From contig NC_012028.1 of assembly GCF_000022205.1 (NCBI RefSeq), positions 124,001 to 188,000 on the forward strand: 64,000 nucleotides of DNA. The letters are read 5' to 3'. The DNA is from Halorubrum lacusprofundi ATCC 49239. GTDB taxonomy: Archaea; Halobacteriota; Halobacteria; Halobacteriales; Haloferacaceae. Under the pieces are notes generated by a model. The model was given only the letters and a program-made list of their open reading frames with translations. It made no database searches and was not told the origin of the DNA. Below, in pieces: positions 1-64,000 of the stretch; position 1 is the stretch's first letter, and every line of letters starts with the position of its first letter. Position numbers and translations under genes: made by a program.

Positions 1-375
1 GGGATATTCCTCATGCGGCAGAACATGAAATCGATACCGGATGCGCTGCTTGAGTCCGCCCGCATGGATGGGGCGACGGAGTTCCAGATCTTCTATCGGA
101 TCGCACTCCCGACGATGCGATCGTCGCTAGCCGCGCTGGCGATCATCCTGTTCCTGTTCCAGTGGGATCTGTTCTTGTACCCGCTCGTGATTCTCGAGAC
201 GGCAGACATGTACACGATCCCCATCGGGTTGGCACAACTGACCGGATTCCAGCGGATCTACTACGACCAGATCATGGTGGCGGCGACGCTCGCCATCGTG
301 CCGATGGTCGTGCTGTTCTTAGTGCTACAGAAACAGTTCGTCAGCGGCATCCTCGCGGGGTCGCTCAAAGAGTAA
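1..375 (+). CDS. Carbohydrate ABC transporter permease, C-terminal part (5' end outside window)
   Basis: This is the C-terminal ~124 residues of a MalG/UgpE-type membrane permease; the frame is open from base 1, so the start lies upstream. The cytoplasmic EAA-type loop that docks on the ATPase is visible (ESARMDGATEFQIFYRIALP). Two hydrophobic membrane segments follow (around LAALAIILFLFQWDLFLYPLVIL and VAATLAIVPMVVLFLVL), then the short GILAGSLKE tail typical of the family. It stops 2 nt before the ATPase gene, so the two are co-transcribed. The galactoside genes downstream suggest a galactoside or oligosaccharide substrate; that is inference. Confidence 0.93.
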   Translation, partial: GIFLMRQNMKSIPDALLESARMDGATEFQIFYRIALPTMRSSLAALAIILFLFQWDLFLYPLVILETADMYTIPIGLAQLTGFQRIYYDQIMVAATLAIVPMVVLFLVLQKQFVSGILAGSLKE

Positions 376-377
376 CA

Positions 378-1499
<1,122 letters not shown>

Positions 1500-1505
1500 C
1501 CTATC

Positions 1506-2654
1506 ATGTACATTACTGACTACGAGCTGTTCGAAGTACCGCCCCGCTGGCTATTCTTGAAGTTGACGACGAGTGACGGCACCGTTGGTTGGGGAGAGCC
1601 AGTCGTGGAGGGGCGGTCTCACACGGTCGTTGCCGCCGTCGAGGAGTTGCTCGACAACTACCTACTCGGTGAGGATCCGGCACGGATCGAGGATCACTGG
1701 CAGGCGATGTACCGCGGCGGCTTCTACCGCGGCGGCCCGGTGCTGATGAGCGCCATCGCCGGCGTTGACCAAGCGCTGTGGGACATCAAGGGAAAGCAGT
1801 TCGGCGCTCCCGTCCACGAACTTCTCGGCGGCCGTGCGCGCGACCGAATCCGCGTGTACCAGTGGATCGGCGGAGACCGACCAGCAGATGTCGGCGACGC
1901 CGCTCGTGAGAAGGTCGACGCAGGCTTCACAGCGCTGAAAATGAACGCCACCGCAGAGATGCGGCCGATCGACACTCCGGCCACTGTGGCTGACGCGGTG
2001 GACCGGATCGCGGCCGTTCGGGAGTCGGTCGGCGACGAGGTCGATATTGGGGTTGACTTTCACGGGCGCGTGTCGAAGCCGATGGTGCGGCGGCTCGCGG
2101 CCGCACTGGAGCCGTACGACCCGATGTTCATCGAGGAGCCGGTGTTACCGGAACATAACGACGCGCTCCCAGCGATCCGTCAGTCGACGACGACCCCGAT
2201 CGCGACGGGCGAGCGGATGTACTCGCGGTGGGACTTCAAGGAGGTGTTCGAGACGGACGCAGTGGACCTGATCCAGCCGGATGTCTCGCACGCAGGCGGG
2301 ATCACCGAGCTGAAGAAGATCGCGTCGATGGCAGAGGCGTACGACGTATCGGTCGCGCCGCACTGCCCGCTCGGGCCGATCGCGCTCGCGTCTTGTATCC
2401 AGGTTGATGCCTGCACGCCGAACGTGCTGATCCAAGAGCAGTCTCTCGATATTCACTACAACGAAACGAGTGACGTGCTGGACTACCTCGCCGACCCGAC
2501 GGTGTTCGAGTACCGCGACGGTTTCGTCGATATCCCCGACGGTGACGGACTCGGGATCAAGATCGACGAAGAGCACGTCCGCGAACAGCGCGGAAACGTT
2601 GATTGGCACAACCCCGTCTGGCGGCACGACGACGGCTCTGTCGCGGAGTGGTGA
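1506..2654 (+). CDS. dgoD: D-galactonate dehydratase (enolase superfamily)
   Basis: Converts D-galactonate to 2-keto-3-deoxygalactonate. The 382-residue protein follows E. coli DgoD as I remember it along its whole length, including the FYRGGP, DFHGRVS, APHCPLGP and final NPVWRHDDGSVAEW stretches. Enolase-superfamily residues are in place: metal ligands D184, E210 and E236, and catalytic H186 and H286. It sits between the sugar ABC transporter and an SDR dehydrogenase, and GH42/GH36 galactosidases follow, so galactonate rather than gluconate is the likely substrate. Related sugar-acid dehydratases cannot be fully excluded from sequence alone. Confidence 0.93.
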   Translation: MYITDYELFEVPPRWLFLKLTTSDGTVGWGEPVVEGRSHTVVAAVEELLDNYLLGEDPARIEDHWQAMYRGGFYRGGPVLMSAIAGVDQALWDIKGKQFGAPVHELLGGRARDRIRVYQWIGGDRPADVGDAAREKVDAGFTALKMNATAEMRPIDTPATVADAVDRIAAVRESVGDEVDIGVDFHGRVSKPMVRRLAAALEPYDPMFIEEPVLPEHNDALPAIRQSTTTPIATGERMYSRWDFKEVFETDAVDLIQPDVSHAGGITELKKIASMAEAYDVSVAPHCPLGPIALASCIQVDACTPNVLIQEQSLDIHYNETSDVLDYLADPTVFEYRDGFVDIPDGDGLGIKIDEEHVREQRGNVDWHNPVWRHDDGSVAEW

Positions 2655-2694
2655 TCCGGATGCCGACGCGAACGCGGCGACACGGAGAAAGGAG

Positions 2695-3549
2695 ATGACC
2701 CGCCGGCACGAGTCGCCGACTGAGCACGCGGTGCCCGGACGGTTCGCCGGTGAGACCGTGATCGTCACGGGGTCGACGCGCGGGATCGGTGCCGGTGTCG
2801 CAGAGCGGTTCGCCGCCGAGGGAGCGAACGTCGTGGTCAGCGGCCGCACTGCGGAGGCCGGCGAGGCCGTCGCCAGGCGGATATCGGAGTGGACCACGGA
2901 CGAGACGACCGACGATCCACAGACTGGTGACGCGACGTTCGTTCGCGCCGATATGCGCGATCCGGACGACGTGGCTGCGTTAGCAGAGGCGGCCGCCGAA
3001 CGCTACGGGTCTGTCGACGTGCTCGTGAACAACGCCGGTGTACAGACCGAAACGGCTGCCGACGAGGCGACGCTCGACGACTGGGCGTTCGTCGTCGAGA
3101 CGGACTTCCGGGCATACTGGCTCGCTGCACGGGCCGCCCTCGAACACATGGATCGCGGAGCGATCGTGAACATCTCCTCAAACCATGCCTACGCCACGAT
3201 GCCTGCACATTTCCCGTATAACGCGGTGAAGGCGGGCATCAACGGCATGACGCGATCGCTCGCTGTCGACTTCGGCCCCCGCGTCCGGGTGAACACGGTC
3301 GTCCCCGGCTGGGTGGAAATTGAGCGGACGCGCGAGGAACTTCCGGAGGGACGATTTGAGGAAGTCGAATCGATCCACCCGACTGGTCGGATCGGCACGC
3401 CGTCCGACGTCGCCGGAGCCGTGTCGTTCCTCGCGAGCGAGGATGCCGCCTTCGTCACAGGGGGTGCGCTGCTTGTCGACGGCGGTCGCGGAGCAGTGAT
3501 GCAGGATGACACGCTCCCAGACTACCGGGCGCGAGAGCGCTCGGAGTAG
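2695..3549 (+). CDS. SDR-family oxidoreductase, probable sugar dehydrogenase
   Basis: A 284-residue classical short-chain dehydrogenase. The cofactor-binding motif is TGSTRGIGAG, NNAG is present, and the catalytic Ser-Tyr-Lys group appears as NISSNHA followed by YNAVK. The C-terminal VTGGALLVDGG ending is typical. I chose the ATG at 2695 because it follows a purine-rich GGAGAAAGGAG and gives a usual N-terminus; the frame remains open further upstream inside dgoD. Its position after dgoD suggests oxidation of galactose or another pathway sugar, but SDR specificity cannot be read from sequence. The gene runs convergently into bgaH with a T-rich stretch between them. Confidence 0.88.
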   Translation: MTRRHESPTEHAVPGRFAGETVIVTGSTRGIGAGVAERFAAEGANVVVSGRTAEAGEAVARRISEWTTDETTDDPQTGDATFVRADMRDPDDVAALAEAAAERYGSVDVLVNNAGVQTETAADEATLDDWAFVVETDFRAYWLAARAALEHMDRGAIVNISSNHAYATMPAHFPYNAVKAGINGMTRSLAVDFGPRVRVNTVVPGWVEIERTREELPEGRFEEVESIHPTGRIGTPSDVAGAVSFLASEDAAFVTGGALLVDGGRGAVMQDDTLPDYRARERSE

Positions 3550-3596
3550 CCGGCGGACGCAAATTAAATTCCGAGATTTTTGACGGACGTAACCGA

Positions 3597-5699
3597 CTAC
3601 GTCTGAGCGATTCTCAGCCCGTCCACGCAGTCACCCTCGATGACGGCGACCCCGTACGGCCCCACAACAATACCGTCTGCAGACGAGTCCTTGTCGTCGT
3701 CCGCCATCGGGTCGAAACCGTCCCGATCAGTGTCGTCAACCGCCAGCGACTCGGGATCGATTTCGGGCAACCGGAGCCGGTCGCTCGTGAAGTTCGTCAC
3801 CCACGTGCGGCCGCCGCGGTACCCGATCCGGACACCGTCTGGGAGCCGCTCGGCGTATCGGACGCCCGCGCGGTCGAGCAGGTCTGACGCAAGCGCGTCC
3901 GCTAGGTCAGACTCGGGCCAGACTCCACAGTAAGTGACTTGCCCGTCACCGACTGTGTTGGTAACGACTGCCGGCCGACCGTCCGCCGGCCCGTCGACAT
4001 CGTACGCGTACTGAGGCTCGGCTGCATCGGGGTCCAGCCACTCCGCCCAGGTTCGGAACGAGACGGGCGGCGCCGCGATCTCCTCGGAGTCGTCGGTGGG
4101 GTCACCAACTCGTCGGACTGTCGTTTCGAGGCGCCGCGGCAGCGACTCGTGCTGATCGACGGTCGCGCCGACGAGGTCGGTCAGCGGGCCGGGCTGGGAC
4201 ATCGGCCGGAGCTTGTTTTCTGCGTCCTTCACGCCGGTCCGGGGACCGAAGAGAACCTCCCCGCCGCCGGCGATGTAGTCGGTCAGCCGGTCGGCGAGAT
4301 CCTCGGTAACGAGGTGGAGTGCGGGCGCGACGACGGCCGCGTATCCGGAGAGATCGGCACTTGGCGGAACCACATCGACCTGAACGCCACGGCCGCGTAC
4401 AGCGCCGTAGAATGCCTCTTGGAGCGCCCAGTAGTCGAAGTCCGGGGCGTGCGGCTGCGCGTTGAGCGCCCAGAGCGAGTCATAGTCGAACACAACCGCC
4501 ACCGGGGCGTCCACGTGACTGGCCCCGTCGAGAGTCGCGAACTCCTCGGACGTGTGTGCGGCGTCGGCGTATCCGCGGTCGGGCGACCCGTCGGCCTTCC
4601 GGAGTCCGGCGTGATACTGTTCTTGACCCTCGAGACAGCGCCGCCACCTGAAGTAGAGGACTGCGTCGGCTCCGTGGGCGGCGGCGTGGTGCGCCCACAG
4701 ACGCATAGCACCCTCACCCGGCTGCGGACAGTGCGGCGGCCAGTTTACATCGCCCGGTTGTTGTTCCATCACCCAGAACGGCCGGTCGAGCGCGCTCCGG
4801 TAGATGTCGTGATCCATCCCGACCTGGTCGGGGTCGCCGGCTCGCAGCTGGTCCGGGGATGCCTCCCCGTCGTATCGGTCCTGGACGAACCCCGTCGGGT
4901 ATGAGTCCCAGGCGACGCGGTCGAGGTCCTCGCTCACGTCGTAGGCGTTCAGCGTCGGGAACCGCCCCATGAAATTGTGGGTGACGAACCAGTCGGGGTC
5001 AGCCTCGCGTATCAGGTCGGCGTGGAGGCGATTGTACTCGACGACGGAATCGCTGGAAAAGCGTGCGTACGCCAGCAGCCGCGAGGGGTGATGCTCTGCA
5101 GGGGTCGGCCCAGGCGGATCGATTTCGTCGAAGGAGCCGTACTGCTGGCTCCAGAACGCGTTCCCCCACGCCTCGTTGAGTCGGTCAATATCACCGTACC
5201 GGTCCGCGAGCCACGTTCGGAACGCGTCGGCACAATCGTCGCAGTAACACCGGACGGTCTCGTGACAGCCGAACTCGTTGTCCGTCTGCCAGCCGGCGAC
5301 GTGCGGCGAGTCGGCGTATCGCTCGGTGACCCGCTCGACGATCCGAGCTGTCTCCTCGCGGTAGGCGTCGGAGTTGAAACAGTAGTGCCGGCGGCTGCCG
5401 TGTTCGCGGACGGTTCCGTCGGGGTCTTCTTGCCGGATCGACGGCCGCTCGTCGACCAGCCACTTCGGCGGCGTCGCCGTCGGCGTGCACAACACCGCCT
5501 GCATGCCGTGGTCGCCGATGAGCTCGATGGCCTCATCAAGCCACTCGAAATCGAATGTACCCCGCTCGGGCTCGAGGACTCCCCACGAGAACTCCGCCAT
5601 CCGCACGTATTCGAGGCCGGCGTCGGCCATCGCAGCGACATCGCGTTCCCACTCTTCGCTCGGCCAATGTTCGGGAAAGTAACAGACTCCGAGACGCAT
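3597..5699 (-). CDS. bgaH: Beta-galactosidase, GH42 family
   Basis: Hydrolyses terminal beta-galactosides. The 700-residue protein matches haloarchaeal BgaH from Haloferax, as I recall it, over its full length. The catalytic acid/base is E142 in WQTDNEFG and the nucleophile is E312 in FWVMEQQPG. The four zinc-site cysteines of GH42 are at 107, 151, 153 and 156. A trimerisation-like domain follows the TIM barrel. I start at the ATG at 5699 (MRLGVCYFPEHW), eight codons inside the longest frame. A CTTAGG box lies about 27 nt upstream, consistent with a leaderless transcript. It is divergent from the alpha-galactosidase gene. Confidence 0.95.
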   Translation of the reverse strand: MRLGVCYFPEHWPSEEWERDVAAMADAGLEYVRMAEFSWGVLEPERGTFDFEWLDEAIELIGDHGMQAVLCTPTATPPKWLVDERPSIRQEDPDGTVREHGSRRHYCFNSDAYREETARIVERVTERYADSPHVAGWQTDNEFGCHETVRCYCDDCADAFRTWLADRYGDIDRLNEAWGNAFWSQQYGSFDEIDPPGPTPAEHHPSRLLAYARFSSDSVVEYNRLHADLIREADPDWFVTHNFMGRFPTLNAYDVSEDLDRVAWDSYPTGFVQDRYDGEASPDQLRAGDPDQVGMDHDIYRSALDRPFWVMEQQPGDVNWPPHCPQPGEGAMRLWAHHAAAHGADAVLYFRWRRCLEGQEQYHAGLRKADGSPDRGYADAAHTSEEFATLDGASHVDAPVAVVFDYDSLWALNAQPHAPDFDYWALQEAFYGAVRGRGVQVDVVPPSADLSGYAAVVAPALHLVTEDLADRLTDYIAGGGEVLFGPRTGVKDAENKLRPMSQPGPLTDLVGATVDQHESLPRRLETTVRRVGDPTDDSEEIAAPPVSFRTWAEWLDPDAAEPQYAYDVDGPADGRPAVVTNTVGDGQVTYCGVWPESDLADALASDLLDRAGVRYAERLPDGVRIGYRGGRTWVTNFTSDRLRLPEIDPESLAVDDTDRDGFDPMADDDKDSSADGIVVGPYGVAVIEGDCVDGLRIAQT

Positions 5700-5828
5700 A
5701 GCGCATCCTCTCAACCGCGGCACCTAAGCGTTCGGATGAGTTGACGCCACCGCCGCTGATCGTCGAGTTGTACCTTGCCGTACAAGCGTCGTAGCAGGAT
5801 ATTTGTAGGGGCGAAAAAAGGGTGTGAT
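5700..5828. promoter_or_regulatory. Divergent promoter region between the beta- and alpha-galactosidase genes
   Basis: This 129-bp gap separates two divergently transcribed glycosidase genes. On the minus strand a CTTAGG-like TATA element lies about 27 nt before the bgaH ATG. On the plus strand GATATTTG (around 5798) lies about 30 nt before the GH36 ATG, which is preceded by a purine-rich tract. Shared control of both galactosidases from this gap is plausible; no clear operator palindrome was found. Confidence 0.5.
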
Positions 5829-7868
5829 ATGAACGAACACAGGGTGGGCGCTACTGCAGTCACCCACGATCCGGATGGCCATGCGGTCACGGTCGGAGAC
5901 GACGCCGGTGACCTACTTGTCGGGACGGTCCACGCGGCGACGGCCGACGGAGACGACGGGCGGCTACAGGTCGCTGACGTGTCGCTGTCGACCGAGGCGA
6001 GAGGTGTCGTCGCGACCTACACCGTGGAAAACGTCGGCGACGAGCCGGTCCGGGCAGGCGACGTGACACTCGCGTTCGAGACCGCGTTCGGCGCCGATGC
6101 CCGCGTCTACCGGCACGGGTATCAATCGTGGTCGTCGACGGGAACGCTCCCCGTCGGAGAGCGATTCTCACCCGAGAACTCGGATAACGCTCCGATGATG
6201 AATGACCTCGCGGCGTCGACGGACGACCGGGTCAGCAGCTATCTGACCGGGCTTGTCGAGGGCGACCGACGCGTCACTGCGGGCTTTCTCGAACATGACC
6301 GCTACTGTTCTCGATTCGAGATCGATGACGACGATGGCGGCGTTGCGACGCTGCACGCAGTGTGTCCACTGGAAGGGGCACGGCTGACACCCGGTGAACG
6401 GCTGACTCTGCCACCACTGTGGGTCGACGCTGACCGCGAACTTCGAGAGGGGCTGACCGCGCTGGCCGATTGCATCGGTGAGCGGATGGATGCTCGCGTG
6501 CCTGAAATCTCACCGACCGGATGGTGCTCGTGGTATCACTATTTCACCGATGTCACCGAGGCGGACGTGCGGGAGAACCTCTCGGAGCTTCGAGAGTGGG
6601 GAATTCCGGTCGACGTCGTTCAGATCGACGACGGATACATGCAGGCGTTCGGCGACTGGCGGTCGATCGCCAACGGGTTCGAGGACATGAGCGCCGTCGC
6701 GGACGACATCGCGGCTTCGGGGTACCGACCCGGGCTGTGGCTCGCGCCGTTCTACGTCGAGGCGGGTGCCGACCTATACGCTGACCACCCGGAGTGGTTC
6801 ATCACGGAGCCGACGGACGCAGACACCGACGGCCCGGGAACACCCGTCGACGGTGGCTTCCGAGCCGGGTCAGAACTATACGGACTCGACACGACGCACC
6901 CGGCGGTGCTTGAGTGGCTCCGGGAGACCGTGTCGACGGTTGTCGACGACTGGGGGTTCACGTATCTGAAGCTCGACTTCCTCTTTGCGGCGGCGCTGCC
7001 CGGCGAGCGGTACGACGCCGAGGCAACCCGGATCGAGGCGTATCGCCGGGGGGTCGAGGCGATAGCGGAGGCGGCCGGCGACGATGTGTTCCTTCTCGGC
7101 TGCGGTGCGCCGATGGCCCCGAGTGTCGGGCTCTTCGACGCGATGCGGGTCGGCCCAGACACCGATCCGGTCTGGGAGACTCCGGGAGAGTCGGGGAGCC
7201 AGCCGGGATTGAAAAACGCCGTTCGCAACACGCTCACACGGAACTACCTGCATCGACGGTGGTGGCTCAACGATCCCGACTGCCAACTTGTTCGAGACAC
7301 GAGTGACCTCACTGCGGCCGAGCGCGAAGCCTTCGCGACGCTCGTCGCCGCGACGGGTGGCGTGAACATATTTTCGGACCGGCTCGCGGAGATCGGTTCG
7401 GCCGGCCGGCGGCTGCTTGAGCGGTCCATCCCTCCTGCAAGCGGCGGCGAGGTCTCCGGGCTCAGTGTGGAGCGGTTCCCCTCGCACGTCGTCTGCGACC
7501 GGCCGGGCGACGGGGCCACGACCGTCGCGCTGTTTAATTGGGCGGACGAGCCGTCGACGGTCCGATTCGACGCGCGCGAGCACGTGGAGGGCGACTCAGA
7601 TGCCGATCACGTCATCTGGGACGGGCTGTCCGGTGCGGTCGTCGACGGGCCGGTCGTCGAGCGAGAGCTACCCTCTCACGGTGCGGCGGTGTTTGCTGTC
7701 GTTCCCGCCACCACCGGCAACCTCCTGGGCGACGCCGCGACGCTCACGGGTGGGTCCGACCGCGCGTCGACGGCGACGCTTCGGGACGGAGCACTCGAAG
7801 CAGCCGTCGACGGGGAGGCGGTGACGTTCGCGCTCGAGCGGGACGGTCCCACGTCTACTCAGGAGTAG
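5829..7868 (+). CDS. Alpha-galactosidase, GH36 family
   Basis: Releases alpha-linked galactose, for example from raffinose-type sugars. The 679-residue protein has an N-terminal beta-sandwich followed by the TIM barrel with GWCSWYHYF (231-239), VVQIDDGYM and YLKLDF, whose D383 is the expected nucleophile. D444 in RVGPDTDPVW is the expected acid/base. A small C-terminal beta domain completes the usual architecture. I chose the ATG at 5829; an upstream in-frame start at 5775 would add 18 basic residues unlike the family. No signal peptide is seen, so hydrolysis after uptake is likely. Confidence 0.92.
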   Translation: MNEHRVGATAVTHDPDGHAVTVGDDAGDLLVGTVHAATADGDDGRLQVADVSLSTEARGVVATYTVENVGDEPVRAGDVTLAFETAFGADARVYRHGYQSWSSTGTLPVGERFSPENSDNAPMMNDLAASTDDRVSSYLTGLVEGDRRVTAGFLEHDRYCSRFEIDDDDGGVATLHAVCPLEGARLTPGERLTLPPLWVDADRELREGLTALADCIGERMDARVPEISPTGWCSWYHYFTDVTEADVRENLSELREWGIPVDVVQIDDGYMQAFGDWRSIANGFEDMSAVADDIAASGYRPGLWLAPFYVEAGADLYADHPEWFITEPTDADTDGPGTPVDGGFRAGSELYGLDTTHPAVLEWLRETVSTVVDDWGFTYLKLDFLFAAALPGERYDAEATRIEAYRRGVEAIAEAAGDDVFLLGCGAPMAPSVGLFDAMRVGPDTDPVWETPGESGSQPGLKNAVRNTLTRNYLHRRWWLNDPDCQLVRDTSDLTAAEREAFATLVAATGGVNIFSDRLAEIGSAGRRLLERSIPPASGGEVSGLSVERFPSHVVCDRPGDGATTVALFNWADEPSTVRFDAREHVEGDSDADHVIWDGLSGAVVDGPVVERELPSHGAAVFAVVPATTGNLLGDAATLTGGSDRASTATLRDGALEAAVDGEAVTFALERDGPTSTQE

Positions 7869-7930
7869 TCCGCACCCGTCCGAAATAGACCGCCGTGCTG
7901 GGACGGTGATGGTCGACGCTGATCACCGTT

Positions 7931-7940
7931 ACTTATAAGC
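7931..7940 (+). promoter_or_regulatory. TATA-like box upstream of the kinase transcript
   Basis: ACTTATAAGC lies about 25 nt before the ATG at 7961. This is the usual spacing for a haloarchaeal leaderless transcript that begins at that ATG rather than at the kinase ATG 38 nt further on. Confidence 0.6.
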
Positions 7941-7960
7941 GATCGATGACAGCAACGAGT

Positions 7961-8002
7961 ATGAATCTGTTCGAAGCGCACGCCGCGGAGTGGTTTCGAT
8001 GA
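7961..8002 (+). CDS. Possible 13-residue upstream peptide coupled to the kinase gene
   Basis: A short reading frame, [13 protein letters not shown], begins at the position where the TATA-like box predicts transcription to start. It ends in TGA overlapping the kinase start as ATGA. The spacing would make this the true leaderless start, with the kinase translated by termination-reinitiation. Nothing in its sequence suggests a function. It could be a chance frame, or the kinase could start in another way. Confidence 0.4.
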
Positions 8003-8955
8003 CTGAGCTAGTCACGTTCGGCGAGACGATGCTTCGGCTGTCGCCACCGCGCGGCGAGCGGCTGGAGACGACCAGTGACCTGGCTGTACAGGCTGGGGGA
8101 GCGGAGAGCAACGTCGCAGTCGGGGCTGCGCGGCTCGGCACCGATGTCTGCTGGCTCTCGAAACTCCCCGACTCGCCGCTCGGTCGGCGGATCGTGAACG
8201 AGCTTCAGAGCCACGGGGTTCAACCGGGGATTGCGTGGACGGATCCGGACGCGAGTCGGTTGGGGACCTACTACCTCGAACACGGCGGTTCCCCACGGGG
8301 GACGAACGTGATCTACGACCGGGCCGACGCGGCGATCACGACGGTCAAGCCGGATGAACTCCCGACGAATGCGGTCGAGAAAGCGGAGTGGTTCCACACA
8401 ACGGGGATCACGCCCGCTCTTTCTGAGGCCGCCGCGGAGACGACGACGGCGCTGCTGCAAAGGGCTGGCGACGCGGGGACAACGCGCTCGTTCGACCTGA
8501 ACTACCGGTCGAAGCTCTGGGATCCACAGACAGCGCGAGCGGCCTACGAGGACCTGTTCGAGCACATCGACACCCTATTCGTTCCTCGACGTGATGCCCG
8601 CAAGGTGCTCGACCGCGAGGGCGACGCCGTCGAAATCGCACACGGTCTCGCCACGGAGTTCGCGTTCGACACGGTGGTCGTTACCCGCGGGCTCGAGGGG
8701 GCGGTCGCGCTGCACGACGGATCGATGTACGAGCAGGACGTGTTCGAGGCAGACACGTTCGACGCGATCGGTACCGGCGACGCGTTTGTCGGCGGCTTCA
8801 TTGCAGAGCGCCTGCGCGGTGGTGACCTCCCTGCAGCCCTGCGGTGGGGGTCAGCGACGGCGGCGCTAAAACGTACCACCGATGGTGACCTTGCGGTGAC
8901 CACCCGAGCGGAAGTTCGAAGCGTCATCGACGGCGAGAGCGGGATCAATCGTTGA
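7999..8955 (+). CDS. PfkB-family sugar kinase, probable 2-keto-3-deoxy-galactonate/gluconate kinase
   Basis: A 318-residue ribokinase-fold kinase expected to phosphorylate the keto-deoxy sugar acid made by the dehydratase, feeding an aldolase. The N-terminal [17 protein letters not shown] and the C-terminal [11 protein letters not shown], with catalytic D261, are the two PfkB signatures. The [10 protein letters not shown] start is typical of KDG kinases. A GTG three codons upstream (7990) is possible, but the ATG at 7999 fits better. Its place at the end of a galactose/galactonate cluster favours KDGal or KDG as substrate. The matching aldolase is not in the window. Confidence 0.85.
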
Positions 8956-9033
8956 ACTGGCGTCGAACAGCGGACGACTCGTCCGGCCGTTGTGTTCCCA
9001 CCCGAACGCCATGCCGGTGTCTTGATCGCGAGC

Positions 9034-9218
9034 TCACTGGGGCCGGGCCTCGAACATACAGCGCCCGCGTCCGAGCCCGCACCACGCTTCGTTGACGACG
9101 CCGAACCAGAGCCACGCGTTCTGGTCGTCCACGGGCGCGTCGGCGTCGAACCGGTCGTCGAGCAACTCTTCGACAGTATCGGCGTGCGACGTAGTACTCT
9201 CTCACGGGCAAGCGAACC
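9034..9218 (-). pseudogene. Possible remnant of a decayed gene
   Basis: In the 610-bp gap after the kinase, one minus-strand frame reads like protein for about 60 codons (for example DAPVDDQNAWLWFGVVNEAW and GLGRGRCMFEARPQ) before a stop, with a stop also just upstream. The composition is acidic and haloarchaeal, but there is no start and no recognised family. Past the stop the same frame continues with FGWEHNGR, which also looks coding. I read it as a broken gene remnant, with low confidence. The rest of 8956-9450 shows nothing I can name. Confidence 0.25.
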
Positions 9219-9565
9219 TCACCAGACGGCGAGTGAAGACGACAGCAGTTGTCGAGACAAAGTCGCAGCTGTCCTCGACATTCGCTGTACGACTGAGAAC
9301 GACATGCAGATCGGCTGGTAGCGCTTGTGCGAGCACGGGTGTTGTCACCGGTCTACGGTGGTCACACTGACGGGTGATCGGAGTCGTCCTGCTTCCTCGA
9401 GCGGGGACGAACGGTGTACAGACCTGCGAGTTACGGAGATTCAAGGAGAAAGCCTCGCCATTCGGGGCGGGGATGAAGCCGACCAACAGCATTCAACCGC
9501 CAACGATGGCATAGACGGGGTTCCAACGCAATCTTTAAGGCGTCTGACTACGATAGTATACATAG

Positions 9566-11319
<1,754 letters not shown>

Positions 11320-11885
11320 ACTCGGAATGAGGGGTGGGGGAGGGAGTGACAACGAGACAATCGACTGTTCACTATTCCGCAGACATAGCGGGTGCCCCTA
11401 CGTCTGTACTTGGGGCTCTTTGCTTCGTGGATTATGCGGACGTAGGGGGGTTCCCTCGGGCTGAGGGCGGAACTTGTGTGGCTTCCGGCGGGGCTTATTT
11501 CTCGTTCACCACTCGCCGTCGACGGCGCGCCGGTAGGCTCGTTCGGCTTGGTCGGCGACGGAGTCTTAGTCACATCTCTGTGCGCGTCCAACAAGGACCG
11601 GCCGCCGGTCGGTCGCCGCGGAGTGCGCCGTGGAATATTTCGGTCACGACGTTGACGATCGTTCGGCGAGAAAGTCCGCGTCGTCGATGACTTCGTTCGC
11701 GGCCGGATCCGGATGATCGGCGACAGTCAAGCGTATTCTCTCATACACACAGAGACAGCCCGAAAGCATCTTTCCATCCACCTGAGCAGTCATGATCTGT
11801 TCGGCACAAGCGGTGTCCGAGACCTCGTCGATCGGACCGACAGCGATCACAGCCCATAAAACCCGGCCCGGCGTCGCCTCCAGAT
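11320..11885. other. Intergenic stretch without a supported gene
   Basis: About 565 bp between the IS605 right end and the nucleotidyltransferase. Several frames are open but none has family resemblance, a promoter or a convincing start. One minus-strand frame (11644-11850, ending EVIDDADFLAERSSTS) looks somewhat protein-like and may be a remnant. Confidence 0.5.
11854..11864 (+). promoter_or_regulatory. TATA-like box for the nucleotidyltransferase gene
   Basis: CCCATAAAAC is centred about 27 nt upstream of the ATG at 11886, the spacing expected for a leaderless haloarchaeal transcript. Confidence 0.6.
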
Positions 11886-13094
11886 ATGTATGGAGTCGTG
11901 CTCGCGGCCGGCCGCGGGACCCGCATGCGGCCCTTGACAGATCGGCGTCCAAAACCGCTTCTTCCTGTGGGTGATCGTTCGCTGCTTGAACAGGTATTCG
12001 ACACTGCAGTCGATGTCGTCGACGAGTTCGTCGTCGTCACCGGCTATCGCGGTGACGCGATTCGTGAGTCGATCGGTGAATCGTACCGGGATCGTCCGGT
12101 GACCTACGTCGAGCAAGAAGAAGCGAAGGGGACGGCTCACGCCATCGCACAAGCCGCGCCTGTCGTGGACGACGACTTCCTCGTGCTCAACGGGGACGTG
12201 GTTGTCGACGCGTCGCTCCCTCGAGTACTCGCCAACGCTGACGGGCCCGCGGTTGCGGCGACCGAAGTTATCGATCCACGTGCGTATGGCGTACTCTCGA
12301 CGGCCGCTGACGGATCGCTCACGAAAATCGTCGAGAAGCCTGCTAACCCGCCGACGAATCTCGCGAACGTCGGCTGTTACGCATTTACGCCCGAGGTGTT
12401 CGAGTATATCGACAGGACTCCCGAGAGCGAACGCGGCGAGTACGAGATCACGACGACGATCGAACTGCTGCTCGACGACGGCCACCGGATTGACGTGGCG
12501 CCCTACGTGGGGACGTGGCTCGACGTCGGTCGCCCGTGGGAGTTGCTAGAAGCCAACGAACTAGCGCTCACAGAGCTGGGCTCGGATGAAGCGATCGCCG
12601 GCACCGTCGAGAAAGGCGTCCACCTCCACGGCTCTGTCGTCGTCGAGGACGGTGCACTGGTTCGGTCTGGTGCGTATATCGAGGGCCCGGTGCTAATCCG
12701 CGAGGGTGCAGAGGTTGGCCCGAATGCGTATCTTCGCGGATCGACGGTGATCGGTCCAGACGCGCACGTCGGCCACGGCGTCGAAGTGAAAAACAGCGTG
12801 TTGATGGCCGACGCGTCAGTGGGCCACCTCTCGTACGTTGGCGACTCCGTGCTCGGGCGGGGCGTGAACTTCGGCGCGGGGACGAACGTCGCAAACCTCC
12901 GGCATGATGATACAACCGTCCGCATGACCGTTAAGGGCGATCGCGTAGATACCGGTCGTCGGAAACTCGGTGCGATCGTTGGCGACGGCGCAAAAACCGG
13001 GATCAACACCTCACTAAACGCTGGCTTCCGGTTGGGGACAGAGGCGACGACCAAGCCGGGCGAAACGGTGCTTCGCGATCGAATCTCGGAATAA
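11886..13094 (+). CDS. Bifunctional sugar-1-phosphate nucleotidyltransferase / acyltransferase-like (GlmU type)
   Basis: A 402-residue enzyme expected to form an NDP-sugar from a sugar-1-phosphate. The N-terminal ~230 residues are the nucleotidyltransferase domain, with LAAGRGTRMRPLT and RPKPLLPVG. The region from about 245 to 395 is a left-handed beta-helix of hexapeptide repeats (GTVEKGVHLHGSVVVEDGAL and onwards) of the acetyl- or acyltransferase type. Archaeal GlmU-like proteins have this layout, and glucose-1-phosphate thymidylyltransferases are close relatives, so the exact sugar is uncertain. It stands alone after an IS element and is probably used for glycan precursors. Confidence 0.88.
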   Translation: MYGVVLAAGRGTRMRPLTDRRPKPLLPVGDRSLLEQVFDTAVDVVDEFVVVTGYRGDAIRESIGESYRDRPVTYVEQEEAKGTAHAIAQAAPVVDDDFLVLNGDVVVDASLPRVLANADGPAVAATEVIDPRAYGVLSTAADGSLTKIVEKPANPPTNLANVGCYAFTPEVFEYIDRTPESERGEYEITTTIELLLDDGHRIDVAPYVGTWLDVGRPWELLEANELALTELGSDEAIAGTVEKGVHLHGSVVVEDGALVRSGAYIEGPVLIREGAEVGPNAYLRGSTVIGPDAHVGHGVEVKNSVLMADASVGHLSYVGDSVLGRGVNFGAGTNVANLRHDDTTVRMTVKGDRVDTGRRKLGAIVGDGAKTGINTSLNAGFRLGTEATTKPGETVLRDRISE

Positions 13095-13146
13095 CGCAGC
13101 CGTGCCGCTATATGGAGGGATGACAGAACCAAATTATCGGATTTGT

Positions 13147-14037
13147 GGCTCTGTTGAAATCCTCAGAGAGTTACAGATTCGCTTGGTAGTCTGACTGGAT
13201 GGAAGCTCTCCCGAAGTCGCGGTTACTCAGGTTCGTTGAGCAAGCGATGCACTTGGCTCGGCGAGCTGTCGCTCGTTACTCGTCGAAGTTCTCGAAACGG
13301 CGGTACACACTTCATCAACACATCGTCCTGCTCTGTCTCAAGGTTCGGAAGAATACGACGTACCGGACGCTTCTGGACGAACTTATCGAGATGCCTCGGA
13401 TTCGAAGCGCCATCGATCTTGAGGAACTCCCGTCTCCTTCGACATTGTGTAAGGCGTTTAACCGCCTTGGTATGGCTGTTTGGCGGGTTCTTCTCAATCT
13501 CTCAGTCACGCTTCTCCCGACCAACGGTGTCGTCGGGATCGACGCCTCTGGATTCGACCGCAGTCACGCCTCTAAGCACTACACGAAACGAACGAAGCTG
13601 ACGATTCAACAGTTGAAAGTTACACTTCTCGTGGACACGAGAGTGAATGCAATCATTGACTTACACGTGACGACGACCAGAAAGCACGACTCGAAGATCG
13701 CACCTTCGCTAATCAGGCGGAATACGGATGACGTAACGATTCTCCTCGGTGACAAGGGATATGACGACCAGAAGATTCGCACGTTAGCCCGTGAAGATGG
13801 TGTTCGTCCGGTCATCAAGCATCGAGGATTTTCGTCGCTTCACAAGGCGTGGAACGTTCGGCTGGACGCCGACATCCACGGGCAACGGAGTCAGAACGAG
13901 ACGGTGAACTCTCGTATTAAACGGAAATATGGCGAATTCGTCCGCTCACGACGTTGGTGGAAGCAGTTTCGTGAACTCGTTGTCGGCTGTCTCACTCACA
14001 ACATCGACAAGGCACTCTGAACGTTCAATATAGGGTA
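13147..14037 (+). mobile_element. IS5-like insertion sequence, right end not recognisable
   Basis: The left end GGCTCTGTTGAAATCCT at 13147 matches other solo ends in this window, and a full transposase gene follows. I cannot find the inverted copy of this end after the transposase stop; the sequence passes directly into ordinary DNA near 14037. The element therefore looks truncated at its right end and probably cannot move itself. Confidence 0.7.
13199..14020 (+). CDS. IS5-family transposase
   Basis: A 273-residue DDE transposase. The catalytic residues are visible as the D of GIDASGFDRS, the D of LLGDKGYDDQ and the E of SQNETVNSRIKRKYG. This is the usual size of the haloarchaeal IS5-type transposases. 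A decayed relative is present at 36.3-36.8 kb on the other strand. The gene itself looks intact, although the right end of its element is missing. Confidence 0.9.
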   Translation: MEALPKSRLLRFVEQAMHLARRAVARYSSKFSKRRYTLHQHIVLLCLKVRKNTTYRTLLDELIEMPRIRSAIDLEELPSPSTLCKAFNRLGMAVWRVLLNLSVTLLPTNGVVGIDASGFDRSHASKHYTKRTKLTIQQLKVTLLVDTRVNAIIDLHVTTTRKHDSKIAPSLIRRNTDDVTILLGDKGYDDQKIRTLAREDGVRPVIKHRGFSSLHKAWNVRLDADIHGQRSQNETVNSRIKRKYGEFVRSRRWWKQFRELVVGCLTHNIDKAL

Positions 14038-14115
14038 TCCAATGACCAAAGTAGAATCTCTCCCAAACTCTCGACAGAAACAGACTTATGGGTTATCTCA
14101 CCTCATCTCAAAGAG

Positions 14116-14379
14116 ATGGTTCCCGATATTGAAACGGACGGTGGGACGACCGAAATGAGTCGAGATGAGAATGTGGAGATGTCCCGAAATGCTGTCAGGG
14201 ACGGTGTGTTAGATGCTATTGGAACCGTTTCCCTCCTTGGATTTTCTCTTTTAGCGCTCTTCATTGGTGTGAGAGGAGTTTACATCGGTTCCTCAATGGC
14301 TATCAGCGGAGGGTTCGTTATTGTTTCTTGCCTGCTGGCCGCGGCAGCGTTCAATCTCATCCCACCCTTCCGCGATTAA
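14116..14379 (+). CDS. Small membrane protein of unknown function
   Basis: An 87-residue protein with a hydrophilic N-terminus of about 30 residues and two hydrophobic segments (IGTVSLLGFSLLALFIGVRG and a second one, ISGGFVIVSCLLAAAAF). I do not recognise a family. The coding look is fair, and it lies between two insertion sequences with nothing else nearby. Confidence 0.55.
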   Translation: MVPDIETDGGTTEMSRDENVEMSRNAVRDGVLDAIGTVSLLGFSLLALFIGVRGVYIGSSMAISGGFVIVSCLLAAAAFNLIPPFRD

Positions 14380-14387
14380 CATAGCGT

Positions 14388-15784
14388 CAGTACATCACAA
14401 AGCATCCTCGGCTAGCTGTTTCTGAAGCCTGAGTTCTGTGGCGGAGCGGTTGCACTGACGGTCTCAACGAGAGAATCTTCGACGAACCGACCGAGAGCTG
14501 TCGCTGTCGGCGGCGGCTGCCGCCGACGCGACAGCGTCGCCACTCCCGCTGGAGGCTGTCTGGCTGGTGATTACCGGCTAAACCGGTCGTCCGGTGGCCG
14601 GTTTGCGGGGACGGCCCGACGCACCGCGAGGGCCGTCCACGCTGCCCGTTGGATCATGTTGATGAACTCCTTGAACGACCACTGCCAGAGGCGACGCCCG
14701 CCTCGGCGGGGCGTCGCCACGTACTCCCAGTGCAGATACCGCCAGACGTTCTGTAACAGCAGGCTTACCACAACGTACAGCAACCGGACGACCGGATTCT
14801 GTGTCGAGGTCGTCGCAATACTTTGCTCGGAAAGTCGGTAGCTCGCCTCGATACCGAAGCGTTTCGCGTAGTGGTATCGAGCGTCTCGTGGTGAGTCGAT
14901 GAACGGCGCGTCAGCGGCGTAGCCGTGACGCGCCACACCATGGTCGTCGTACCGCCCATTCTGGTAGGTACAGTCGATGTAGACAGGAAACTCGACGGTC
15001 CAGCTGTGACCGTCGAGTTTCGCCGTCATGTCGTGCTGAATCACGCGACTCCAGCCTTCCGAGAGTTCTTGCTTGATCGTCTTTCCCCAGCGGACGACCG
15101 GCATGACGTAGGCGTGGTTATGCGCCTGAAGCAGCGTCAAACACTTGCTGTCGTAGAATTCGCGGTCAAGATAGACGGCCTTGACGTCGAGGTCAAGGCC
15201 GTCAAGGAGACCAAGAAACTCGGCGAGGACACTGCTGGCGGTGTCGCCGTCGGTCAGACGGCGCACCGCCAGCGTGTAGTGTTTGTTCTTCACACGCGCG
15301 TAGAGTGTGGCGTAGGCGTGGAATGCGGTGGTTCCACGCTTCGCTTGGGAGTGATAGAGACCGTCGGTGTCGTCTTCGTCTCCATAGTAGGGCCGCAGGT
15401 GGAGGTCTGAAACGACCTCCACCTGTTCGGGGAGCAATTCATCGAGATCCTTTCGCAGGAGCGTGTTAGCGACTCGTTCGAGCCGTTCCGGCTCGAACTT
15501 CGTCCGAAGATGGTAGAGGACCGTGTTCCCAGCGGGTGAGTTCTGGCTCGACGCACAGAGCGTAGAGACAGAGGTCCCGTCGGCGCAAGCGCCGACGAGG
15601 ACCTCATAGATGTCTTCAGCAGTGATTTCAGCGTTATTGGCTAACGAGAGCGAAACTTCCTCGTCAAGGCGGTTGACGAGAAAGTTAAGAAGCTGGTCCT
15701 CGTGGATCTCACCGTCTGCTTGTTTGGTTTTAGACACACCTTCAGCAAGCAGACGTTCTAACTAAGCGGCTTTGTGAAGTACTG
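14388..15784 (-). mobile_element. ISH3-type insertion sequence, copy 1
   Basis: A 1397-bp element whose ends read CAGTACATCACAAAGC on the left and GCTTTGTGAAGTACTG on the right. It carries one transposase gene. The 5-bp flanks (AGCGT and AGATT) do not match, so there is no target duplication, which suggests later rearrangement at this site. Its right end cuts into a TFB-like gene fragment. It differs at several residues from copies 2 and 3. Confidence 0.88.
14571..15737 (-). CDS. ISH3-type (IS4-like DDE) transposase, copy 1
   Basis: A 388-residue transposase starting at a GTG (VSKTKQADGEIHEDQLL). DDE-type landmarks include VYLDREFYDSKC and RFGIEASYR, the latter being the glutamate/YREK-like region of IS4 relatives. 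It differs from copies 2 and 3 at scattered positions, for example VVSDLHLRPYY against VCADLHLRPYY. It looks intact. Confidence 0.92.
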   Translation of the reverse strand: MSKTKQADGEIHEDQLLNFLVNRLDEEVSLSLANNAEITAEDIYEVLVGACADGTSVSTLCASSQNSPAGNTVLYHLRTKFEPERLERVANTLLRKDLDELLPEQVEVVSDLHLRPYYGDEDDTDGLYHSQAKRGTTAFHAYATLYARVKNKHYTLAVRRLTDGDTASSVLAEFLGLLDGLDLDVKAVYLDREFYDSKCLTLLQAHNHAYVMPVVRWGKTIKQELSEGWSRVIQHDMTAKLDGHSWTVEFPVYIDCTYQNGRYDDHGVARHGYAADAPFIDSPRDARYHYAKRFGIEASYRLSEQSIATTSTQNPVVRLLYVVVSLLLQNVWRYLHWEYVATPRRGGRRLWQWSFKEFINMIQRAAWTALAVRRAVPANRPPDDRFSR

Positions 15785-16146
15785 AGATTGGTCGCGGCAC
15801 CGACGCGAAGGGGAACAAGATCTCTGGGCAGAAGCGACGGCGACTCGCGCGGATGCGCCGTGAGCAGACCCGCGGTCGCTGGCGGTCGAAAGCAGAACGG
15901 AATCTCGCCCACGGACTGGGCGAAGTGCGTCGGTTGGCGAGTTCCCTCGAACTTGCCGATTCGGTCCGCGACCAGGCGTGTCAGCTCTTCCGGAGCGCCC
16001 AGAACGAGGATCTGTGTCGTGGCAGATCTATCGAAGCGATAGCGGTAGCAAGCATCTATGGAGCCTGTCGCTGTAACGGTCACTCGCGGTTACTTGACGC
16101 CGTCGGCCAGTTGAATACCGATCAATCTTCCGTAGCAAAGGGATAG
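15785..16146 (+). pseudogene. TFB (archaeal TFIIB) fragment, truncated at both ends
   Basis: Encodes the linker and first cyclin fold of a TFB (EIGRGTDAKGNKISGQ, then AERNLAHGLGEVRRLASSLE and SIEAIAVASIYGACRC). It begins directly at the ISH3 copy 1 border. Homology stops around SRLL, after which unrelated sequence runs to a stop. The zinc ribbon and second cyclin repeat are missing. The paralogue at 18.4 kb is complete and clearly related but not identical, so this is an older or different tfb gene cut by the IS. Confidence 0.85.
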
Positions 16147-16382
16147 CGCATGGTCCAGTCAGCCCCCTCGATCTCTGGTCGCGCGCCGCTTCGATTTTCG
16201 AGTAGATGTGTAACAGCAGCGCGATCGTGACACAATAGCCCTGAAAATCCGCACCGTTAGTATACCCATTTATAAATTAGCTATACATAGAAACCGTGAC
16301 AGCGCTCGCACGTATACTATTCACGCCTATTTGTCCACGATATAGCTACTACAGCCACTCTGTATACCTATCATAAAAACAC
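16147..16382. other. AT-rich intergenic stretch
   Basis: About 236 bp with several AT-rich patches (ATTTATAAATTAGC, TATACATAG, ATCATAAAAAC) between the TFB fragment and a solo IS end. Promoter-like motifs occur, but I can assign none to a gene. Confidence 0.45.
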
Positions 16383-16440
16383 GGCTCTGTTGAAATCCTT
16401 CGAAAGTGACACATTCTGACTGGGTGTGGTCAGTATATGC
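16383..16440. repeat. Solo IS left end
   Basis: GGCTCTGTTGAAATCCTT followed by a GACACATTC motif, as also seen at 34371, and related to the left end of the IS5-like element at 13147. There is no transposase beside it, so it is an IS relic or MITE-like remnant. Confidence 0.6.
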
Positions 16441-16453
16441 TCTCAATCGCTCA

Positions 16454-16651
16454 TTACATTGAATCCATTTTATCTCCGAAACGATAGACGAGTACAACCG
16501 CACCTATTGACAGTGTGACTGTATAAATCATTGACCAAGCAAACATTTCATCAGGATCATTCCTCATCAAAGCGCCTACTGTAACCGCAACGAGTAGAAT
16601 TGCTATCGTCCCAAAGCCGCCGACTACACGAACAAATAAATCTTCATTCAT
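16454..16651 (-). CDS. Small two-helix membrane protein
   Basis: A 65-residue protein with two hydrophobic segments (VVGGFGTIAILLVAVTVGAL and MFAWSMIYTVTLSIGAVVLV) joined by a short acidic turn (MRNDPDE). It looks like one of the many small haloarchaeal membrane proteins without known function. Its 3' end lies 14 nt from a solo IS end. Confidence 0.6.
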   Translation of the reverse strand: MNEDLFVRVVGGFGTIAILLVAVTVGALMRNDPDEMFAWSMIYTVTLSIGAVVLVYRFGDKMDSM

Positions 16652-16851
16652 GTCTTGTCCACCTGTTGAGCAAATTCTATCCTCTTGTGTATACGGTCCA
16701 GATACACCACTTCACCAGACTCCAGATAGTTCTTTGTAGCATTCTACATCATATAGGAAGGTCTTCACCGCTTGGTATCTCGCAAACTCTCCCAGCTAGT
16801 GAGAATGTGTTCGACCAGTAGCATAATAGGACTCCTGACTGTGGTACACGT

Positions 16852-17529
16852 ATGGTCTCCAGTCTCGGTCGCACCGCCCGCGAACAGCTCACGGCCCGAG
16901 ACGTGCTCTCGCTCATCGCATTTCTCGCCCTCGTCTATGGCGTCACCAAAGATGTCGAGACAGTACTCGTCATCGCTTTCGGCTTCGCGTTCGTGGAGGC
17001 GACCTCGATTCTCAGAGAAACGCCGACTGTCGATAGCCGCTGGGTCGGCGTTGGCCTCGGCGCGTTCATCACGGTCGCCAGTCTCGCGTGGCTCGGCTGG
17101 GAACTCACTGCGACCACCGGAACAGGCGGTCCAGTATGGTTCCCGGCGCTGACCGCGCTTATCGGCGTCTGGTTCCTCTTCGATGCCCGCGCGGACTTCG
17201 CCGATAGCACTAGTAGCGACGAACCCGACGATATGAGCGCCAGCGAGGTGATGCTGGTGATGAACCACGCTCACCTCGTCGTCGAAGAGCTGAAACAGGG
17301 CCCGAAAACTGTCACCGAACTCGCCGATGCGTGCAATTTGACCGAGTCACGCATCCGTGAAGTGCTCGATTTCGGTACTGACGACGGGATGATCTATCCA
17401 GTCGATACTGACACGAGCGATACTACCAAACGGTACGCCCTCGACGAGTCGAAAGTCGGTGGCCTTGCGTTCGTCCGTTCGAACGGGAAGCGCATTTTGC
17501 GGCGGCTAGCACGGCCGTTCCAGCGCTGA
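16852..17529 (+). CDS. Membrane protein with C-terminal winged-helix-like domain
   Basis: A 225-residue protein. Residues ~15-130 contain three or four membrane segments (VLSLIAFLALVYGV, VLVIAFGFAFVEA, VGLGAFITVASLAWLGW, FPALTALIGVWFLF). Residues ~145-225 look like an HTH domain (VVEELKQGPKTVTELADACN and LTESRIREVLDFGTDDGMIY) ending in a basic tail. Membrane-tethered regulators of this layout are common in haloarchaea; target and signal are unknown. Confidence 0.7.
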   Translation: MVSSLGRTAREQLTARDVLSLIAFLALVYGVTKDVETVLVIAFGFAFVEATSILRETPTVDSRWVGVGLGAFITVASLAWLGWELTATTGTGGPVWFPALTALIGVWFLFDARADFADSTSSDEPDDMSASEVMLVMNHAHLVVEELKQGPKTVTELADACNLTESRIREVLDFGTDDGMIYPVDTDTSDTTKRYALDESKVGGLAFVRSNGKRILRRLARPFQR

Positions 17530-17849
17530 TTATTGATGGACAGAGACTCTTATTGAGACCGGCGGAGCAGGATCGAATTCTCCGAGCGCGGTCGGTGGTG
17601 GGAGTAGCCGGTCGTCGCATACTTCTTTTTTGCTACGTGCCGGACCGACCCAAACCCCGCCGCCCCACCCTCCGCTCCGTGCTCGCTCCGTGAGACTCGC
17701 ATTCGCTCGTCTCCCGTGCCCTCGTTCACGATGCTCACGAGGACTCCGCTGCGCGCGCAGCCACGACCTTGACAACGGGTCAACCTGTGAGTTACTGAGA
17801 GTTTGTTTGCGCACCGAAGGGTGCGGCGCACCAGTCGCCGCGACACATA
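17530..17849. other. Intergenic low-complexity stretch
   Basis: About 320 bp containing TTCTTTTTTGC and a long pyrimidine-rich, CTCGCTCCG-like low-complexity run (about 17670-17760). Interrupted short inverted repeats occur, for example CCTCGTTCAC...ACGAGG. No gene is supported. It marks the border of the block of small zinc proteins. Confidence 0.45.
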
Positions 17850-18278
17850 ATGGCGATAACCCTACTCGACAGTCTCGAACCAACGAATCGTGTACTCAAA
17901 CGCGCTCAGTACGAAGCCTTCGAATTTTCTCTTCTAGATGGTGACATCCGTGTTCGTAACGAAAGTCATCAAAATCCAGCAGATCATGAATACCGCGTCA
18001 CTGTTGTCGACGGCGTCCCAGCAGCTTGTGAGTGTCCCGCTGACGCAGTGTATGATGGTGTATGTAAGCACCGCGTCGCCGTTGCGATCCGACCTCAAAT
18101 TCTAGACATTGTGAAGAAGACACAAGCTATCACCGACAGCGGCGTTGTAACGGATGGAGAGCGACAAGGAGACCAATCCGATACCGGAGATACAACGCAG
18201 TGCGATTGTGATGGGCTGTCCAACGATTTTCCCTGCTGGGAGTGTGTGCGGACAGGTCGTAGAGACCTCCTCCAGTAG
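17850..18278 (+). CDS. SWIM zinc-finger protein
   Basis: A 142-residue protein with a SWIM-type zinc site (CECPADAVYDGVCKHRVA, Cys-X-Cys-Xn-Cys-X-His) at about residues 58-75. A second cysteine-rich patch near the C-terminus reads CDCDGLSNDFPCWEC. SWIM domains bind DNA or protein partners. A second, larger SWIM protein lies at 20.3 kb. No enzyme domain is visible. Confidence 0.75.
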   Translation: MAITLLDSLEPTNRVLKRAQYEAFEFSLLDGDIRVRNESHQNPADHEYRVTVVDGVPAACECPADAVYDGVCKHRVAVAIRPQILDIVKKTQAITDSGVVTDGERQGDQSDTGDTTQCDCDGLSNDFPCWECVRTGRRDLLQ

Positions 18279-18313
18279 CCCAGCAAATCGCCACACACCG
18301 CTCTGTCCGCGGC

Positions 18314-18340
18314 TGTTTATCTCCCCCAGGGGTGAGAGGT
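18314..18340 (+). promoter_or_regulatory. T-tract/GGGTG hairpin element, copy a
   Basis: TGTTTAT, then CTCCCCCAGGGGTGAGAG, which folds as CTC/GAG enclosing CCCC/GGGG. The element lies 28 nt before the tfb start. This is one of eight related upstream elements between 18 and 33 kb with a T-rich tract and a GGGTG core at a near-fixed distance. Confidence 0.5.
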
Positions 18341-18367
18341 GTAGACAATACACCTCACAAACTACCG

Positions 18368-19294
18368 ATGGCAACTAGAGATATCTACGAAACGGGCTTC
18401 GACGAGGACGTCCAGACAAACTCCAGCACAAACCCATGTCCGGAGTGTGATGGCCGGGTCACTACCAACGCGATCGAAACGATCTGTGAGGACTGTGGAC
18501 TCGTTATTGACGAACAACGAATCGATCACGGTCCTGAATGGAGAACTCACGATCAGGACCAGCGAAAGCGGACGGGCGCTCCACTGACTGCGGCACGGCA
18601 TGACCGAGGCCTCTCGACGGAGATCGGTCGCGGGAAAGATGCGAACGGGAACAACCTCTCTGGGCAAAAACACCAGCGACTATCCCGAATGCGACGAGAA
18701 CAAAGTCGCGGTCGGTTCCAGTCAAAAGCCGAGCGAAACCTCGCACACGGCCTAGGCGAAGTTCGAAGGATTTCGGGTGCTCTCGAACTCTCCAATTCGG
18801 TGCGCGATCAGGCGTGTCAGCTGTTCCGGAGCGCACAGAATGAAAATCTGCTGCGTGGCAGATCCATCGAGGCGATCGCCGCAGCGAGCGTGTACGGCGC
18901 GTGTCGATGTAACGGCCTCTCGCGATTGGTGGGCGAGGTCAGCGAGATGGCCCGCGTCGTGGAGTCACGGGTCACGAATGCGTACAAAACGCTGAACGAA
19001 GAGCTGGGGCTCCCTGCCAAGCCCGTCTCTCCCGGTAAGTTCGTGCCACGCCTCGCCTCGGACCTCGAATGTCCAGACGAGATCCGACAACGGGCTCGAA
19101 CACTTGCAGAACAGGCCGAAGAGAGCGGTCTCACGGCGGGCGTCCATCCAGCCGGGTTCGCAGCGGCCTGCCTCTACAAAGCGGGGGAGGAACTGGGGTA
19201 CTGGGTGACGCAAAGCGACGTCGCGGAGACAGGAAACGTCACGCCAACCACAGTTCGGACGCATCACGAGACGTTAGAGGAGCGTGTAGCCTGA
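18368..19294 (+). CDS. tfb: Transcription initiation factor TFB (TFIIB paralogue)
   Basis: A general archaeal initiation factor that bridges TBP-bound promoters and RNA polymerase. The 308-residue protein has the N-terminal zinc ribbon (C24, C27, C40, C43), the B-finger/linker (PEWRTHDQDQRKRTGAPLT), and two cyclin folds (~115-205 and ~215-305). Haloarchaea carry several TFBs with partly specialised promoter sets, so this copy in an accessory block may serve the surrounding genes. I chose the ATG at 18368; a longer frame from 18332 would add 12 residues covering the element upstream. Confidence 0.93.
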   Translation: MATRDIYETGFDEDVQTNSSTNPCPECDGRVTTNAIETICEDCGLVIDEQRIDHGPEWRTHDQDQRKRTGAPLTAARHDRGLSTEIGRGKDANGNNLSGQKHQRLSRMRREQSRGRFQSKAERNLAHGLGEVRRISGALELSNSVRDQACQLFRSAQNENLLRGRSIEAIAAASVYGACRCNGLSRLVGEVSEMARVVESRVTNAYKTLNEELGLPAKPVSPGKFVPRLASDLECPDEIRQRARTLAEQAEESGLTAGVHPAGFAAACLYKAGEELGYWVTQSDVAETGNVTPTTVRTHHETLEERVA

Positions 19295-19325
19295 CAACGC
19301 ACCTGTACAACAACTACCTTGAGAT

Positions 19326-19350
19326 GTTTTCCTCAGGAAACTATTTGTTT
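19326..19350 (+). promoter_or_regulatory. Promoter and operator-like repeat of the HTH gene
   Basis: The inverted repeat TTTCC-TCA-GGAAA (19328-19340) is followed directly by the TATA-like CTATTTGTTT, about 25 nt before the ATG at 19372. A leaderless start with an overlapping operator would suit autoregulation by the HTH protein. Confidence 0.5.
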
Positions 19351-19371
19351 CTCAACTGCGTAGCACCTAGT

Positions 19372-19884
19372 ATGACCGAGACGTGGGACGACATCAACAA
19401 GCAGGTCAAGGCAGACTGGAAAGCGGAGACCACGCCGTTCGAGCGGGTGTACGAGATCGTCGAACAGACCCACGACGGGCAGTCGGCCGCCGAGATTGCC
19501 GACCGCGCCCTCGTGAGCGAGCCAACGGCCCGTCGACACTGCAAGTCGCTCGTGAACACCGGGTTCGCCGAGACGGACCAAGACGGCCAAACAACGCTGT
19601 ATAGGCGAGATAGCGACCGGATCTTGATGTCCCGGATCCGTGAGCTGCGCGAGGAAGTCACTCGGCCGGAGTTGCTTGACAGCATCCGGGACATGAAAGC
19701 CGAGATCCGGCGCTACGAAGACAGCTACGACGTGGTGTCACCGGAAGAACTCGCCCAGCAACTCGACGGCGACGAGGCGGAGGGCTGGGACGACCTCACC
19801 GCGTGGCGCACGACACGGCAGAATCTCGCTGTCGCCCAAGCCGCACTCGCCTACGACGAGGCCAGTCACCAGCTCGCTGTATGA
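19372..19884 (+). CDS. HTH regulator, possible antitoxin
   Basis: A 170-residue protein with a winged-HTH in the first half (TPFERVYEIVEQTHDGQSAA, then EIADRALVSEPTARRHCKSL) and a charged, probably helical C-terminal half (REEVTRPELLDSIRDMKAEI). It resembles a haloarchaeal domain family that I recall as DUF7342; a second member is at 21.2 kb on the other strand. The stop overlaps the next start as ATGA, so the two are translated together. Pairing with a short basic-core protein suggests a toxin-antitoxin role, by inference. Confidence 0.75.
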   Translation: MTETWDDINKQVKADWKAETTPFERVYEIVEQTHDGQSAAEIADRALVSEPTARRHCKSLVNTGFAETDQDGQTTLYRRDSDRILMSRIRELREEVTRPELLDSIRDMKAEIRRYEDSYDVVSPEELAQQLDGDEAEGWDDLTAWRTTRQNLAVAQAALAYDEASHQLAV

Positions 19885-20333
19885 GTGGGGACGACCGCGC
19901 CGGCGAGTTCGGACCGATCTATCTCCCGGCGCTCCAGCGGATTCGTGATCTCTGGATCGAACTTGAGCCCTTGGTCGATGAAACGTCGTACGATGACGTC
20001 GTCGCACCCACAGAACTCCGGATCACGCTCAGCGACGGCCTCGGCGACGCCACCAGCGCGCGGTTCGATATTCAGTGGAGCGAACTGGGGATGTATTCGT
20101 TTCACTACGTCGATAGTGACGACGTCAACTGGCGCTTCGATCGCCACCCGAATACACACTCACCCGAGATCCACTTCCATCCGCCACCCGAGGCCGCGAC
20201 GACGGCCGCCGAGCCGTCCTGTATCGACGTGACCGAGGTCTCACTCGTGACGCGTGCTGTCCACGCAGTGTGGCGAGCAGCGTACGAGGTTGATACATTG
20301 GATCGGCTGAATAGTGCGCCAAACCCACCGTAA
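19881..20333 (+). CDS. Small protein, possible TumE-like toxin partner
   Basis: A 150-residue protein starting at the ATG that overlaps the HTH gene's stop. Central motifs FHYVDSDDVNWRFDRHPNTH and HFHPPPEA recall the haloarchaeal TumE-like/DUF6516 proteins that are encoded after HTH partners. The conserved His/Arg/Asp content could form an active site, but I cannot assign chemistry. It is followed after 2 nt by a SWIM protein gene. Confidence 0.6.
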   Translation: MSGDDRAGEFGPIYLPALQRIRDLWIELEPLVDETSYDDVVAPTELRITLSDGLGDATSARFDIQWSELGMYSFHYVDSDDVNWRFDRHPNTHSPEIHFHPPPEAATTAAEPSCIDVTEVSLVTRAVHAVWRAAYEVDTLDRLNSAPNPP

Positions 20334-20335
20334 AA

Positions 20336-21157
20336 ATGGACGTAACCGAGGACGCGGTTCGGGACATCTGCACGGACGCAGTCTTCGAACGGGGCGAACG
20401 ATATCTTGCTGAGGGACGTATCCACGAGATTCACCGCGTCGACACCACCGTAACCGCCGTCGTGAGTGGCAGCCGTCAGTACGATGTTCGTGTTGACCTC
20501 GCCACTGGCGGGTTTGCCCCGTGGTGCGATTGTCCGTACGACGGGCCGGGTGCGTGTAAGCACGTTGTCGCCGTGTTGCTTCGGTGTGTCGACGACCCAC
20601 CGTCAGACAACGGCGATCGACTCGATGCCGCACTCGGTGGCGCCGACGCCGACGAACTGCGCGCGTTCCTGCGTGATGAACTCGCGACCGATACGGATCT
20701 CCGCGATCGGTTTCTCGCCCGCGTCGGCGAGCCGATGAGACAGTCGGTCGACGAGCTTCGCACTTCGATCGACCGGCGGTTCGAAGAGACGAACCCTGAG
20801 TACCACGTCGTCTTCGAGCCCATCGACTTCACGCAGTGGTTCGATCTCGCAAACGAGCATCGCGAGCAGGGGCGGGCCGCGTCGGCGGCAACCGTCTACC
20901 GGGCACTCACCGAGTCACTCGACGAGAACATGGAGCGCGTTGACGGTGCGTACGACCATTTCTCGCGTGCATTTAGTCGGGCACTCGACGGATATGTTGA
21001 CTGTGTCGCAGCTACGGAACGCGACGCTGATGCGGTCACTGACGCCGTCGCATTTCTCACCGAGCGGGCGGTGTCGGGAACACCGTTCCTCGCGGAACAC
21101 TTCGAGAAGGCCGCGGTCGAACTCCAGGAAAAGATAGATGAGCAGTCTTGCAAGTAG
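20336..21157 (+). CDS. SWIM zinc-finger protein, larger form
   Basis: A 273-residue protein with a SWIM site at about residues 62-82 (PWCDCPYDGPGACKHVVAVL). An acidic helical region follows, with repeated DELRAFLRDELATDTDLRDR-like heptad character. The N-terminal AVRDICTDAVFERGERYLAE is the usual lead-in of SWIM proteins. It starts 2 nt after the TumE-like gene and so is the third gene of a HTH/toxin-like/SWIM operon. Confidence 0.75.
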   Translation: MDVTEDAVRDICTDAVFERGERYLAEGRIHEIHRVDTTVTAVVSGSRQYDVRVDLATGGFAPWCDCPYDGPGACKHVVAVLLRCVDDPPSDNGDRLDAALGGADADELRAFLRDELATDTDLRDRFLARVGEPMRQSVDELRTSIDRRFEETNPEYHVVFEPIDFTQWFDLANEHREQGRAASAATVYRALTESLDENMERVDGAYDHFSRAFSRALDGYVDCVAATERDADAVTDAVAFLTERAVSGTPFLAEHFEKAAVELQEKIDEQSCK

Positions 21158-21202
21158 CTGTGTCGCCCTCGATGACGCCCGCAAGTTCGAAGATCACAAG
21201 AA

Positions 21203-21754
21203 TTAGTTTATGACGCGATCAGCCACGTTGATCTGCTGTTCGCGAGCGGCTTCGACGTCCGAGTAGAGCGCCAACGCGTGCTTGATGAGGCGACGGTCTT
21301 CCAGATTCTCCTCCCACCGTGTGATCACGTCACGGCGCTCGTGGAGATCGGAACTTGTGAGGTCGCCGTCGGCGAGCGACTGTTCGAGCTCCTCCCACGT
21401 CTCGACATCGAAGGTTGCCTGCCACTCCTCGATCTCCTTGGTGATCGCGGCCAATTCGCTCCGCAGCTCCTCGCGCGTGTTTGCCTCGATGAGCGTCCGG
21501 ATCTCCTCGAAGAGCAGTCGCGTGTAGTCCGGCTGGTAGCGCGTCGTCTCACCGGCTTCGACGCGACGCAGCTGGCCTTGGTCGACAAGATCCTGAAGTT
21601 CCTCGTTGGTCGTACTCCAAGCGGCGTCGGCCTGTTCGCTGATCCAGTTGACTGAACGGGGTTCGCGGAGTGTCTCGGCGACTGCTCGAATACGGTCACG
21701 GGCGCTCATCGACGCAGCCCACGACTGAACGCCGTCTGGCGAGGATTCGGACAT
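21203..21754 (-). CDS. HTH regulator related to the one at 19.4 kb
   Basis: A 183-residue protein from the ATG at 21754 (a GTG three codons earlier is possible). It has an N-terminal winged HTH (RDRIRAVAETLREPRSVNWI, then SEQADAAWSTTNEELQDLVD) and a long charged helical part ending EDRRLIKHALALYSDVEAAR. The domain layout mirrors the HTH gene at 19372, but this copy has no adjacent toxin-like partner. A CATATATGG box lies about 40 nt upstream, in the gap shared with the divergent gene at 21891. Confidence 0.7.
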   Translation of the reverse strand: MSESSPDGVQSWAASMSARDRIRAVAETLREPRSVNWISEQADAAWSTTNEELQDLVDQGQLRRVEAGETTRYQPDYTRLLFEEIRTLIEANTREELRSELAAITKEIEEWQATFDVETWEELEQSLADGDLTSSDLHERRDVITRWEENLEDRRLIKHALALYSDVEAAREQQINVADRVIN

Positions 21755-21890
21755 GTTTGACACCTCTTACGACAGTGTTGGCGCTGAACTCCCATATATG
21801 TTTGTACGCTCTCGTATAATCAAGAGTGCGTTGCGAGCGAAGGCGTCCGGACGTTGAAATACGATACCGACAAAAGCTACGAGCCAATCG

Positions 21891-22772
21891 ATGTACAACC
21901 GATATTCTGACTTCGAGGAACTGCGGCCGACCGGCGAGGCGTCCCACATTCCGGATACGAGGTTGGGCGACGAGTGTGAGGGTACCCCCCGGCGGCAACG
22001 CGTCGCGACGAGCTCTGGTGGCTACCCTGATGCACCGACGGTAACCGACGGCGAGTGTCGTTCCTGTGGGGCGTCAGTCCCAGACGGCCAGACGAAATGC
22101 CGGTTCTGTCTCACCAACCATCTCGGGAGTGGCGCCACAAGCACGAACGAGACAGCGTCGACGACGTTCCTCGGTATCGTCCACCTGATCGTCGAGTCGA
22201 CCACGTTCTACGGCGCCGTCGCAAAGGGTGGTGCCGCGGCGAACCTTCTCTCCGCCAACGAGGCGGAGCCGGCCGTCGACGACTACACCCTCATCTACGA
22301 TCTCGACGAGGCGCCGGCGCGCCAGCTGGTCGAGCAATGGCCCTCACTCCCCGACGCGGTACAGGTGTCGTCGGAAGAGGGAGAGCAGCTTCTCAGTGCC
22401 GCCCGTGACGGGGCTGGGTGGCACGAGCAGGGAGCGTCGGAGCGTCAGGAGCAGGCCCCAAGGCGGCTCTACGACCAGCATGGGGACGGCATCCGCGACG
22501 CGTCGCGTCTCAACGCGGTCCTCGACGACGCCGACGATGCGGTGTGGCTGGTTCCAGCGATGGCGCTGACCGAATCCGCTCGGGAGGATAAGACTAATAG
22601 TCAGGTGTCGTTGGTACCTACGAGTCAGGATCTCGATTGTCAAGCCTGTGGACGGGCGACCGACCACCAGTTCAAGATCCACGAGTCGGTCCCGGCTGCG
22701 GCGTGGACGGGCCAACCGATCTGGGAGTGCCGGGTGTGTGGTTCGGCTCGCTACGGACCCAGTCTCGAGTAG
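21891..22772 (+). CDS. Double zinc-ribbon protein of unknown function
   Basis: A 293-residue protein with one zinc ribbon near residues 56-71 (CRSCGASVPDGQTKCRFC) and a second at the C-terminus (CQACGRATDHQFKI, then WECRVCGSARYG). Between them is an acidic domain that includes a segment repeatedly mentioning acid pairs (ANEAEPAVDDYTLIYDLDEA). Proteins of this look are typical of haloarchaeal plasmids and integrated elements, but I know of no function. Confidence 0.7.
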   Translation: MYNRYSDFEELRPTGEASHIPDTRLGDECEGTPRRQRVATSSGGYPDAPTVTDGECRSCGASVPDGQTKCRFCLTNHLGSGATSTNETASTTFLGIVHLIVESTTFYGAVAKGGAAANLLSANEAEPAVDDYTLIYDLDEAPARQLVEQWPSLPDAVQVSSEEGEQLLSAARDGAGWHEQGASERQEQAPRRLYDQHGDGIRDASRLNAVLDDADDAVWLVPAMALTESAREDKTNSQVSLVPTSQDLDCQACGRATDHQFKIHESVPAAAWTGQPIWECRVCGSARYGPSLE

Positions 22773-22790
22773 CTCCAGTGCTGGGCGTCG

Positions 22791-22835
22791 ATTAACCAAC
22801 ATCTCTACAGATGCCTCCGAGTTTCGTTGGTTAAT
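22791..22835. repeat. 10-bp perfect inverted repeat
   Basis: ATTAACCAAC (22791-22800) and GTTGGTTAAT (22826-22835) are perfect inverted copies with 25 nt between them. They lie between the zinc-ribbon gene and a small gene at 22870. It could be a paired operator site, a transcript hairpin or a relic of a mobile end. Confidence 0.7.
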
Positions 22836-22869
22836 ACCGTGATCTCCTTTAACTCCGGCGCCAGTCTCG

Positions 22870-23100
22870 ATGGGGAGTCTATCTGCGCCGGCGAGCGGTG
22901 AGGCGCTTCCGATGGAGCAAGAGTTCAAACAAGGCTACCGGATGCATTGCGTGCTCAGTAACCTGAATCGTCTAGATATCGACCGACTGGACGATGCAGA
23001 TCAGGAACGAGTCGAGAGAGCAAGAGCTCTCCTGGAAGAGGTGAGCCTTCTCACTAGACCAGCCGACGGCGACGGAACAGACGCCCGAGCAGACACGTAA
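22870..23100 (+). CDS. Small acidic protein of unknown function
   Basis: A 76-residue protein, or 62 residues if it starts at the internal ATG at 22912 (MEQEFKQGYRMHC). It has a predicted helix LDDADQERVERARALLEEVS and an acidic disordered tail. The conserved-looking start and haloarchaeal composition support a real gene, but there is no family recognition. Confidence 0.5.
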   Translation: MGSLSAPASGEALPMEQEFKQGYRMHCVLSNLNRLDIDRLDDADQERVERARALLEEVSLLTRPADGDGTDARADT

Positions 23101-23138
23101 CGGCGTCTCCGGCCCGGTTACAGAGGGCTGCTGAGCCT

Positions 23139-23170
23139 ATTTTGTCGCCCCCCGAAGGGGTGCGGGGGCT
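23139..23170 (+). promoter_or_regulatory. T-tract/GGGTG hairpin element, copy b
   Basis: ATTTTG, then GCCCCCCGAAGGGGTG and CGGGGGC, forming a GC stem around a GGGGTG core; 19 nt before the next ATG. Confidence 0.5.
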
Positions 23171-23188
23171 TCCCCGCGAAATCCAGAC

Positions 23189-23569
23189 ATGGCCACACTA
23201 CAAGCTGCGACGACGTCGACCGGCGCAATCGTATCGAATCCGCAGGCAGTCCGCGAGCTCTGTGAGAACTACTGCTTTGGGACGCTCGACTGGGAGGTCA
23301 CGGAGGAGGGCGAGCTCACTATCTGGGGGTGCGACGACTTCGAGGTATACGAGGCACGGGAGAGCGGCCTCCCGGACTACGAGGGCGGCATCGTAACTCA
23401 CGAGTTCCTCCGGTCGCTCGCTGACCATCTCGAACCGAACGAAGAATTCGATATCCAGACGGCCGGTTTCACGAAATGCCGATTCCCGGTGCTGGCGAAG
23501 CGGTACGTCGTTCGCGACGGCGAAGTCCTCCACGCGGACCTCAGTTCCCCCGACCCGATCGACGAGTAG
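23189..23569 (+). CDS. Conserved haloarchaeal hypothetical protein
   Basis: A 126-residue, strongly acidic soluble protein with one YCFGTLDWEVTEEGELTIWG stretch and a C-terminal FTKCRFPVLAKRYVVRDGEV. I recall similar proteins in other haloarchaeal mobile regions, but no function is known. It starts 19 nt after a hairpin element and ends 2 nt before the next one. Confidence 0.65.
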   Translation: MATLQAATTSTGAIVSNPQAVRELCENYCFGTLDWEVTEEGELTIWGCDDFEVYEARESGLPDYEGGIVTHEFLRSLADHLEPNEEFDIQTAGFTKCRFPVLAKRYVVRDGEVLHADLSSPDPIDE

Positions 23570-23570
23570 C

Positions 23571-23604
23571 GTTGTTCGTCCCCGGGAGGGGTGCGGGGCG
23601 ACAC
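23571..23604 (+). promoter_or_regulatory. T-tract/GGGTG hairpin element, copy c
   Basis: GTTGTTC, then GTCCCCGGGAGGGGTG and CGGGGCGAC; a weaker T tract but the same GGGGTG core and spacing. It lies 34 nt before the next ATG. Confidence 0.45.
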
Positions 23605-23637
23605 AGCACAAGCATCGCCTCGTAAGGTGATTGAATC

Positions 23638-24300
23638 ATGGGACACCGCGCACTTGTTGCGTACGAACGTACCGATGGCCAGTACACGCTCCACTACTCT
23701 CACTGGGGTGCTGCAAACCTGAAACTGAAGCACCGTATCACGGCCGAAACACCGTTCGGTAGCGAAGATACCGACTCGAAGTGGGCGAAACAGCTGCTGT
23801 CGGAGTTGGCCGATGGCCTCGAGGCAGACGCCGTCGACGGCTACCTCGCCGATGAGGATCGACCGTCGACGGTCGTCGAGCCGAAGCCCCGTGCCACCGG
23901 GCTCACCCTCGACGAGATCGTCGCTGACCACCTCGACTACCTCCACCACGAGGCGTTCTTCGTGGTGTCGACGACGTTCGAGGTGACCGCCTACCGGACG
24001 CTGTGGTTCGGCCTCCAGTACGATTCGGAGACAGTCGAACAGGGGGAGACGGTCGGGAACGGCGCGCTCGCGACGGTGCGCTGGTACGACGGCGAGCCGG
24101 TCGGCGACGGCCACCTGCAGGGACAGTTCGCGGCCCTCAAAGACGTCGTCGGCGATATGCTCGACAAAGGCGTCTTCACGCCGTCGACGGCGAGACAGTA
24201 CCTGAAACAGAAGCTGGCCAAGCGAGTCGGAGACCAACAGGAGCTGCGCATTCCGACCGGAGAATCACCCTTCGAGACGGCGAGCCAGACCTGCTCCTAG
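23638..24300 (+). CDS. Conserved haloarchaeal protein (DUF6735-like)
   Basis: A 220-residue protein opening with MGHRALVAYERTDGQYTLHY and SHWGAANLKLKH, which I recall as the hallmark of the haloarchaeal DUF6735 family. The rest is acidic with no membrane segment. The function is unknown; members are common in plasmid-like regions. A degenerate IS-type repeat follows the stop directly. Confidence 0.7.
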   Translation: MGHRALVAYERTDGQYTLHYSHWGAANLKLKHRITAETPFGSEDTDSKWAKQLLSELADGLEADAVDGYLADEDRPSTVVEPKPRATGLTLDEIVADHLDYLHHEAFFVVSTTFEVTAYRTLWFGLQYDSETVEQGETVGNGALATVRWYDGEPVGDGHLQGQFAALKDVVGDMLDKGVFTPSTARQYLKQKLAKRVGDQQELRIPTGESPFETASQTCS

Positions 24301-24301
24301 T

Positions 24302-24395
24302 TGGCCCTGCTAAAATACTCATCATCTGGTAGTTTTCTGAGGCCGTGCTGAATACAGCGCGCGTATCTCGCAGGCTATCAAGACCCAGCAAATCT
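24302..24395. repeat. Degenerate IS-end/MITE-like repeat
   Basis: Begins with GGCCCTGCTAAAATACTC, a degraded version of the GGCTCTGTTGAAATCCTC end seen elsewhere, and continues with GTGCTGAATACAGCGCGCGT and ATCTCGCAGG. Related GTGCTGAA...GTATCTCGCACGC sequence recurs near 26549 and 27396. Confidence 0.5.
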
Positions 24396-24435
24396 ATGAC
24401 GCCAGAGTGATATTCACGCCTCTAATACATCCGCT

Positions 24436-26085
24436 ATGGCAGTCTTACCAGCATCTCCGCTCTTTTTGCTCTATGTTGGTGTGTTTTTGATTGCCGCACT
24501 CACCTGTTTTGCAAGCCTCACACGACTTCACCATATCACTGACTCAGACACGCGACAAGGGTTGTGGGCGCTTTTATTGACGAGTGGCGGGTGGGCAGCT
24601 GCTCACGTCGGTTTTCTGGTCTCCCCGACAACATCACTCAAACTCGGGTGGTATACCCTCGGACTGGTGCTAGGTCTCGCCGCAGTCGGAGCATGGCTGT
24701 ACTTCTGTTCTGCATACACCGGCCGTACATACCACCGAAACCCAACATATCGTCGCCTCGCTATCGCCGTCTACATCGCACTCGTCGCGGTGAAGGTCAC
24801 TAATCCCCTCCACCGCGAATACTTCACAACAACAGTCGTCGCTACCCCGTTCCCTCATCTATCCGTATATACGGGGCCACTACACTGGACCGCGATGGGG
24901 CTCTCGTACGCGCTCGCCTTTGTCGGTTACTTCATGCTCCTGGAACTGTTCACGCAAATCGACCTTGACACACGGGCACTCTTTGCTCTCGTTGGGATCA
25001 CTGGCCTTCCCGTCGTGTTGGATCTTGTTGGGTACACCACGCCCTACCTCATCGACATCACCTACGAGCCGCTGGGGGTCGCCGTCTTCGCTGTTGGTGT
25101 CGCATTCGTCTACATCGACCAGTTCGAGGCCGTCCAACTGGCCGCCGAACGGGACACACCAGTTATCGCACTTGACGTGGACAATTACATTCGGGACACG
25201 AATCGTGCTGCGCTGACCCTGTTTCCCGAGATCGACGGTGCAGAGGGTGCTCATCTGGAGACGTCACTCCCGCAAGTGGCCGACTGCCTTGACAGCGATA
25301 ATCCGATTCTGAAGGTGCAGCAGGAGGGCTCTACGCGGTATTACCGTGTGACGGAGACGCCATATGGGACGGTGAAATCCGGACTCGGTCGAACTATCGT
25401 ACTCACCGATGTGACCGACCGTGAGAGGTACCGCGAGGAGTTAGAGCGTCAGAATGAACGTCTCGAACAGTTTGCCAGTTTAGTGAGCCACGACCTCCGA
25501 AACCCACTCAATGTGGCCACAGGTCGGTTCGAGTTACTTCGTGAGGAGGTTGTGATGGCGGCAGATAATGAGAACGCAGAGGCTGTTGAGCGGGCGCTGA
25601 CCCGGATGGACGACCTGATAAACCAAATTCTCACCCTTGCCCGTGAGGGACAACCGGTTGAGCAGTGGGACGCCGTGTCTCTCTCGTCGGTCGCAAAGGG
25701 GAGCTGGGAGATGGTCGAGACGGACACTGCCGAATTACGGGTCGATGATGACTTGGCGTTCAAAGCGGACCCCGCACGGCTGAAACGACTCTTCGAAAAC
25801 CTGTTTCGGAACGCACTGGACCACGGCGGCCCAGACGTGACGGTTACCGTTGGGGCGCTGTCTGACAAACCGGGGTTCTACGTGTTCGACGATGGGCCCG
25901 GTATCCCCGAGGGCGATGGTGACTCCGTGTTCGAGCCGGGATATACAACCCGTGAGGAGGGAACCGGATTTGGGCTCGCTATTGTCGCCGAAATGGTCAC
26001 TGCACATGGGTGGACGATTCAGGTGACCGAGAGCGAGACAGGTGGTGCTCGCTTCGAGATTCTCGGTGTCGAATCCGTGGCGTGA
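24436..26085 (+). CDS. Sensor histidine kinase with N-terminal 7TM domain
   Basis: A 549-residue membrane sensor kinase. Residues ~10-225 form seven hydrophobic segments of the histidine-kinase N-terminal 7TM type. A PAS-like region (~240-340) is followed by HisKA with the phospho-acceptor H352 in LVSHDLRNPLN. The ATPase domain shows the N box FENLFRNALDHGG, FDDGPGIPEGD and GTGFGLAIV. No response regulator lies next to it, which is common in haloarchaea. Signal unknown. TATA-like patches occur just upstream. Confidence 0.92.
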   Translation: MAVLPASPLFLLYVGVFLIAALTCFASLTRLHHITDSDTRQGLWALLLTSGGWAAAHVGFLVSPTTSLKLGWYTLGLVLGLAAVGAWLYFCSAYTGRTYHRNPTYRRLAIAVYIALVAVKVTNPLHREYFTTTVVATPFPHLSVYTGPLHWTAMGLSYALAFVGYFMLLELFTQIDLDTRALFALVGITGLPVVLDLVGYTTPYLIDITYEPLGVAVFAVGVAFVYIDQFEAVQLAAERDTPVIALDVDNYIRDTNRAALTLFPEIDGAEGAHLETSLPQVADCLDSDNPILKVQQEGSTRYYRVTETPYGTVKSGLGRTIVLTDVTDRERYREELERQNERLEQFASLVSHDLRNPLNVATGRFELLREEVVMAADNENAEAVERALTRMDDLINQILTLAREGQPVEQWDAVSLSSVAKGSWEMVETDTAELRVDDDLAFKADPARLKRLFENLFRNALDHGGPDVTVTVGALSDKPGFYVFDDGPGIPEGDGDSVFEPGYTTREEGTGFGLAIVAEMVTAHGWTIQVTESETGGARFEILGVESVA

Positions 26086-26258
26086 ATCGGTTGACAGGCC
26101 CAGTCTTTTCTGCTAAACCTATTCTCTGTATCGGTCACATCAGTAGTGATGAGCATCGAGAAGGTGGAAGAGGCACTGCTGTATAGATGGCGCGAGTCAA
26201 TCATGGGACAATCCTGATTTTACGAAACGCTTTCCATAGCACTCTCCCTACTTTCGGT

Positions 26259-26480
26259 ATGTCCACGACCGTTGCAATTCCCGACGCAGACGAGCTTTGT
26301 GTGTACTGTGAGTCGCGTATTTTCGACCACGACCCAATCTGTGTCCGTGACTGTGACAACGACTGCGGCTCCCCCGAGTACTTCTGCAACTATGCGTGTC
26401 TCTCCGCATACATCGAGGAAAACAGCTTGACGACTGGGAATGCGTGTGTGTGGAATCCTGACGAAAGCAACTGCTGCTAA
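26259..26480 (+). CDS. Small cysteine-rich zinc-finger protein
   Basis: A 73-residue protein with cysteine pairs CVYC, CVRDCDNDC, FCNYAC and a final NCC, giving at least two zinc sites. Small zinc-finger proteins of this size are abundant in haloarchaea and several act as regulators. I start at the ATG at 26259; the frame is open upstream for 24 codons of non-family sequence. Confidence 0.7.
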   Translation: MSTTVAIPDADELCVYCESRIFDHDPICVRDCDNDCGSPEYFCNYACLSAYIEENSLTTGNACVWNPDESNCC

Positions 26481-26548
26481 TCGGCCATATCAGTGACAAA
26501 GGCTGGGACATCTACGAGCAACTGACTCAATATCGCTCCAACAGGGCG

Positions 26549-26613
26549 TGCTGAACCCACTCTCTGTATCTCGCACGCCGTTTGTATCAGTTGCTGAGGA
26601 TTTCAACAGGGCC
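26549..26613. repeat. Degenerate IS right-end/MITE-like repeat
   Basis: GTGCTGAAC...CTCTGTATCTCGCACGC...TATCAG, ending in AGGATTTCAACAGGGCC, the inverted form of the GGCTCTGTTGAAATCCT end. The sequence at 27396-27460 has the same order of blocks. Confidence 0.55.
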
Positions 26614-26694
26614 ACCGGACAGGGAGTGCTGACCCGAGTATCCACTGACTCTCTACCCCACTTGTTCATCAGAGTACAGGTCGTATATTCCAGT

Positions 26695-27366
26695 ATGAAG
26701 ACGATTCACCGGTTCCTGTTGGCTGCGGGCTTCGTCGTGTTGTCCGGCATTGTGAGCTTGCTTGCTGCTCCATCGCTCCCCGCTGAACTCGTCACGAACT
26801 GGGATGCCGCTGGTAACCCCAACGGAACGATGCAGAAGACGCTCGCCCTCTGGCTCACCCCCGCCCTGATGGCAGGAATCCTTGGCTTGTTCGCCGTCAT
26901 TCCACGGATCGACCCGCTTCGAGAAAACATCGCCGAGTTCCGGTCGTACTACGACTGGTTCGTCGTCATCTTCACCATCTATATGTTCGTTGTCCACGCT
27001 GGCGTCGTCGCGTTCAATCTCGGCTACGAGTTTGACTTCACGTATCTGATTCTCGTCGCCGCGGCTGGCCTGTTCTACTACAGCGGCGTCGTGCTCACGC
27101 ACGCCAAGCAGAACTGGTTCGTCGGCATACGGACACCGTGGACCCTCAGCAGCGAGGAAGTCTGGGCACGAACCCACGCGCTCGGCGGCCGCCTCTTCAA
27201 ACTCACCGCCATCCTCACGGTCGTCGGCCTACTGTTCGGCAACTACGCGCTCTACTTCCTCCTCGTCCCTGCACTTCTGACAGCCGGCGGCACCATCGTG
27301 TACTCGTACTACCTCTACGAGCGACTTGACCGAACCTCGGAGACTACCTCAGGGTCGAATCTGTAA
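26695..27366 (+). CDS. SdpI-family membrane protein (DUF1648 + SdpI)
   Basis: A 223-residue membrane protein with about six hydrophobic segments. An N-terminal DUF1648-like part contains LVTNWDAAGNPNGTMQKTLA, and a C-terminal SdpI-like part contains WFVGIRTPWTLSSEEVWART, the family hallmark. In Bacillus, SdpI gives immunity to the SdpC toxin; archaeal members are widespread and their partners unknown. No SdpC- or SdpR-like gene is adjacent. I start at the ATG at 26695; the upstream open frame reads IS-relic sequence. Confidence 0.85.
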   Translation: MKTIHRFLLAAGFVVLSGIVSLLAAPSLPAELVTNWDAAGNPNGTMQKTLALWLTPALMAGILGLFAVIPRIDPLRENIAEFRSYYDWFVVIFTIYMFVVHAGVVAFNLGYEFDFTYLILVAAAGLFYYSGVVLTHAKQNWFVGIRTPWTLSSEEVWARTHALGGRLFKLTAILTVVGLLFGNYALYFLLVPALLTAGGTIVYSYYLYERLDRTSETTSGSNL

Positions 27367-27395
27367 GTCGCTACCCCCCGAGCACTCATCTCGTT

Positions 27396-27460
27396 TGCTG
27401 CATACAGTCTCTGTATCCTGCACGCGACATCTGCCAGGTCCGGGGGATTCCAACAAAGCC
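27396..27460. repeat. Degenerate IS right-end/MITE-like repeat
   Basis: TGCTGCATACAGTCTCTGTA, then CCTGCACGCG, ending GGGGATTCCAACAAAGCC. The block order is the same as in the repeat at 26549-26613, but it is more decayed. Confidence 0.5.
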
Positions 27461-27488
27461 CCTAGTTCGATCTGCTTCGTGGCAGCTG

Positions 27489-27520
27489 CTGTTTTTCAGG
27501 GTCGGAATGGGTGAGCCCCG
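27489..27520 (+). promoter_or_regulatory. T-tract/GGGTG hairpin element, copy d
   Basis: CTGTTTTTCAGGG, then TCGGAATGGGTGAGCCCC; the pairing GGG/CCC is weak, but the T tract and GGGTG core are kept. It lies 19 nt before the ATG at 27539. Confidence 0.45.
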
Positions 27521-27538
27521 CCGTAGGCTCGTGATTCG

Positions 27539-27955
27539 ATGACCTCAGAGGACGACCCGTTTCACGACTGCGAGTTGGATCCCGAAGCGATCCTCGGAAC
27601 ACACACCTTCGAAGATGTCCTGTTCACCGACGACACGGAAACACCGGTGAACGTGCTGACTGGCGAGACACCAGCGCATTCGCAAGCGACCGTCGAGGAA
27701 GCGAAGGAGTTCGCTGCGAGTATCGACACGGAAACACCCCAAATCGCGCTCCCCGCATCCGTCGAGTCGCAGGTCGAAACACAGAGCAAGCCCTACACAG
27801 CGGCCGCATTCTTCCACTTCAAGGCGACAGGCTCGCTCAAACGCCACCGTGCTTACCACGCCGCCTACGAGTCGGACGGGTTCGCGGTCGATTTCGAGGC
27901 CGACTACGAATCGGGCGATCTGACCATCACTGTCGGACGAGCGGACGAAGCCTGA
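27539..27955 (+). CDS. Hypothetical acidic protein
   Basis: A 138-residue soluble acidic protein. The C-terminal part (FHFKATGSLKRHRAYHAAYE, then SDGFAVDFEADYE) looks folded; the N-terminal half is Asp/Glu/Thr-rich. I recognise no family. It lies between two copies of the hairpin element. Confidence 0.6.
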   Translation: MTSEDDPFHDCELDPEAILGTHTFEDVLFTDDTETPVNVLTGETPAHSQATVEEAKEFAASIDTETPQIALPASVESQVETQSKPYTAAAFFHFKATGSLKRHRAYHAAYESDGFAVDFEADYESGDLTITVGRADEA

Positions 27956-27975
27956 GAATCCGCCGTCACGAGGAG

Positions 27976-28008
27976 CGTTTTTCGAGCGCCGGCGATGGGT
28001 GCCGGCGC
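27976..28008 (+). promoter_or_regulatory. T-tract/GGGTG hairpin element, copy e
   Basis: CGTTTTTCGA, then GCGCCGGC-GATGGGT-GCCGGCGC, a perfect 8-bp stem with GGGT in the loop. It lies 52 nt before the ATG at 28060. Confidence 0.55.
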
Positions 28009-28059
28009 AGCTGGAGCGAGCAACGACCCCCGGTGCGTCGGCGTTTCGAGGTGTTCAAG

Positions 28060-28551
28060 ATGCATATGGTGATTTACGCGCTAGTAGAGGAATCGACCCA
28101 CGACGACGCACTGGCCACCGGAAAGACGGTGTTCGACCGCTTGGTCGGCGCGGACCCACACGCCGGCGCCGTCTTCGACTACCACGTGACTTTCGATGAG
28201 GAGGACACGTCCGTTGCGGGGACAGCGCGATGGGGAGAGTTGCCGACCGCGGCTCCTGTCGACTCTGATGACGGTCAGGAGCTCCTGGAGCGTGGGTGGG
28301 AGGCGACGAAGGAAGAGTTCGAGCGCAATCTCGACCGGGTGAAGGAGGCCATCGGGGAGCTCTCCGACGAGGAGATCATGCGCGACGAGGACCTCGCGCG
28401 GCACGCCTTCCACCAGGTCGGTGCGTACGACGGCCCGACGATCTTCCTGTACACCGAACACGGAACCGGCATTCGCCACCGTGGACAGCTGGACCGACTC
28501 CTCGAGGAGAGTGAAGAGATCTGGATCGTGCCCGCTGACGTCCACTTCTAA
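28060..28551 (+). CDS. Conserved haloarchaeal hypothetical protein
   Basis: A 163-residue acidic protein from the ATG at 28060, with an alternative ATG two codons later. MVIYALVEESTHDDALATGK at the N-terminus and FLYTEHGTGIRHRGQLDRLL near the end look conserved. No known motif is present. The next gene starts 2 nt after its stop, so they form an operon. Confidence 0.65.
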   Translation: MHMVIYALVEESTHDDALATGKTVFDRLVGADPHAGAVFDYHVTFDEEDTSVAGTARWGELPTAAPVDSDDGQELLERGWEATKEEFERNLDRVKEAIGELSDEEIMRDEDLARHAFHQVGAYDGPTIFLYTEHGTGIRHRGQLDRLLEESEEIWIVPADVHF

Positions 28552-28553
28552 GA

Positions 28554-28919
28554 ATGCCCCGTATCACCAACTGGCGACGCGAGAGCCGCTCGCCGACGCT
28601 CGCGTATCGGAACACCGAGACTGGTGTGCAAGCCGTCCTGCATCGAGCGCCAGATTCGTATCGGTACAAATGGCGTGGAGCAATCCTCGTCGACGGCTAC
28701 CCGGTGTGGTCGCGGGGGTACGAGACGAAAGACGCGACGGCGTTCCGTGACGAGCTCCGGGAGCGTCCCGCTCCGGACCTCAGCTGTCCGGAGTGTCCGA
28801 ACGAGGACGTTCGTGTCGGCGAGAAAGCGGCAGACGGGGCGAATGTCCAGCGGTGGTACGACTGCCCCGACTGTGGGTACGAAGCCCCCTCACGCATCGT
28901 CTACGGCGCCGAACGGTGA
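28554..28919 (+). CDS. Zinc-ribbon protein of unknown function
   Basis: A 121-residue protein with an N-terminal region that seems to interact with structured partners (RNTETGVQAVLHRAPDSYRY) and a C-terminal zinc ribbon: CPECPNEDV and, further on, CPDCGYE. The preceding gene ends 2 nt upstream. No enzyme motif is visible; a nucleic-acid or protein-binding role is inference. Confidence 0.65.
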   Translation: MPRITNWRRESRSPTLAYRNTETGVQAVLHRAPDSYRYKWRGAILVDGYPVWSRGYETKDATAFRDELRERPAPDLSCPECPNEDVRVGEKAADGANVQRWYDCPDCGYEAPSRIVYGAER

Positions 28920-28938
28920 GTGAATAAGCGCTGGGTGC

Positions 28939-28971
28939 TGTTTTTCGGCCGGGCACGAGGTGGTGGCCCGG
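28939..28971 (+). promoter_or_regulatory. T-tract/GGGTG hairpin element, copy f
   Basis: TGTTTTTCG, then GCCGGGC-ACGAGGTGGTG-GCCCGG; the core is GGTGGTG instead of GGGTG. It lies 22 nt before the ATG at 28993. Confidence 0.5.
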
Positions 28972-28992
28972 GACAACCGGGTTAGTCAACCA

Positions 28993-29388
28993 ATGAGTCT
29001 CGAAGTACTTGACCGACACAGTGAGGCGCTGTTCGAGTTCCTCTGGTGCCCCGTCTGCGGGCAGGAGGTCTTCACTCACATCCCCTTCGAGGGGGTGTTT
29101 TGCAAGAACTGCAACACCCAGGTCGAACTCCAGGAATCCCGAGAAACACGCGGCTACGAGGATGCCGTGCTCGCCTGCTTCGATTCTACCACCACCTGGA
29201 ACCTCCACATCGATGAGAAACTGCGCCGCGACCTGCCTGATGGGTCAGCGCGCGTGAAGATCCTCGGCGCACCGGGCGCCTACAAGGTCGACTGGTGGAG
29301 TCCAGAGCCCGGTGAGAACTGGGAACCTGTGGAGCGTGGAGAGTTCGACGACGTCGAGGAACCATCTGAGGTGTCGCACCTGGCGTAG
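28993..29388 (+). CDS. Zinc-ribbon protein of unknown function
   Basis: A 131-residue protein with an N-terminal zinc ribbon (CPVCGQEVFTHIPFEGVFCK, then NC) and an acidic C-terminal domain (ARVKILGAPGAYKVDWWSPE). A GTG start 11 codons upstream is possible, but the ATG at 28993 gives the natural N-terminus. The function is unknown. Confidence 0.65.
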   Translation: MSLEVLDRHSEALFEFLWCPVCGQEVFTHIPFEGVFCKNCNTQVELQESRETRGYEDAVLACFDSTTTWNLHIDEKLRRDLPDGSARVKILGAPGAYKVDWWSPEPGENWEPVERGEFDDVEEPSEVSHLA

Positions 29389-29410
29389 AGCGCGCGTTAG
29401 GGCGGTGAAT

Positions 29411-30274
29411 TTACGTCCGACACACGTCGCAGGACCCGCATCCACGAGGGGTTCGCTCGTCGAAGTAGAGACGGCGCCACCGAGCAAACTGATCCGCATA
29501 CGTGTCCTTGCTGTACGGGAATTGGTACAGATTGACCCCGTCCGGCAGGTCTGTGATTTCGGGCGCGTCTACGCCGGGGAATCCGTTACGAAACACGAGA
29601 TCTTCTGTTTTGGACACCAGCTCAGGGGCAACTGTGGATGGGTTCGAGGCCTTCAAGAAGTAGAGTGATGGGATGAACTCTTTCGGGTCGAAGAATCCGT
29701 TTGCGTGAAGAATCCACCCACAGAGCCACAGATACGCCTTCTCACTGGAGAAGAAGACTCCGTAGTGGTTGTCCGATTGCCGGCGTTTGTACACGAACAC
29801 GGGGAGACCATAGCTGAATCCGACCCGCGTTGGTTCTGCGTGGATATAGCAGTCCTCACGGTCGATATAGTGGACCAGCGGAGTTTGACACAGCTTACCC
29901 GGGTGTTCACCAGTACCGATCTGCTCCCATAGCTCCGAAACGGAGGCCACGTCCGCGCTTTCGTCCTCAAGAGTCGTATCATCGATTGCAAGATGGACGG
30001 GCGCAGCAGACTGAATCTCCTCGGGGAGATCGTCGCTGGATAGCTCCGCTGTCTCTCGGTCAGGGAGTGTCCGATAGAAGTGTTTATAGAAGCCCTCACG
30101 ACGCCGCTTGTCGGCGAGCGTTTCGCACCGGGCGCAGTCCTCGATGAACATTGCTGGCACCACCCGGTCTGGATTCTCGGCGGCCTCCTCGTACAGACTA
30201 CGCTGTCGTTCGGCCCGCCTGGCAATCTCAGCCGGATCGGGGAGCGGTGAACTCCTCTCAGACTCCGATGACAT
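29411..30274 (-). CDS. Hypothetical protein with C-terminal Cys motif
   Basis: A 287-residue protein from the ATG at 30274 (ATG at 30280 is also possible). It contains a CARCETLADKRRREGFYKHF region near the N-terminus and ends CGSCDVCRT, so cysteines at both ends could bind metal. The middle (GFSYGLPVFVYKRRQSDNHY) looks enzyme-like but is not recognised. It is encoded opposite to most genes of the block and has no hairpin element. Confidence 0.6.
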   Translation of the reverse strand: MSSESERSSPLPDPAEIARRAERQRSLYEEAAENPDRVVPAMFIEDCARCETLADKRRREGFYKHFYRTLPDRETAELSSDDLPEEIQSAAPVHLAIDDTTLEDESADVASVSELWEQIGTGEHPGKLCQTPLVHYIDREDCYIHAEPTRVGFSYGLPVFVYKRRQSDNHYGVFFSSEKAYLWLCGWILHANGFFDPKEFIPSLYFLKASNPSTVAPELVSKTEDLVFRNGFPGVDAPEITDLPDGVNLYQFPYSKDTYADQFARWRRLYFDERTPRGCGSCDVCRT

Positions 30275-30430
30275 ACGCATACCTTTGGGCTGGAACAGCA
30301 TCAGTTTCCGAGCAAGGACCCCACCCGACTACCGTCTTGCGAATTTTGGAATCCATTTTTAACCGGGTTTAAGTTGTCCAGTATCAGCCATTCGTCGAGA
30401 TTCCAGAGACCTCACTCGATTCAGGAGAGG

Positions 30431-30462
30431 TTGTTTCTGCGCCGGCGGTGGGTGCCGGCGCA
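30431..30462 (+). promoter_or_regulatory. T-tract/GGGTG hairpin element, copy g
   Basis: TTGTTTCT, then GCGCCGGC-GGTGGGT-GCCGGCGC, nearly the same stem and loop as copy e. A partial second GCGCCGGCGGTG follows at 30466. It lies 19 nt before the ATG at 30482. Confidence 0.55.
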
Positions 30463-30481
30463 CACGCGCCGGCGGTGATCG

Positions 30482-31054
30482 ATGTCGACACGAAGTCAAC
30501 TCCGATTCATCCAACGGAGCGAGACCGCAGACGAACAGTCTAAAACCGACCGCATCGCACAGATATACCGTCACTCGGATGGCTATCCCGACAGCGTCCT
30601 CCGTGACCTTGTCCAGCTGAAGGAGCTGCTCGACGAGACACGAACAGAGCGCGGGCCTGCGTACGCCGCTGCCCAGTTCCTGTTCCTCGACACGCTCTCG
30701 ACGATGACCCTCTACGTGGACGAAGGGCGTGATCGGAGCATCCACGCTGACCACCCCTCGGATCTCCTCGAGCCGGACAATATGGAGCACCTCGACCAGC
30801 CGATGTTCCTGCTCGGACACGGCGTCGAGAACCCAGCCGACGGCATTCACGGCGACGAGGAGTATCTCTACGTCGTCGAGCTGCCGACCCGGAACCCGTT
30901 CGAAGAGCCGTCCGAGTGGACCGTCAAGGTGAGTGGTCACTCCGCCTTCCCGCGCTGGGATGGTCCGACCGAGGAAGCCTTCGAGCGGGCCAGCTGGCAG
31001 TTCCACGGCCCGCTTGAGCAGGCGCTCGAAGAGATCGTCGCTGAGCCGGGGTGA
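30482..31054 (+). CDS. Hypothetical protein
   Basis: A 190-residue acidic protein (KTDRIAQIYRHSDGYPDSVL, then LRDLVQLKELLDE). I recall similar proteins in haloarchaeal plasmids and proviruses, but know no function. It is convergent with the Mrr-type gene, whose stop lies 13 bp away. Confidence 0.6.
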   Translation: MSTRSQLRFIQRSETADEQSKTDRIAQIYRHSDGYPDSVLRDLVQLKELLDETRTERGPAYAAAQFLFLDTLSTMTLYVDEGRDRSIHADHPSDLLEPDNMEHLDQPMFLLGHGVENPADGIHGDEEYLYVVELPTRNPFEEPSEWTVKVSGHSAFPRWDGPTEEAFERASWQFHGPLEQALEEIVAEPG

Positions 31055-31067
31055 ACGCTTAGCCCGC

Positions 31068-32432
31068 TCAGATGATGCCGCCGATGACGAGTAGTCCGAC
31101 GACAAGCAGCACCGTCGCAACAACGCTTCCCCCGGCCAGCCACTTGTTCTCCATCGCCTTTTCGTGAAGCGGCATATCGGCGTACTCCTCGCTGAACGCC
31201 TCGAGATTCTCCTCGTCGTAGAAGTACTTCGTCTTCAGCGCGAACCGGTCGGTGACTGCACAGCCCGTACAGACCGGCTCACCTTCCAGCCGCTCCGTTT
31301 TGGTGTGACTGGAGCAGGCGATGGCCCCGCAGTTCGAACAGTAGGTGTACGTCTCATCGATGCCGCTCGTGTCACAATGGACGCAGCGGTGAATGCCGTC
31401 TTCGGCGGTCACTCGTGACGGACCTGCCGCGTAGTACTCGTAGGGGTAGGTGTACTCCTGGAGGTCGGTCGTGTGCCGAATGTCGGGGAGATACACCGGC
31501 TCGATCGATTGCACAGAGATGTCCGAGAGATTCGGCTCACACGTCTTGTTGTAGGTGACGTTGTTGTCGCCAGTGTAGGTCACCGTCGTCGTGTGGTAGT
31601 CCTGAAGACGGTCAACAGCCCACTCCTTGTACTCCGTTTGGGTCTGGCCGAACCGTCGTTCCTCGACGTCGTCGAATACCTCGGTAAACTGCCCAGTATC
31701 GAGGGGAACCGTCGCGTGGAAGTTCTCGGTGACCAGCGTCGCGACATCGTCGTCGGCCACCTTCGGATGGCCGCGTTCAGCGTGGACAACGAACTGTGTG
31801 CGGTCGTTGATCCGGTGGATGACGCCCACCGACGTCTCGAAGACGGCGTTCGTGTCCGCGGTGACCGCAACCACCGGACGGAACGTCACCTGCGAGTGCG
31901 CCACCGGGAGATCGGCGCTCTCGGTGTTCTCGATGTCGCGGAACGCCTCCGCGACGGCCGCGTCGACGTCGGCGGCCGGGTCGTACGGGCGTAGGGTATC
32001 GTCGCAGAGAATCTCGATGCGCCCGTTGTAGAGGTCGAGACCGATCTCGTCAGCGATCTCCCGGAGGTCCTTGCCATCAAGCAACTCGATTGGATGGGGG
32101 TCGTCGTTCTGCTGGAGTCGATTAGCGTACTCTTGAGCAGGGTTCGTGAACCGGCCGGTCGTGACGACCATCCCGCGTTTCGGACCGTCGAAGTCGAACG
32201 TCGCGATCGCCGAGTGGAGCTTCTGGACGACCGGGCGCCCGACCGTCCCTGTGTGCTTGCACTCCACGATGATCGCGCGCCGGGTGCCGTCGACGACCTC
32301 CTCCATAATGACGTCGCGGCCCTCGTCGGCCGTCCGCTCTGCCTGGCGGACGTTCTCGAAGCCGAGGTTGCGGAAGACGTCCTCCATCACGTCCTCGAAC
32401 TCGAACCCTGAGAGATCGTCCAGTACAGCCAT
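31068..32432 (-). CDS. Mrr-type restriction endonuclease-like protein with zinc ribbon and C-terminal membrane segment
   Basis: A 454-residue protein. The first ~130 residues are an Mrr_cat/PD-(D/E)xK nuclease domain: D40 in DEGRDVIMEE, E57 and K59 in VECKHT, and Q70. A middle acidic domain is followed by a treble-clef or zinc-ribbon set (CVHCDTSG, CSNCGAIAC, CTGCA). The last ~24 residues are one hydrophobic helix (LAGGSVVATVLLVVGLLVIG). Mrr nucleases cut modified or foreign DNA; membrane anchoring is unusual and suggests acting at DNA entry (inference). No methylase is nearby. Confidence 0.85.
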   Translation of the reverse strand: MAVLDDLSGFEFEDVMEDVFRNLGFENVRQAERTADEGRDVIMEEVVDGTRRAIIVECKHTGTVGRPVVQKLHSAIATFDFDGPKRGMVVTTGRFTNPAQEYANRLQQNDDPHPIELLDGKDLREIADEIGLDLYNGRIEILCDDTLRPYDPAADVDAAVAEAFRDIENTESADLPVAHSQVTFRPVVAVTADTNAVFETSVGVIHRINDRTQFVVHAERGHPKVADDDVATLVTENFHATVPLDTGQFTEVFDDVEERRFGQTQTEYKEWAVDRLQDYHTTTVTYTGDNNVTYNKTCEPNLSDISVQSIEPVYLPDIRHTTDLQEYTYPYEYYAAGPSRVTAEDGIHRCVHCDTSGIDETYTYCSNCGAIACSSHTKTERLEGEPVCTGCAVTDRFALKTKYFYDEENLEAFSEEYADMPLHEKAMENKWLAGGSVVATVLLVVGLLVIGGII

Positions 32433-32494
32433 CCCGATATACCTGGACAGTACGTTGCAACTGTCAAATACGTTGCCGAACGCAGCTACGTCCT

Positions 32495-32525
32495 GTTTTT
32501 GGACCCCCGAGAGGGGTGCGGGGGT
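32495..32525 (+). promoter_or_regulatory. T-tract/GGGTG hairpin element, copy h
   Basis: GTTTTTGGA, then CCCCCGAGAGGGGTGCGGGG, which can pair as CCCC-GAGA-GGGG or as a longer CCCCCG/CGGGGG stem. It lies 30 nt before the ATG at 32555. Confidence 0.55.
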
Positions 32526-32554
32526 GATCGAACGAGCCTCCCGCGAACCAACCT

Positions 32555-32959
32555 ATGAGTGGAATCAGCGACCCATGCTCGCACGTACAGTCACGGACCT
32601 CGGCTGATCCCGACGTCATCTACGTCGGCTACCGTCGTCGAGGCCGCGCCATCGTCAAGAACCAATCGGATCAAGAACAGCTCACGCCAGAGCGGAGTCT
32701 CGCGCTGGCGAGTCACAGTCCTTCGGGCTTCGAATGGGGATATGGTGGGAGTGGGCCGGCGCAACTCGCCCTCGCCCTCCTGCTCGATTACACTGACGAT
32801 GAGGAGGTGGCACTGGCGGAGTACAAGGCGTTCAAGACCGAAGTGGTGAGCCAGCTAGAGTGTACAGGACCTGACGGCTGCTGGCGACTCACCGGATACG
32901 AGATAGATGCAACCCTTCGTGAGATAGTCGACGATCCAGTCGCACCGTCCATCAACTAA
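32555..32959 (+). CDS. DUF6166-like protein
   Basis: A 134-residue protein with HSPSGFEWGYGGSGPAQLAL, which I recall as the core of the DUF6166 family found in plasmids and phages of bacteria and archaea. The flanking YVGYRRRGRAIV at the start and the C-terminal Trp-containing stretch also fit. The function is unknown; the conserved Gly-rich core could bind a nucleotide or nucleic acid. Confidence 0.75.
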   Translation: MSGISDPCSHVQSRTSADPDVIYVGYRRRGRAIVKNQSDQEQLTPERSLALASHSPSGFEWGYGGSGPAQLALALLLDYTDDEEVALAEYKAFKTEVVSQLECTGPDGCWRLTGYEIDATLREIVDDPVAPSIN

Positions 32960-32978
32960 CGATCACAGAGAGCAATCA

Positions 32979-33257
32979 ATGTCAGACCACACCCAGCAGC
33001 CTCGTAAGAGCGCAGAATCGCCGCAGAACCGTGAGCGTCAGGCACCAACCGAGTACGTCGAGCGAAGCGATGTCGGCGTCTCACTCACCGTCAAACTCAC
33101 TCGCGGTACTGGCACCCGCGATCAAGACAAGATCACGGCCAAAGTGAAGGGTAAGACGCTCGAAGACGCCCGCGAGGATATGGAAACCCTCCGCGAGTAT
33201 ATCCACGACCTCGCTGAGGACACTCGCCAGATCCAGCCAGCCGACCCACACGAATAG
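32979..33257 (+). CDS. Small haloarchaeal protein (DUF7389-like)
   Basis: A 92-residue protein with a disordered charged start and a folded part VSLTVKLTRGTGTRDQDKIT, then AKVKGKTLEDAREDMETLRE. I recall this as a haloarchaeal family around DUF7389. It follows the DUF6166-like gene by 19 nt. It is likely a small nucleic-acid-binding or accessory protein, but that is a guess. Confidence 0.65.
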   Translation: MSDHTQQPRKSAESPQNRERQAPTEYVERSDVGVSLTVKLTRGTGTRDQDKITAKVKGKTLEDAREDMETLREYIHDLAEDTRQIQPADPHE

Positions 33258-33275
33258 TACTTCTTTTGACTATTG

Positions 33276-33287
33276 CACAGAATTGTG
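33276..33287. promoter_or_regulatory. Short inverted repeat before the regulator gene
   Basis: CACA-GAAT-TGTG lies about 11 nt before the ATG at 33298. It could be an operator for the HTH protein encoded next, but it is too short to be sure. Confidence 0.3.
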
Positions 33288-33297
33288 TAGCCATAGA

Positions 33298-33957
33298 ATG
33301 TACGAAGTGTGCGGTGAGAAGGAACTCAAGGTCATCCTCGCGCTTGACCCGGGCGATTCCATCTCCGGCGTCGCGCGGAAGATCGACGAGAACCGGGAGA
33401 CGATTCGGCGCGTCGTGAATCGCCTCGAGGAGGCGGGATACGTCGCGTACGACGATGGGCTCCATCTCGTCGATCAGACGCTCCGAGACGCCGGTCTCGA
33501 GTTCCTGACGGCGTCAGCAAACATCTCGCCGCCATCCATAGCGGAGGCGTATGTCCTCCCGCAGTTCGCGGGGATGGAGTATGCATACACTGGCATCGAT
33601 GCGGTCTACGTCTGGACCCGCGGTGGCTACCAAGTCGCTCGCGACCCAGAAGACTATCCGCTGTTCATCGCCGTCCACGAGCCCGACCTCGACGCCTGGA
33701 CGGCGTTCTTCGACCGGTTCGGAATCCCGACTGCGGAAGAACGCCTGCCCGCTGCCGACCTCAATAGTGCGATTCAGGTGGTACTCAAGCCGCGGCCACA
33801 GATCGAACCCGAGAGGGTCGACGGACGGCCCGTTATCTCCCTTCAAGAAACCGTAGCGTTCGCAAACGAGCACTACGCCCACTTCCAGTCGGCGCTCGAC
33901 ATGCTCGGCCGCATGTACGACAGCGTCGACACTGACGCGAACTACCGTCCAAACTGA
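33298..33957 (+). CDS. Winged-helix regulator (AbiEi/MarR-like N-terminus)
   Basis: A 219-residue protein. Residues ~1-65 form a winged HTH (GDSISGVARKIDENRETIRR, then VVNRLEEAGYVAYDDG). The remainder is a separate soluble domain (YAYTGIDAVYVWTRGGYQVA), reminiscent of antitoxins of the AbiE type where the regulator precedes a nucleotidyltransferase. No nucleotidyltransferase follows here; the next gene is a 73-residue protein. Function is therefore open. Confidence 0.65.
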   Translation: MYEVCGEKELKVILALDPGDSISGVARKIDENRETIRRVVNRLEEAGYVAYDDGLHLVDQTLRDAGLEFLTASANISPPSIAEAYVLPQFAGMEYAYTGIDAVYVWTRGGYQVARDPEDYPLFIAVHEPDLDAWTAFFDRFGIPTAEERLPAADLNSAIQVVLKPRPQIEPERVDGRPVISLQETVAFANEHYAHFQSALDMLGRMYDSVDTDANYRPN

Positions 33958-34044
33958 CTTGGATTTCTGACAAGAAATTTCTTCGACCGGGAGTGGCTTG
34001 GCCGCGGTTTATTATCGCCTTGAGAGAGCGGAGGCGAACAAAAA

Positions 34045-34266
34045 ATGAGCGACTCGTCGAATCTATCCGTCGAATCAGACGGTCTCACACCGGAACAGCG
34101 TCTTGAACCACCAAACACCCGACTCATCAACGCTGGTATCGCGACTATTCATAACATGGAGACACTCCGAGCCTGCGTCGCCTACGAGAACGCGAATCAG
34201 GGGCGCGTCCAGATCCTCCGCCGGCTTGAACAGCGGGCCAGCGAAATCCGCTCTCAGGGTGACTGA
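34045..34266 (+). CDS. Small hypothetical protein
   Basis: A 73-residue protein with one probable long helix (ETLRACVAYENANQGRVQIL, then RRLEQRASEIRSQ). An A-rich, purine stretch precedes the ATG. I recognise no family. It could be a partner of the regulator upstream. Confidence 0.55.
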   Translation: MSDSSNLSVESDGLTPEQRLEPPNTRLINAGIATIHNMETLRACVAYENANQGRVQILRRLEQRASEIRSQGD

Positions 34267-34349
34267 CGGGACATTCGGGAATACCTGTCGGAGCCTTGGT
34301 GGGGCTCAAATAATTGACCCACCGTATTAGGGTCCGGGATATTATAGTT

Positions 34350-34366
34350 CAGACTATTATAGTCTG
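34350..34366. repeat. Perfect palindrome CAGACTA-TTA-TAGTCTG
   Basis: A 7+3+7 inverted repeat right next to a solo IS left end (34371). A related TATTATAGT lies just upstream. It looks like an operator or the trace of an insertion site; no gene start is adjacent. Confidence 0.6.
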
Positions 34367-34370
34367 GTTC

Positions 34371-34430
34371 GGCTCTGTTGAAATCCTCTTGGTCAGACAC
34401 ATTCTTGTCTGAAACAGCTGGTCGCTAAAG
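34371..34430. repeat. Solo IS left end
   Basis: GGCTCTGTTGAAATCCTC followed by CAGACACATTCTTG, closely matching the solo end at 16383. No transposase is attached. Confidence 0.6.
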
Positions 34431-34504
34431 AGTGCGTACTGAGCGATGACCCGCTATCGATCAAAGGTAGTAGTCTTATCTGTGAAGAACGCGGGCATCT
34501 AATA

Positions 34505-34900
34505 ATGTCAAATGAGAGTAAGCCCAGTGGAAGTGAACGACTCGCTCAGGTGTTAGGAGAGGTGGATATGGACGAATTAGAGAAGGCTATCAAAGCCAGG
34601 ATGGAGACCATCAAGAAGGCGGGCGGTTTCCACGAATCCGTTGACGGACCGGACGACGAAATGAAATACATCCTCCATAAAGACGGACTTCCGTCGGACC
34701 GATACCACGAACTCGCACGAACGATTACGGAAGCAGTTCTGGACGTAAATCCTCGGAAAGTAGCCACAGTCGGAGTTCAAGGGATAGATGAATTTCTCCG
34801 GAATCGGAATGAAGAGGCCGTCAAGACGCTCCTAGAAAGTGAAATCTCGTACGTCGAGAGCGAGTACAATGATCAGTACTTCACAAAGCCGCTTAGTTAG
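34505..34900 (+). pseudogene. Hypothetical gene truncated by ISH3 copy 2
   Basis: Encodes an acidic protein (LEKAIKARMETIKKAGGFHE, DEMKYILHKDGLPSDRYHEL). Its native frame runs into the ISH3 left end at 34874, and the last eight residues (YFTKPLS and stop) are read from IS sequence. About 123 native residues remain. No continuation is recognisable on the other side of the IS (36273+), so the original 3' part is lost. The family is unknown. Confidence 0.7.
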
Positions 34901-36272
34901 AACGTCTGCTTGCTGAAGGTGTGTCTAAAACCAAACAAGCAGACGGTGAGATCCACGAGGACCAGCTTCTTAACTTTCTCGTCAACCGCCTTGACGAGGA
35001 AGTTTCGCTCTCGTTAGCCAATAACGCTGAAATCACTGCTGAAGACATCTATGAGGTCCTCGTCGGCGCTTGCGCCGACGGGACCTCTGTCTCTACGCTC
35101 TGTGCGTCGAGCCAGAACTCACCCGCTGGGAACACGGTCCTCTACCATCTTCGGACGAAGTTCGAGCCGGAACGGCTCGAACGAGTCGCTAACACGCTCC
35201 TGCGAAAGGATCTCGATGAATTGCTCCCCGAACAGGTGGAGGTCTGCGCAGACCTCCACCTGCGGCCCTACTACGGTGACGAAGACGACACAGACGGCCT
35301 CTATCACTCGGTAGCGAAGCGTGGAACCACTGCGTTCCACGCCTATGCCACACTCTACGCGCGTGTGAAGAACAAACGCTACACGCTGGCGGTACGCCGT
35401 CTCAAAGACGGCGATACCGCAAGTAGTGTCCTCGCTGAGTTCTTCGGTGTCCTCGACGGCCTTGACGCCGGGGTCAAGGCCGTCTACCTTGATCGCGGAT
35501 TCTACGACAGTAAGTGTCTCACGCTGCTTCAGGCGCACAATTACGCGTACGTGATCCCGATCATCCGGTGGGGTGAGGCGATTCAGCAAGAGCTCTCGGA
35601 AGGATGGAGTCGCGTCATTCAGCATGATCTGACGGGGAAACTCGACGGTCACAGCTGGACCGTCGATTTTCCCGTCTACATCGACTGTACGTACCTAAAT
35701 GGGAAGTATGACGAGAACGGTGTGGCGCGTCACGGCTACGCCGCTGACGCGCCGTTCATCGACTCACCACGGGACGCTCGATACCACTACTCGAAACGCT
35801 TCGGTATCGAGTCAAGCTATCGCTTGTTTGAGCAAGCGATAGCGACAACGACAACACGAGATCCAACGGTACGGCTGCTGTACGTGGTGGTGAGTCTCCT
35901 CTTACAGAACGTCTGGCGGTACCTTCACTACGAGTATGTGGCGACGCCCCGCCGAGGCGGGCGTCGCCTCTGGTGGTGGCCGTACAAGGAGTTCGTCAAT
36001 ATGATTCGACGAGCTGCGTGGACGGCCCTCGCGGTGCGTCGGGCCGTCCCCGCGAATCGGCCACCTGACGACCGATTCCACCGCTAACCACCGACCGAGC
36101 AAGCCAGCGGAGTGAGTGGCGACGCTGTCGCGTCGGCGGCTGACCGCCGCCGACAGCGACAGCTCTCCGTCGATCCGTCCGTAATTCTCTCGTCGAGACC
36201 GTCAGTACAACCGCTTCGACACAGAACTCAGGCCGCAGAAACAGCTAGCCGAGGATGCTTTGTGAGGTACTG
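34874..36272 (+). mobile_element. ISH3-type insertion sequence, copy 2
   Basis: A 1399-bp element with left end CAGTACTTCACAAAGCCGC and right end GCTTTGTGAGGTACTG. The flanks (ATGAT and AACCT) do not match, so no target duplication remains. It encodes the same protein as copy 3 but in the opposite orientation. The left end truncates the gene at 34505; the right end borders a decayed IS5-like transposase. Confidence 0.9.
34921..36087 (+). CDS. ISH3-type transposase, copy 2
   Basis: A 388-residue protein, GTG start, with no residue difference seen from copy 3 over its full length. DDE landmarks are VYLDRGFYDSKC and RFGIESSYR. Intact, and presumably active in trans on all three copies. Confidence 0.93.
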   Translation: MSKTKQADGEIHEDQLLNFLVNRLDEEVSLSLANNAEITAEDIYEVLVGACADGTSVSTLCASSQNSPAGNTVLYHLRTKFEPERLERVANTLLRKDLDELLPEQVEVCADLHLRPYYGDEDDTDGLYHSVAKRGTTAFHAYATLYARVKNKRYTLAVRRLKDGDTASSVLAEFFGVLDGLDAGVKAVYLDRGFYDSKCLTLLQAHNYAYVIPIIRWGEAIQQELSEGWSRVIQHDLTGKLDGHSWTVDFPVYIDCTYLNGKYDENGVARHGYAADAPFIDSPRDARYHYSKRFGIESSYRLFEQAIATTTTRDPTVRLLYVVVSLLLQNVWRYLHYEYVATPRRGGRRLWWWPYKEFVNMIRRAAWTALAVRRAVPANRPPDDRFHR

Positions 36273-36297
36273 AACCTCGTGTTGACGGGCAAGTCAC

Positions 36298-36790
36298 CTG
36301 ATTTTCTGATCGTCGTAGCCTTTGTCACCGAGAAGGATGTCGATATTCACGGGGTTGCGCTTGATCAACGACGGAGCGATCTGGCTATCGCGTTTTCTTG
36401 TCGTCGTCATGTGTAGATTGAGAATTGCGTTCACTTTCATATCGACCAGGAGTGTCACCTTGAGCTGTTGAATCGTGAGTTCGGCTCGTTTAGCGAGTAT
36501 TTCGAGGCGTGACTGCGGTCGAATCTTGGCGCATCAACTCTAACAACCCTGCTCGTCAGAAGTAGCGTCCGCTGAGAGAGTCAATATGACGCACCATATC
36601 TCCCTGTCTAGTCGATTAAACGCCTTACAGAGTGTTGATACTGTAGGAAGTTCGGCTAGTCCGAGAACACGACGGATGCGTGGCATCTCGATCAGTTCAT
36701 CGAGCAGTCCACGGTAGGTCGTATTCTTCCGAACGTTGAAGCACAAAAGAACAACGTGTTGAGGGAGTGTATAGCGGTGTTCACATTTTG
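36298..36790 (-). pseudogene. Decayed IS5-like transposase
   Basis: On the minus strand the sequence first reads HRYTLPQHVVLLCFNVRKNT, then MPRIRRVLGLAELPTVSTLC, then, after shifts and a stop, TIQQLKVTLLVDMKVNAI and LLGDKGYDDQKI, matching the transposase at 13199. The C-terminal part is missing where ISH3 copy 2 abuts. Several frameshifts make it non-functional. Confidence 0.85.
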
Positions 36791-36904
36791 TTTCCTACTG
36801 TATTATATCATGCTCTGGCACATGGAGCTTGAGCCCCTCGTCACCGTGAGCTACTCTCGGTGGCTATGGCAACTGTTCTCTATGAAATCGCATGACGTGA
36901 CGGC

Positions 36905-37035
36905 GATGGTTCGACGGGGTTAAGTACAACCCGGCATTCGTGTTGAATGCGAAGGTCCCCCGGCGCGGGGGACATACGGCCGACCGCTCTGCGGTCGGTC
37001 GAAGCGTTCCGACGTGCTTAAGTGTATAAGTCCGT
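36905..37035 (+). promoter_or_regulatory. rRNA operon promoter region (tandem promoters)
   Basis: Two similar boxes, TTCGACGGGGTTAAGTAC (36910-36927) and TTCCGACGTGCTTAAGTGTA (37008-37027), share the TTCGAC...TTAAGT arrangement known from haloarchaeal rRNA promoters. They lie 280-400 bp before 16S. An inverted repeat CCGACCGC/GCGGTCGG sits between them. The decayed IS5-like relic ends about 120 bp upstream of the first box. Confidence 0.6.
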
Positions 37036-37210
37036 TCGGTTAAAACGCGAAGAACGCACCGCGGACTCGGGACGTTCAATTCGTCCCGGTTTCGCAGAGT
37101 CGGTTTATTCGACTCACCTGAATGAGGATTTCGCCCCCTGCGCTCCGGCGTAAGAGGAAATCTGATGTGAGCCGTGGTAGTTCGGTGTCATCCAGGTCGC
37201 TGGGTGAACC

Positions 37211-37300
37211 GGACACCACATAGACCATGCAATGGTGTTTTGACTTATCGCAAGTCAAAACCCGCCAACACCCCTCTGAGCCGGGAATCAGGCTCGGAGG
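37211..37300 (+). other. 16S rRNA leader: processing stem arm and hairpins
   Basis: GGACACCACATAGACCATGC (from 37211) can pair with GCATGGTCTGTGTCC after the 16S gene (38843-38857), forming the 16S precursor processing stem. Inside it are the perfect hairpin GTTTTGACTT-ATCGC-AAGTCAAAAC and the stem CCTCTGAGCC/GGCTCGGAGG just before the mature 5' end. Confidence 0.65.
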
Positions 37301-37306
37301 TTATAC

Positions 37307-38775
<1,469 letters not shown>

Positions 38776-38934
38776 ACCGACCCGAGACTCGCCCTTCTGG
38801 GCGAGCTCACCTTTCGACCGTCACCAGACGGTCACTATTCATGCATGGTCTGTGTCCGACCACTCGCCGGCCTGGACACCGACGAACTACCACGGTTCAC
38901 ACAGACACCGATCATCCTTCCCACGTGGGAAGGT
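38776..38934 (+). other. 16S-23S spacer, first part
   Basis: Contains the hairpins CTCGCCCTTCTGGGCGAG and GACCGTCACCAGACGGTC, and then the 3' arm of the 16S processing stem (38841-38858). The tRNA-Ala follows. Confidence 0.6.
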
Positions 38935-39006
38935 GGGCTCATAGCTCAGCGGTAGAGTGCCTCCTTTGCAAGGAGGATGCCCTGGGTTCGAATCCCAGTG
39001 AGTCCA
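38935..39006 (+). tRNA. tRNA-Ala (TGC)
   Basis: A 72-nt cloverleaf: acceptor GGGCTCA/TGAGTCC, anticodon stem CCTCC/GGAGG with loop TTTGCAA (anticodon TGC), T arm GGGTTCGAATCCC, discriminator A and no encoded CCA. It sits in the 16S-23S spacer as is standard for haloarchaea. Confidence 0.96.
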
Positions 39007-39283
39007 TGTCAGCCTCGGTCCGAATCCGTCCCCTTAAGTGGAAGACGCGACTCGGATTGAGTAGACGACGACCGATGCACCATCTCGGGAAACCGCGGAT
39101 GGGAAGGGTTCGACGGACACGCTCCTGCCTGGACGTGATCCAATGACGACCGTGTATACGTGCGATCCAGACGTCCACTGAACTCATACGAGTTCGTGGA
39201 ACGTCAGTGAACCATATACAGTCGGGTGACATTTAGTCACTTGACACCGTCAGCGGTTCTTTATTGAATCGACTGACACACTA
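39007..39283 (+). other. 16S-23S spacer, second part, with 23S processing stem arm
   Basis: GACCGTGTATACGTGCGATC (from 39148) pairs almost perfectly with GATCGCACATATACACGGTC after 23S (to 42260). GAACTCATACGA pairs with TCGTATGAGTTC. Together these give the long precursor stem with a bulge-helix-bulge expected for archaeal 23S processing. Confidence 0.65.
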
Positions 39284-42191
<2,908 letters not shown>

Positions 42192-42335
42192 AGTCATACG
42201 GCACTGACACCACAGGTCGTATGAGTTCAGGCGGTAACTGGATCGCACATATACACGGTCGGACGAACCACCGACACAGGCGTCTCTCTCGGCGACAGCG
42301 CAGAGAGAGTCTCGGTTCAACTCCGAGAGTCGGCG

Positions 42336-42458
42336 TAAAGGCGGCCATAGCGGTGGAGAAACACCCGTACCCATTCCGAACACGGAAGTTAAGCCCACCA
42401 GCGTACCGGGAAGTACTGGAGTGAGCGATCCTCTGGGAACCGCGGTTCGCCGCCTACC
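42336..42458 (+). rRNA. rrf: 5S ribosomal RNA
   Basis: About 122 nt from TAAAGGCGGCCATAGCGG to CGCCGCCTACC; the ends pair (GGCGGC/GCCGCC). The conserved CCCATTCCGAACACGGAAGT and AAGCCCACCAGCG loops are present. It lies in the usual place after the 23S processing stem; no tRNA-Cys follows. Confidence 0.95.
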
Positions 42459-42487
42459 ATTCATACGGGAGTATACTCCCACTATTC

Positions 42488-42520
42488 AGCCCACGGACAC
42501 TGTGTCCGTGGGCTGTTTTG
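42488..42520 (+). terminator. Hairpin + T terminator of the rRNA operon
   Basis: AGCCCACGGACAC/GTGTCCGTGGGCT is a perfect 13-bp hairpin followed by GTTTTGC, about 30 bp after 5S. It ends the rRNA transcript. Confidence 0.75.
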
Positions 42521-42669
42521 CTGTATAGAAGTCTCATAGAACGGATCTCATGCCGAATGCACCGGAAAAAGATCGTCGGCTGAGTGCCGAATATCACTTT
42601 CAGGGGCAAGATCTACCTGGAGAAGTTCGCCATATGACGGGTATGCAGACTATTCGATGACACGCTCAA

Positions 42670-43507
42670 CAATTTACTACATCGGTGAGGTCGCTGCCGA
42701 ATCGATGAGTGAATACTCTCGGTCTCGACTCGTGCCCTCCGCCTCGAGGAGGTTGTACTGAGGCATCTTCGAAAGATAGGTGAACAGTCCGCTTCGTCTG
42801 TGGGTCGTCGACCGCCTCAGTATAGCGGTCGTGAATTTTGCTTGGTCCGAGGGGGCCGTGGTCACGAACAATATCGTAGACGACCCGCTGGTGTTGGGTG
42901 AGTGAATCCAGGCTCTTCTGCTTGATTTGGGCCCGAGCATCTTCACGAGCATCTTCAGCGGCGTCTAGGAGGATGTCATTAGTGATCTTCTCGTGATTTT
43001 CGCGGTCAGCCGTGCTGGCTGCGCTGCGAAGCATCCCGATAGCAAGGCGGGCATCGCCAGCGGCGGCATCAGCGATCTAATAGAGCAGGTCGTCGGTGAT
43101 GACGCCGTTCTCAAGCCCTCACTTCGTTCGAGCACTCAGAATGTCGTATAGTTGCTCGTTGTGGTACTTGTCCATCCGGACGTGTAGAGCGCAGGCGGCT
43201 CACGAAACGGTCGTCGACGCGGCTGAACAGCTCCTCTTCTTTGTTCGCGATGAAGATAATTGCAAACTGCGGCAGGCTGTGGAGATCGTAAATGATGCTC
43301 GGGCTTCAACTTTGTCGACCTCATCGAGCATGACGACAGTTCACGGATTCTCGTACTGTTGGTGCCGCTCGATGAGTTCGTCGTGGGGTGCCGACTGGCG
43401 GTGGATGTCGATTGTGGCGCCGATGTCGTTGAGGATCTGGTATTGTGTCCGGACCTGGGTGTAATTCCGCCAGCAGTTGACGTAGGTGGCCTCGACGTCT
43501 CGGAGCG
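42670..43507 (-). pseudogene. Orc1/Cdc6 replication initiator pseudogene
   Basis: Reading the minus strand across frames gives consecutive Cdc6 pieces: NCWRNYTQVRTQYQILNDIG and ATIDIHRQSAPHDELIERH, then VVMLDEVDK (Walker B), sensor-like IIYDLHSLPQFAIIFIANKE, GDARLAIGMLRSAASTADRE, and a winged-helix end (HQRVVYDIVRDHGPLGPSKI). An in-frame TGA before VVML and at least two frameshifts break it. The Walker A end is missing and replaced by unrelated coding sequence. It is the relic of an initiator, hinting that a replicon or its origin was once here. Confidence 0.88.
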
Positions 43508-43766
43508 TGAAGAACGTCCCATAGCCTTTCGCTGTCGCATCGGACACTTCGCCGACAACATACGTTGGAAACCGATCTGCGGCGGATTCCAAGATGGCAG
43601 CGATCTCGTCATTGAGTCGGGCGACAGACCAGGCTGGTTCGTCTATCTCCACGTAGCCAACTGCGGTTTGTCCTCGTGGGTGGTGGCTGAGTTTGTTGTG
43701 GGCGAACGTGGCGTCGGCCCTCGCAATCACGGTCGTGGGGCTACCGATCGAAATCTGGATGCTCAA
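43341..43766 (-). pseudogene. Chimeric frame: exonuclease VII large-subunit-like N-terminus fused to a Cdc6 fragment
   Basis: A 141-codon open frame. Its first ~92 residues (SVARLNDEIAAILESAADRF, PTYVVGEVSDATAKGYGTFF, TLRDVEA) resemble the OB-fold start of haloarchaeal XseA proteins. It then continues in frame into the Cdc6 stretch TYVNCWRNYTQVRTQYQIL and stops at an in-frame TGA. The junction falls in the DVEATYVNC region. Two gene relics were thus joined, probably by deletion. Confidence 0.7.
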
Positions 43767-43880
43767 CCGGTTGCCATACGTGACGTCACTGTACCGGTTT
43801 CACGGGTAGTCCCGTCAGGCAGTCAAGGTGGAAGGCCGCAAATTGGGTGCGACGAACACACTGACAAGCACCTATTCAGT

Positions 43881-44297
43881 CTATCGGCGATCGGCTGAAC
43901 TGTTGTACATCGTCTCGAAGTCTTCTTCACCGCGGATCAATTCGTCGACACCCTTTGTGAGCGTTACTTCTCCGAACACTGTCGCTCGGTAGTACGTATA
44001 CAAGCCATCTTGGCCCCGCTCGGTCTGCTGGCGTTTTTCGACGAGGCCCACATCAACAAGTTTGTTGAGGTGGTAGTGGAGGGTGCTGTCATCGATCCCG
44101 ATCACTCCCTCTAGTTCTTTAGGACTCATGTCACCGCCGTGGACGAGCCGGTAGAGGATCTCGTATCTGGTCCGATGCCCCACGGCTGCGTGCATTGCAA
44201 GATACTCGTCAAGGCTGAGGACACTCTCTTCCGGCAGTAATTCTTCGGGATCCTCTGGAAATTCTCCTCCGGCTGTCTGTGTGTGGTTCGTCGCCAT
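43881..44297 (-). CDS. ArsR-type winged-helix regulator
   Basis: A 138-residue DNA-binding protein: acidic N-terminus, then LSLDEYLAMHAAVGHRTRYE, ILYRLVHGGDMSPKELEGVI, and the recognition part GIDDSTLHYHLNKLVDVGLV. This is the ArsR/HTH_20-type layout common in haloarchaea. It is divergent from the Rossmann-like gene at 44396. The inverted repeat AGACT-CTT-AGTCT at 44320 is a candidate operator. Confidence 0.85.
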   Translation of the reverse strand: MATNHTQTAGGEFPEDPEELLPEESVLSLDEYLAMHAAVGHRTRYEILYRLVHGGDMSPKELEGVIGIDDSTLHYHLNKLVDVGLVEKRQQTERGQDGLYTYYRATVFGEVTLTKGVDELIRGEEDFETMYNSSADRR

Positions 44298-44319
44298 CTT
44301 ACTCTACGGTAGGATAGAG

Positions 44320-44332
44320 AGACTCTTAGTCT
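44320..44332. promoter_or_regulatory. Operator-like inverted repeat AGACT-CTT-AGTCT
   Basis: A 5+3+5 perfect inverted repeat 23 nt upstream of the ArsR-type start (minus strand), where a TATA region would be. It is likely to be involved in autoregulation. Confidence 0.4.
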
Positions 44333-44362
44333 TTCTCAAGCCGAATTCTCTCAAAAAATGGG

Positions 44363-44382
44363 ACTTTTAAGTACTTTTAGTG
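44363..44382 (+). promoter_or_regulatory. TATA-like box of the gene at 44396
   Basis: ACTTTTAAGTACTTTTAGTG contains TTTTAA centred about 27 nt before the ATG, giving a leaderless transcript. CTTTTAA-GTA-CTTTTAG is a near-direct repeat. Confidence 0.55.
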
Positions 44383-44395
44383 GACATAATCGCTT

Positions 44396-45016
44396 ATGAC
44401 TGTGGAGATTACGCGTGACGTGATTGCCGAACGGTTAGGTCACGTAACGTACGACCGGTTTCTCTTCTACTTGATGGGTCCATACAAATCGTTCAATCTT
44501 AACTACGTTCTCAGCGAGAAAGAGCGCCAGGAAATTGACGTAGAGGACCTCCCAGGGCCGCTCCGGCAATTATTTCAGAGCAAAGAAGAGATCGACGCGG
44601 CGCAGGCACTGCTACGACGGGTACAGGGAGCACTTCGTGTGAAACCCGGAGTAAACGCATTTCTCGCTCTTGACGTTGACGTGGATACTGATAATGTAGA
44701 CGCGGCGACTCAAAGTATTAAATACACGCGGTGTAGTAACGCGACTGCGTTCATCTTACCGTTTCTCGGCCATAATTTCGGCGTCGGAGAAGAAGCTGGG
44801 AGTATTCTGGAGGCACTTTCGGAAACACACAGTGACCGGTTCATCTTCGTTCATGAGAACGATGTTACGAGTGCGATGATACGATCTGCACAGGTGCGAT
44901 GGGACCTCCGGGTGGAAACGTATGCGACCGAGTCAGAACTCATTTCGAAACTTCGGCTGTTCGCTGGTGGCATCATGCATCAAGAGCGCCGGGGAGATCT
45001 CGATCGGTTGGATTGA
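44396..45016 (+). CDS. Haloarchaeal DUF7509-like protein with Rossmann/TIR-like pattern
   Basis: A 206-residue cytoplasmic protein. I recall this as a haloarchaeal family of unknown function (DUF7509). Motifs suggest a TIR/SLOG or nucleoside-deoxyribosyltransferase-like fold: an N-terminal strand with LFYLMGPYKSFNLNYVL, a middle strand FLALDVDVDTDNVDAATQSI, then ATAFILPFLGHNFGVGEEAG, where the glutamates follow a Gly-rich turn, and a final FIFVHENDVTSAMI strand. It is divergent from an ArsR-type gene and followed directly by a truncated HTH gene. A nucleotide-processing role is inference. Confidence 0.7.
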   Translation: MTVEITRDVIAERLGHVTYDRFLFYLMGPYKSFNLNYVLSEKERQEIDVEDLPGPLRQLFQSKEEIDAAQALLRRVQGALRVKPGVNAFLALDVDVDTDNVDAATQSIKYTRCSNATAFILPFLGHNFGVGEEAGSILEALSETHSDRFIFVHENDVTSAMIRSAQVRWDLRVETYATESELISKLRLFAGGIMHQERRGDLDRLD

Positions 45017-45424
45017 TTGGGCACTATTGAAATCCTCATCAGGAGAATATTTCACCCCGGTGTCGATCAGCACCGTGGATTCATTCTGCAATTAAACAAT
45101 ACGGGAATCTCGACTTGCGACCAAAACAAATCGAGAAAGACCGTTCAAGAGCAACTGGAGGTCCTCGTTGAAGCAGAGATTGTTGAATCTACGACTATCC
45201 GCCGAACAGGGACGCGCGGGTTGCCGTGGAAATTCTACGGTTTCACCGAGCGTGGTGCTGACATTCTCGGGAAGTTCAATTACCTCAAGGGTGTTCCGAT
45301 AGCGCGAGCGGCACATCAAAAAACGCGCAAGCCCGAAAAGATCGAGCGGCATGAGACGGCTCCGCGACCACCTCTTCCAGAGCCGGTTCGTGTAACGTTC
45401 CGAATCGACGAAGAAGAAGCGTAA
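45017..45424 (+). pseudogene. Winged-helix regulator lacking its N-terminus
   Basis: An open frame of 135 codons starting at a TTG inside GGCACTATTGAAATCCT (an IS-end relic, from 45020). From about residue 15 it reads as the C-terminal two thirds of a haloarchaeal HTH protein (HRGFILQLNNTGISTCDQNK, LPWKFYGFTERGADILGKFN, KTRKPEKIERHETAPRPPLP). The normal N-terminus is gone, replaced by the relic. A short protein might still be made from it. Confidence 0.65.
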
Positions 45425-45525
45425 CGGAGATCGCCTCTAGCTGAGAGAGACCACAGCGGTCAGCAGACCGGAGCCCCAATCACTCGGCCGGCCTTCTGTC
45501 GGTGTCCGTTCTGACCCCGTTACGG

Positions 45526-46032
45526 TCAATACAGATGGCCGAAGTACCAGTTGCCGTCATAGTAAACGAGTAACACGGCGATATGGTCACGTATTGAGAG
45601 TCGTTCCCGGAGATCGTTGAACGGTTCCGAATACGGTTCACATTCGGTGTACGTTTCGTCGATCGCTTGGGTCACGATGTCCTGCTGTTGGGTCGTCAGG
45701 GAGTCAAGAACGACGCCGCGGTTGTCGCCGATATGGTCTGTGAACGCAGCCGGTGACGTAGCAACGAGTTCAGTCGAGACGGTCGTGCTCGTGATCTCCA
45801 CCGTCTGTTGTCCTTCGAAGGTCAATCGTAGCAACGTTTCATCCCATTCCAGATAATGTGTGGCACCATCCGGGGTGAACACGGACTGATCCCGTATCTC
45901 GGTCTGTTCGTACGCAAACATGACTGAGAACGACGTGTAATGTGGTGCATGGAGGAGCCCTGAATTTCCTATCGCACTGCGGAGTGACTCCCGATCGTGA
46001 GCAGGCAATTCCGTGAACGAACGGACTGTCAC
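45526..46032 (-). CDS. Hypothetical protein
   Basis: A 168-residue soluble acidic protein (TPDGATHYLEWDETLLRLTF, ETYTECEPYSEPFNDLRERL). There is no membrane segment or known motif; the C-terminal HIAVLLVYYDGNWYFGHLY looks like a folded domain. Its start lies only 46 bp from ISH3 copy 3, so its promoter may be partly within the flank. Confidence 0.6.
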   Translation of the reverse strand: MTVRSFTELPAHDRESLRSAIGNSGLLHAPHYTSFSVMFAYEQTEIRDQSVFTPDGATHYLEWDETLLRLTFEGQQTVEITSTTVSTELVATSPAAFTDHIGDNRGVVLDSLTTQQQDIVTQAIDETYTECEPYSEPFNDLRERLSIRDHIAVLLVYYDGNWYFGHLY

Positions 46033-46078
46033 CCCATCCGAGAGCGTGGATTCATCGATATCGATCTCGACCGAGTAT

Positions 46079-47477
46079 CAGTACCTCACAAAGCATCCTC
46101 GGCTAGCTGTTTCTGCGGCCTGAGTTCTGTGTCGAAGCGGTTGTACTGACGGTCTCGACGAGAGAATTACGGACGGATCGACGGAGAGCTGTCGCTGTCG
46201 GCGGCGGTCAGCCGCCGACGCGACAGCGTCGCCACTCACTCCGCTGGCTTGCTCGGTCGGTGGTTAGCGGTGGAATCGGTCGTCAGGTGGCCGATTCGCG
46301 GGGACGGCCCGACGCACCGCGAGGGCCGTCCACGCAGCTCGTCGAATCATATTGACGAACTCCTTGTACGGCCACCACCAGAGGCGACGCCCGCCTCGGC
46401 GGGGCGTCGCCACATACTCGTAGTGAAGGTACCGCCAGACGTTCTGTAAGAGGAGACTCACCACCACGTACAGCAGCCGTACCGTTGGATCTCGTGTTGT
46501 CGTTGTCGCTATCGCTTGCTCAAACAAGCGATAGCTTGACTCGATACCGAAGCGTTTCGAGTAGTGGTATCGAGCGTCCCGTGGTGAGTCGATGAACGGC
46601 GCGTCAGCGGCGTAGCCGTGACGCGCCACACCGTTCTCGTCATACTTCCCATTTAGGTACGTACAGTCGATGTAGACGGGAAAATCGACGGTCCAGCTGT
46701 GACCGTCGAGTTTCCCCGTCAGATCATGCTGAATGACGCGACTCCATCCTTCCGAGAGCTCTTGCTGAATCGCCTCACCCCACCGGATGATCGGGATCAC
46801 GTACGCGTAATTGTGCGCCTGAAGCAGCGTGAGACACTTACTGTCGTAGAATCCGCGATCAAGGTAGACGGCCTTGACCCCGGCGTCAAGGCCGTCGAGG
46901 ACACCGAAGAACTCAGCGAGGACACTACTTGCGGTATCGCCGTCTTTGAGACGGCGTACCGCCAGCGTGTAGCGTTTGTTCTTCACACGCGCGTAGAGTG
47001 TGGCATAGGCGTGGAACGCAGTGGTTCCACGCTTCGCTACCGAGTGATAGAGGCCGTCTGTGTCGTCTTCGTCACCGTAGTAGGGCCGCAGGTGGAGGTC
47101 TGCGCAGACCTCCACCTGTTCGGGGAGCAATTCATCGAGATCCTTTCGCAGGAGCGTGTTAGCGACTCGTTCGAGCCGTTCCGGCTCGAACTTCGTCCGA
47201 AGATGGTAGAGGACCGTGTTCCCAGCGGGTGAGTTCTGGCTCGACGCACAGAGCGTAGAGACAGAGGTCCCGTCGGCGCAAGCGCCGACGAGGACCTCAT
47301 AGATGTCTTCAGCAGTGATTTCAGCGTTATTGGCTAACGAGAGCGAAACTTCCTCGTCAAGGCGGTTGACGAGAAAGTTAAGAAGCTGGTCCTCGTGGAT
47401 CTCACCGTCTGCTTGTTTGGTTTTAGACACACCTTCAGCAAGCAGACGTTCTAACTAAGCGGCTTTGTGAAGTACTG
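46079..47477 (-). mobile_element. ISH3-type insertion sequence, copy 3
   Basis: A 1399-bp element with ends CAGTACCTCACAAAGC and GCTTTGTGAAGTACTG. It is flanked by a perfect 5-bp direct repeat AGTAT (46074-46078 and 47478-47482), i.e. a clean, recent insertion. Same length and same protein as copy 2, but in the opposite orientation. Confidence 0.93.
46264..47430 (-). CDS. ISH3-type transposase, copy 3
   Basis: A 388-residue protein with no residue difference seen from copy 2; GTG start. VYLDRGFYDSKC and RFGIESSYR mark the DDE core. Intact. Confidence 0.93.
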   Translation of the reverse strand: MSKTKQADGEIHEDQLLNFLVNRLDEEVSLSLANNAEITAEDIYEVLVGACADGTSVSTLCASSQNSPAGNTVLYHLRTKFEPERLERVANTLLRKDLDELLPEQVEVCADLHLRPYYGDEDDTDGLYHSVAKRGTTAFHAYATLYARVKNKRYTLAVRRLKDGDTASSVLAEFFGVLDGLDAGVKAVYLDRGFYDSKCLTLLQAHNYAYVIPIIRWGEAIQQELSEGWSRVIQHDLTGKLDGHSWTVDFPVYIDCTYLNGKYDENGVARHGYAADAPFIDSPRDARYHYSKRFGIESSYRLFEQAIATTTTRDPTVRLLYVVVSLLLQNVWRYLHYEYVATPRRGGRRLWWWPYKEFVNMIRRAAWTALAVRRAVPANRPPDDRFHR

Positions 47478-47488
47478 AGTATGAGTCG

Positions 47489-47800
47489 ATGGCCGAGGAG
47501 GGCTACCAGCTGTTCGCAGGTTACGTAAACGACGAACCGATTGCTGTCGCCGGGGTCACAATCTCGACGAACTTCTACCTTGGCCGACACGCGTACGTCT
47601 ACGACCTGGTCGTCGATGAGAATAATCGCTCGAAAGGGTACGGAGCGGAACTTCTCGAATACGTTCACAACTGGGCCGCGGACAACGATTGCGTGGCTGT
47701 CGAGCTCGAGTCGGGACTCTGGCGCGAAGATGCGCACCGATTCTATCTCGACCTCGACTACGAAAAATACTGCTACTCATTTAAATATGACCTCAAGTAA
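47489..47800 (+). pseudogene. GNAT acetyltransferase, N-terminus missing at ISH3 copy 3
   Basis: Encodes 103 residues of a GNAT fold: YVNDEPIAVAGVTISTNFYL, the acetyl-CoA-binding RSKGYGAELLEYVHNWAADN, and REDAHRFYLDLDYEKYCYSF. The first ATG is 11 bp past the IS. Joining the flanks across the AGTAT duplication keeps the frame (TEYESMAEEG), but the left flank shows no normal first strand and helix. It overlaps the amidase start by 14 nt, so it once headed or belonged to the same operon. A shortened protein may be expressed. Confidence 0.65.
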
Positions 47801-49274
47801 CAACCAAACTGATCTCTGTTACGCCTCTGCAACGGCGCTCGCTGCGGACATTCGCCGCGGAGAGCGCTCGCCAGTTGCGGTCGTCGACGCGTTCCTCGAT
47901 CGGATCGAGCGGGTGAATCCCGAGATCAACGCGTATGTCACGGTGTGTTCGGAGTCGGCTAGAGAGGCCGCACGTGAGGCCGAGCGCGCTGTCGAACGCG
48001 GTGACGACATCGGCCCGCTTCACGGTGTCCCGGTTGCGATCAAGGATCTAAACCGCGTCGCTGGCGTGCGGACCACGTTCGGATCCCCGGCCTTCGCTGA
48101 CCACGTTCCGGAGCACGACGACGTCGTCGTCTCACGACTTCGGGAGGCAGGGGCGATCATCCTTGGAAAGACGAACACTCCCGAATTCGGCCGTAAAACC
48201 AAGACGGATAACCCAGTATTCGGCGCGTCCGGGAACCCGTGGGACCCGAGTCGGACGACCGGCGGTTCTTCGGGCGGAAGCGCAGCGGCGGTCGCCGCCG
48301 GGTTAGCGCCGATCGCGCTCGGATCCGACGCGGCGGGTTCGATCCGGATCCCGTCAAGCGCCTGTGGCGTGTTTGGGTTTCTGCCGGACTTCGGCCGCGT
48401 ACCTGCGGGGCCGGTTCGTTCCGACGCGTTCCAAGATCTGCTCCCGTACACGTTCCTCGGCCCGATCGCTCGGACTGTCTCGGACGCGGCGCTCATGATC
48501 GAGGCGATTTCGGGACCCGACACCGCTGACCCTAATGGACTCCCTACGCCGACCGGTTCCTACCGCGACGCAGTCGAGTCAGCCCCTGATCTTGCTGACC
48601 TCCGGATCGGTTACTCACCGGACTTTGGTGACTTCGTCGTCTCCAAGTCGGTCTCGGAAACGGTTGAATCAGCGCTTGATGACCTATCGGCGGCCGGCGC
48701 GACCGTTGAGGAGGTCGAGATTCCCTTCGAAGGAAGTTGGGAGGAGCGTCACGACGCGATCGAGTGGATCCTCCAGTCTCGATACGTGGGGCTATATGAG
48801 AATCTCAAGCAGGATTCCGACGTCGATCTGTTGACGATCGATGAACCGATCACGCCCGAGGTCCGCTCGCGGATCCGGGCCGGGCTCGAACTCGATACCA
48901 CGACTCTTGCGACGGCACGCCGCCGCAGAACTGCGGTATACGACGCGATTACCGAGGCGCTTGAAGACGTCGACGTGCTTGTGACGCCGACGCTCGGCCG
49001 AACCGCGTTCGGTCTCGATGTCGACAACCCGACCGTGGACGGAGAGTCTGTTCACCGCATGCACGGCTGGACGCTTACGTGGCCGTTGAACCTCAGCGGA
49101 CATCCCGCGGCCTCGATCCCTGTCGGGTTTGACGACTCCGGGCTCCCAATCGGAATGCAGGTCGTTGGTGGCCGGCTCGAAGACCGTAAAGTGATGTCCG
49201 CAAGTGCGGCGATTGAGGAGACAATCCCTTGGAAGAACGCGTATCCCCCGGAAGCGATCGAAGGTGACAGATGA
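47787..49274 (+). CDS. Amidase (amidase signature family)
   Basis: A 495-residue hydrolase of carboxamides. The Ser-cisSer-Lys triad is visible: K86 in GVPVAIKDLN, cis-Ser in GGSSGGSAAAVAAG (161/162) and nucleophile S185 in GSDAAGSIRIP. The length and C-terminal PLNLSGHPAASIPVG are typical. It could be a GatA paralogue, but the setting with a Liv-type transporter and deacylases favours a catabolic amidase. The frame is open further upstream inside the GNAT gene; the ATG at 47787 is the natural start. The stop overlaps livG as ATGA. Confidence 0.92.
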   Translation: MTSSNNQTDLCYASATALAADIRRGERSPVAVVDAFLDRIERVNPEINAYVTVCSESAREAAREAERAVERGDDIGPLHGVPVAIKDLNRVAGVRTTFGSPAFADHVPEHDDVVVSRLREAGAIILGKTNTPEFGRKTKTDNPVFGASGNPWDPSRTTGGSSGGSAAAVAAGLAPIALGSDAAGSIRIPSSACGVFGFLPDFGRVPAGPVRSDAFQDLLPYTFLGPIARTVSDAALMIEAISGPDTADPNGLPTPTGSYRDAVESAPDLADLRIGYSPDFGDFVVSKSVSETVESALDDLSAAGATVEEVEIPFEGSWEERHDAIEWILQSRYVGLYENLKQDSDVDLLTIDEPITPEVRSRIRAGLELDTTTLATARRRRTAVYDAITEALEDVDVLVTPTLGRTAFGLDVDNPTVDGESVHRMHGWTLTWPLNLSGHPAASIPVGFDDSGLPIGMQVVGGRLEDRKVMSASAAIEETIPWKNAYPPEAIEGDR

Positions 49275-49981
49275 CACCAGTACTCTCAGTCGACAACGTC
49301 AAGAAACGGTTCGGTGGTATCGTCGCCGTTGACGGGCTGAACCTGGAGGTAGAGCCTGGTGAAATCGTCGGTCTGATCGGTCCGAACGGGGCCGGTAAGA
49401 CGACCACGCTCAACCTTATCACTGGGTTCTTGACCCCGAACGAGGGACGAATCTCGCTCAACGGGACCGAGGTCACCGGCGACTCGCCGGACTCGATCTC
49501 GAAGAGCGGGATCGGCCGGACCTTTCAGATCTCGAAGCCGTTCGGCCGGCTCTCCGTGTACGAGAACCTGCTCGTTCCGAACGTCTCGTGCGGTCCAACT
49601 GAACAAGAGGCCCGGATCGACCGGCTACTCCAAGAGCTACACCTTGAGGAGGTACGGGAGAACCGCGCCGACGAGCTCAGTGGCGGCCAGAAGAAACTGC
49701 TCGAACTCGCGCGAGTGCTGATGCTCGAACCCGACCTGATCCTGCTTGACGAACCCGCGGCGGGGATCAACCCGGCACTGATGGACGACATCATAGACGA
49801 CATTCAGCGTATCAACGAGCAGGGTACCGCGATCCTCGTTATCGAACACGACATGTCCGTAATAAGTGAACTCTGTGAACGCGTCGTCGTGATGAACGCC
49901 GGTCGAAACATCGCCTCGGGAACCTTCGAGGAGATCCGTGGAGACGAGACGGTCTGTGAGGCGTACCTCGGGGGAACCTGA
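49271..49981 (+). CDS. livG: Branched-chain-amino-acid-type ABC transporter ATPase LivG
   Basis: A 236-residue ATPase with Walker A GPNGAGKTT, signature LSGGQKKLLELARVL, Walker B LILLDEPAAGINP and the H-loop IEHDMSVI. LivG proteins have the AAGINP extension seen here. It overlaps the amidase gene by 4 nt and is followed 1 nt later by livF. The real cargo need not be an amino acid; amides, urea and related compounds also use this family. Confidence 0.93.
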   Translation: MTPVLSVDNVKKRFGGIVAVDGLNLEVEPGEIVGLIGPNGAGKTTTLNLITGFLTPNEGRISLNGTEVTGDSPDSISKSGIGRTFQISKPFGRLSVYENLLVPNVSCGPTEQEARIDRLLQELHLEEVRENRADELSGGQKKLLELARVLMLEPDLILLDEPAAGINPALMDDIIDDIQRINEQGTAILVIEHDMSVISELCERVVVMNAGRNIASGTFEEIRGDETVCEAYLGGT

Positions 49982-49982
49982 G

Positions 49983-50702
49983 ATGAGCCTCATCGAACTC
50001 GACGCCGTCGATGCCGGATATGGCGAGAATCAGGTCCTCCACGACCTCTCAGTCACGGTCTCCGAGGATCGGGTGAACTGTATCATCGGCCCAAACGGCT
50101 CTGGAAAGTCGACCATGTTGAAGTCCATCTTCGGGATGGTCGACGTCTGGAACGGTACGGTCACCATCCGAGGAGAGGACGTAACGAATGACCATCCTCG
50201 TGAGGTACTCGAACGGGGGGTCGTAATGCTCCCACAGGGGGGAAGCGTCTTTCCGGACATGAGCGTCAAGGAGAACCTCCGGATGGGTGCCTACCTCATC
50301 GACGATGAGGAGTTTCTCGGCCGTCAGTACGAGGAGGTATTCGATATGTTCCCCGTGCTCGAAGAGAAGCGCGCCCAGCGAGCCGGCGACCTCAGTGGTG
50401 GTCAACAGATGATGGTCGCGTTCGGACGGGCGTTGATGCCTGACCCTGATATTCTGTTGTTAGACGAGCCGAGCGCGGGGCTTGCACCTGACCTCGTCGA
50501 CGATGTCTTCGAGCAGGTGGAGGTCCTGAAGGATCGCGGGCGAGACATGCTCATCATCGAACAGAACGTGCGACGAGTGCTTGAGATTGCCGAGTACGTC
50601 TACGTCCTCGACCAAGGACGACTGGAGTACGAGGGCGAGACCGAGTCGCTCCGCAACGAGGAAGACATAATGGAGATGTACATCGGAGAACGCCACAAAT
50701 GA
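49983..50702 (+). CDS. livF: Branched-chain-amino-acid-type ABC transporter ATPase LivF
   Basis: A 239-residue ATPase: GPNGSGKSTMLKSIFG, VVMLPQGGSVFPDMSVKENL, LSGGQQMMVAFGRALMPDPD, ILLLDEPSAGLAP. These match LivF. The start at 49983 directly follows the livG stop. It ends overlapping a short frame that bridges to livH. Confidence 0.93.
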   Translation: MSLIELDAVDAGYGENQVLHDLSVTVSEDRVNCIIGPNGSGKSTMLKSIFGMVDVWNGTVTIRGEDVTNDHPREVLERGVVMLPQGGSVFPDMSVKENLRMGAYLIDDEEFLGRQYEEVFDMFPVLEEKRAQRAGDLSGGQQMMVAFGRALMPDPDILLLDEPSAGLAPDLVDDVFEQVEVLKDRGRDMLIIEQNVRRVLEIAEYVYVLDQGRLEYEGETESLRNEEDIMEMYIGERHK

Positions 50703-50770
50703 CGGAGACAAGCACACTCGAACAGGCACGGCAACGCGCATCCCTATCGAGGGGTGAACACAATGGTTAG
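50699..50770 (+). CDS. Possible 23-residue bridge peptide between livF and livH
   Basis: A frame starting in ATGA overlap with the livF stop reads MTETSTLEQARQRASLSRGE, then HNG and a stop at 50770, overlapping the livH start (50763). It may serve only to carry ribosomes across the gap, so that livF and livH stay translationally coupled. No family. Confidence 0.3.
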   Translation: MTETSTLEQARQRASLSRGEHNG

Positions 50771-51635
50771 TATCGAACTACTTGTCCAGCAAGTGGTCAA
50801 CGGGCTGCTATTCGGCGGTCAGCTCGCCCTGATGGCGGTCGGTCTCACGTTGATCTGGGGCGTCGCCCGGGTGTTAAACTTCGGTCACGGGGCGATGTTC
50901 ATGGTCGGCGGATTTGTGGGCTACTTCACCCTCGGTGCGACCGGAAACATAGTCGTGGCAGTTGTTTCTGCGGCCCTCGTCGTCTTCGCTCTTGGATACC
51001 TGACCGAGGTCGCACTCATCAGACCCCTTCGTGACCGTGAAGAGTTCGGAATCCCGTCAATGGTGGTCACCCTCGGACTTGCGTTCTTCCTTGAGAACGC
51101 CTTCATCGTCTGGATCGGCTCACAACGCGAATCGTTCCCGCGATTCACCAGCGTGGTCTGGGATATCGGCGGAATTACCTTGAGCGCACAGCGGGTGCTG
51201 ATCTTCGTTATCTCGCTCGTCGCTCTGGGGCTCCTGTTCTACGTCATCGCTCGAACCAAACTCGGACTCGGTATTCGCGCGGTCTCTCAAGACAATGACA
51301 CGGCGCTGCTGATGGGCGTTCGCCCGAACCGAATCTACGCGATAACCTTCGGAATCAGTGCTGCGCTTGCGGGGCTCGCGGGAGTCCTGTTGGCCCCGCT
51401 TTTTGCCGTCTATCCATCAGTTGGGTGGTACCCGTTCCTCCTCTCGTTCGTTGTCGTGATGGTCGGTGGGCTCGGGAGCGTTCGGGGTACACTGCTGTCG
51501 GCGATGGGGCTTGCGATCATACGGAGCGTCAGTACTATTTGGGTCTCCAGTGAGATGGCGATGGTCATCCTCTTCGGAATTATGATACTCGTACTTGCCT
51601 TGTACCCAGACGGAATCGGGGGGTACCTCGAATGA
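50763..51635 (+). CDS. livH: ABC transporter permease LivH
   Basis: A 290-residue membrane permease of the Liv type with about eight hydrophobic segments. LLFGGQLALMAVGLTLIWGV and NFGHGAMFMVGGFVGYF are hallmark regions, and SQDNDTALLMGVRPNRIYAI is the ATPase-contact loop. The ATG at 50763 is preceded by GAGGGGTGAAC; a GTG at 50754 is possible. The stop overlaps livM as ATGA. Confidence 0.93.
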   Translation: MVSIELLVQQVVNGLLFGGQLALMAVGLTLIWGVARVLNFGHGAMFMVGGFVGYFTLGATGNIVVAVVSAALVVFALGYLTEVALIRPLRDREEFGIPSMVVTLGLAFFLENAFIVWIGSQRESFPRFTSVVWDIGGITLSAQRVLIFVISLVALGLLFYVIARTKLGLGIRAVSQDNDTALLMGVRPNRIYAITFGISAALAGLAGVLLAPLFAVYPSVGWYPFLLSFVVVMVGGLGSVRGTLLSAMGLAIIRSVSTIWVSSEMAMVILFGIMILVLALYPDGIGGYLE

Positions 51636-52630
51636 CCGCGATCGACACGCTCCGGTCCGGGATCGCCCGGACCGCCGAGCGTCTGACCGAAGACGCCCGT
51701 TCACGGAACGGCGCTGCCTTCGTGATCGCCGGCGTCTTGGGGCTGCTAGCGCCTGTGCTGGTCGGCGGCTACACCCTTGACTTGGTGATGCAGCTGATCA
51801 TTCTGATCCTCGTGGTCACGAGTTGGATCTTCATCGCGGGCTACTTCGGAATGTTCAGCTTCGCACACGCCGCCCTCTACGGGATCGGTGCGTACGCGGC
51901 GGTCCTGCTAGCCGGCGAGATGGGGATACACCCCATCATCGCTGTGCTACTCGGCGGCGTCGTCGCCGGAATCCTCAGCATCCCGATTGCGCTCCCGGTG
52001 CTTCGCTTGTCAGGGGCATACGTCGGAATGGTCACACTGGCGTTCGCGGAGATCGTCTACCGGCTGGTGATCGTCTTCCGCGAAGTCACTGGTGGCCCGA
52101 CCGGCTACACCGGGTTTCCATCCCTGTTCGGCGGGAATCGGATCGCGTTGTACTACTTTGTGTTCGCGCTCGTTGCCGCACTGCTTGTCGTGCAGTACGG
52201 GCTGCTGGTCAATCGCTTCGGTCTCGTGGCGAGAGCGATACGCGAAGCCCCCGACGCAGCGCGGATGCTAGGGAACAACGTCCCGAGATACAAACTCACC
52301 GGATTCATAATCGGGTCCGCGATCGCCGGTGTCGCTGGCGGTCTACAGGCTCACACCGTTCTGATCATCTCGCCACCGATGATCGAAGTCAACAGAATGA
52401 TCGAGTTCATGGCGATGGGCATTATCGGAGGCCTCCGGACAATCGGCGGCGGAATCTTCGGAGCCGTGATCGTCTTCGGACTCTCCGAGGGACTTCGTGA
52501 CCTTGGGGAAGTCAGACTTGTCATCTGGGGCGCGCTCTTGGTCGTCGTAACGATCTACTTCCCGGACGGGCTCGCTGGGAGTTCACTTGACCCGCGTGAA
52601 CGACTCCGCGAACTGTTCGATCGGAAGTGA
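51632..52630 (+). CDS. livM: ABC transporter permease LivM
   Basis: A 332-residue permease with about ten hydrophobic segments. The FSFAHAALYGIGAYAAVLLA segment and the ATPase-contact loop AIREAPDAARMLGNNVPRYK mark it as LivM. It overlaps livH by 4 nt. A gap of 95 nt separates it from the M20 gene. Confidence 0.93.
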   Translation: MTAIDTLRSGIARTAERLTEDARSRNGAAFVIAGVLGLLAPVLVGGYTLDLVMQLIILILVVTSWIFIAGYFGMFSFAHAALYGIGAYAAVLLAGEMGIHPIIAVLLGGVVAGILSIPIALPVLRLSGAYVGMVTLAFAEIVYRLVIVFREVTGGPTGYTGFPSLFGGNRIALYYFVFALVAALLVVQYGLLVNRFGLVARAIREAPDAARMLGNNVPRYKLTGFIIGSAIAGVAGGLQAHTVLIISPPMIEVNRMIEFMAMGIIGGLRTIGGGIFGAVIVFGLSEGLRDLGEVRLVIWGALLVVVTIYFPDGLAGSSLDPRERLRELFDRK

Positions 52631-52725
52631 CCGGCCGGTGGTCGATCGAACGACCACCTCCCGACCCGGCAGCTACGATGCGGCGGTATGGATAAACGAA
52701 CACACCACACGAAACGAGACACACT

Positions 52726-54015
52726 ATGACAGATAAAAACACACTGGCGGAAACAATCGAATCGAAAGAATCAGACCTCCTCAACCTGCTCGGCGATCTC
52801 GTGGCCGCGAAAACTGTGACCGGCGACGAGGCGCCGGCACAGGAGGTGATAATCGATCGACTTGAGACAATGAACCTTGAGCCAGATGTCTGGGAGCCGT
52901 CTGCGGACAACCTCGCAGACCACGAAGGATACTTTGAGACTTCCTCGTACGAAGCATACGGGTACGAAGGGCGTCCAAACGTTGCCGCTCGCGTCGAAGG
53001 TGGCAATGGTCCGACCCTGGCGATCGGCGGCCACATCGACGTAGTCGACGTGACCGAAGACGAGTGGACACGCGATCCGTGGTCGCTAACGCGAGAGGGA
53101 GACACCCTCTACGGCCGCGGCAGCGCAGACATGAAAGGAGGGCTCGCAGCGGCCCTGATAGCAATAGAGGCACTCGATTCGCTTGGAATCGAGCTCGGCG
53201 GCGACCTTCTCTTCGAGTCGACGATTGAGGAGGAAGACGGTGGCGTCGGTGGAGCGTTGTCGGTCCTTGAGCGCGGATACGTTCCCGATGCGGCTGTCAT
53301 CGCGGAGCCCTTCGATCTCCCGAACGTCGGGATCGCCGGTGCGGGCGTGATGTACTTCCGGGTAGAAGTTCCCGGCAAGAGTGTTCACGCGGCGTGGGGC
53401 CATGAGGGAGTCAACGCGATCGGGAACGCCGCCACAATTTACCGCGCTTTAGAAGAGCTCGACACCGAACGGAAAGCGCGAATCGACTACGAGCCGGCCT
53501 ACCGGGCGAATCCTGGCCTGAAGGGGAACGTCACGAACCTCAACGTTGGGACGATCGAGGCGGGCGACTGGCCGTCTACGCTCCCCTCACGGGCGGTCCT
53601 CGAGGGGCGGATCGGTTGGCCGCCCGGAGAGAGTCGGGCCGAGGTTCGGTCGCAGATCGAAGAGACGATCGCCGAAGCCGCCGCCAACGACGATTGGCTC
53701 GCCGACCATCCGCCGACCGTCGAGTGGTTCGGCTGGCAGGCCGAACCTCACGAGGTTGACAGCGACGGCGAACTTGCGACGCTCGCCAAACGCGTCGGTG
53801 AGGATGTCACAGGCCGTTCCGGCTCGTTCGTCGGCGGAAATGCGGGACTCGACGAGCGCTTCTACGACCTCTATTATGACGTTGACGCAGTCTCTGTCGG
53901 CCCGACTGGATCGAACCTTCACGGCGCGGACGAACATACGACTGTACCCTCGCTTCTGGAGACCGCGACGACGATTGCCTCGATCGCTATCGAGTACTGC
54001 GGAATCGAGGAGTAA
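52726..54015 (+). CDS. M20-family deacylase (ArgE/DapE/acetylornithine type)
   Basis: A 429-residue cytoplasmic zinc hydrolase that removes an acyl group from an amine or amino acid. Metal and catalytic residues: H103 and D105 in GGHIDVVDV, D135 in GRGSADMKGG, E168/E169 and D171 in STIEEEDGG, and the final His in GSNLHGADEH. A dimerisation (lid) domain is present in the middle (~190-310). The family covers acetylornithine, succinyl-diaminopimelate and N-acyl amino acids. Given its neighbours, deacylating an imported N-acyl compound is likely. Confidence 0.9.
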   Translation: MTDKNTLAETIESKESDLLNLLGDLVAAKTVTGDEAPAQEVIIDRLETMNLEPDVWEPSADNLADHEGYFETSSYEAYGYEGRPNVAARVEGGNGPTLAIGGHIDVVDVTEDEWTRDPWSLTREGDTLYGRGSADMKGGLAAALIAIEALDSLGIELGGDLLFESTIEEEDGGVGGALSVLERGYVPDAAVIAEPFDLPNVGIAGAGVMYFRVEVPGKSVHAAWGHEGVNAIGNAATIYRALEELDTERKARIDYEPAYRANPGLKGNVTNLNVGTIEAGDWPSTLPSRAVLEGRIGWPPGESRAEVRSQIEETIAEAAANDDWLADHPPTVEWFGWQAEPHEVDSDGELATLAKRVGEDVTGRSGSFVGGNAGLDERFYDLYYDVDAVSVGPTGSNLHGADEHTTVPSLLETATTIASIAIEYCGIEE

Positions 54016-54093
54016 AGGGGAACTACACCCCGCGGTTCCCTCCGGAGTCGATAGACCAAACCAATCGGAAAAAAACACCACCACCAACACACC

Positions 54094-55254
54094 ATGACAA
54101 CAGACATCACCGTTTATTGGGACGATCAGATGCTCGACCACGAACCGCCGAAAGGGGCCTTCAAATTCCCCTTTACACCCATTGTCGCGGTCCCTGAAGT
54201 ACACCCGGACCGTCGTGAACGCGTCCAGAACATCCGGGCGATGCTTGACCATGCCTTCGGTGACATCTTCGAGACCGTCTCGCCGGACCCGGCAAGCCGG
54301 AAAGCGATCGAACGCGTCCACGATCCCGACTATCTTGACTGGCTCGTCGAGTTTTGTGCTGATGGCGGCGGCCGCATCGAAGACACGACGACTGGATTGA
54401 ACGAGCACACGTATGACGCCGCTCGCGTCTCAGCCGGGGCTGCCATCGCTGCCGCGGGACAAGCGCTTGACGGGTCGAAAGACGATGGGCAAGAGGCGCT
54501 CCCCTATGCGCTGTGTCGCCCCAGCGGCCACCACGCCCAGCCCGATTGCGCAGACGGATTCTGTTACCTCAACAACGTCGCGCTCGCAGCGGAGGCTGCG
54601 CTCGCTACTGACGGACCGGCCGACATCACAGCCGACCGGGTTGCGATAATCGACTGGGACGTCCACCATGGTAATGGTACACAAGAGACATTCTATGACC
54701 GCGATGATGTGCTCTTCGTGAGCGCGCACAACGATCACGGCTCCTGGCACCCTGAGTACCATCCACAAGAGGGCTCGATTGAGGAGTTTGGCGAGGGTGA
54801 CGGTGAGGGGTACACGCTCAACGTCCCGCTTCCGCCCGGCACGGGTAACCGGGGTTACGAGGCATTTTTCGAACGGATTGTTAATCCGGCGATTACTGGG
54901 TTTGACCCAGACCTCATCCTCGTCAGCGCTGGCCAGGATGCTGGACCGTCGGACATGAACGGTCGAAATATTGTGACCCGTGAGGGATTCCGGAAAATGG
55001 GCGACAGGGTCCAACAGCTCGCCGATGAGACGGCAGACGGCGCGCTCGCACTGATTCAAGAAGGTGGCTATCAGCCATCTCACCTCTCGTTCGCTACGCT
55101 TGGTGTCTTCGAAGGCGTTCTTGGTCGCACAGTCGACCTTGATGGGTATGGGACCGGCGACCCCTTCGAATTCCTTGACGAGCCGACCGAACTGGTCGAC
55201 GAGTGGCTCGATCAAGCAGTCGACCATCATGGTAAATCGCCCGTTTTCGCCTAG
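54094..55254 (+). CDS. HDAC-like deacetylase / acetylpolyamine amidohydrolase-type
   Basis: A 386-residue zinc hydrolase of the arginase/deacetylase fold. Active-site residues are present: H146-H147 in PSGHHAQPD, D189 and H191 in IIDWDVHHGNG, and D282 in VSAGQDAGPSD, with EGGY carrying the catalytic Tyr. The AGQDA variant recalls class II-type and bacterial HDAH enzymes. With the amidase, M20 and Liv genes it suggests breakdown of acetylated amines or polyamines. Acting on acetylated protein lysines is an alternative. Confidence 0.88.
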   Translation: MTTDITVYWDDQMLDHEPPKGAFKFPFTPIVAVPEVHPDRRERVQNIRAMLDHAFGDIFETVSPDPASRKAIERVHDPDYLDWLVEFCADGGGRIEDTTTGLNEHTYDAARVSAGAAIAAAGQALDGSKDDGQEALPYALCRPSGHHAQPDCADGFCYLNNVALAAEAALATDGPADITADRVAIIDWDVHHGNGTQETFYDRDDVLFVSAHNDHGSWHPEYHPQEGSIEEFGEGDGEGYTLNVPLPPGTGNRGYEAFFERIVNPAITGFDPDLILVSAGQDAGPSDMNGRNIVTREGFRKMGDRVQQLADETADGALALIQEGGYQPSHLSFATLGVFEGVLGRTVDLDGYGTGDPFEFLDEPTELVDEWLDQAVDHHGKSPVFA

Positions 55255-55279
55255 TGAGGTGCAGCGAGCGCAGCCTGGA

Positions 55280-55485
55280 CGTGGCTGACGCGGATATGGA
55301 GAGTGACGAGATTCCGACGTCGTACGTCCCCTTCCGGAACGCGAATCTGTTGTCGATGGCGACATCGTACGCGGAGGCAACCGACTCGGAGGCGCTGTTC
55401 ATCGGCGCGCACTCGGAAGATTTCTCCGGGTACCCTGATTGTCGTCCGGCCTTTTTCGACGCCTTTCAGAACGTGATTGACGTCG
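55280..55485 (+). pseudogene. queC (7-cyano-7-deazaguanine synthase) fragment
   Basis: One frame gives about 60 residues matching the middle of QueC: PTSYVPFRNANLLSMATSYA and FIGAHSEDFSGYPDCRPAFF, then DAFQNVIDVG. The ATP-pyrophosphatase start and the C-terminal cysteines are missing, and the frame then reads unrelated sequence. It is a small internal relic right after the deacetylase stop. Confidence 0.8.
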
Positions 55486-55592
55486 GGTTCCGTCGGATCG
55501 TCTGTCGACTCGCCACCCTCTGTGGCGGCACGCTCCCCAACGACAAACACCGAAAAGCCGGGCGTCGTCGACTCGTAACATCGTTCTACTGA

Positions 55593-55918
55593 TGTCTTCA
55601 GCACGTATCGTACCGGTGCTACGGTGAGCAGCGGGCGCGCTGTCCCGGCTCTCACCCATAGCGTGGGAGAATCGGCGATGTCTCGCTGTTGACTGCTCTG
55701 ATGGGGCCCTTGTTCCTCCTCGGGAGACAGCGGACACAACCCCACCGAATCGCGGTCCGATCCGGTGTTGACAACGGATGGACGCAGGTCGCAGCCGCTG
55801 TCACCAGACGAACTGTTCGACAGACTGGAGCAGTCTACTGGTTCTGCCGCCGACAAAGACCAGTGAATCTGGTGTGCTGTGCGACACGCTGAAGATATTT
55901 CTCTGCGAATACGAGCGT
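55593..55918. other. Intergenic stretch with a possible C-terminal relic and a TATA box
   Basis: One plus-strand frame (about 55700-55864) ends LSPDELFDRLEQSTGSAADK and looks like the acidic tail of a lost gene; low confidence. GATATTT at 55892-55898 lies about 25 nt before the ATG at 55919 and fits a leaderless promoter. Confidence 0.4.
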
Positions 55919-56107
55919 ATGCCGAAGGTCAGCGTCGAGATCCCCCAGGAGCTGCTTGATGACCTCGACGAGCACGTCGGTGACGAGGGAAAGTTCGTCA
56001 ACCGAAGCGACGCGATTCGAGCATCGATCCGCAAAACACTCGATATGCTCGATGAGATCGATGAACGACACGGACGGGTTGAGACAGACGAAGCTGAGTC
56101 TCACTAG
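55919..56107 (+). CDS. Ribbon-helix-helix (CopG-like) regulator
   Basis: A 62-residue DNA-binding protein: KVSVEIPQELLDDLDEHVGD as the ribbon and first helix, and FVNRSDAIRASIRKTLDMLD as the second helix. It has the size of small RHH regulators and antitoxins. It is leaderless, with GATATTT about 25 nt upstream. No toxin gene follows directly. Confidence 0.85.
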   Translation: MPKVSVEIPQELLDDLDEHVGDEGKFVNRSDAIRASIRKTLDMLDEIDERHGRVETDEAESH

Positions 56108-56200
56108 TCGTACCCACTGGAACAGAAGGTGCACAACGGACTGTGTCTCAGCTGTTAGCTGATAGCATCTGTTCTAGATCCTCCAAATCAACCAAAGAAT

Positions 56201-56217
56201 AGGATTTCAACAGTGTC
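56201..56217. repeat. Solo IS right-end-like motif
   Basis: AGGATTTCAACAGTGTC, a version of the inverted GGCTCTGTTGAAATCCT end, with no transposase nearby. Confidence 0.4.
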
Positions 56218-56296
56218 ACGAAAGCCAATTCTCTGAAAGTGGCGACAACTCCTCACTTTATCATCGCGGCTGCTCAACAACCGCCAGTACAGTCCC

Positions 56297-56898
56297 ATGC
56301 GAGGAGAGATTAGCATCTTCCGACCGGTCGAAGCGTACGCGGAAGCCGGCTCTTCTAGAACGCACGGTGTCGTCGCAATCATCTCGTTCTGTGTGTTTGT
56401 CGGAACCATCGTCTTTGGATTTGTCCCGGTCACGAGGGAAATCGAGACGTCCGGTTATTCGACCGCAGATCTACAGGAGGCAACGACTCGAACCGACGTG
56501 GACGCCATCCTACAGGCATTCGAGCCGGTCATGGATTCGGTCGTTCTTCTCTCTGTGCTCGATTACCTCTTTATCATCGCTGGGTTCTTTCTCTTTTTCT
56601 CGCTCCACTCTCTCGTGATGAAGCGACTGTCGTTCGACGACCGTCTAGTGCTGGTTCCGAAGCTCGGGATGGTGCTGACCGTCTGTTCACGGCTCCTCGA
56701 CTCACTGGAGAATCTATGGGTTATCCTGATCTACTCAAACCCCGATAGCTATCCCACCGCTCTCATCAGCTTGATGAACACCACGCAATCAGCGAAATGG
56801 CTGGTAGTCACGATCGAATACCCGACCCTCGGACTGGCCATCGTCCTGGTTCTTCTGGTCAGATTCACATCTCTTTTCGATGGGAAGACGCCCCGGAT

Positions 56899-56902
<4 letters not shown>
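56297..56902 (+). CDS. Four-helix membrane protein of unknown function
   Basis: A 201-residue membrane protein with hydrophobic segments near residues 23-44, 82-105, 115-135 and 170-190 (for example GVVAIISFCVFVGTIVFGFV and LLSVLDYLFIIAGFFLFFSL). Its stop codon TGA is part of the tnpB-remnant right end (TTTGACATCC), so the natural C-terminus may have been altered by that insertion. No family recognised. Confidence 0.65.
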
Positions 56903-57427
<525 letters not shown>

Positions 57428-57479
57428 TCGCTATCGTCCGGTCGGGAGTTTCATACAGCCATCTGACAAAGTGCCTCGT

Positions 57480-58175
57480 ATGCCCGAGTCAGCGACTATC
57501 GACCCTGAGACTGCCGACTGGTTAACCCTCGACGAGGACGAAGAGATTGTTTGGTCTGGGAAACCACACGAGAGTAGCTTGATCCCAGCACTTGTCGTCG
57601 GACTGCCCCTCGCTCTCATCCTCATAGGGTTACTCATCATCGCTGGGAGCTATCTCCAGCGCGAGAATACACAGTACGTTGTGACGACAGATGGGCTGTA
57701 CAAGAAGACGGGTGTCCTCTCACGTGACGTCCAGCGCATCGATTTCGGAAAAGTCCAAAACACCTCTTACAGCCAGGGATTCTTCGGCTCCCGATTCGGC
57801 TACGGAAACGTCGATATCTCGACCGCCGGCGGCTCCGGTATCGAGATGCAGTTCCGGTCAGTCCCCGAACCGCGCGAGATTCAGGAGCTCATCAATAAAC
57901 GTGTGAAGGGCAGCCGTGGTGAACCGACGACGGAATCGGGTGAAACGAAGCGTGACGTACTTGACGAGATCCTCGGTGAACTCAGAGCGATCCGCTCGAC
58001 TCTCGACGCACAACAGGAGACGACAGGAAACACATCAGCCACGACGTCCACCACCGGCAATGCGGCGGACGAACAATCGACTGGTGAGGACAACACCAGC
58101 CAGAATGAGTTCGTGAGTAGCAACCCGAAAGCCGAGAGCTCTCCCGCCGACCACGAGTCGGATGATGAACGGTAG
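57480..58175 (+). CDS. PH-domain (bPH2/DUF304) membrane protein
   Basis: A 231-residue protein: acidic start with LDEDEEIVWSGKPHESSLIP, one hydrophobic region (ALVVGLPLALILIGLLIIAG), a bacterial-type PH domain (YVVTTDGLYKKTGVLSRDVQ, RIDFGKVQNTSYSQGFFGSR) and a long disordered acidic tail. Such YdbS-like proteins are common in haloarchaea and often come in pairs, as here. Its stop is 6 nt before the second PH gene. Function unknown. Confidence 0.82.
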   Translation: MPESATIDPETADWLTLDEDEEIVWSGKPHESSLIPALVVGLPLALILIGLLIIAGSYLQRENTQYVVTTDGLYKKTGVLSRDVQRIDFGKVQNTSYSQGFFGSRFGYGNVDISTAGGSGIEMQFRSVPEPREIQELINKRVKGSRGEPTTESGETKRDVLDEILGELRAIRSTLDAQQETTGNTSATTSTTGNAADEQSTGEDNTSQNEFVSSNPKAESSPADHESDDER

Positions 58176-58181
58176 CCAGCC

Positions 58182-58754
58182 ATGACGGAGTCGATCGACC
58201 CGGCGATCCCGCTCGACACCAACGAATCGGTCGAATGGTCCGGTCGCCCGCGAATCACTACTATCCTGCCGGCAGTCGTGATCGGCGTTCTCCTCCTCGT
58301 CTCCGGAATCGTGGTCAGTGTTACTAGAGAGACCCTGCTCTTCCTCGCAGTCGTTCCACTCGGAGTGGCGATCCCGGTTTGGAAGTATTTCGCTCTGCAA
58401 GGCGTGCAGTACGTGATAACGGACGAGGCACTCTACGTGAAACGCGGCGTGTTGACCCGGTCTGTCACACAGGCAAACCTCGAAACCGTCCAGAACAGCT
58501 CCTTTGGGCAGGATATCACGGGATCGATCTTCGGATACGGCTCAGTTACGTTCGAAATCGCTGGTGGGGACGACCTCTCGTTCCGGGCGATCGAGGACCC
58601 TCGTGCAATCCGGGCACTCGTCGATCGAGCAGCATCGAACGACGATGGTCTCGGTGGGGACAGTCGACGGGAATCCGGTATCCCTGGAGATCTGTCGCAG
58701 TGGCAGCAAATTCGTGACGAGATCCGAGCGATTCGCAGCTCTCTCGGAGAGTAG
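58182..58754 (+). CDS. PH-domain (bPH2/DUF304) membrane protein, second of a pair
   Basis: A 190-residue protein with two hydrophobic segments (ILPAVVIGVLLLVSGIVVSV and TLLFLAVVPLGVAIPVW) and a PH domain (YVITDEALYVKRGVLTRSVT, then NLETVQNSSFGQDITGSIFG). It ends EIRAIRSSLGE, like the middle of the upstream partner (ELRAIRSTLDAQ), which points to gene duplication. The two are one operon. Confidence 0.82.
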   Translation: MTESIDPAIPLDTNESVEWSGRPRITTILPAVVIGVLLLVSGIVVSVTRETLLFLAVVPLGVAIPVWKYFALQGVQYVITDEALYVKRGVLTRSVTQANLETVQNSSFGQDITGSIFGYGSVTFEIAGGDDLSFRAIEDPRAIRALVDRAASNDDGLGGDSRRESGIPGDLSQWQQIRDEIRAIRSSLGE

Positions 58755-58798
58755 TAGTTCGGGAACAGCCAGAAGGTAGATGGTGTACCCACTCTGCA

Positions 58799-58871
58799 AT
58801 TGACCTCCTCCCGCGCCTGAAGACGCGGGAATCCCACCACGGGATTTCAGGCCGAGCGTGGCCCTACGGTT
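58799..58871 (-). ncRNA. Putative omega-RNA 3' region of element 2
   Basis: The stretch past the tnpB stop on the minus strand ends in a hairpin and the GGAGGAGGTCAA right-end motif, where the omega-RNA scaffold should end and the guide begin (reading on from 58798 down). The full RNA would extend into the tnpB coding region. Confidence 0.4.
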
Positions 58872-60107
58872 TCAAGACGCATACGTTCCAAGCGTCTCTT
58901 GCTTGGTAGCATCGGCTTGGCTGTCTTGTGGGGCGGTCAAACGCCCCCCATCCTCAGCCGAGTCATCGTCGTTCTCGTGTTCTCTGAAACGACTCTCTCC
59001 GCTGAGGTAGCGGTCTGCGATGTTCACCGCTCCGTTCACGTCCGCTTGGTACTCGCCCATCCAGCACGCATCGTTCGTACACTTGAACGTCGCCTGTTGT
59101 GGGCGGTATCCTACCTCACCGCACGCATGGCACTCTTTCGAGGTGTTGCGAGGGTTCACCGTCTTGACGGGGATACCCTTCTCGACGGCTTTGTATCGTA
59201 TCTGCGCGTGGAGTTTGGCGAATCCCCATCCGTGGAGACGGCGGTTCATGTACTCGCCGTAGTCCATCGACTCCCGTATGTACGTCAGGTCTTCCAGAAC
59301 AAGAACGGGATTCTTGACAGACTCGGCGTAGTCCACGACTTCGCGGGTGACGCGGTGGAACACGTCGTCTATCTGGTTCCACAGGTCGTCACCGAAGGAC
59401 TCCGCGATACGTTCGCTACCGCGTGTCTGAAGTCGCCTCGTGGCGGTGAAGTAGGTCTTGCGGAGCCGACGAACGGTCTTCCCTTCGTCGGCCCATAGTT
59501 CGGGAGCGGTCGGGCAACCGTGGTCGTCACGGTGACACACCGTGACGAGCGACGCTTCCCCAATATCGACACCGATGGGTGTCCGTTCTTCGTCGGACAC
59601 CTCGGAACCGCCCTCTGCGTCGCGGGTTGCGGTGACGTGAAGATACCACGTTCCGTCCCGCTCGAATAGCCGACTCTCGCCCATCGTGGCGTCTCCCGCG
59701 TTCAACGCTTCCAACCAGTCCCGTTGTTCGGGATTCGGTTGTGCTGGCATCCAGAGGTGGTAGTCCTCGTGGTGCGGGATTTTGACGTACCACTCGATAG
59801 CGTTCTCGGGCTTGTGGTCGAGTCGTAGCCCTTCGTTCGTGAAACGGACGGGGTGGGCATCGTGAAGTTCGCCTGCGTTGTACGTCGTCGTGAGTTGCGG
59901 GACGTACTTCTTGAGCGCATTCTTTGCGTATCCACTCAGCTTGTAGTTGACCACCACGTCGTTCGCTTCGGTCTGTGTGGTACAGCCAGCGTCGAAGGCG
60001 TCGTGAAGCGCCTGTTGGTACGCCTCTCGCGTCTCGCGGAGTTTTCTCCGCTTGTGCGCGTTCGGCTCTACCAGTTTCAGTTCCAGCGTCTTCGTGAGCG
60101 TGGTCAC
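58872..60107 (-). CDS. tnpB: TnpB RNA-guided nuclease of IS element 2
   Basis: A 411-residue TnpB starting at the GTG that overlaps the tnpA stop. RuvC-I D181 in IGVDIGEASL, RuvC-II E272 in VLVLEDLTY and RuvC-III D356 in YQADVNGAVNIA are all present. The zinc finger is C326, C329, C343 and C348. All catalytic residues needed for omega-RNA-guided cutting are therefore in place, unlike element 1. An open frame extends upstream inside tnpA, but that is not the start. Confidence 0.92.
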   Translation of the reverse strand: MTTLTKTLELKLVEPNAHKRRKLRETREAYQQALHDAFDAGCTTQTEANDVVVNYKLSGYAKNALKKYVPQLTTTYNAGELHDAHPVRFTNEGLRLDHKPENAIEWYVKIPHHEDYHLWMPAQPNPEQRDWLEALNAGDATMGESRLFERDGTWYLHVTATRDAEGGSEVSDEERTPIGVDIGEASLVTVCHRDDHGCPTAPELWADEGKTVRRLRKTYFTATRRLQTRGSERIAESFGDDLWNQIDDVFHRVTREVVDYAESVKNPVLVLEDLTYIRESMDYGEYMNRRLHGWGFAKLHAQIRYKAVEKGIPVKTVNPRNTSKECHACGEVGYRPQQATFKCTNDACWMGEYQADVNGAVNIADRYLSGESRFREHENDDDSAEDGGRLTAPQDSQADATKQETLGTYAS

Positions 60108-60493
60108 GACTCGTCCTCCTCGTGACGCTGGATGTAGTTCTTGACCGTCTCGCTCGATACGTGCCCTGCTGTCCCTGCGTAGTAGCCTCTCACCCATCCG
60201 ATTTTCTCGCCGTCGTGGTCGGCGTAGCGGTGGTTGTACTTCCGAGAGCTGATACCTTTGAACCAGTTGGCGAGAAGGGATGGTGCGTGTTTCGGTGGGC
60301 TACTGACGAATAGGTGGACGTGATCGGGTTGTACGGTCAGGTCAAGTATTTCGAGGCCCTTGTCGTCGGCTATTTCGTGGAGGATGGTCCGCACACGGTC
60401 TGCGACCTCGTTGACGAGTACCGAGTTGCGGTACTTCGGCAACCACACAAGGTGGTAGTTGAGGTTGTAGGTCGCGTGCCGTGTGGTCTTCAT
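60104..60493 (-). CDS. tnpA: IS200/IS605 transposase TnpA of element 2
   Basis: A 129-residue Y1 transposase of normal length. The HUH motif is in PDHVHLFVS and the likely catalytic tyrosine is in VKNYIQRHEE. The N-terminal LNYHLVWLPKYRNSVL is uninterrupted, in contrast to element 1. It ends overlapping tnpB. Confidence 0.93.
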   Translation of the reverse strand: MKTTRHATYNLNYHLVWLPKYRNSVLVNEVADRVRTILHEIADDKGLEILDLTVQPDHVHLFVSSPPKHAPSLLANWFKGISSRKYNHRYADHDGEKIGWVRGYYAGTAGHVSSETVKNYIQRHEEDES

Positions 60494-60631
60494 CCGTGTT
60501 GTACACTATGAGACAATGTATATTAATACTGATGGTGAATCGGTGGGAAATCCAGCCATAGCGTCGTCGGTGGGGATGTACGCTATTGTCCGCTTGACCC
60601 CCGCCTAAAGACGGGGGTATGCGCTCGTGAC

Positions 60632-60809
60632 TCTATCAGTCGATACAGAGGGTTCGTATCTGACCTCCTCTCCCGAGTCAACTACCCGGCCGACATCTCC
60701 GTCGTCGACAGCGAGACGGGCCTCGAAGTGTACGGTTTTCCCGGTCTCGAACACTGGGAGAACTCCCCGGCGACGGCTCGGGTGAGCTACCGCACCCGAC
60801 TGAGTCCGC
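60632..60809 (+). pseudogene. Fragment of a gene cut by IS605 element 2
   Basis: A plus-strand frame open from the IS left end reads SRYRGFVSDLLSRVNYPADI, then VVDSETGLEVYGFPGLEHWE, NSPATARVSYRTRLSP. The composition is clearly protein-like, but there is no start, and the frame runs on into the 3' end of the CPBP gene. The other part of the gene is not found beyond the far end of the IS. Family unknown. Confidence 0.4.
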
Positions 60810-61625
60810 CTAGAAGAACAGCGTCCCGGCCGTGGAAACCGTGACAAGAACGATGTGAAAGGCGGCGTGTGCGACCATCGCCGTCTCCAGCGATCGCTGC
60901 CAGAACAGCCAGCCGAGCGCCACGCCGACGATCGCGTTCAGCAGGACGGTTCGGATGATCAGCGCGATCGTGAGATCGAACGTCGACGCCAGCGCGGGCA
61001 GGTGGCCGACGCCGAACGCGACCGCGCTGGCGACGATCGCCACCCACATCACCGCTGCGGGCGGCGTCTTCGTGCGCTCCCGGATCCGGTTTCGAAGCCC
61101 CCAGCAGACGAATGCGATCGGGGCCATGACGCCCCACCGGAGTAGGATCTCCTCCGTGATTCCGCCGTAGAGCAGTCGCATCGGAATCGACGCGAGCAGG
61201 TCCTGGAGCGCCGCCGCCTCCCCGACGGGTTCGACTGACTCGAGTCCTGTAAACGGGGCGAACACGACGTCGAGGACGGTGACGAGAACGAACAGCACGG
61301 CACCCAACCCGACCGCGAGGGGAAGTGATCGTCGAAACGCGTCCCAATCCGGGGTACCGCCGGACGCCCACGCGAAGACATGTGAGTGCAGTCCCGTCCG
61401 GGGAGCGGTCACCGTGCCGAGCGTCACGAAGATGACGAGGAAGATAGTCGAGTTTGCGGCTGCGACCAGCATGAGCGTCGGATACGACAGGACCGCCAGC
61501 TCGGGTATCGCCCGAAGGGTCGGCACGGAATAGATCGCAAGCGCGACGACGCCGATCAACCCGAGCACGAATAGCGCGACTGCGCCACGGGCGGCAGAAC
61601 CCCACGTCGACGATTCGTCGTTCAT
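60810..61625 (-). CDS. CPBP-family intramembrane protease-like protein
   Basis: A 271-residue membrane protein with about seven hydrophobic segments. The CAAX protease/bacteriocin-processing (Abi) motifs are present: EE of GGITEEILLRWG, a histidine in FGVGHLPAL, and AHAAFH near the C-terminus. Members cleave prenylated or other membrane proteins. The start overlaps the end of the next upstream gene (61622), so the two are one operon. Confidence 0.85.
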   Translation of the reverse strand: MNDESSTWGSAARGAVALFVLGLIGVVALAIYSVPTLRAIPELAVLSYPTLMLVAAANSTIFLVIFVTLGTVTAPRTGLHSHVFAWASGGTPDWDAFRRSLPLAVGLGAVLFVLVTVLDVVFAPFTGLESVEPVGEAAALQDLLASIPMRLLYGGITEEILLRWGVMAPIAFVCWGLRNRIRERTKTPPAAVMWVAIVASAVAFGVGHLPALASTFDLTIALIIRTVLLNAIVGVALGWLFWQRSLETAMVAHAAFHIVLVTVSTAGTLFF

Positions 61626-62605
61626 GGCTCTCTTCTCGACAGTTGACGGTCAGATAGGATGTGGAACGTCTCCTCGATGTCGCCGAGCACGAGCAGCGCG
61701 TAGTACCGGAGATACGTCACGACGGGGACCTGCGCAAGCGTCCAGATGACGAGCATCGACAGTCCGAACAGGAGTGCGAGTGCGACGAGGACGGCGATTC
61801 CAACGGTCGACGACAACGAGACCGTCACGTGCGTGATCGCGGCGACGATGAGAATGGGGATGAGAAGCACGATTGCGACGATCCCGACCACGATCGAGGC
61901 GATGATTCCGGCTGCGACCGTCAACAGGAACGCAATCACGACATACGCCAGATACTGTTTCCACGCGGTCTTGATCGATCCCCAGAGGCGACGCCACGCC
62001 GCGAGGACGCCCGAGTCTGCCTGAATCATGAGCGGCACGACGAACACGGTCGTGAGCCCCGACACCAACGCGTACAGGACGCCGATGAGAAACACCATCG
62101 GGATCCCGACGAGGAACGCCGTGGCGGGGAGCGTGGGATCGCGTCCGGTCAGGATCGGAACGATGAGTAGTGCGAGCCAGCCGGCGAACAGCGCGATCAT
62201 CGGAAGCCCGATTGCGATCCGGAACCCGAACAGACGGAGCCCCTGCCGCCAGCGCCGCCGCCAGTGGCGCCGGAGCGTCACCTCTCCCGTGCGGAGCGAC
62301 TCGATCAGCACGAACTCCATGATCGCTCCGATCAGCGCGAACAGCCCGCCGAAGAGGATTCCGGCGGCGACGAGTGCGACGATGAGCGTCATCACGTCGA
62401 CCGGGAGGCTGAACGGGAGCTCACCGTTCGAAACGTCTCCCGGTGGCGTCGACGTGTTGAACTGTGCCGTCGGGAAGCTCACGCCGCTCCCGACGAAGAA
62501 CACGACAAGCGCGAGCTTCAGCCAGCGGCGGATATTAATTGGCGTCAGAAACTCTCGGGTGACGCCGAACGCTTCCTCGACGTTTTCGACTGCGTGGAGG
62601 GCCAT
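61622..62605 (-). CDS. Multi-pass membrane protein (DUF7544-like)
   Basis: A 327-residue protein with about six hydrophobic segments (for example LVVFFVGSGVSF, TLIVALVAAGILFGGLFALI, VVIAFLLTVAAGIIASIVVG). It starts MALHAVENVEEAFGVTREFL, a pattern I recall from a haloarchaeal membrane family (DUF7544). It carries no catalytic motif. It overlaps the protease gene by 4 nt, which suggests that the two act together. Confidence 0.75.
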   Translation of the reverse strand: MALHAVENVEEAFGVTREFLTPINIRRWLKLALVVFFVGSGVSFPTAQFNTSTPPGDVSNGELPFSLPVDVMTLIVALVAAGILFGGLFALIGAIMEFVLIESLRTGEVTLRRHWRRRWRQGLRLFGFRIAIGLPMIALFAGWLALLIVPILTGRDPTLPATAFLVGIPMVFLIGVLYALVSGLTTVFVVPLMIQADSGVLAAWRRLWGSIKTAWKQYLAYVVIAFLLTVAAGIIASIVVGIVAIVLLIPILIVAAITHVTVSLSSTVGIAVLVALALLFGLSMLVIWTLAQVPVVTYLRYYALLVLGDIEETFHILSDRQLSRREP

Positions 62606-62805
62606 GAGTCGAAATACTCAAACCAGATAGTTATCCCTTCTGGTGGTTGCCCACAGGAGTTTCTTCGTCACTCCCAACAGGACTGTGGTGAACGCTTCAA
62701 TCCAGCATGACGCATTGTATTGTGGTCCGATCTCTCTGTCGCAGAGGAGAGAAAAGATGTCCGAGTCACAAACTGTGTTGCTGTGTCCGTGATGCGCAGA
62801 TACGT
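62606..62805. other. Gap between minus-strand genes
   Basis: About 200 bp with AACCAGATAGTTATCCC near the start of the membrane gene as a possible minus-strand promoter region. No gene is supported. Confidence 0.4.
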
Positions 62806-64000
62806 CTAGCTTCCTAGCGTTCTGGCGGTCGTGTTTTCTGTGCCAGCGGTGCCGTTTGTTGGTGTTCGGATCTCGACCGATTCGTCGTCGTACACAGTCA
62901 TGGTCTCGATCACAGTGCCGTTCTCAGCAACCCGTTGGACGATGACTGTCGGCGTCTCTGCAGTCGTTTCACTCGGCTCCGTCTCAGTGGGTGTCTCAAC
63001 CGGAGTCTCACCTGCGAGGAACTGAGTGATTGTGTCTGTCTGTTCGAATGAATCAACATCACCGGACCGTGCGTCGACAAATGCGACATACGCAATCCCG
63101 CTGTTGTCCTCGGGGACGACGCGTACTTGCCAGTACTCTCGATCGTCGATGACTGTAAGGATCGGCTCGGCCGGCGAAAAGCGGTCCCAATCTGTCTGTG
63201 GCGCTGATTGCCTCACGAGGTCCGCTGCTCGCTGTGGGCCGAACAGCGAGTCGGCTGGCACGTACCGTTCGAAGGCGCCGCTTTGGCCGTCGATCGTCCA
63301 CAGCTCCTTGAGTCCCTGTGCGTCGCCGTACGGTTCGACGGCGACGACGTACTGCGGACCCGACTCAGAGAGGATAAAGAACGGCTGATCGTTTCTGTCT
63401 CCGGGAAGCGGTGCAATCTCGATCTCGTCTTCGTGGCTCGTGTATGTGTTGAGAATCCCGTTGCGATACTTTGTCGCTGCGACCGACTGGAGCGCCAGTT
63501 GCTCAGGATACAGCTGCTGATTGTCGAGAATCGGACTGGCAGCAGCCTCGGAAGGCGAGAGCGTTTCGATTGAACCACTTGGATCGATGACAGCGACGCC
63601 TCCCCACTGAGGCGTGGTGTGCGGAAGCGGTGTCAAATGGAACTGCGGCTCCGAGTACGGGACGGCGATATACTGGGTCTCGTTGTGAATGACCATCTTG
63701 GGATCGCCGTAGTCAACGAGATACGCCTGCGATTTGAGGAGTTCCCACCGGTAGTTCCGATGGAAAATCGTTCCAACCCCGATCTCAAGCTCGCCATCAA
63801 CGGACCGTATATTCGCCTGCTGAGTCGTCATATCGACGAGGACGGTTCCGGCCTGTCGTTTGGTGATCGTGTTGAACAGGCCGTCCGGAGCGAGCGGTGC
63901 CGCCCAGTAGGGAGTCCCGTTCACCACGCTAATGTCCGTGTCCCCGACGCGGTACTGCGGCCGGTTGAGCGTGTTCGATGCGTACCGATCGGCGACCGCT
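62806..64000 (-). CDS. Large envelope-associated protein, C-terminal part (5' end outside window)
   Basis: At least 397 residues; the frame stays open to the window edge (it reads ADRYASNTLNRPQYRVGDTD before 63927), so the gene begins beyond it. The sequence is Thr/Pro/Glu-rich at the end (ETPVETPTETEPSETTAETP) and has several beta-type segments (GDPKMVIHNETQYIAVPYSE; QYVVAVEPYGDAQGLKELWT). It looks like an extracellular domain with N-glycosylation-like NGT sites. It may be the exterior part of a larger membrane protein. Family not recognised. Confidence 0.7.
   Translation of the reverse strand, partial: AVADRYASNTLNRPQYRVGDTDISVVNGTPYWAAPLAPDGLFNTITKRQAGTVLVDMTTQQANIRSVDGELEIGVGTIFHRNYRWELLKSQAYLVDYGDPKMVIHNETQYIAVPYSEPQFHLTPLPHTTPQWGGVAVIDPSGSIETLSPSEAAASPILDNQQLYPEQLALQSVAATKYRNGILNTYTSHEDEIEIAPLPGDRNDQPFFILSESGPQYVVAVEPYGDAQGLKELWTIDGQSGAFERYVPADSLFGPQRAADLVRQSAPQTDWDRFSPAEPILTVIDDREYWQVRVVPEDNSGIAYVAFVDARSGDVDSFEQTDTITQFLAGETPVETPTETEPSETTAETPTVIVQRVAENGTVIETMTVYDDESVEIRTPTNGTAGTENTTARTLGS

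Follow-up and report, generated by a model that had tools for sequence, protein, structure and literature searches.

The window analysed here, a 64,000-nucleotide stretch of Halorubrum lacusprofundi ATCC 49239 (contig NC_012028.1, positions 124,001–188,000 of the forward strand), carries a divergent gene pair in which an ArsR/SmtB-fold winged-helix regulator is transcribed away from a protein of the DUF7509 family. The DUF7509 protein almost certainly belongs, as a distant member, to the NDT/DNPH1/TIR superfamily, and in sequence it is closer to DNPH1-like nucleotide hydrolases than to TIR domains. By sequence comparison, the pair is a conserved unit, a self-contained two-gene haloarchaeal module inherited together across the class. 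The best reading of these data, which we consider evenly poised, is that the module encodes a locally repressed nucleotide N-glycosidase that would be costly when released.

The regulator gene (43881–44297, minus strand) encodes 138 amino acids, with one wHTH, a C-terminal helix, and 0 Cys, and the DUF7509 gene (44396–45016, plus strand) encodes 206 amino acids. Their start codons are separated by 98 bp (44298–44395), a region that contains TTCTCAAGCC and both promoters. The preliminary description had reported an ArsR-type gene divergent from a DUF7509-like gene, and both are present at the positions claimed. This DUF7509 gene is the single one found in the 3.69-Mb genome, and its named relatives come from Halorubrum and other haloarchaeal genera. 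A complete rRNA operon (16S, tRNA, 23S, and 5S; window 37307–42458) on the 526-kb contig C1 ends 1.4 kb before the pair; its 16S, 23S, and 5S genes span 37307–38776, 39279–42196, and 42337–42458, respectively. On the minus strand at 42666–43766, broken frames resemble, by eye, a frameshifted Orc1/Cdc6 initiator. Directly after the DUF7509 stop codon, a TTG-start ORF (45017–45424) weakly resembles a winged helix (HTH_5, E = 0.078) and may be a truncated regulator; it was not seen to recur after DUF7509 in a comparison of 56 neighborhoods and was excluded from the pair. A transposase-like gene lies farther on, at 46264–47430 (DDE_Tnp_1, E = 0.024, below the cut-off).

The assignment to DUF7509, proposed earlier from the sequence, is confirmed by PF24349 (E = 1.3e-92, 309 bits versus a cut-off of 27). 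We built a structure model from an alignment (A1) of 58 DUF7509 sequences with 23–90% identity to the window protein. The model (pLDDT 82.7, pTM 0.80) consists of an α/β sandwich with five strands and is weaker at res. 31–60 (block means 51–68) and res. 121–130 (63, just before E133). Its conserved motifs are a GPY after strand 1, Q106-S107, G129-V-G-E-E133-A-G135, and S159-A-M-I-R163. The segment GPYKSFNLNYVL (res. 28–39), previously located at the first strand, is indeed next to it but follows the predicted strand (res. 19–27) rather than forming part of it. The GHNFGVGEEAG turn (res. 125–135) sits, as proposed, between a strand (res. 116–121) and the start of a helix (res. 128–148), partly within the weaker stretch at res. 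121–130.

A Foldseek search with the model returns only two matches under E = 0.001, DNPH1 (9ia6, 4.8e-4) and TIR-STING (9lmq, 7.8e-4); MilB and nucleoside deoxyribosyltransferases come next, and small GTPases and flavodoxin-like proteins appear from E = 0.006. In VIA-align, the top match is a TIR-STING chain (Z 13.0, 2.7 Å, 136 residues aligned), ahead of MilB (Z 11.4) and DNPH1 (Z 10.6), and an unrelated flavodoxin-like fold, that of a flavodiiron protein, scores Z 10.8. Because the flavodiiron protein is level with DNPH1 and TIR-STING comes first, the fold by itself does not decide between these relatives. A fold unrelated to nucleotide binding had been named beforehand as grounds for abandoning the proposal; the predicted model, a five-stranded Rossmann-like NDT/DNPH1 fold, and its recognizable sequence profile instead point to a nucleotide-binding fold of the TIR/NDT kind.

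None of the Pfam nucleosidase or TIR models is passed by the 58 members (best PF05014, Nuc_deoxyrib_tr, E = 0.15 for one member), 0/58 match a Pfam TIR model at E up to 1, and PDB sequence searches with the single protein or A1 give only chance-level matches (E ≥ 0.4). Since PF05014 is missed, the relation is visible only by profile–profile comparison. In hhalign, the 58 DUF7509 sequences align to eight archaeal DNPH1-like proteins with a probability of 91, P = 1e-6, and a score of 45.5; 30 column-shuffled decoys score no higher than 17.4, and reversing the profile gives 13.0. These eight sequences were chosen by eye, after the resemblance had been noticed, from 20 fetched weaker PF05014 matches, so a mixed set of 29 NDT/DNPH1-like proteins (P = 2.3e-6, score 42.9) and the decoys serve as fairer controls. 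The only DNPH1-like protein searched against the PDB (L188) matches Rcl/DNPH1 at E = 5e-35. When the family is split, the part nearest the window protein (29/58) scores 39.0 and the far part (23/58) 47.9 against the DNPH1-like set, with six sequences of A1 in neither part; response regulators, a fold control, score 12.6 with each part and 16.2 with the whole. The 30 NDT sequences from other archaeal families taken alone fall below their best decoy (15.2 versus 21.8, P = 0.15). For scale, the DNPH1-like profile itself scores 37.0 against TIR and 52.2 against NDT. On these profile scores, DUF7509 appears to be a separate branch of the NDT/DNPH1/TIR group, nearest to DNPH1 among the families compared. 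DNPH1-like genes that have the catalytic Asp also occur in archaea (L188, L205, and similar ones), L188 in a genome of the same order (G215). The source genome additionally holds an open frame (L187, G000:C3:33385–34275) that, by eye, joins a nucleoside deoxyribosyltransferase domain to the apparent end of a sugar-kinase domain.

The same comparisons bear on a different account, in which DUF7509 is a TIR-like NADase of antiviral or abortive defense: infection would release the repressor and NAD would be destroyed, leaving the virus unsupported. Besides the leading structural match to TIR-STING, a profile of 26 archaeal TIR_2 domains (26 of 30 stretches were usable, four being dropped) gives a score of 22.9 (P = 0.0047, decoys ≤12.6) and places E133 on the conserved TIR Glu, which is the catalytic one. 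The DNPH1-like profiles nonetheless do far better (45.5 versus 22.9), and the near part of the family scores just 16.1 against TIR (P = 0.11). We regard a TIR-like NADase as quite unlikely.

Residues were counted in 86 sequences, after 9 of 95 loci had been left out as truncated, frameshifted, at contig ends, or with the partner separated, shortened, or missing. Nine positions are invariant in 86/86 sequences, namely G28, P29, Y30, Q106, S107, G129, E133, G135, and S159, of which G129, E133, and G135 form the GxxxExG frame of the nucleophile Glu, located where the helix that follows the third long strand pair begins. Tyr occupies position 25 in 79/86 sequences and Phe in 7/86; at position 127, 72 sequences have Asn, 11 have Thr, two have Arg, and one has Asp. 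The profile alignment pairs E133 with DNPH1 E104, S159-A-M-I with S128-A-M-I, N127 with S98, and Q106-S107 with Q79-D80, human DNPH1 numbers having been transferred by counting along printed sequences. The glutamate of GVGEEAG, earlier likened to that of nucleotide-cleaving folds, thus aligns with the DNPH1 nucleophile Glu104, and the general-acid Asp80 corresponds to Ser107 in 86/86. We infer that Y25 is equivalent to DNPH1 Y24 by counting off the common Y-x-x-G motif; the profile alignment begins at residue 59.

Human DNPH1 is described as catalyzing its reaction through Y24, D80, and E104 and holding the phosphate with S98 and S128 of the neighboring subunit (PMC10603095, PMC10483697). DUF7509 has neither the Asp80 nor the Ser98 plus Ser128' pair of DNPH1 proper, while S159, the Ser128 equivalent, is kept in 86/86. 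Because Asp80 is replaced by Ser107 and Ser98 mostly by Asn127, the active site departs from the DNPH1 arrangement and may no longer be catalytic. D80A-DNPH1 has a flat pH-rate profile (PMC12751057) and is still measurably active, so loss of the Asp alone does not exclude catalysis. Judged from these residues, DUF7509 keeps the nucleophile and one phosphate Ser and would have a general acid other than Asp. NDT, DNPH1, and ThsB2, a Thoeris TIR, have a Tyr beside the catalytic Glu, and NADase TIRs usually have Phe or Ala (PMC11204291); Tyr at position 25 in 79/86 sequences therefore goes with deoxynucleotide-specific enzymes or ThsB2 and argues against a TIR-like NADase.

Two further readings depend on these residues. 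DUF7509 might be a DNPH1-like cleaner of the nucleotide pool, induced on demand to clear deoxynucleotides that have been damaged or modified, as may happen through UV or oxidation. The closest profile is DNPH1-like, human DNPH1 sanitizes 5-hydroxymethyl-dUMP (PMC10603095), and the phosphate Ser and Tyr-Glu pair are largely kept under strong purifying selection; the replaced Asp80 and Ser98 equivalents count against this reading, which we hold to be unlikely. Alternatively, DUF7509 could be a nucleotide-binding pseudoenzyme acting as a sensor partner, with the ligand-bound protein titrating or modifying the ArsR-type protein. Replacement of the catalytic Asp by a Ser invariant in 86/86 would suit such a role, but a pure binder has no need of the nucleophile Glu and glycine frame, which are equally invariant (86/86), and we rate the pseudoenzyme as distinctly unlikely.

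The regulator is matched by HTH_20 (E = 2.4e-11) and HTH_5 (30.4 bits versus a cut-off of 22). Its model (pLDDT 86.6) matches ArsR/SmtB structures among other winged-helix proteins, with Foldseek hits to SrnR, NolR, CzrA, and BigR at E = 4.6e-5 to 1.8e-4; the ArsR-type call made from the sequence therefore holds, and the fold is that of winged-helix ArsR proteins. The NCBIfam metalloregulator model misses the protein (40.4 versus 55 bits). Because 86/93 regulators of the family have 0 Cys and lack a cysteine metal site, the protein is not a cysteine-based metal sensor. A search of the genome with the regulator profile yields 17 winged-helix matches, with its own gene at 206 bits and the next best at 48. 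Elsewhere, relatives of the regulator (L242, L244, and L245) are divergent from another common gene of 524–547 amino acids, and the regulator family may control this gene too.

The 98-bp region between the two genes contains a putative TATA-like box for each. That of the regulator (44325–44329, minus strand; CTTAG on the plus strand) is centered 30 bp from the ATG, and its TTAG is kept in most rows of the orthologue alignment. That of the DUF7509 gene, TTTTAAGTA (44365–44373, plus strand), is centered 27 bp before the ATG, a distance that, together with a TTTATATA-like box in most orthologues, fits the leaderless promoter proposed for this gene. Alignment of 56 intergenic regions (the window plus 55 orthologous regions) reveals an operator-like element, TTAGnnnTTnTCAAGCCn11AAAA (44326–44357), and in most rows the consensus reads CTTAG-n3-TTcTCAAGCC-n11-AAAA-about 8 nt-TTTATATA, filling the space between the two TATA-like boxes. 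With up to two mismatches, the pattern occurs once in 3.69 Mb (G000:C1:168326–168357), and its reversed control not at all. Given this single operator-like site and the far lower score of the next profile match, the regulator very probably serves as a dedicated local regulator of the DUF7509 gene. The spacing of the start codons, chosen by script, is 92–104 bp in 42/55 orthologous loci and 93–114 bp in 26/38 distant ones. A sigma-70 promoter scan, with a model inapplicable to archaea, found no excess over chance.

The palindrome that the preliminary description placed in this promoter is weak. In the window it consists of a 6-bp GAATTC and short distant arms, and in 46 non-redundant orthologues the dyad scores 0.437, compared with an all-center mean of 0.260 (2.5 sd), without being the best center. 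A search for a true palindromic operator in the window and the orthologues gave no convincing one; the conserved element, 30–40 bp between the promoters, is not clearly palindromic. Because the dyad is weak, repressor binding is proposed by inference only. The position of the element also suits an activator, with nothing toxic involved: an effector gene without its regulator would merely be silent and decay. The element is placed immediately before the DUF7509 TATA box, a location also used by archaeal activators. Set against this, it abuts the regulator's own promoter as well, and proteins of the ArsR/SmtB fold are typically repressors. Activation seems to us distinctly improbable.

Loss of the pairing had likewise been set beforehand as a possible refutation, and the pairing is conserved. 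The regulator is the divergent neighbor in 55/55 named loci that a search with just the DUF7509 protein retrieved. It is present in 38 of 40 further loci chosen for distant subfamilies, the other two being a broken locus without regulator (L108) and one at a contig end (L123), and both genes are divergent in 93/93 loci that hold both, down to about 25% identity. Purifying selection acts on both genes (dN/dS 0.03–0.12 in 12/15 comparisons, with three saturated). The distances of the effector and regulator proteins co-vary (Mantel r 0.94, with a maximum of 0.36 in 999 permutations; the same 9/95 loci left out), and in 15 pairs from seven multi-copy genomes the nearest relative outside the genome is the same for both proteins in 12 and from the same subfamily in three. 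This exclusive pairing and co-variation would be expected of a pseudoenzyme sensor; joint inheritance alone predicts the same pattern, so the data indicate an absence of partner swapping without demonstrating contact, and the existence of solitary regulators that keep the operator also speaks against a sensor. A wider operon or island was sought in 56 loci with a crude ORF caller, which recovered each gene of the pair itself in 48/56 loci. Third genes recur only in the synteny of Haloferax (10) and Natrinema (5); elsewhere a spurious antisense frame appears in seven loci, and other genes, among them a TnpB-like gene, an ABC ATPase, and Orc1/Cdc6, in at most 6/56.

The two genes differ in how often they occur alone. 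A sample of 170 genomes of the same GTDB family contains 114 near-full-length DUF7509 matches, 110 of them in an unbroken frame. These were classed by hand (profile span ≥187/206 positions); five were joined from two pieces and four have an in-frame stop. A listed regulator lies within 400 bp of 111/114 effectors, and the remaining three have theirs 0.7 kb away, 1.6 kb away, and across the two ends of one contig. Thus, as in a toxin–antitoxin system whose effector is absent without its partner, 0/114 near-full-length effectors stand without a regulator within 1.6 kb, one pair being counted only if contig G068:C1 is circular. Regulators were scored on 24 candidates per genome, and among the 150 listed, 114 accompany these effectors, six are next to effector fragments, and 30 stand alone. 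Of these 30, at least four are themselves partial, and low-scoring listed regulators may belong to other subfamilies, as L242, L244, and L245 with their different divergent gene illustrate; in the window's own subfamily (≥190 bits), 8/43 listed regulators are solitary. No DUF7509 match was found in 20 of the 30 solitary-regulator stretches examined (5–5.5 kb each), and at least four of the other ten are partial regulators. The asymmetry gives a Fisher value of 1.2e-8 (0/114 versus 30/150 listed) and a binomial value of 0.008 (8 to 0), both of which ignore shared ancestry. At five loci (L228, L230, L231, L233, and L234), by eye, the operator and TATA box are kept and the effector is lost at or near its start, with the first effector codons still present in L228.

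That whole effector copies in the sampled genomes always lie near a regulator suggests that the enzyme must be kept under control. The asymmetry would be expected if the effector were harmful without its regulator, although a similar picture would result from silent decay under an activator. Seventeen effector fragments, the remaining copies above the family cut-off with pieces of one copy counted once, include 11 with no regulator beside them among those listed, some at contig ends, which is in line with activation. A harmless cleaner of the nucleotide pool leaves the absence of regulator-less whole copies unexplained. Solitary regulators, for their part, could persist for other reasons.

DUF7509 is found in 101/170 genomes of the family, 213/391 of the class, and 12/196 of the phylum, all 12 in the same order, as well as in 35 plasmid records. 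Its absence from the finds in 178/391 class genomes would be odd for housekeeping repair and argues against the pool cleaner, whereas the same patchy distribution is what a defense NADase might show. The DUF4062 family was recently reported, in a preprint, as a TIR-like NADase defense family (PMC13174449), which also favors that account. The context of DUF7509 gives it less support. PADLOC returns no match for the effector (best E = 0.026), and the regulator's matches to Csa3-type models (E = 2.3e-10) are confined to their winged helix, as expected of any generic protein of that fold. Eight plasmid copies, in which DUF7509 is annotated as a hypothetical protein, have neighbors including orc1/cdc6, ParA, transposases, other regulators, and metabolic genes. 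Single copies lie near a nucleotidyltransferase next to a DNA-binding protein, together with an ArdC-like gene (L213), or near a UPF0175 gene (L214), and two near TnpB; no named defense system is annotated around 8/8. With neither a PADLOC effector match nor a defense-gene neighborhood in these eight plasmid stretches, the pair stands apart from known antiviral defense. Abortive infection would also seem to call for faster control than transcription offers, and the effector shows no sensor domain. Phage records yield no match, and of 46 IMG/VR stretches that fit a search pattern none encodes a DUF7509 relative, so there is no sign of viral carriage. A literature search found papers on related enzymes and none on DUF7509 or the pair.

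We favor a locally repressed N-glycosidase and propose the following mechanism. The regulator would act as a local repressor that binds the element at 44326–44357, at the edges of both promoters, and would thereby regulate its own gene together with that of the effector. The repressor would be released by a signal, which is probably not a cysteine-bound metal since most of these regulators have no cysteine, and the leaderless effector would be made. The effector would bind a 5'-phosphorylated (deoxy)nucleotide or an NAD-like molecule, with S159 contributing to phosphate binding like Ser128 of DNPH1, and would cleave the N-glycosidic bond with E133 as the nucleophile. If the effector is costly when unguarded, intact copies would persist only with the regulator. 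The steps differ in strength: nucleotide binding is probable, N-glycosidase activity could equally be present or absent, and a costly or toxic effector is a tentative proposal that we lean slightly against. Rather unlikely, as a joint claim, is that the pair represents a new haloarchaeal poison or defense module, carried on plasmids and chromosomes through much of the class, in which a DNPH1/TIR-superfamily N-glycosidase with its catalytic Asp changed to Ser is restrained by transcription only, through a divergent ArsR-type repressor. The superfamily placement, four defined residues (E133, S159, S107, and Y25), and one regulator with one operator-like site make the function of DUF7509 directly testable, also in Haloferax volcanii, which carries a copy in its genome. 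A natural DNPH1 relative with the nucleophile but without the general-acid Asp would inform the kinship of TIR NADases and nucleotide hydrolases.

Compared with known systems, DUF7509 shares with DNPH1/Rcl (2'-deoxynucleoside 5'-phosphate N-hydrolase; L188 in archaea) its predicted fold, the G100, G102 (84/86), E104, and S128 positions, and, by motif counting, mostly the Y24 position. It differs in having Ser107 for Asp80, mostly Asn127 for Ser98, a longer stretch from strand 1 to the next long helix, and an ArsR-type regulator as partner. MilB, a CMP N-glycosidase of antibiotic biosynthesis, resembles it in fold (Z 11.4) and nucleophile Glu and has Phe at the DNPH1 Tyr24 position, as do 7/86 DUF7509 sequences; the two have no similarity at the Pfam level. 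TIR NADases (TIR-STING, Thoeris ThsB, and DUF4062/Swarozyc) resemble the DUF7509 model in fold (Z 13.0 with TIR-STING) and Glu position and need no catalytic Asp. DUF7509 is set apart from them by weak profile similarity, a DNPH1-type phosphate Ser, the lack of an added sensor or oligomerization domain, and, in the eight plasmid copies, neighborhoods without a named defense system. The regulator has the winged-helix fold of ArsR/SmtB repressors such as SrnR, NolR, CzrA, and BigR, with HTH_20 and HTH_5 above the cut-off, but its family is mostly Cys-free and it is missed by the metalloregulator model. The RES-Xre toxin–antitoxin system is an operon with a neutralizing antitoxin, in which a DNA-binding regulator is kept with a nucleotide-destroying effector. 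The DUF7509 pair likewise joins a DNA-binding regulator to an effector, here predicted to destroy nucleotides, but its genes are divergent, and its arrangement suggests control by transcription alone.
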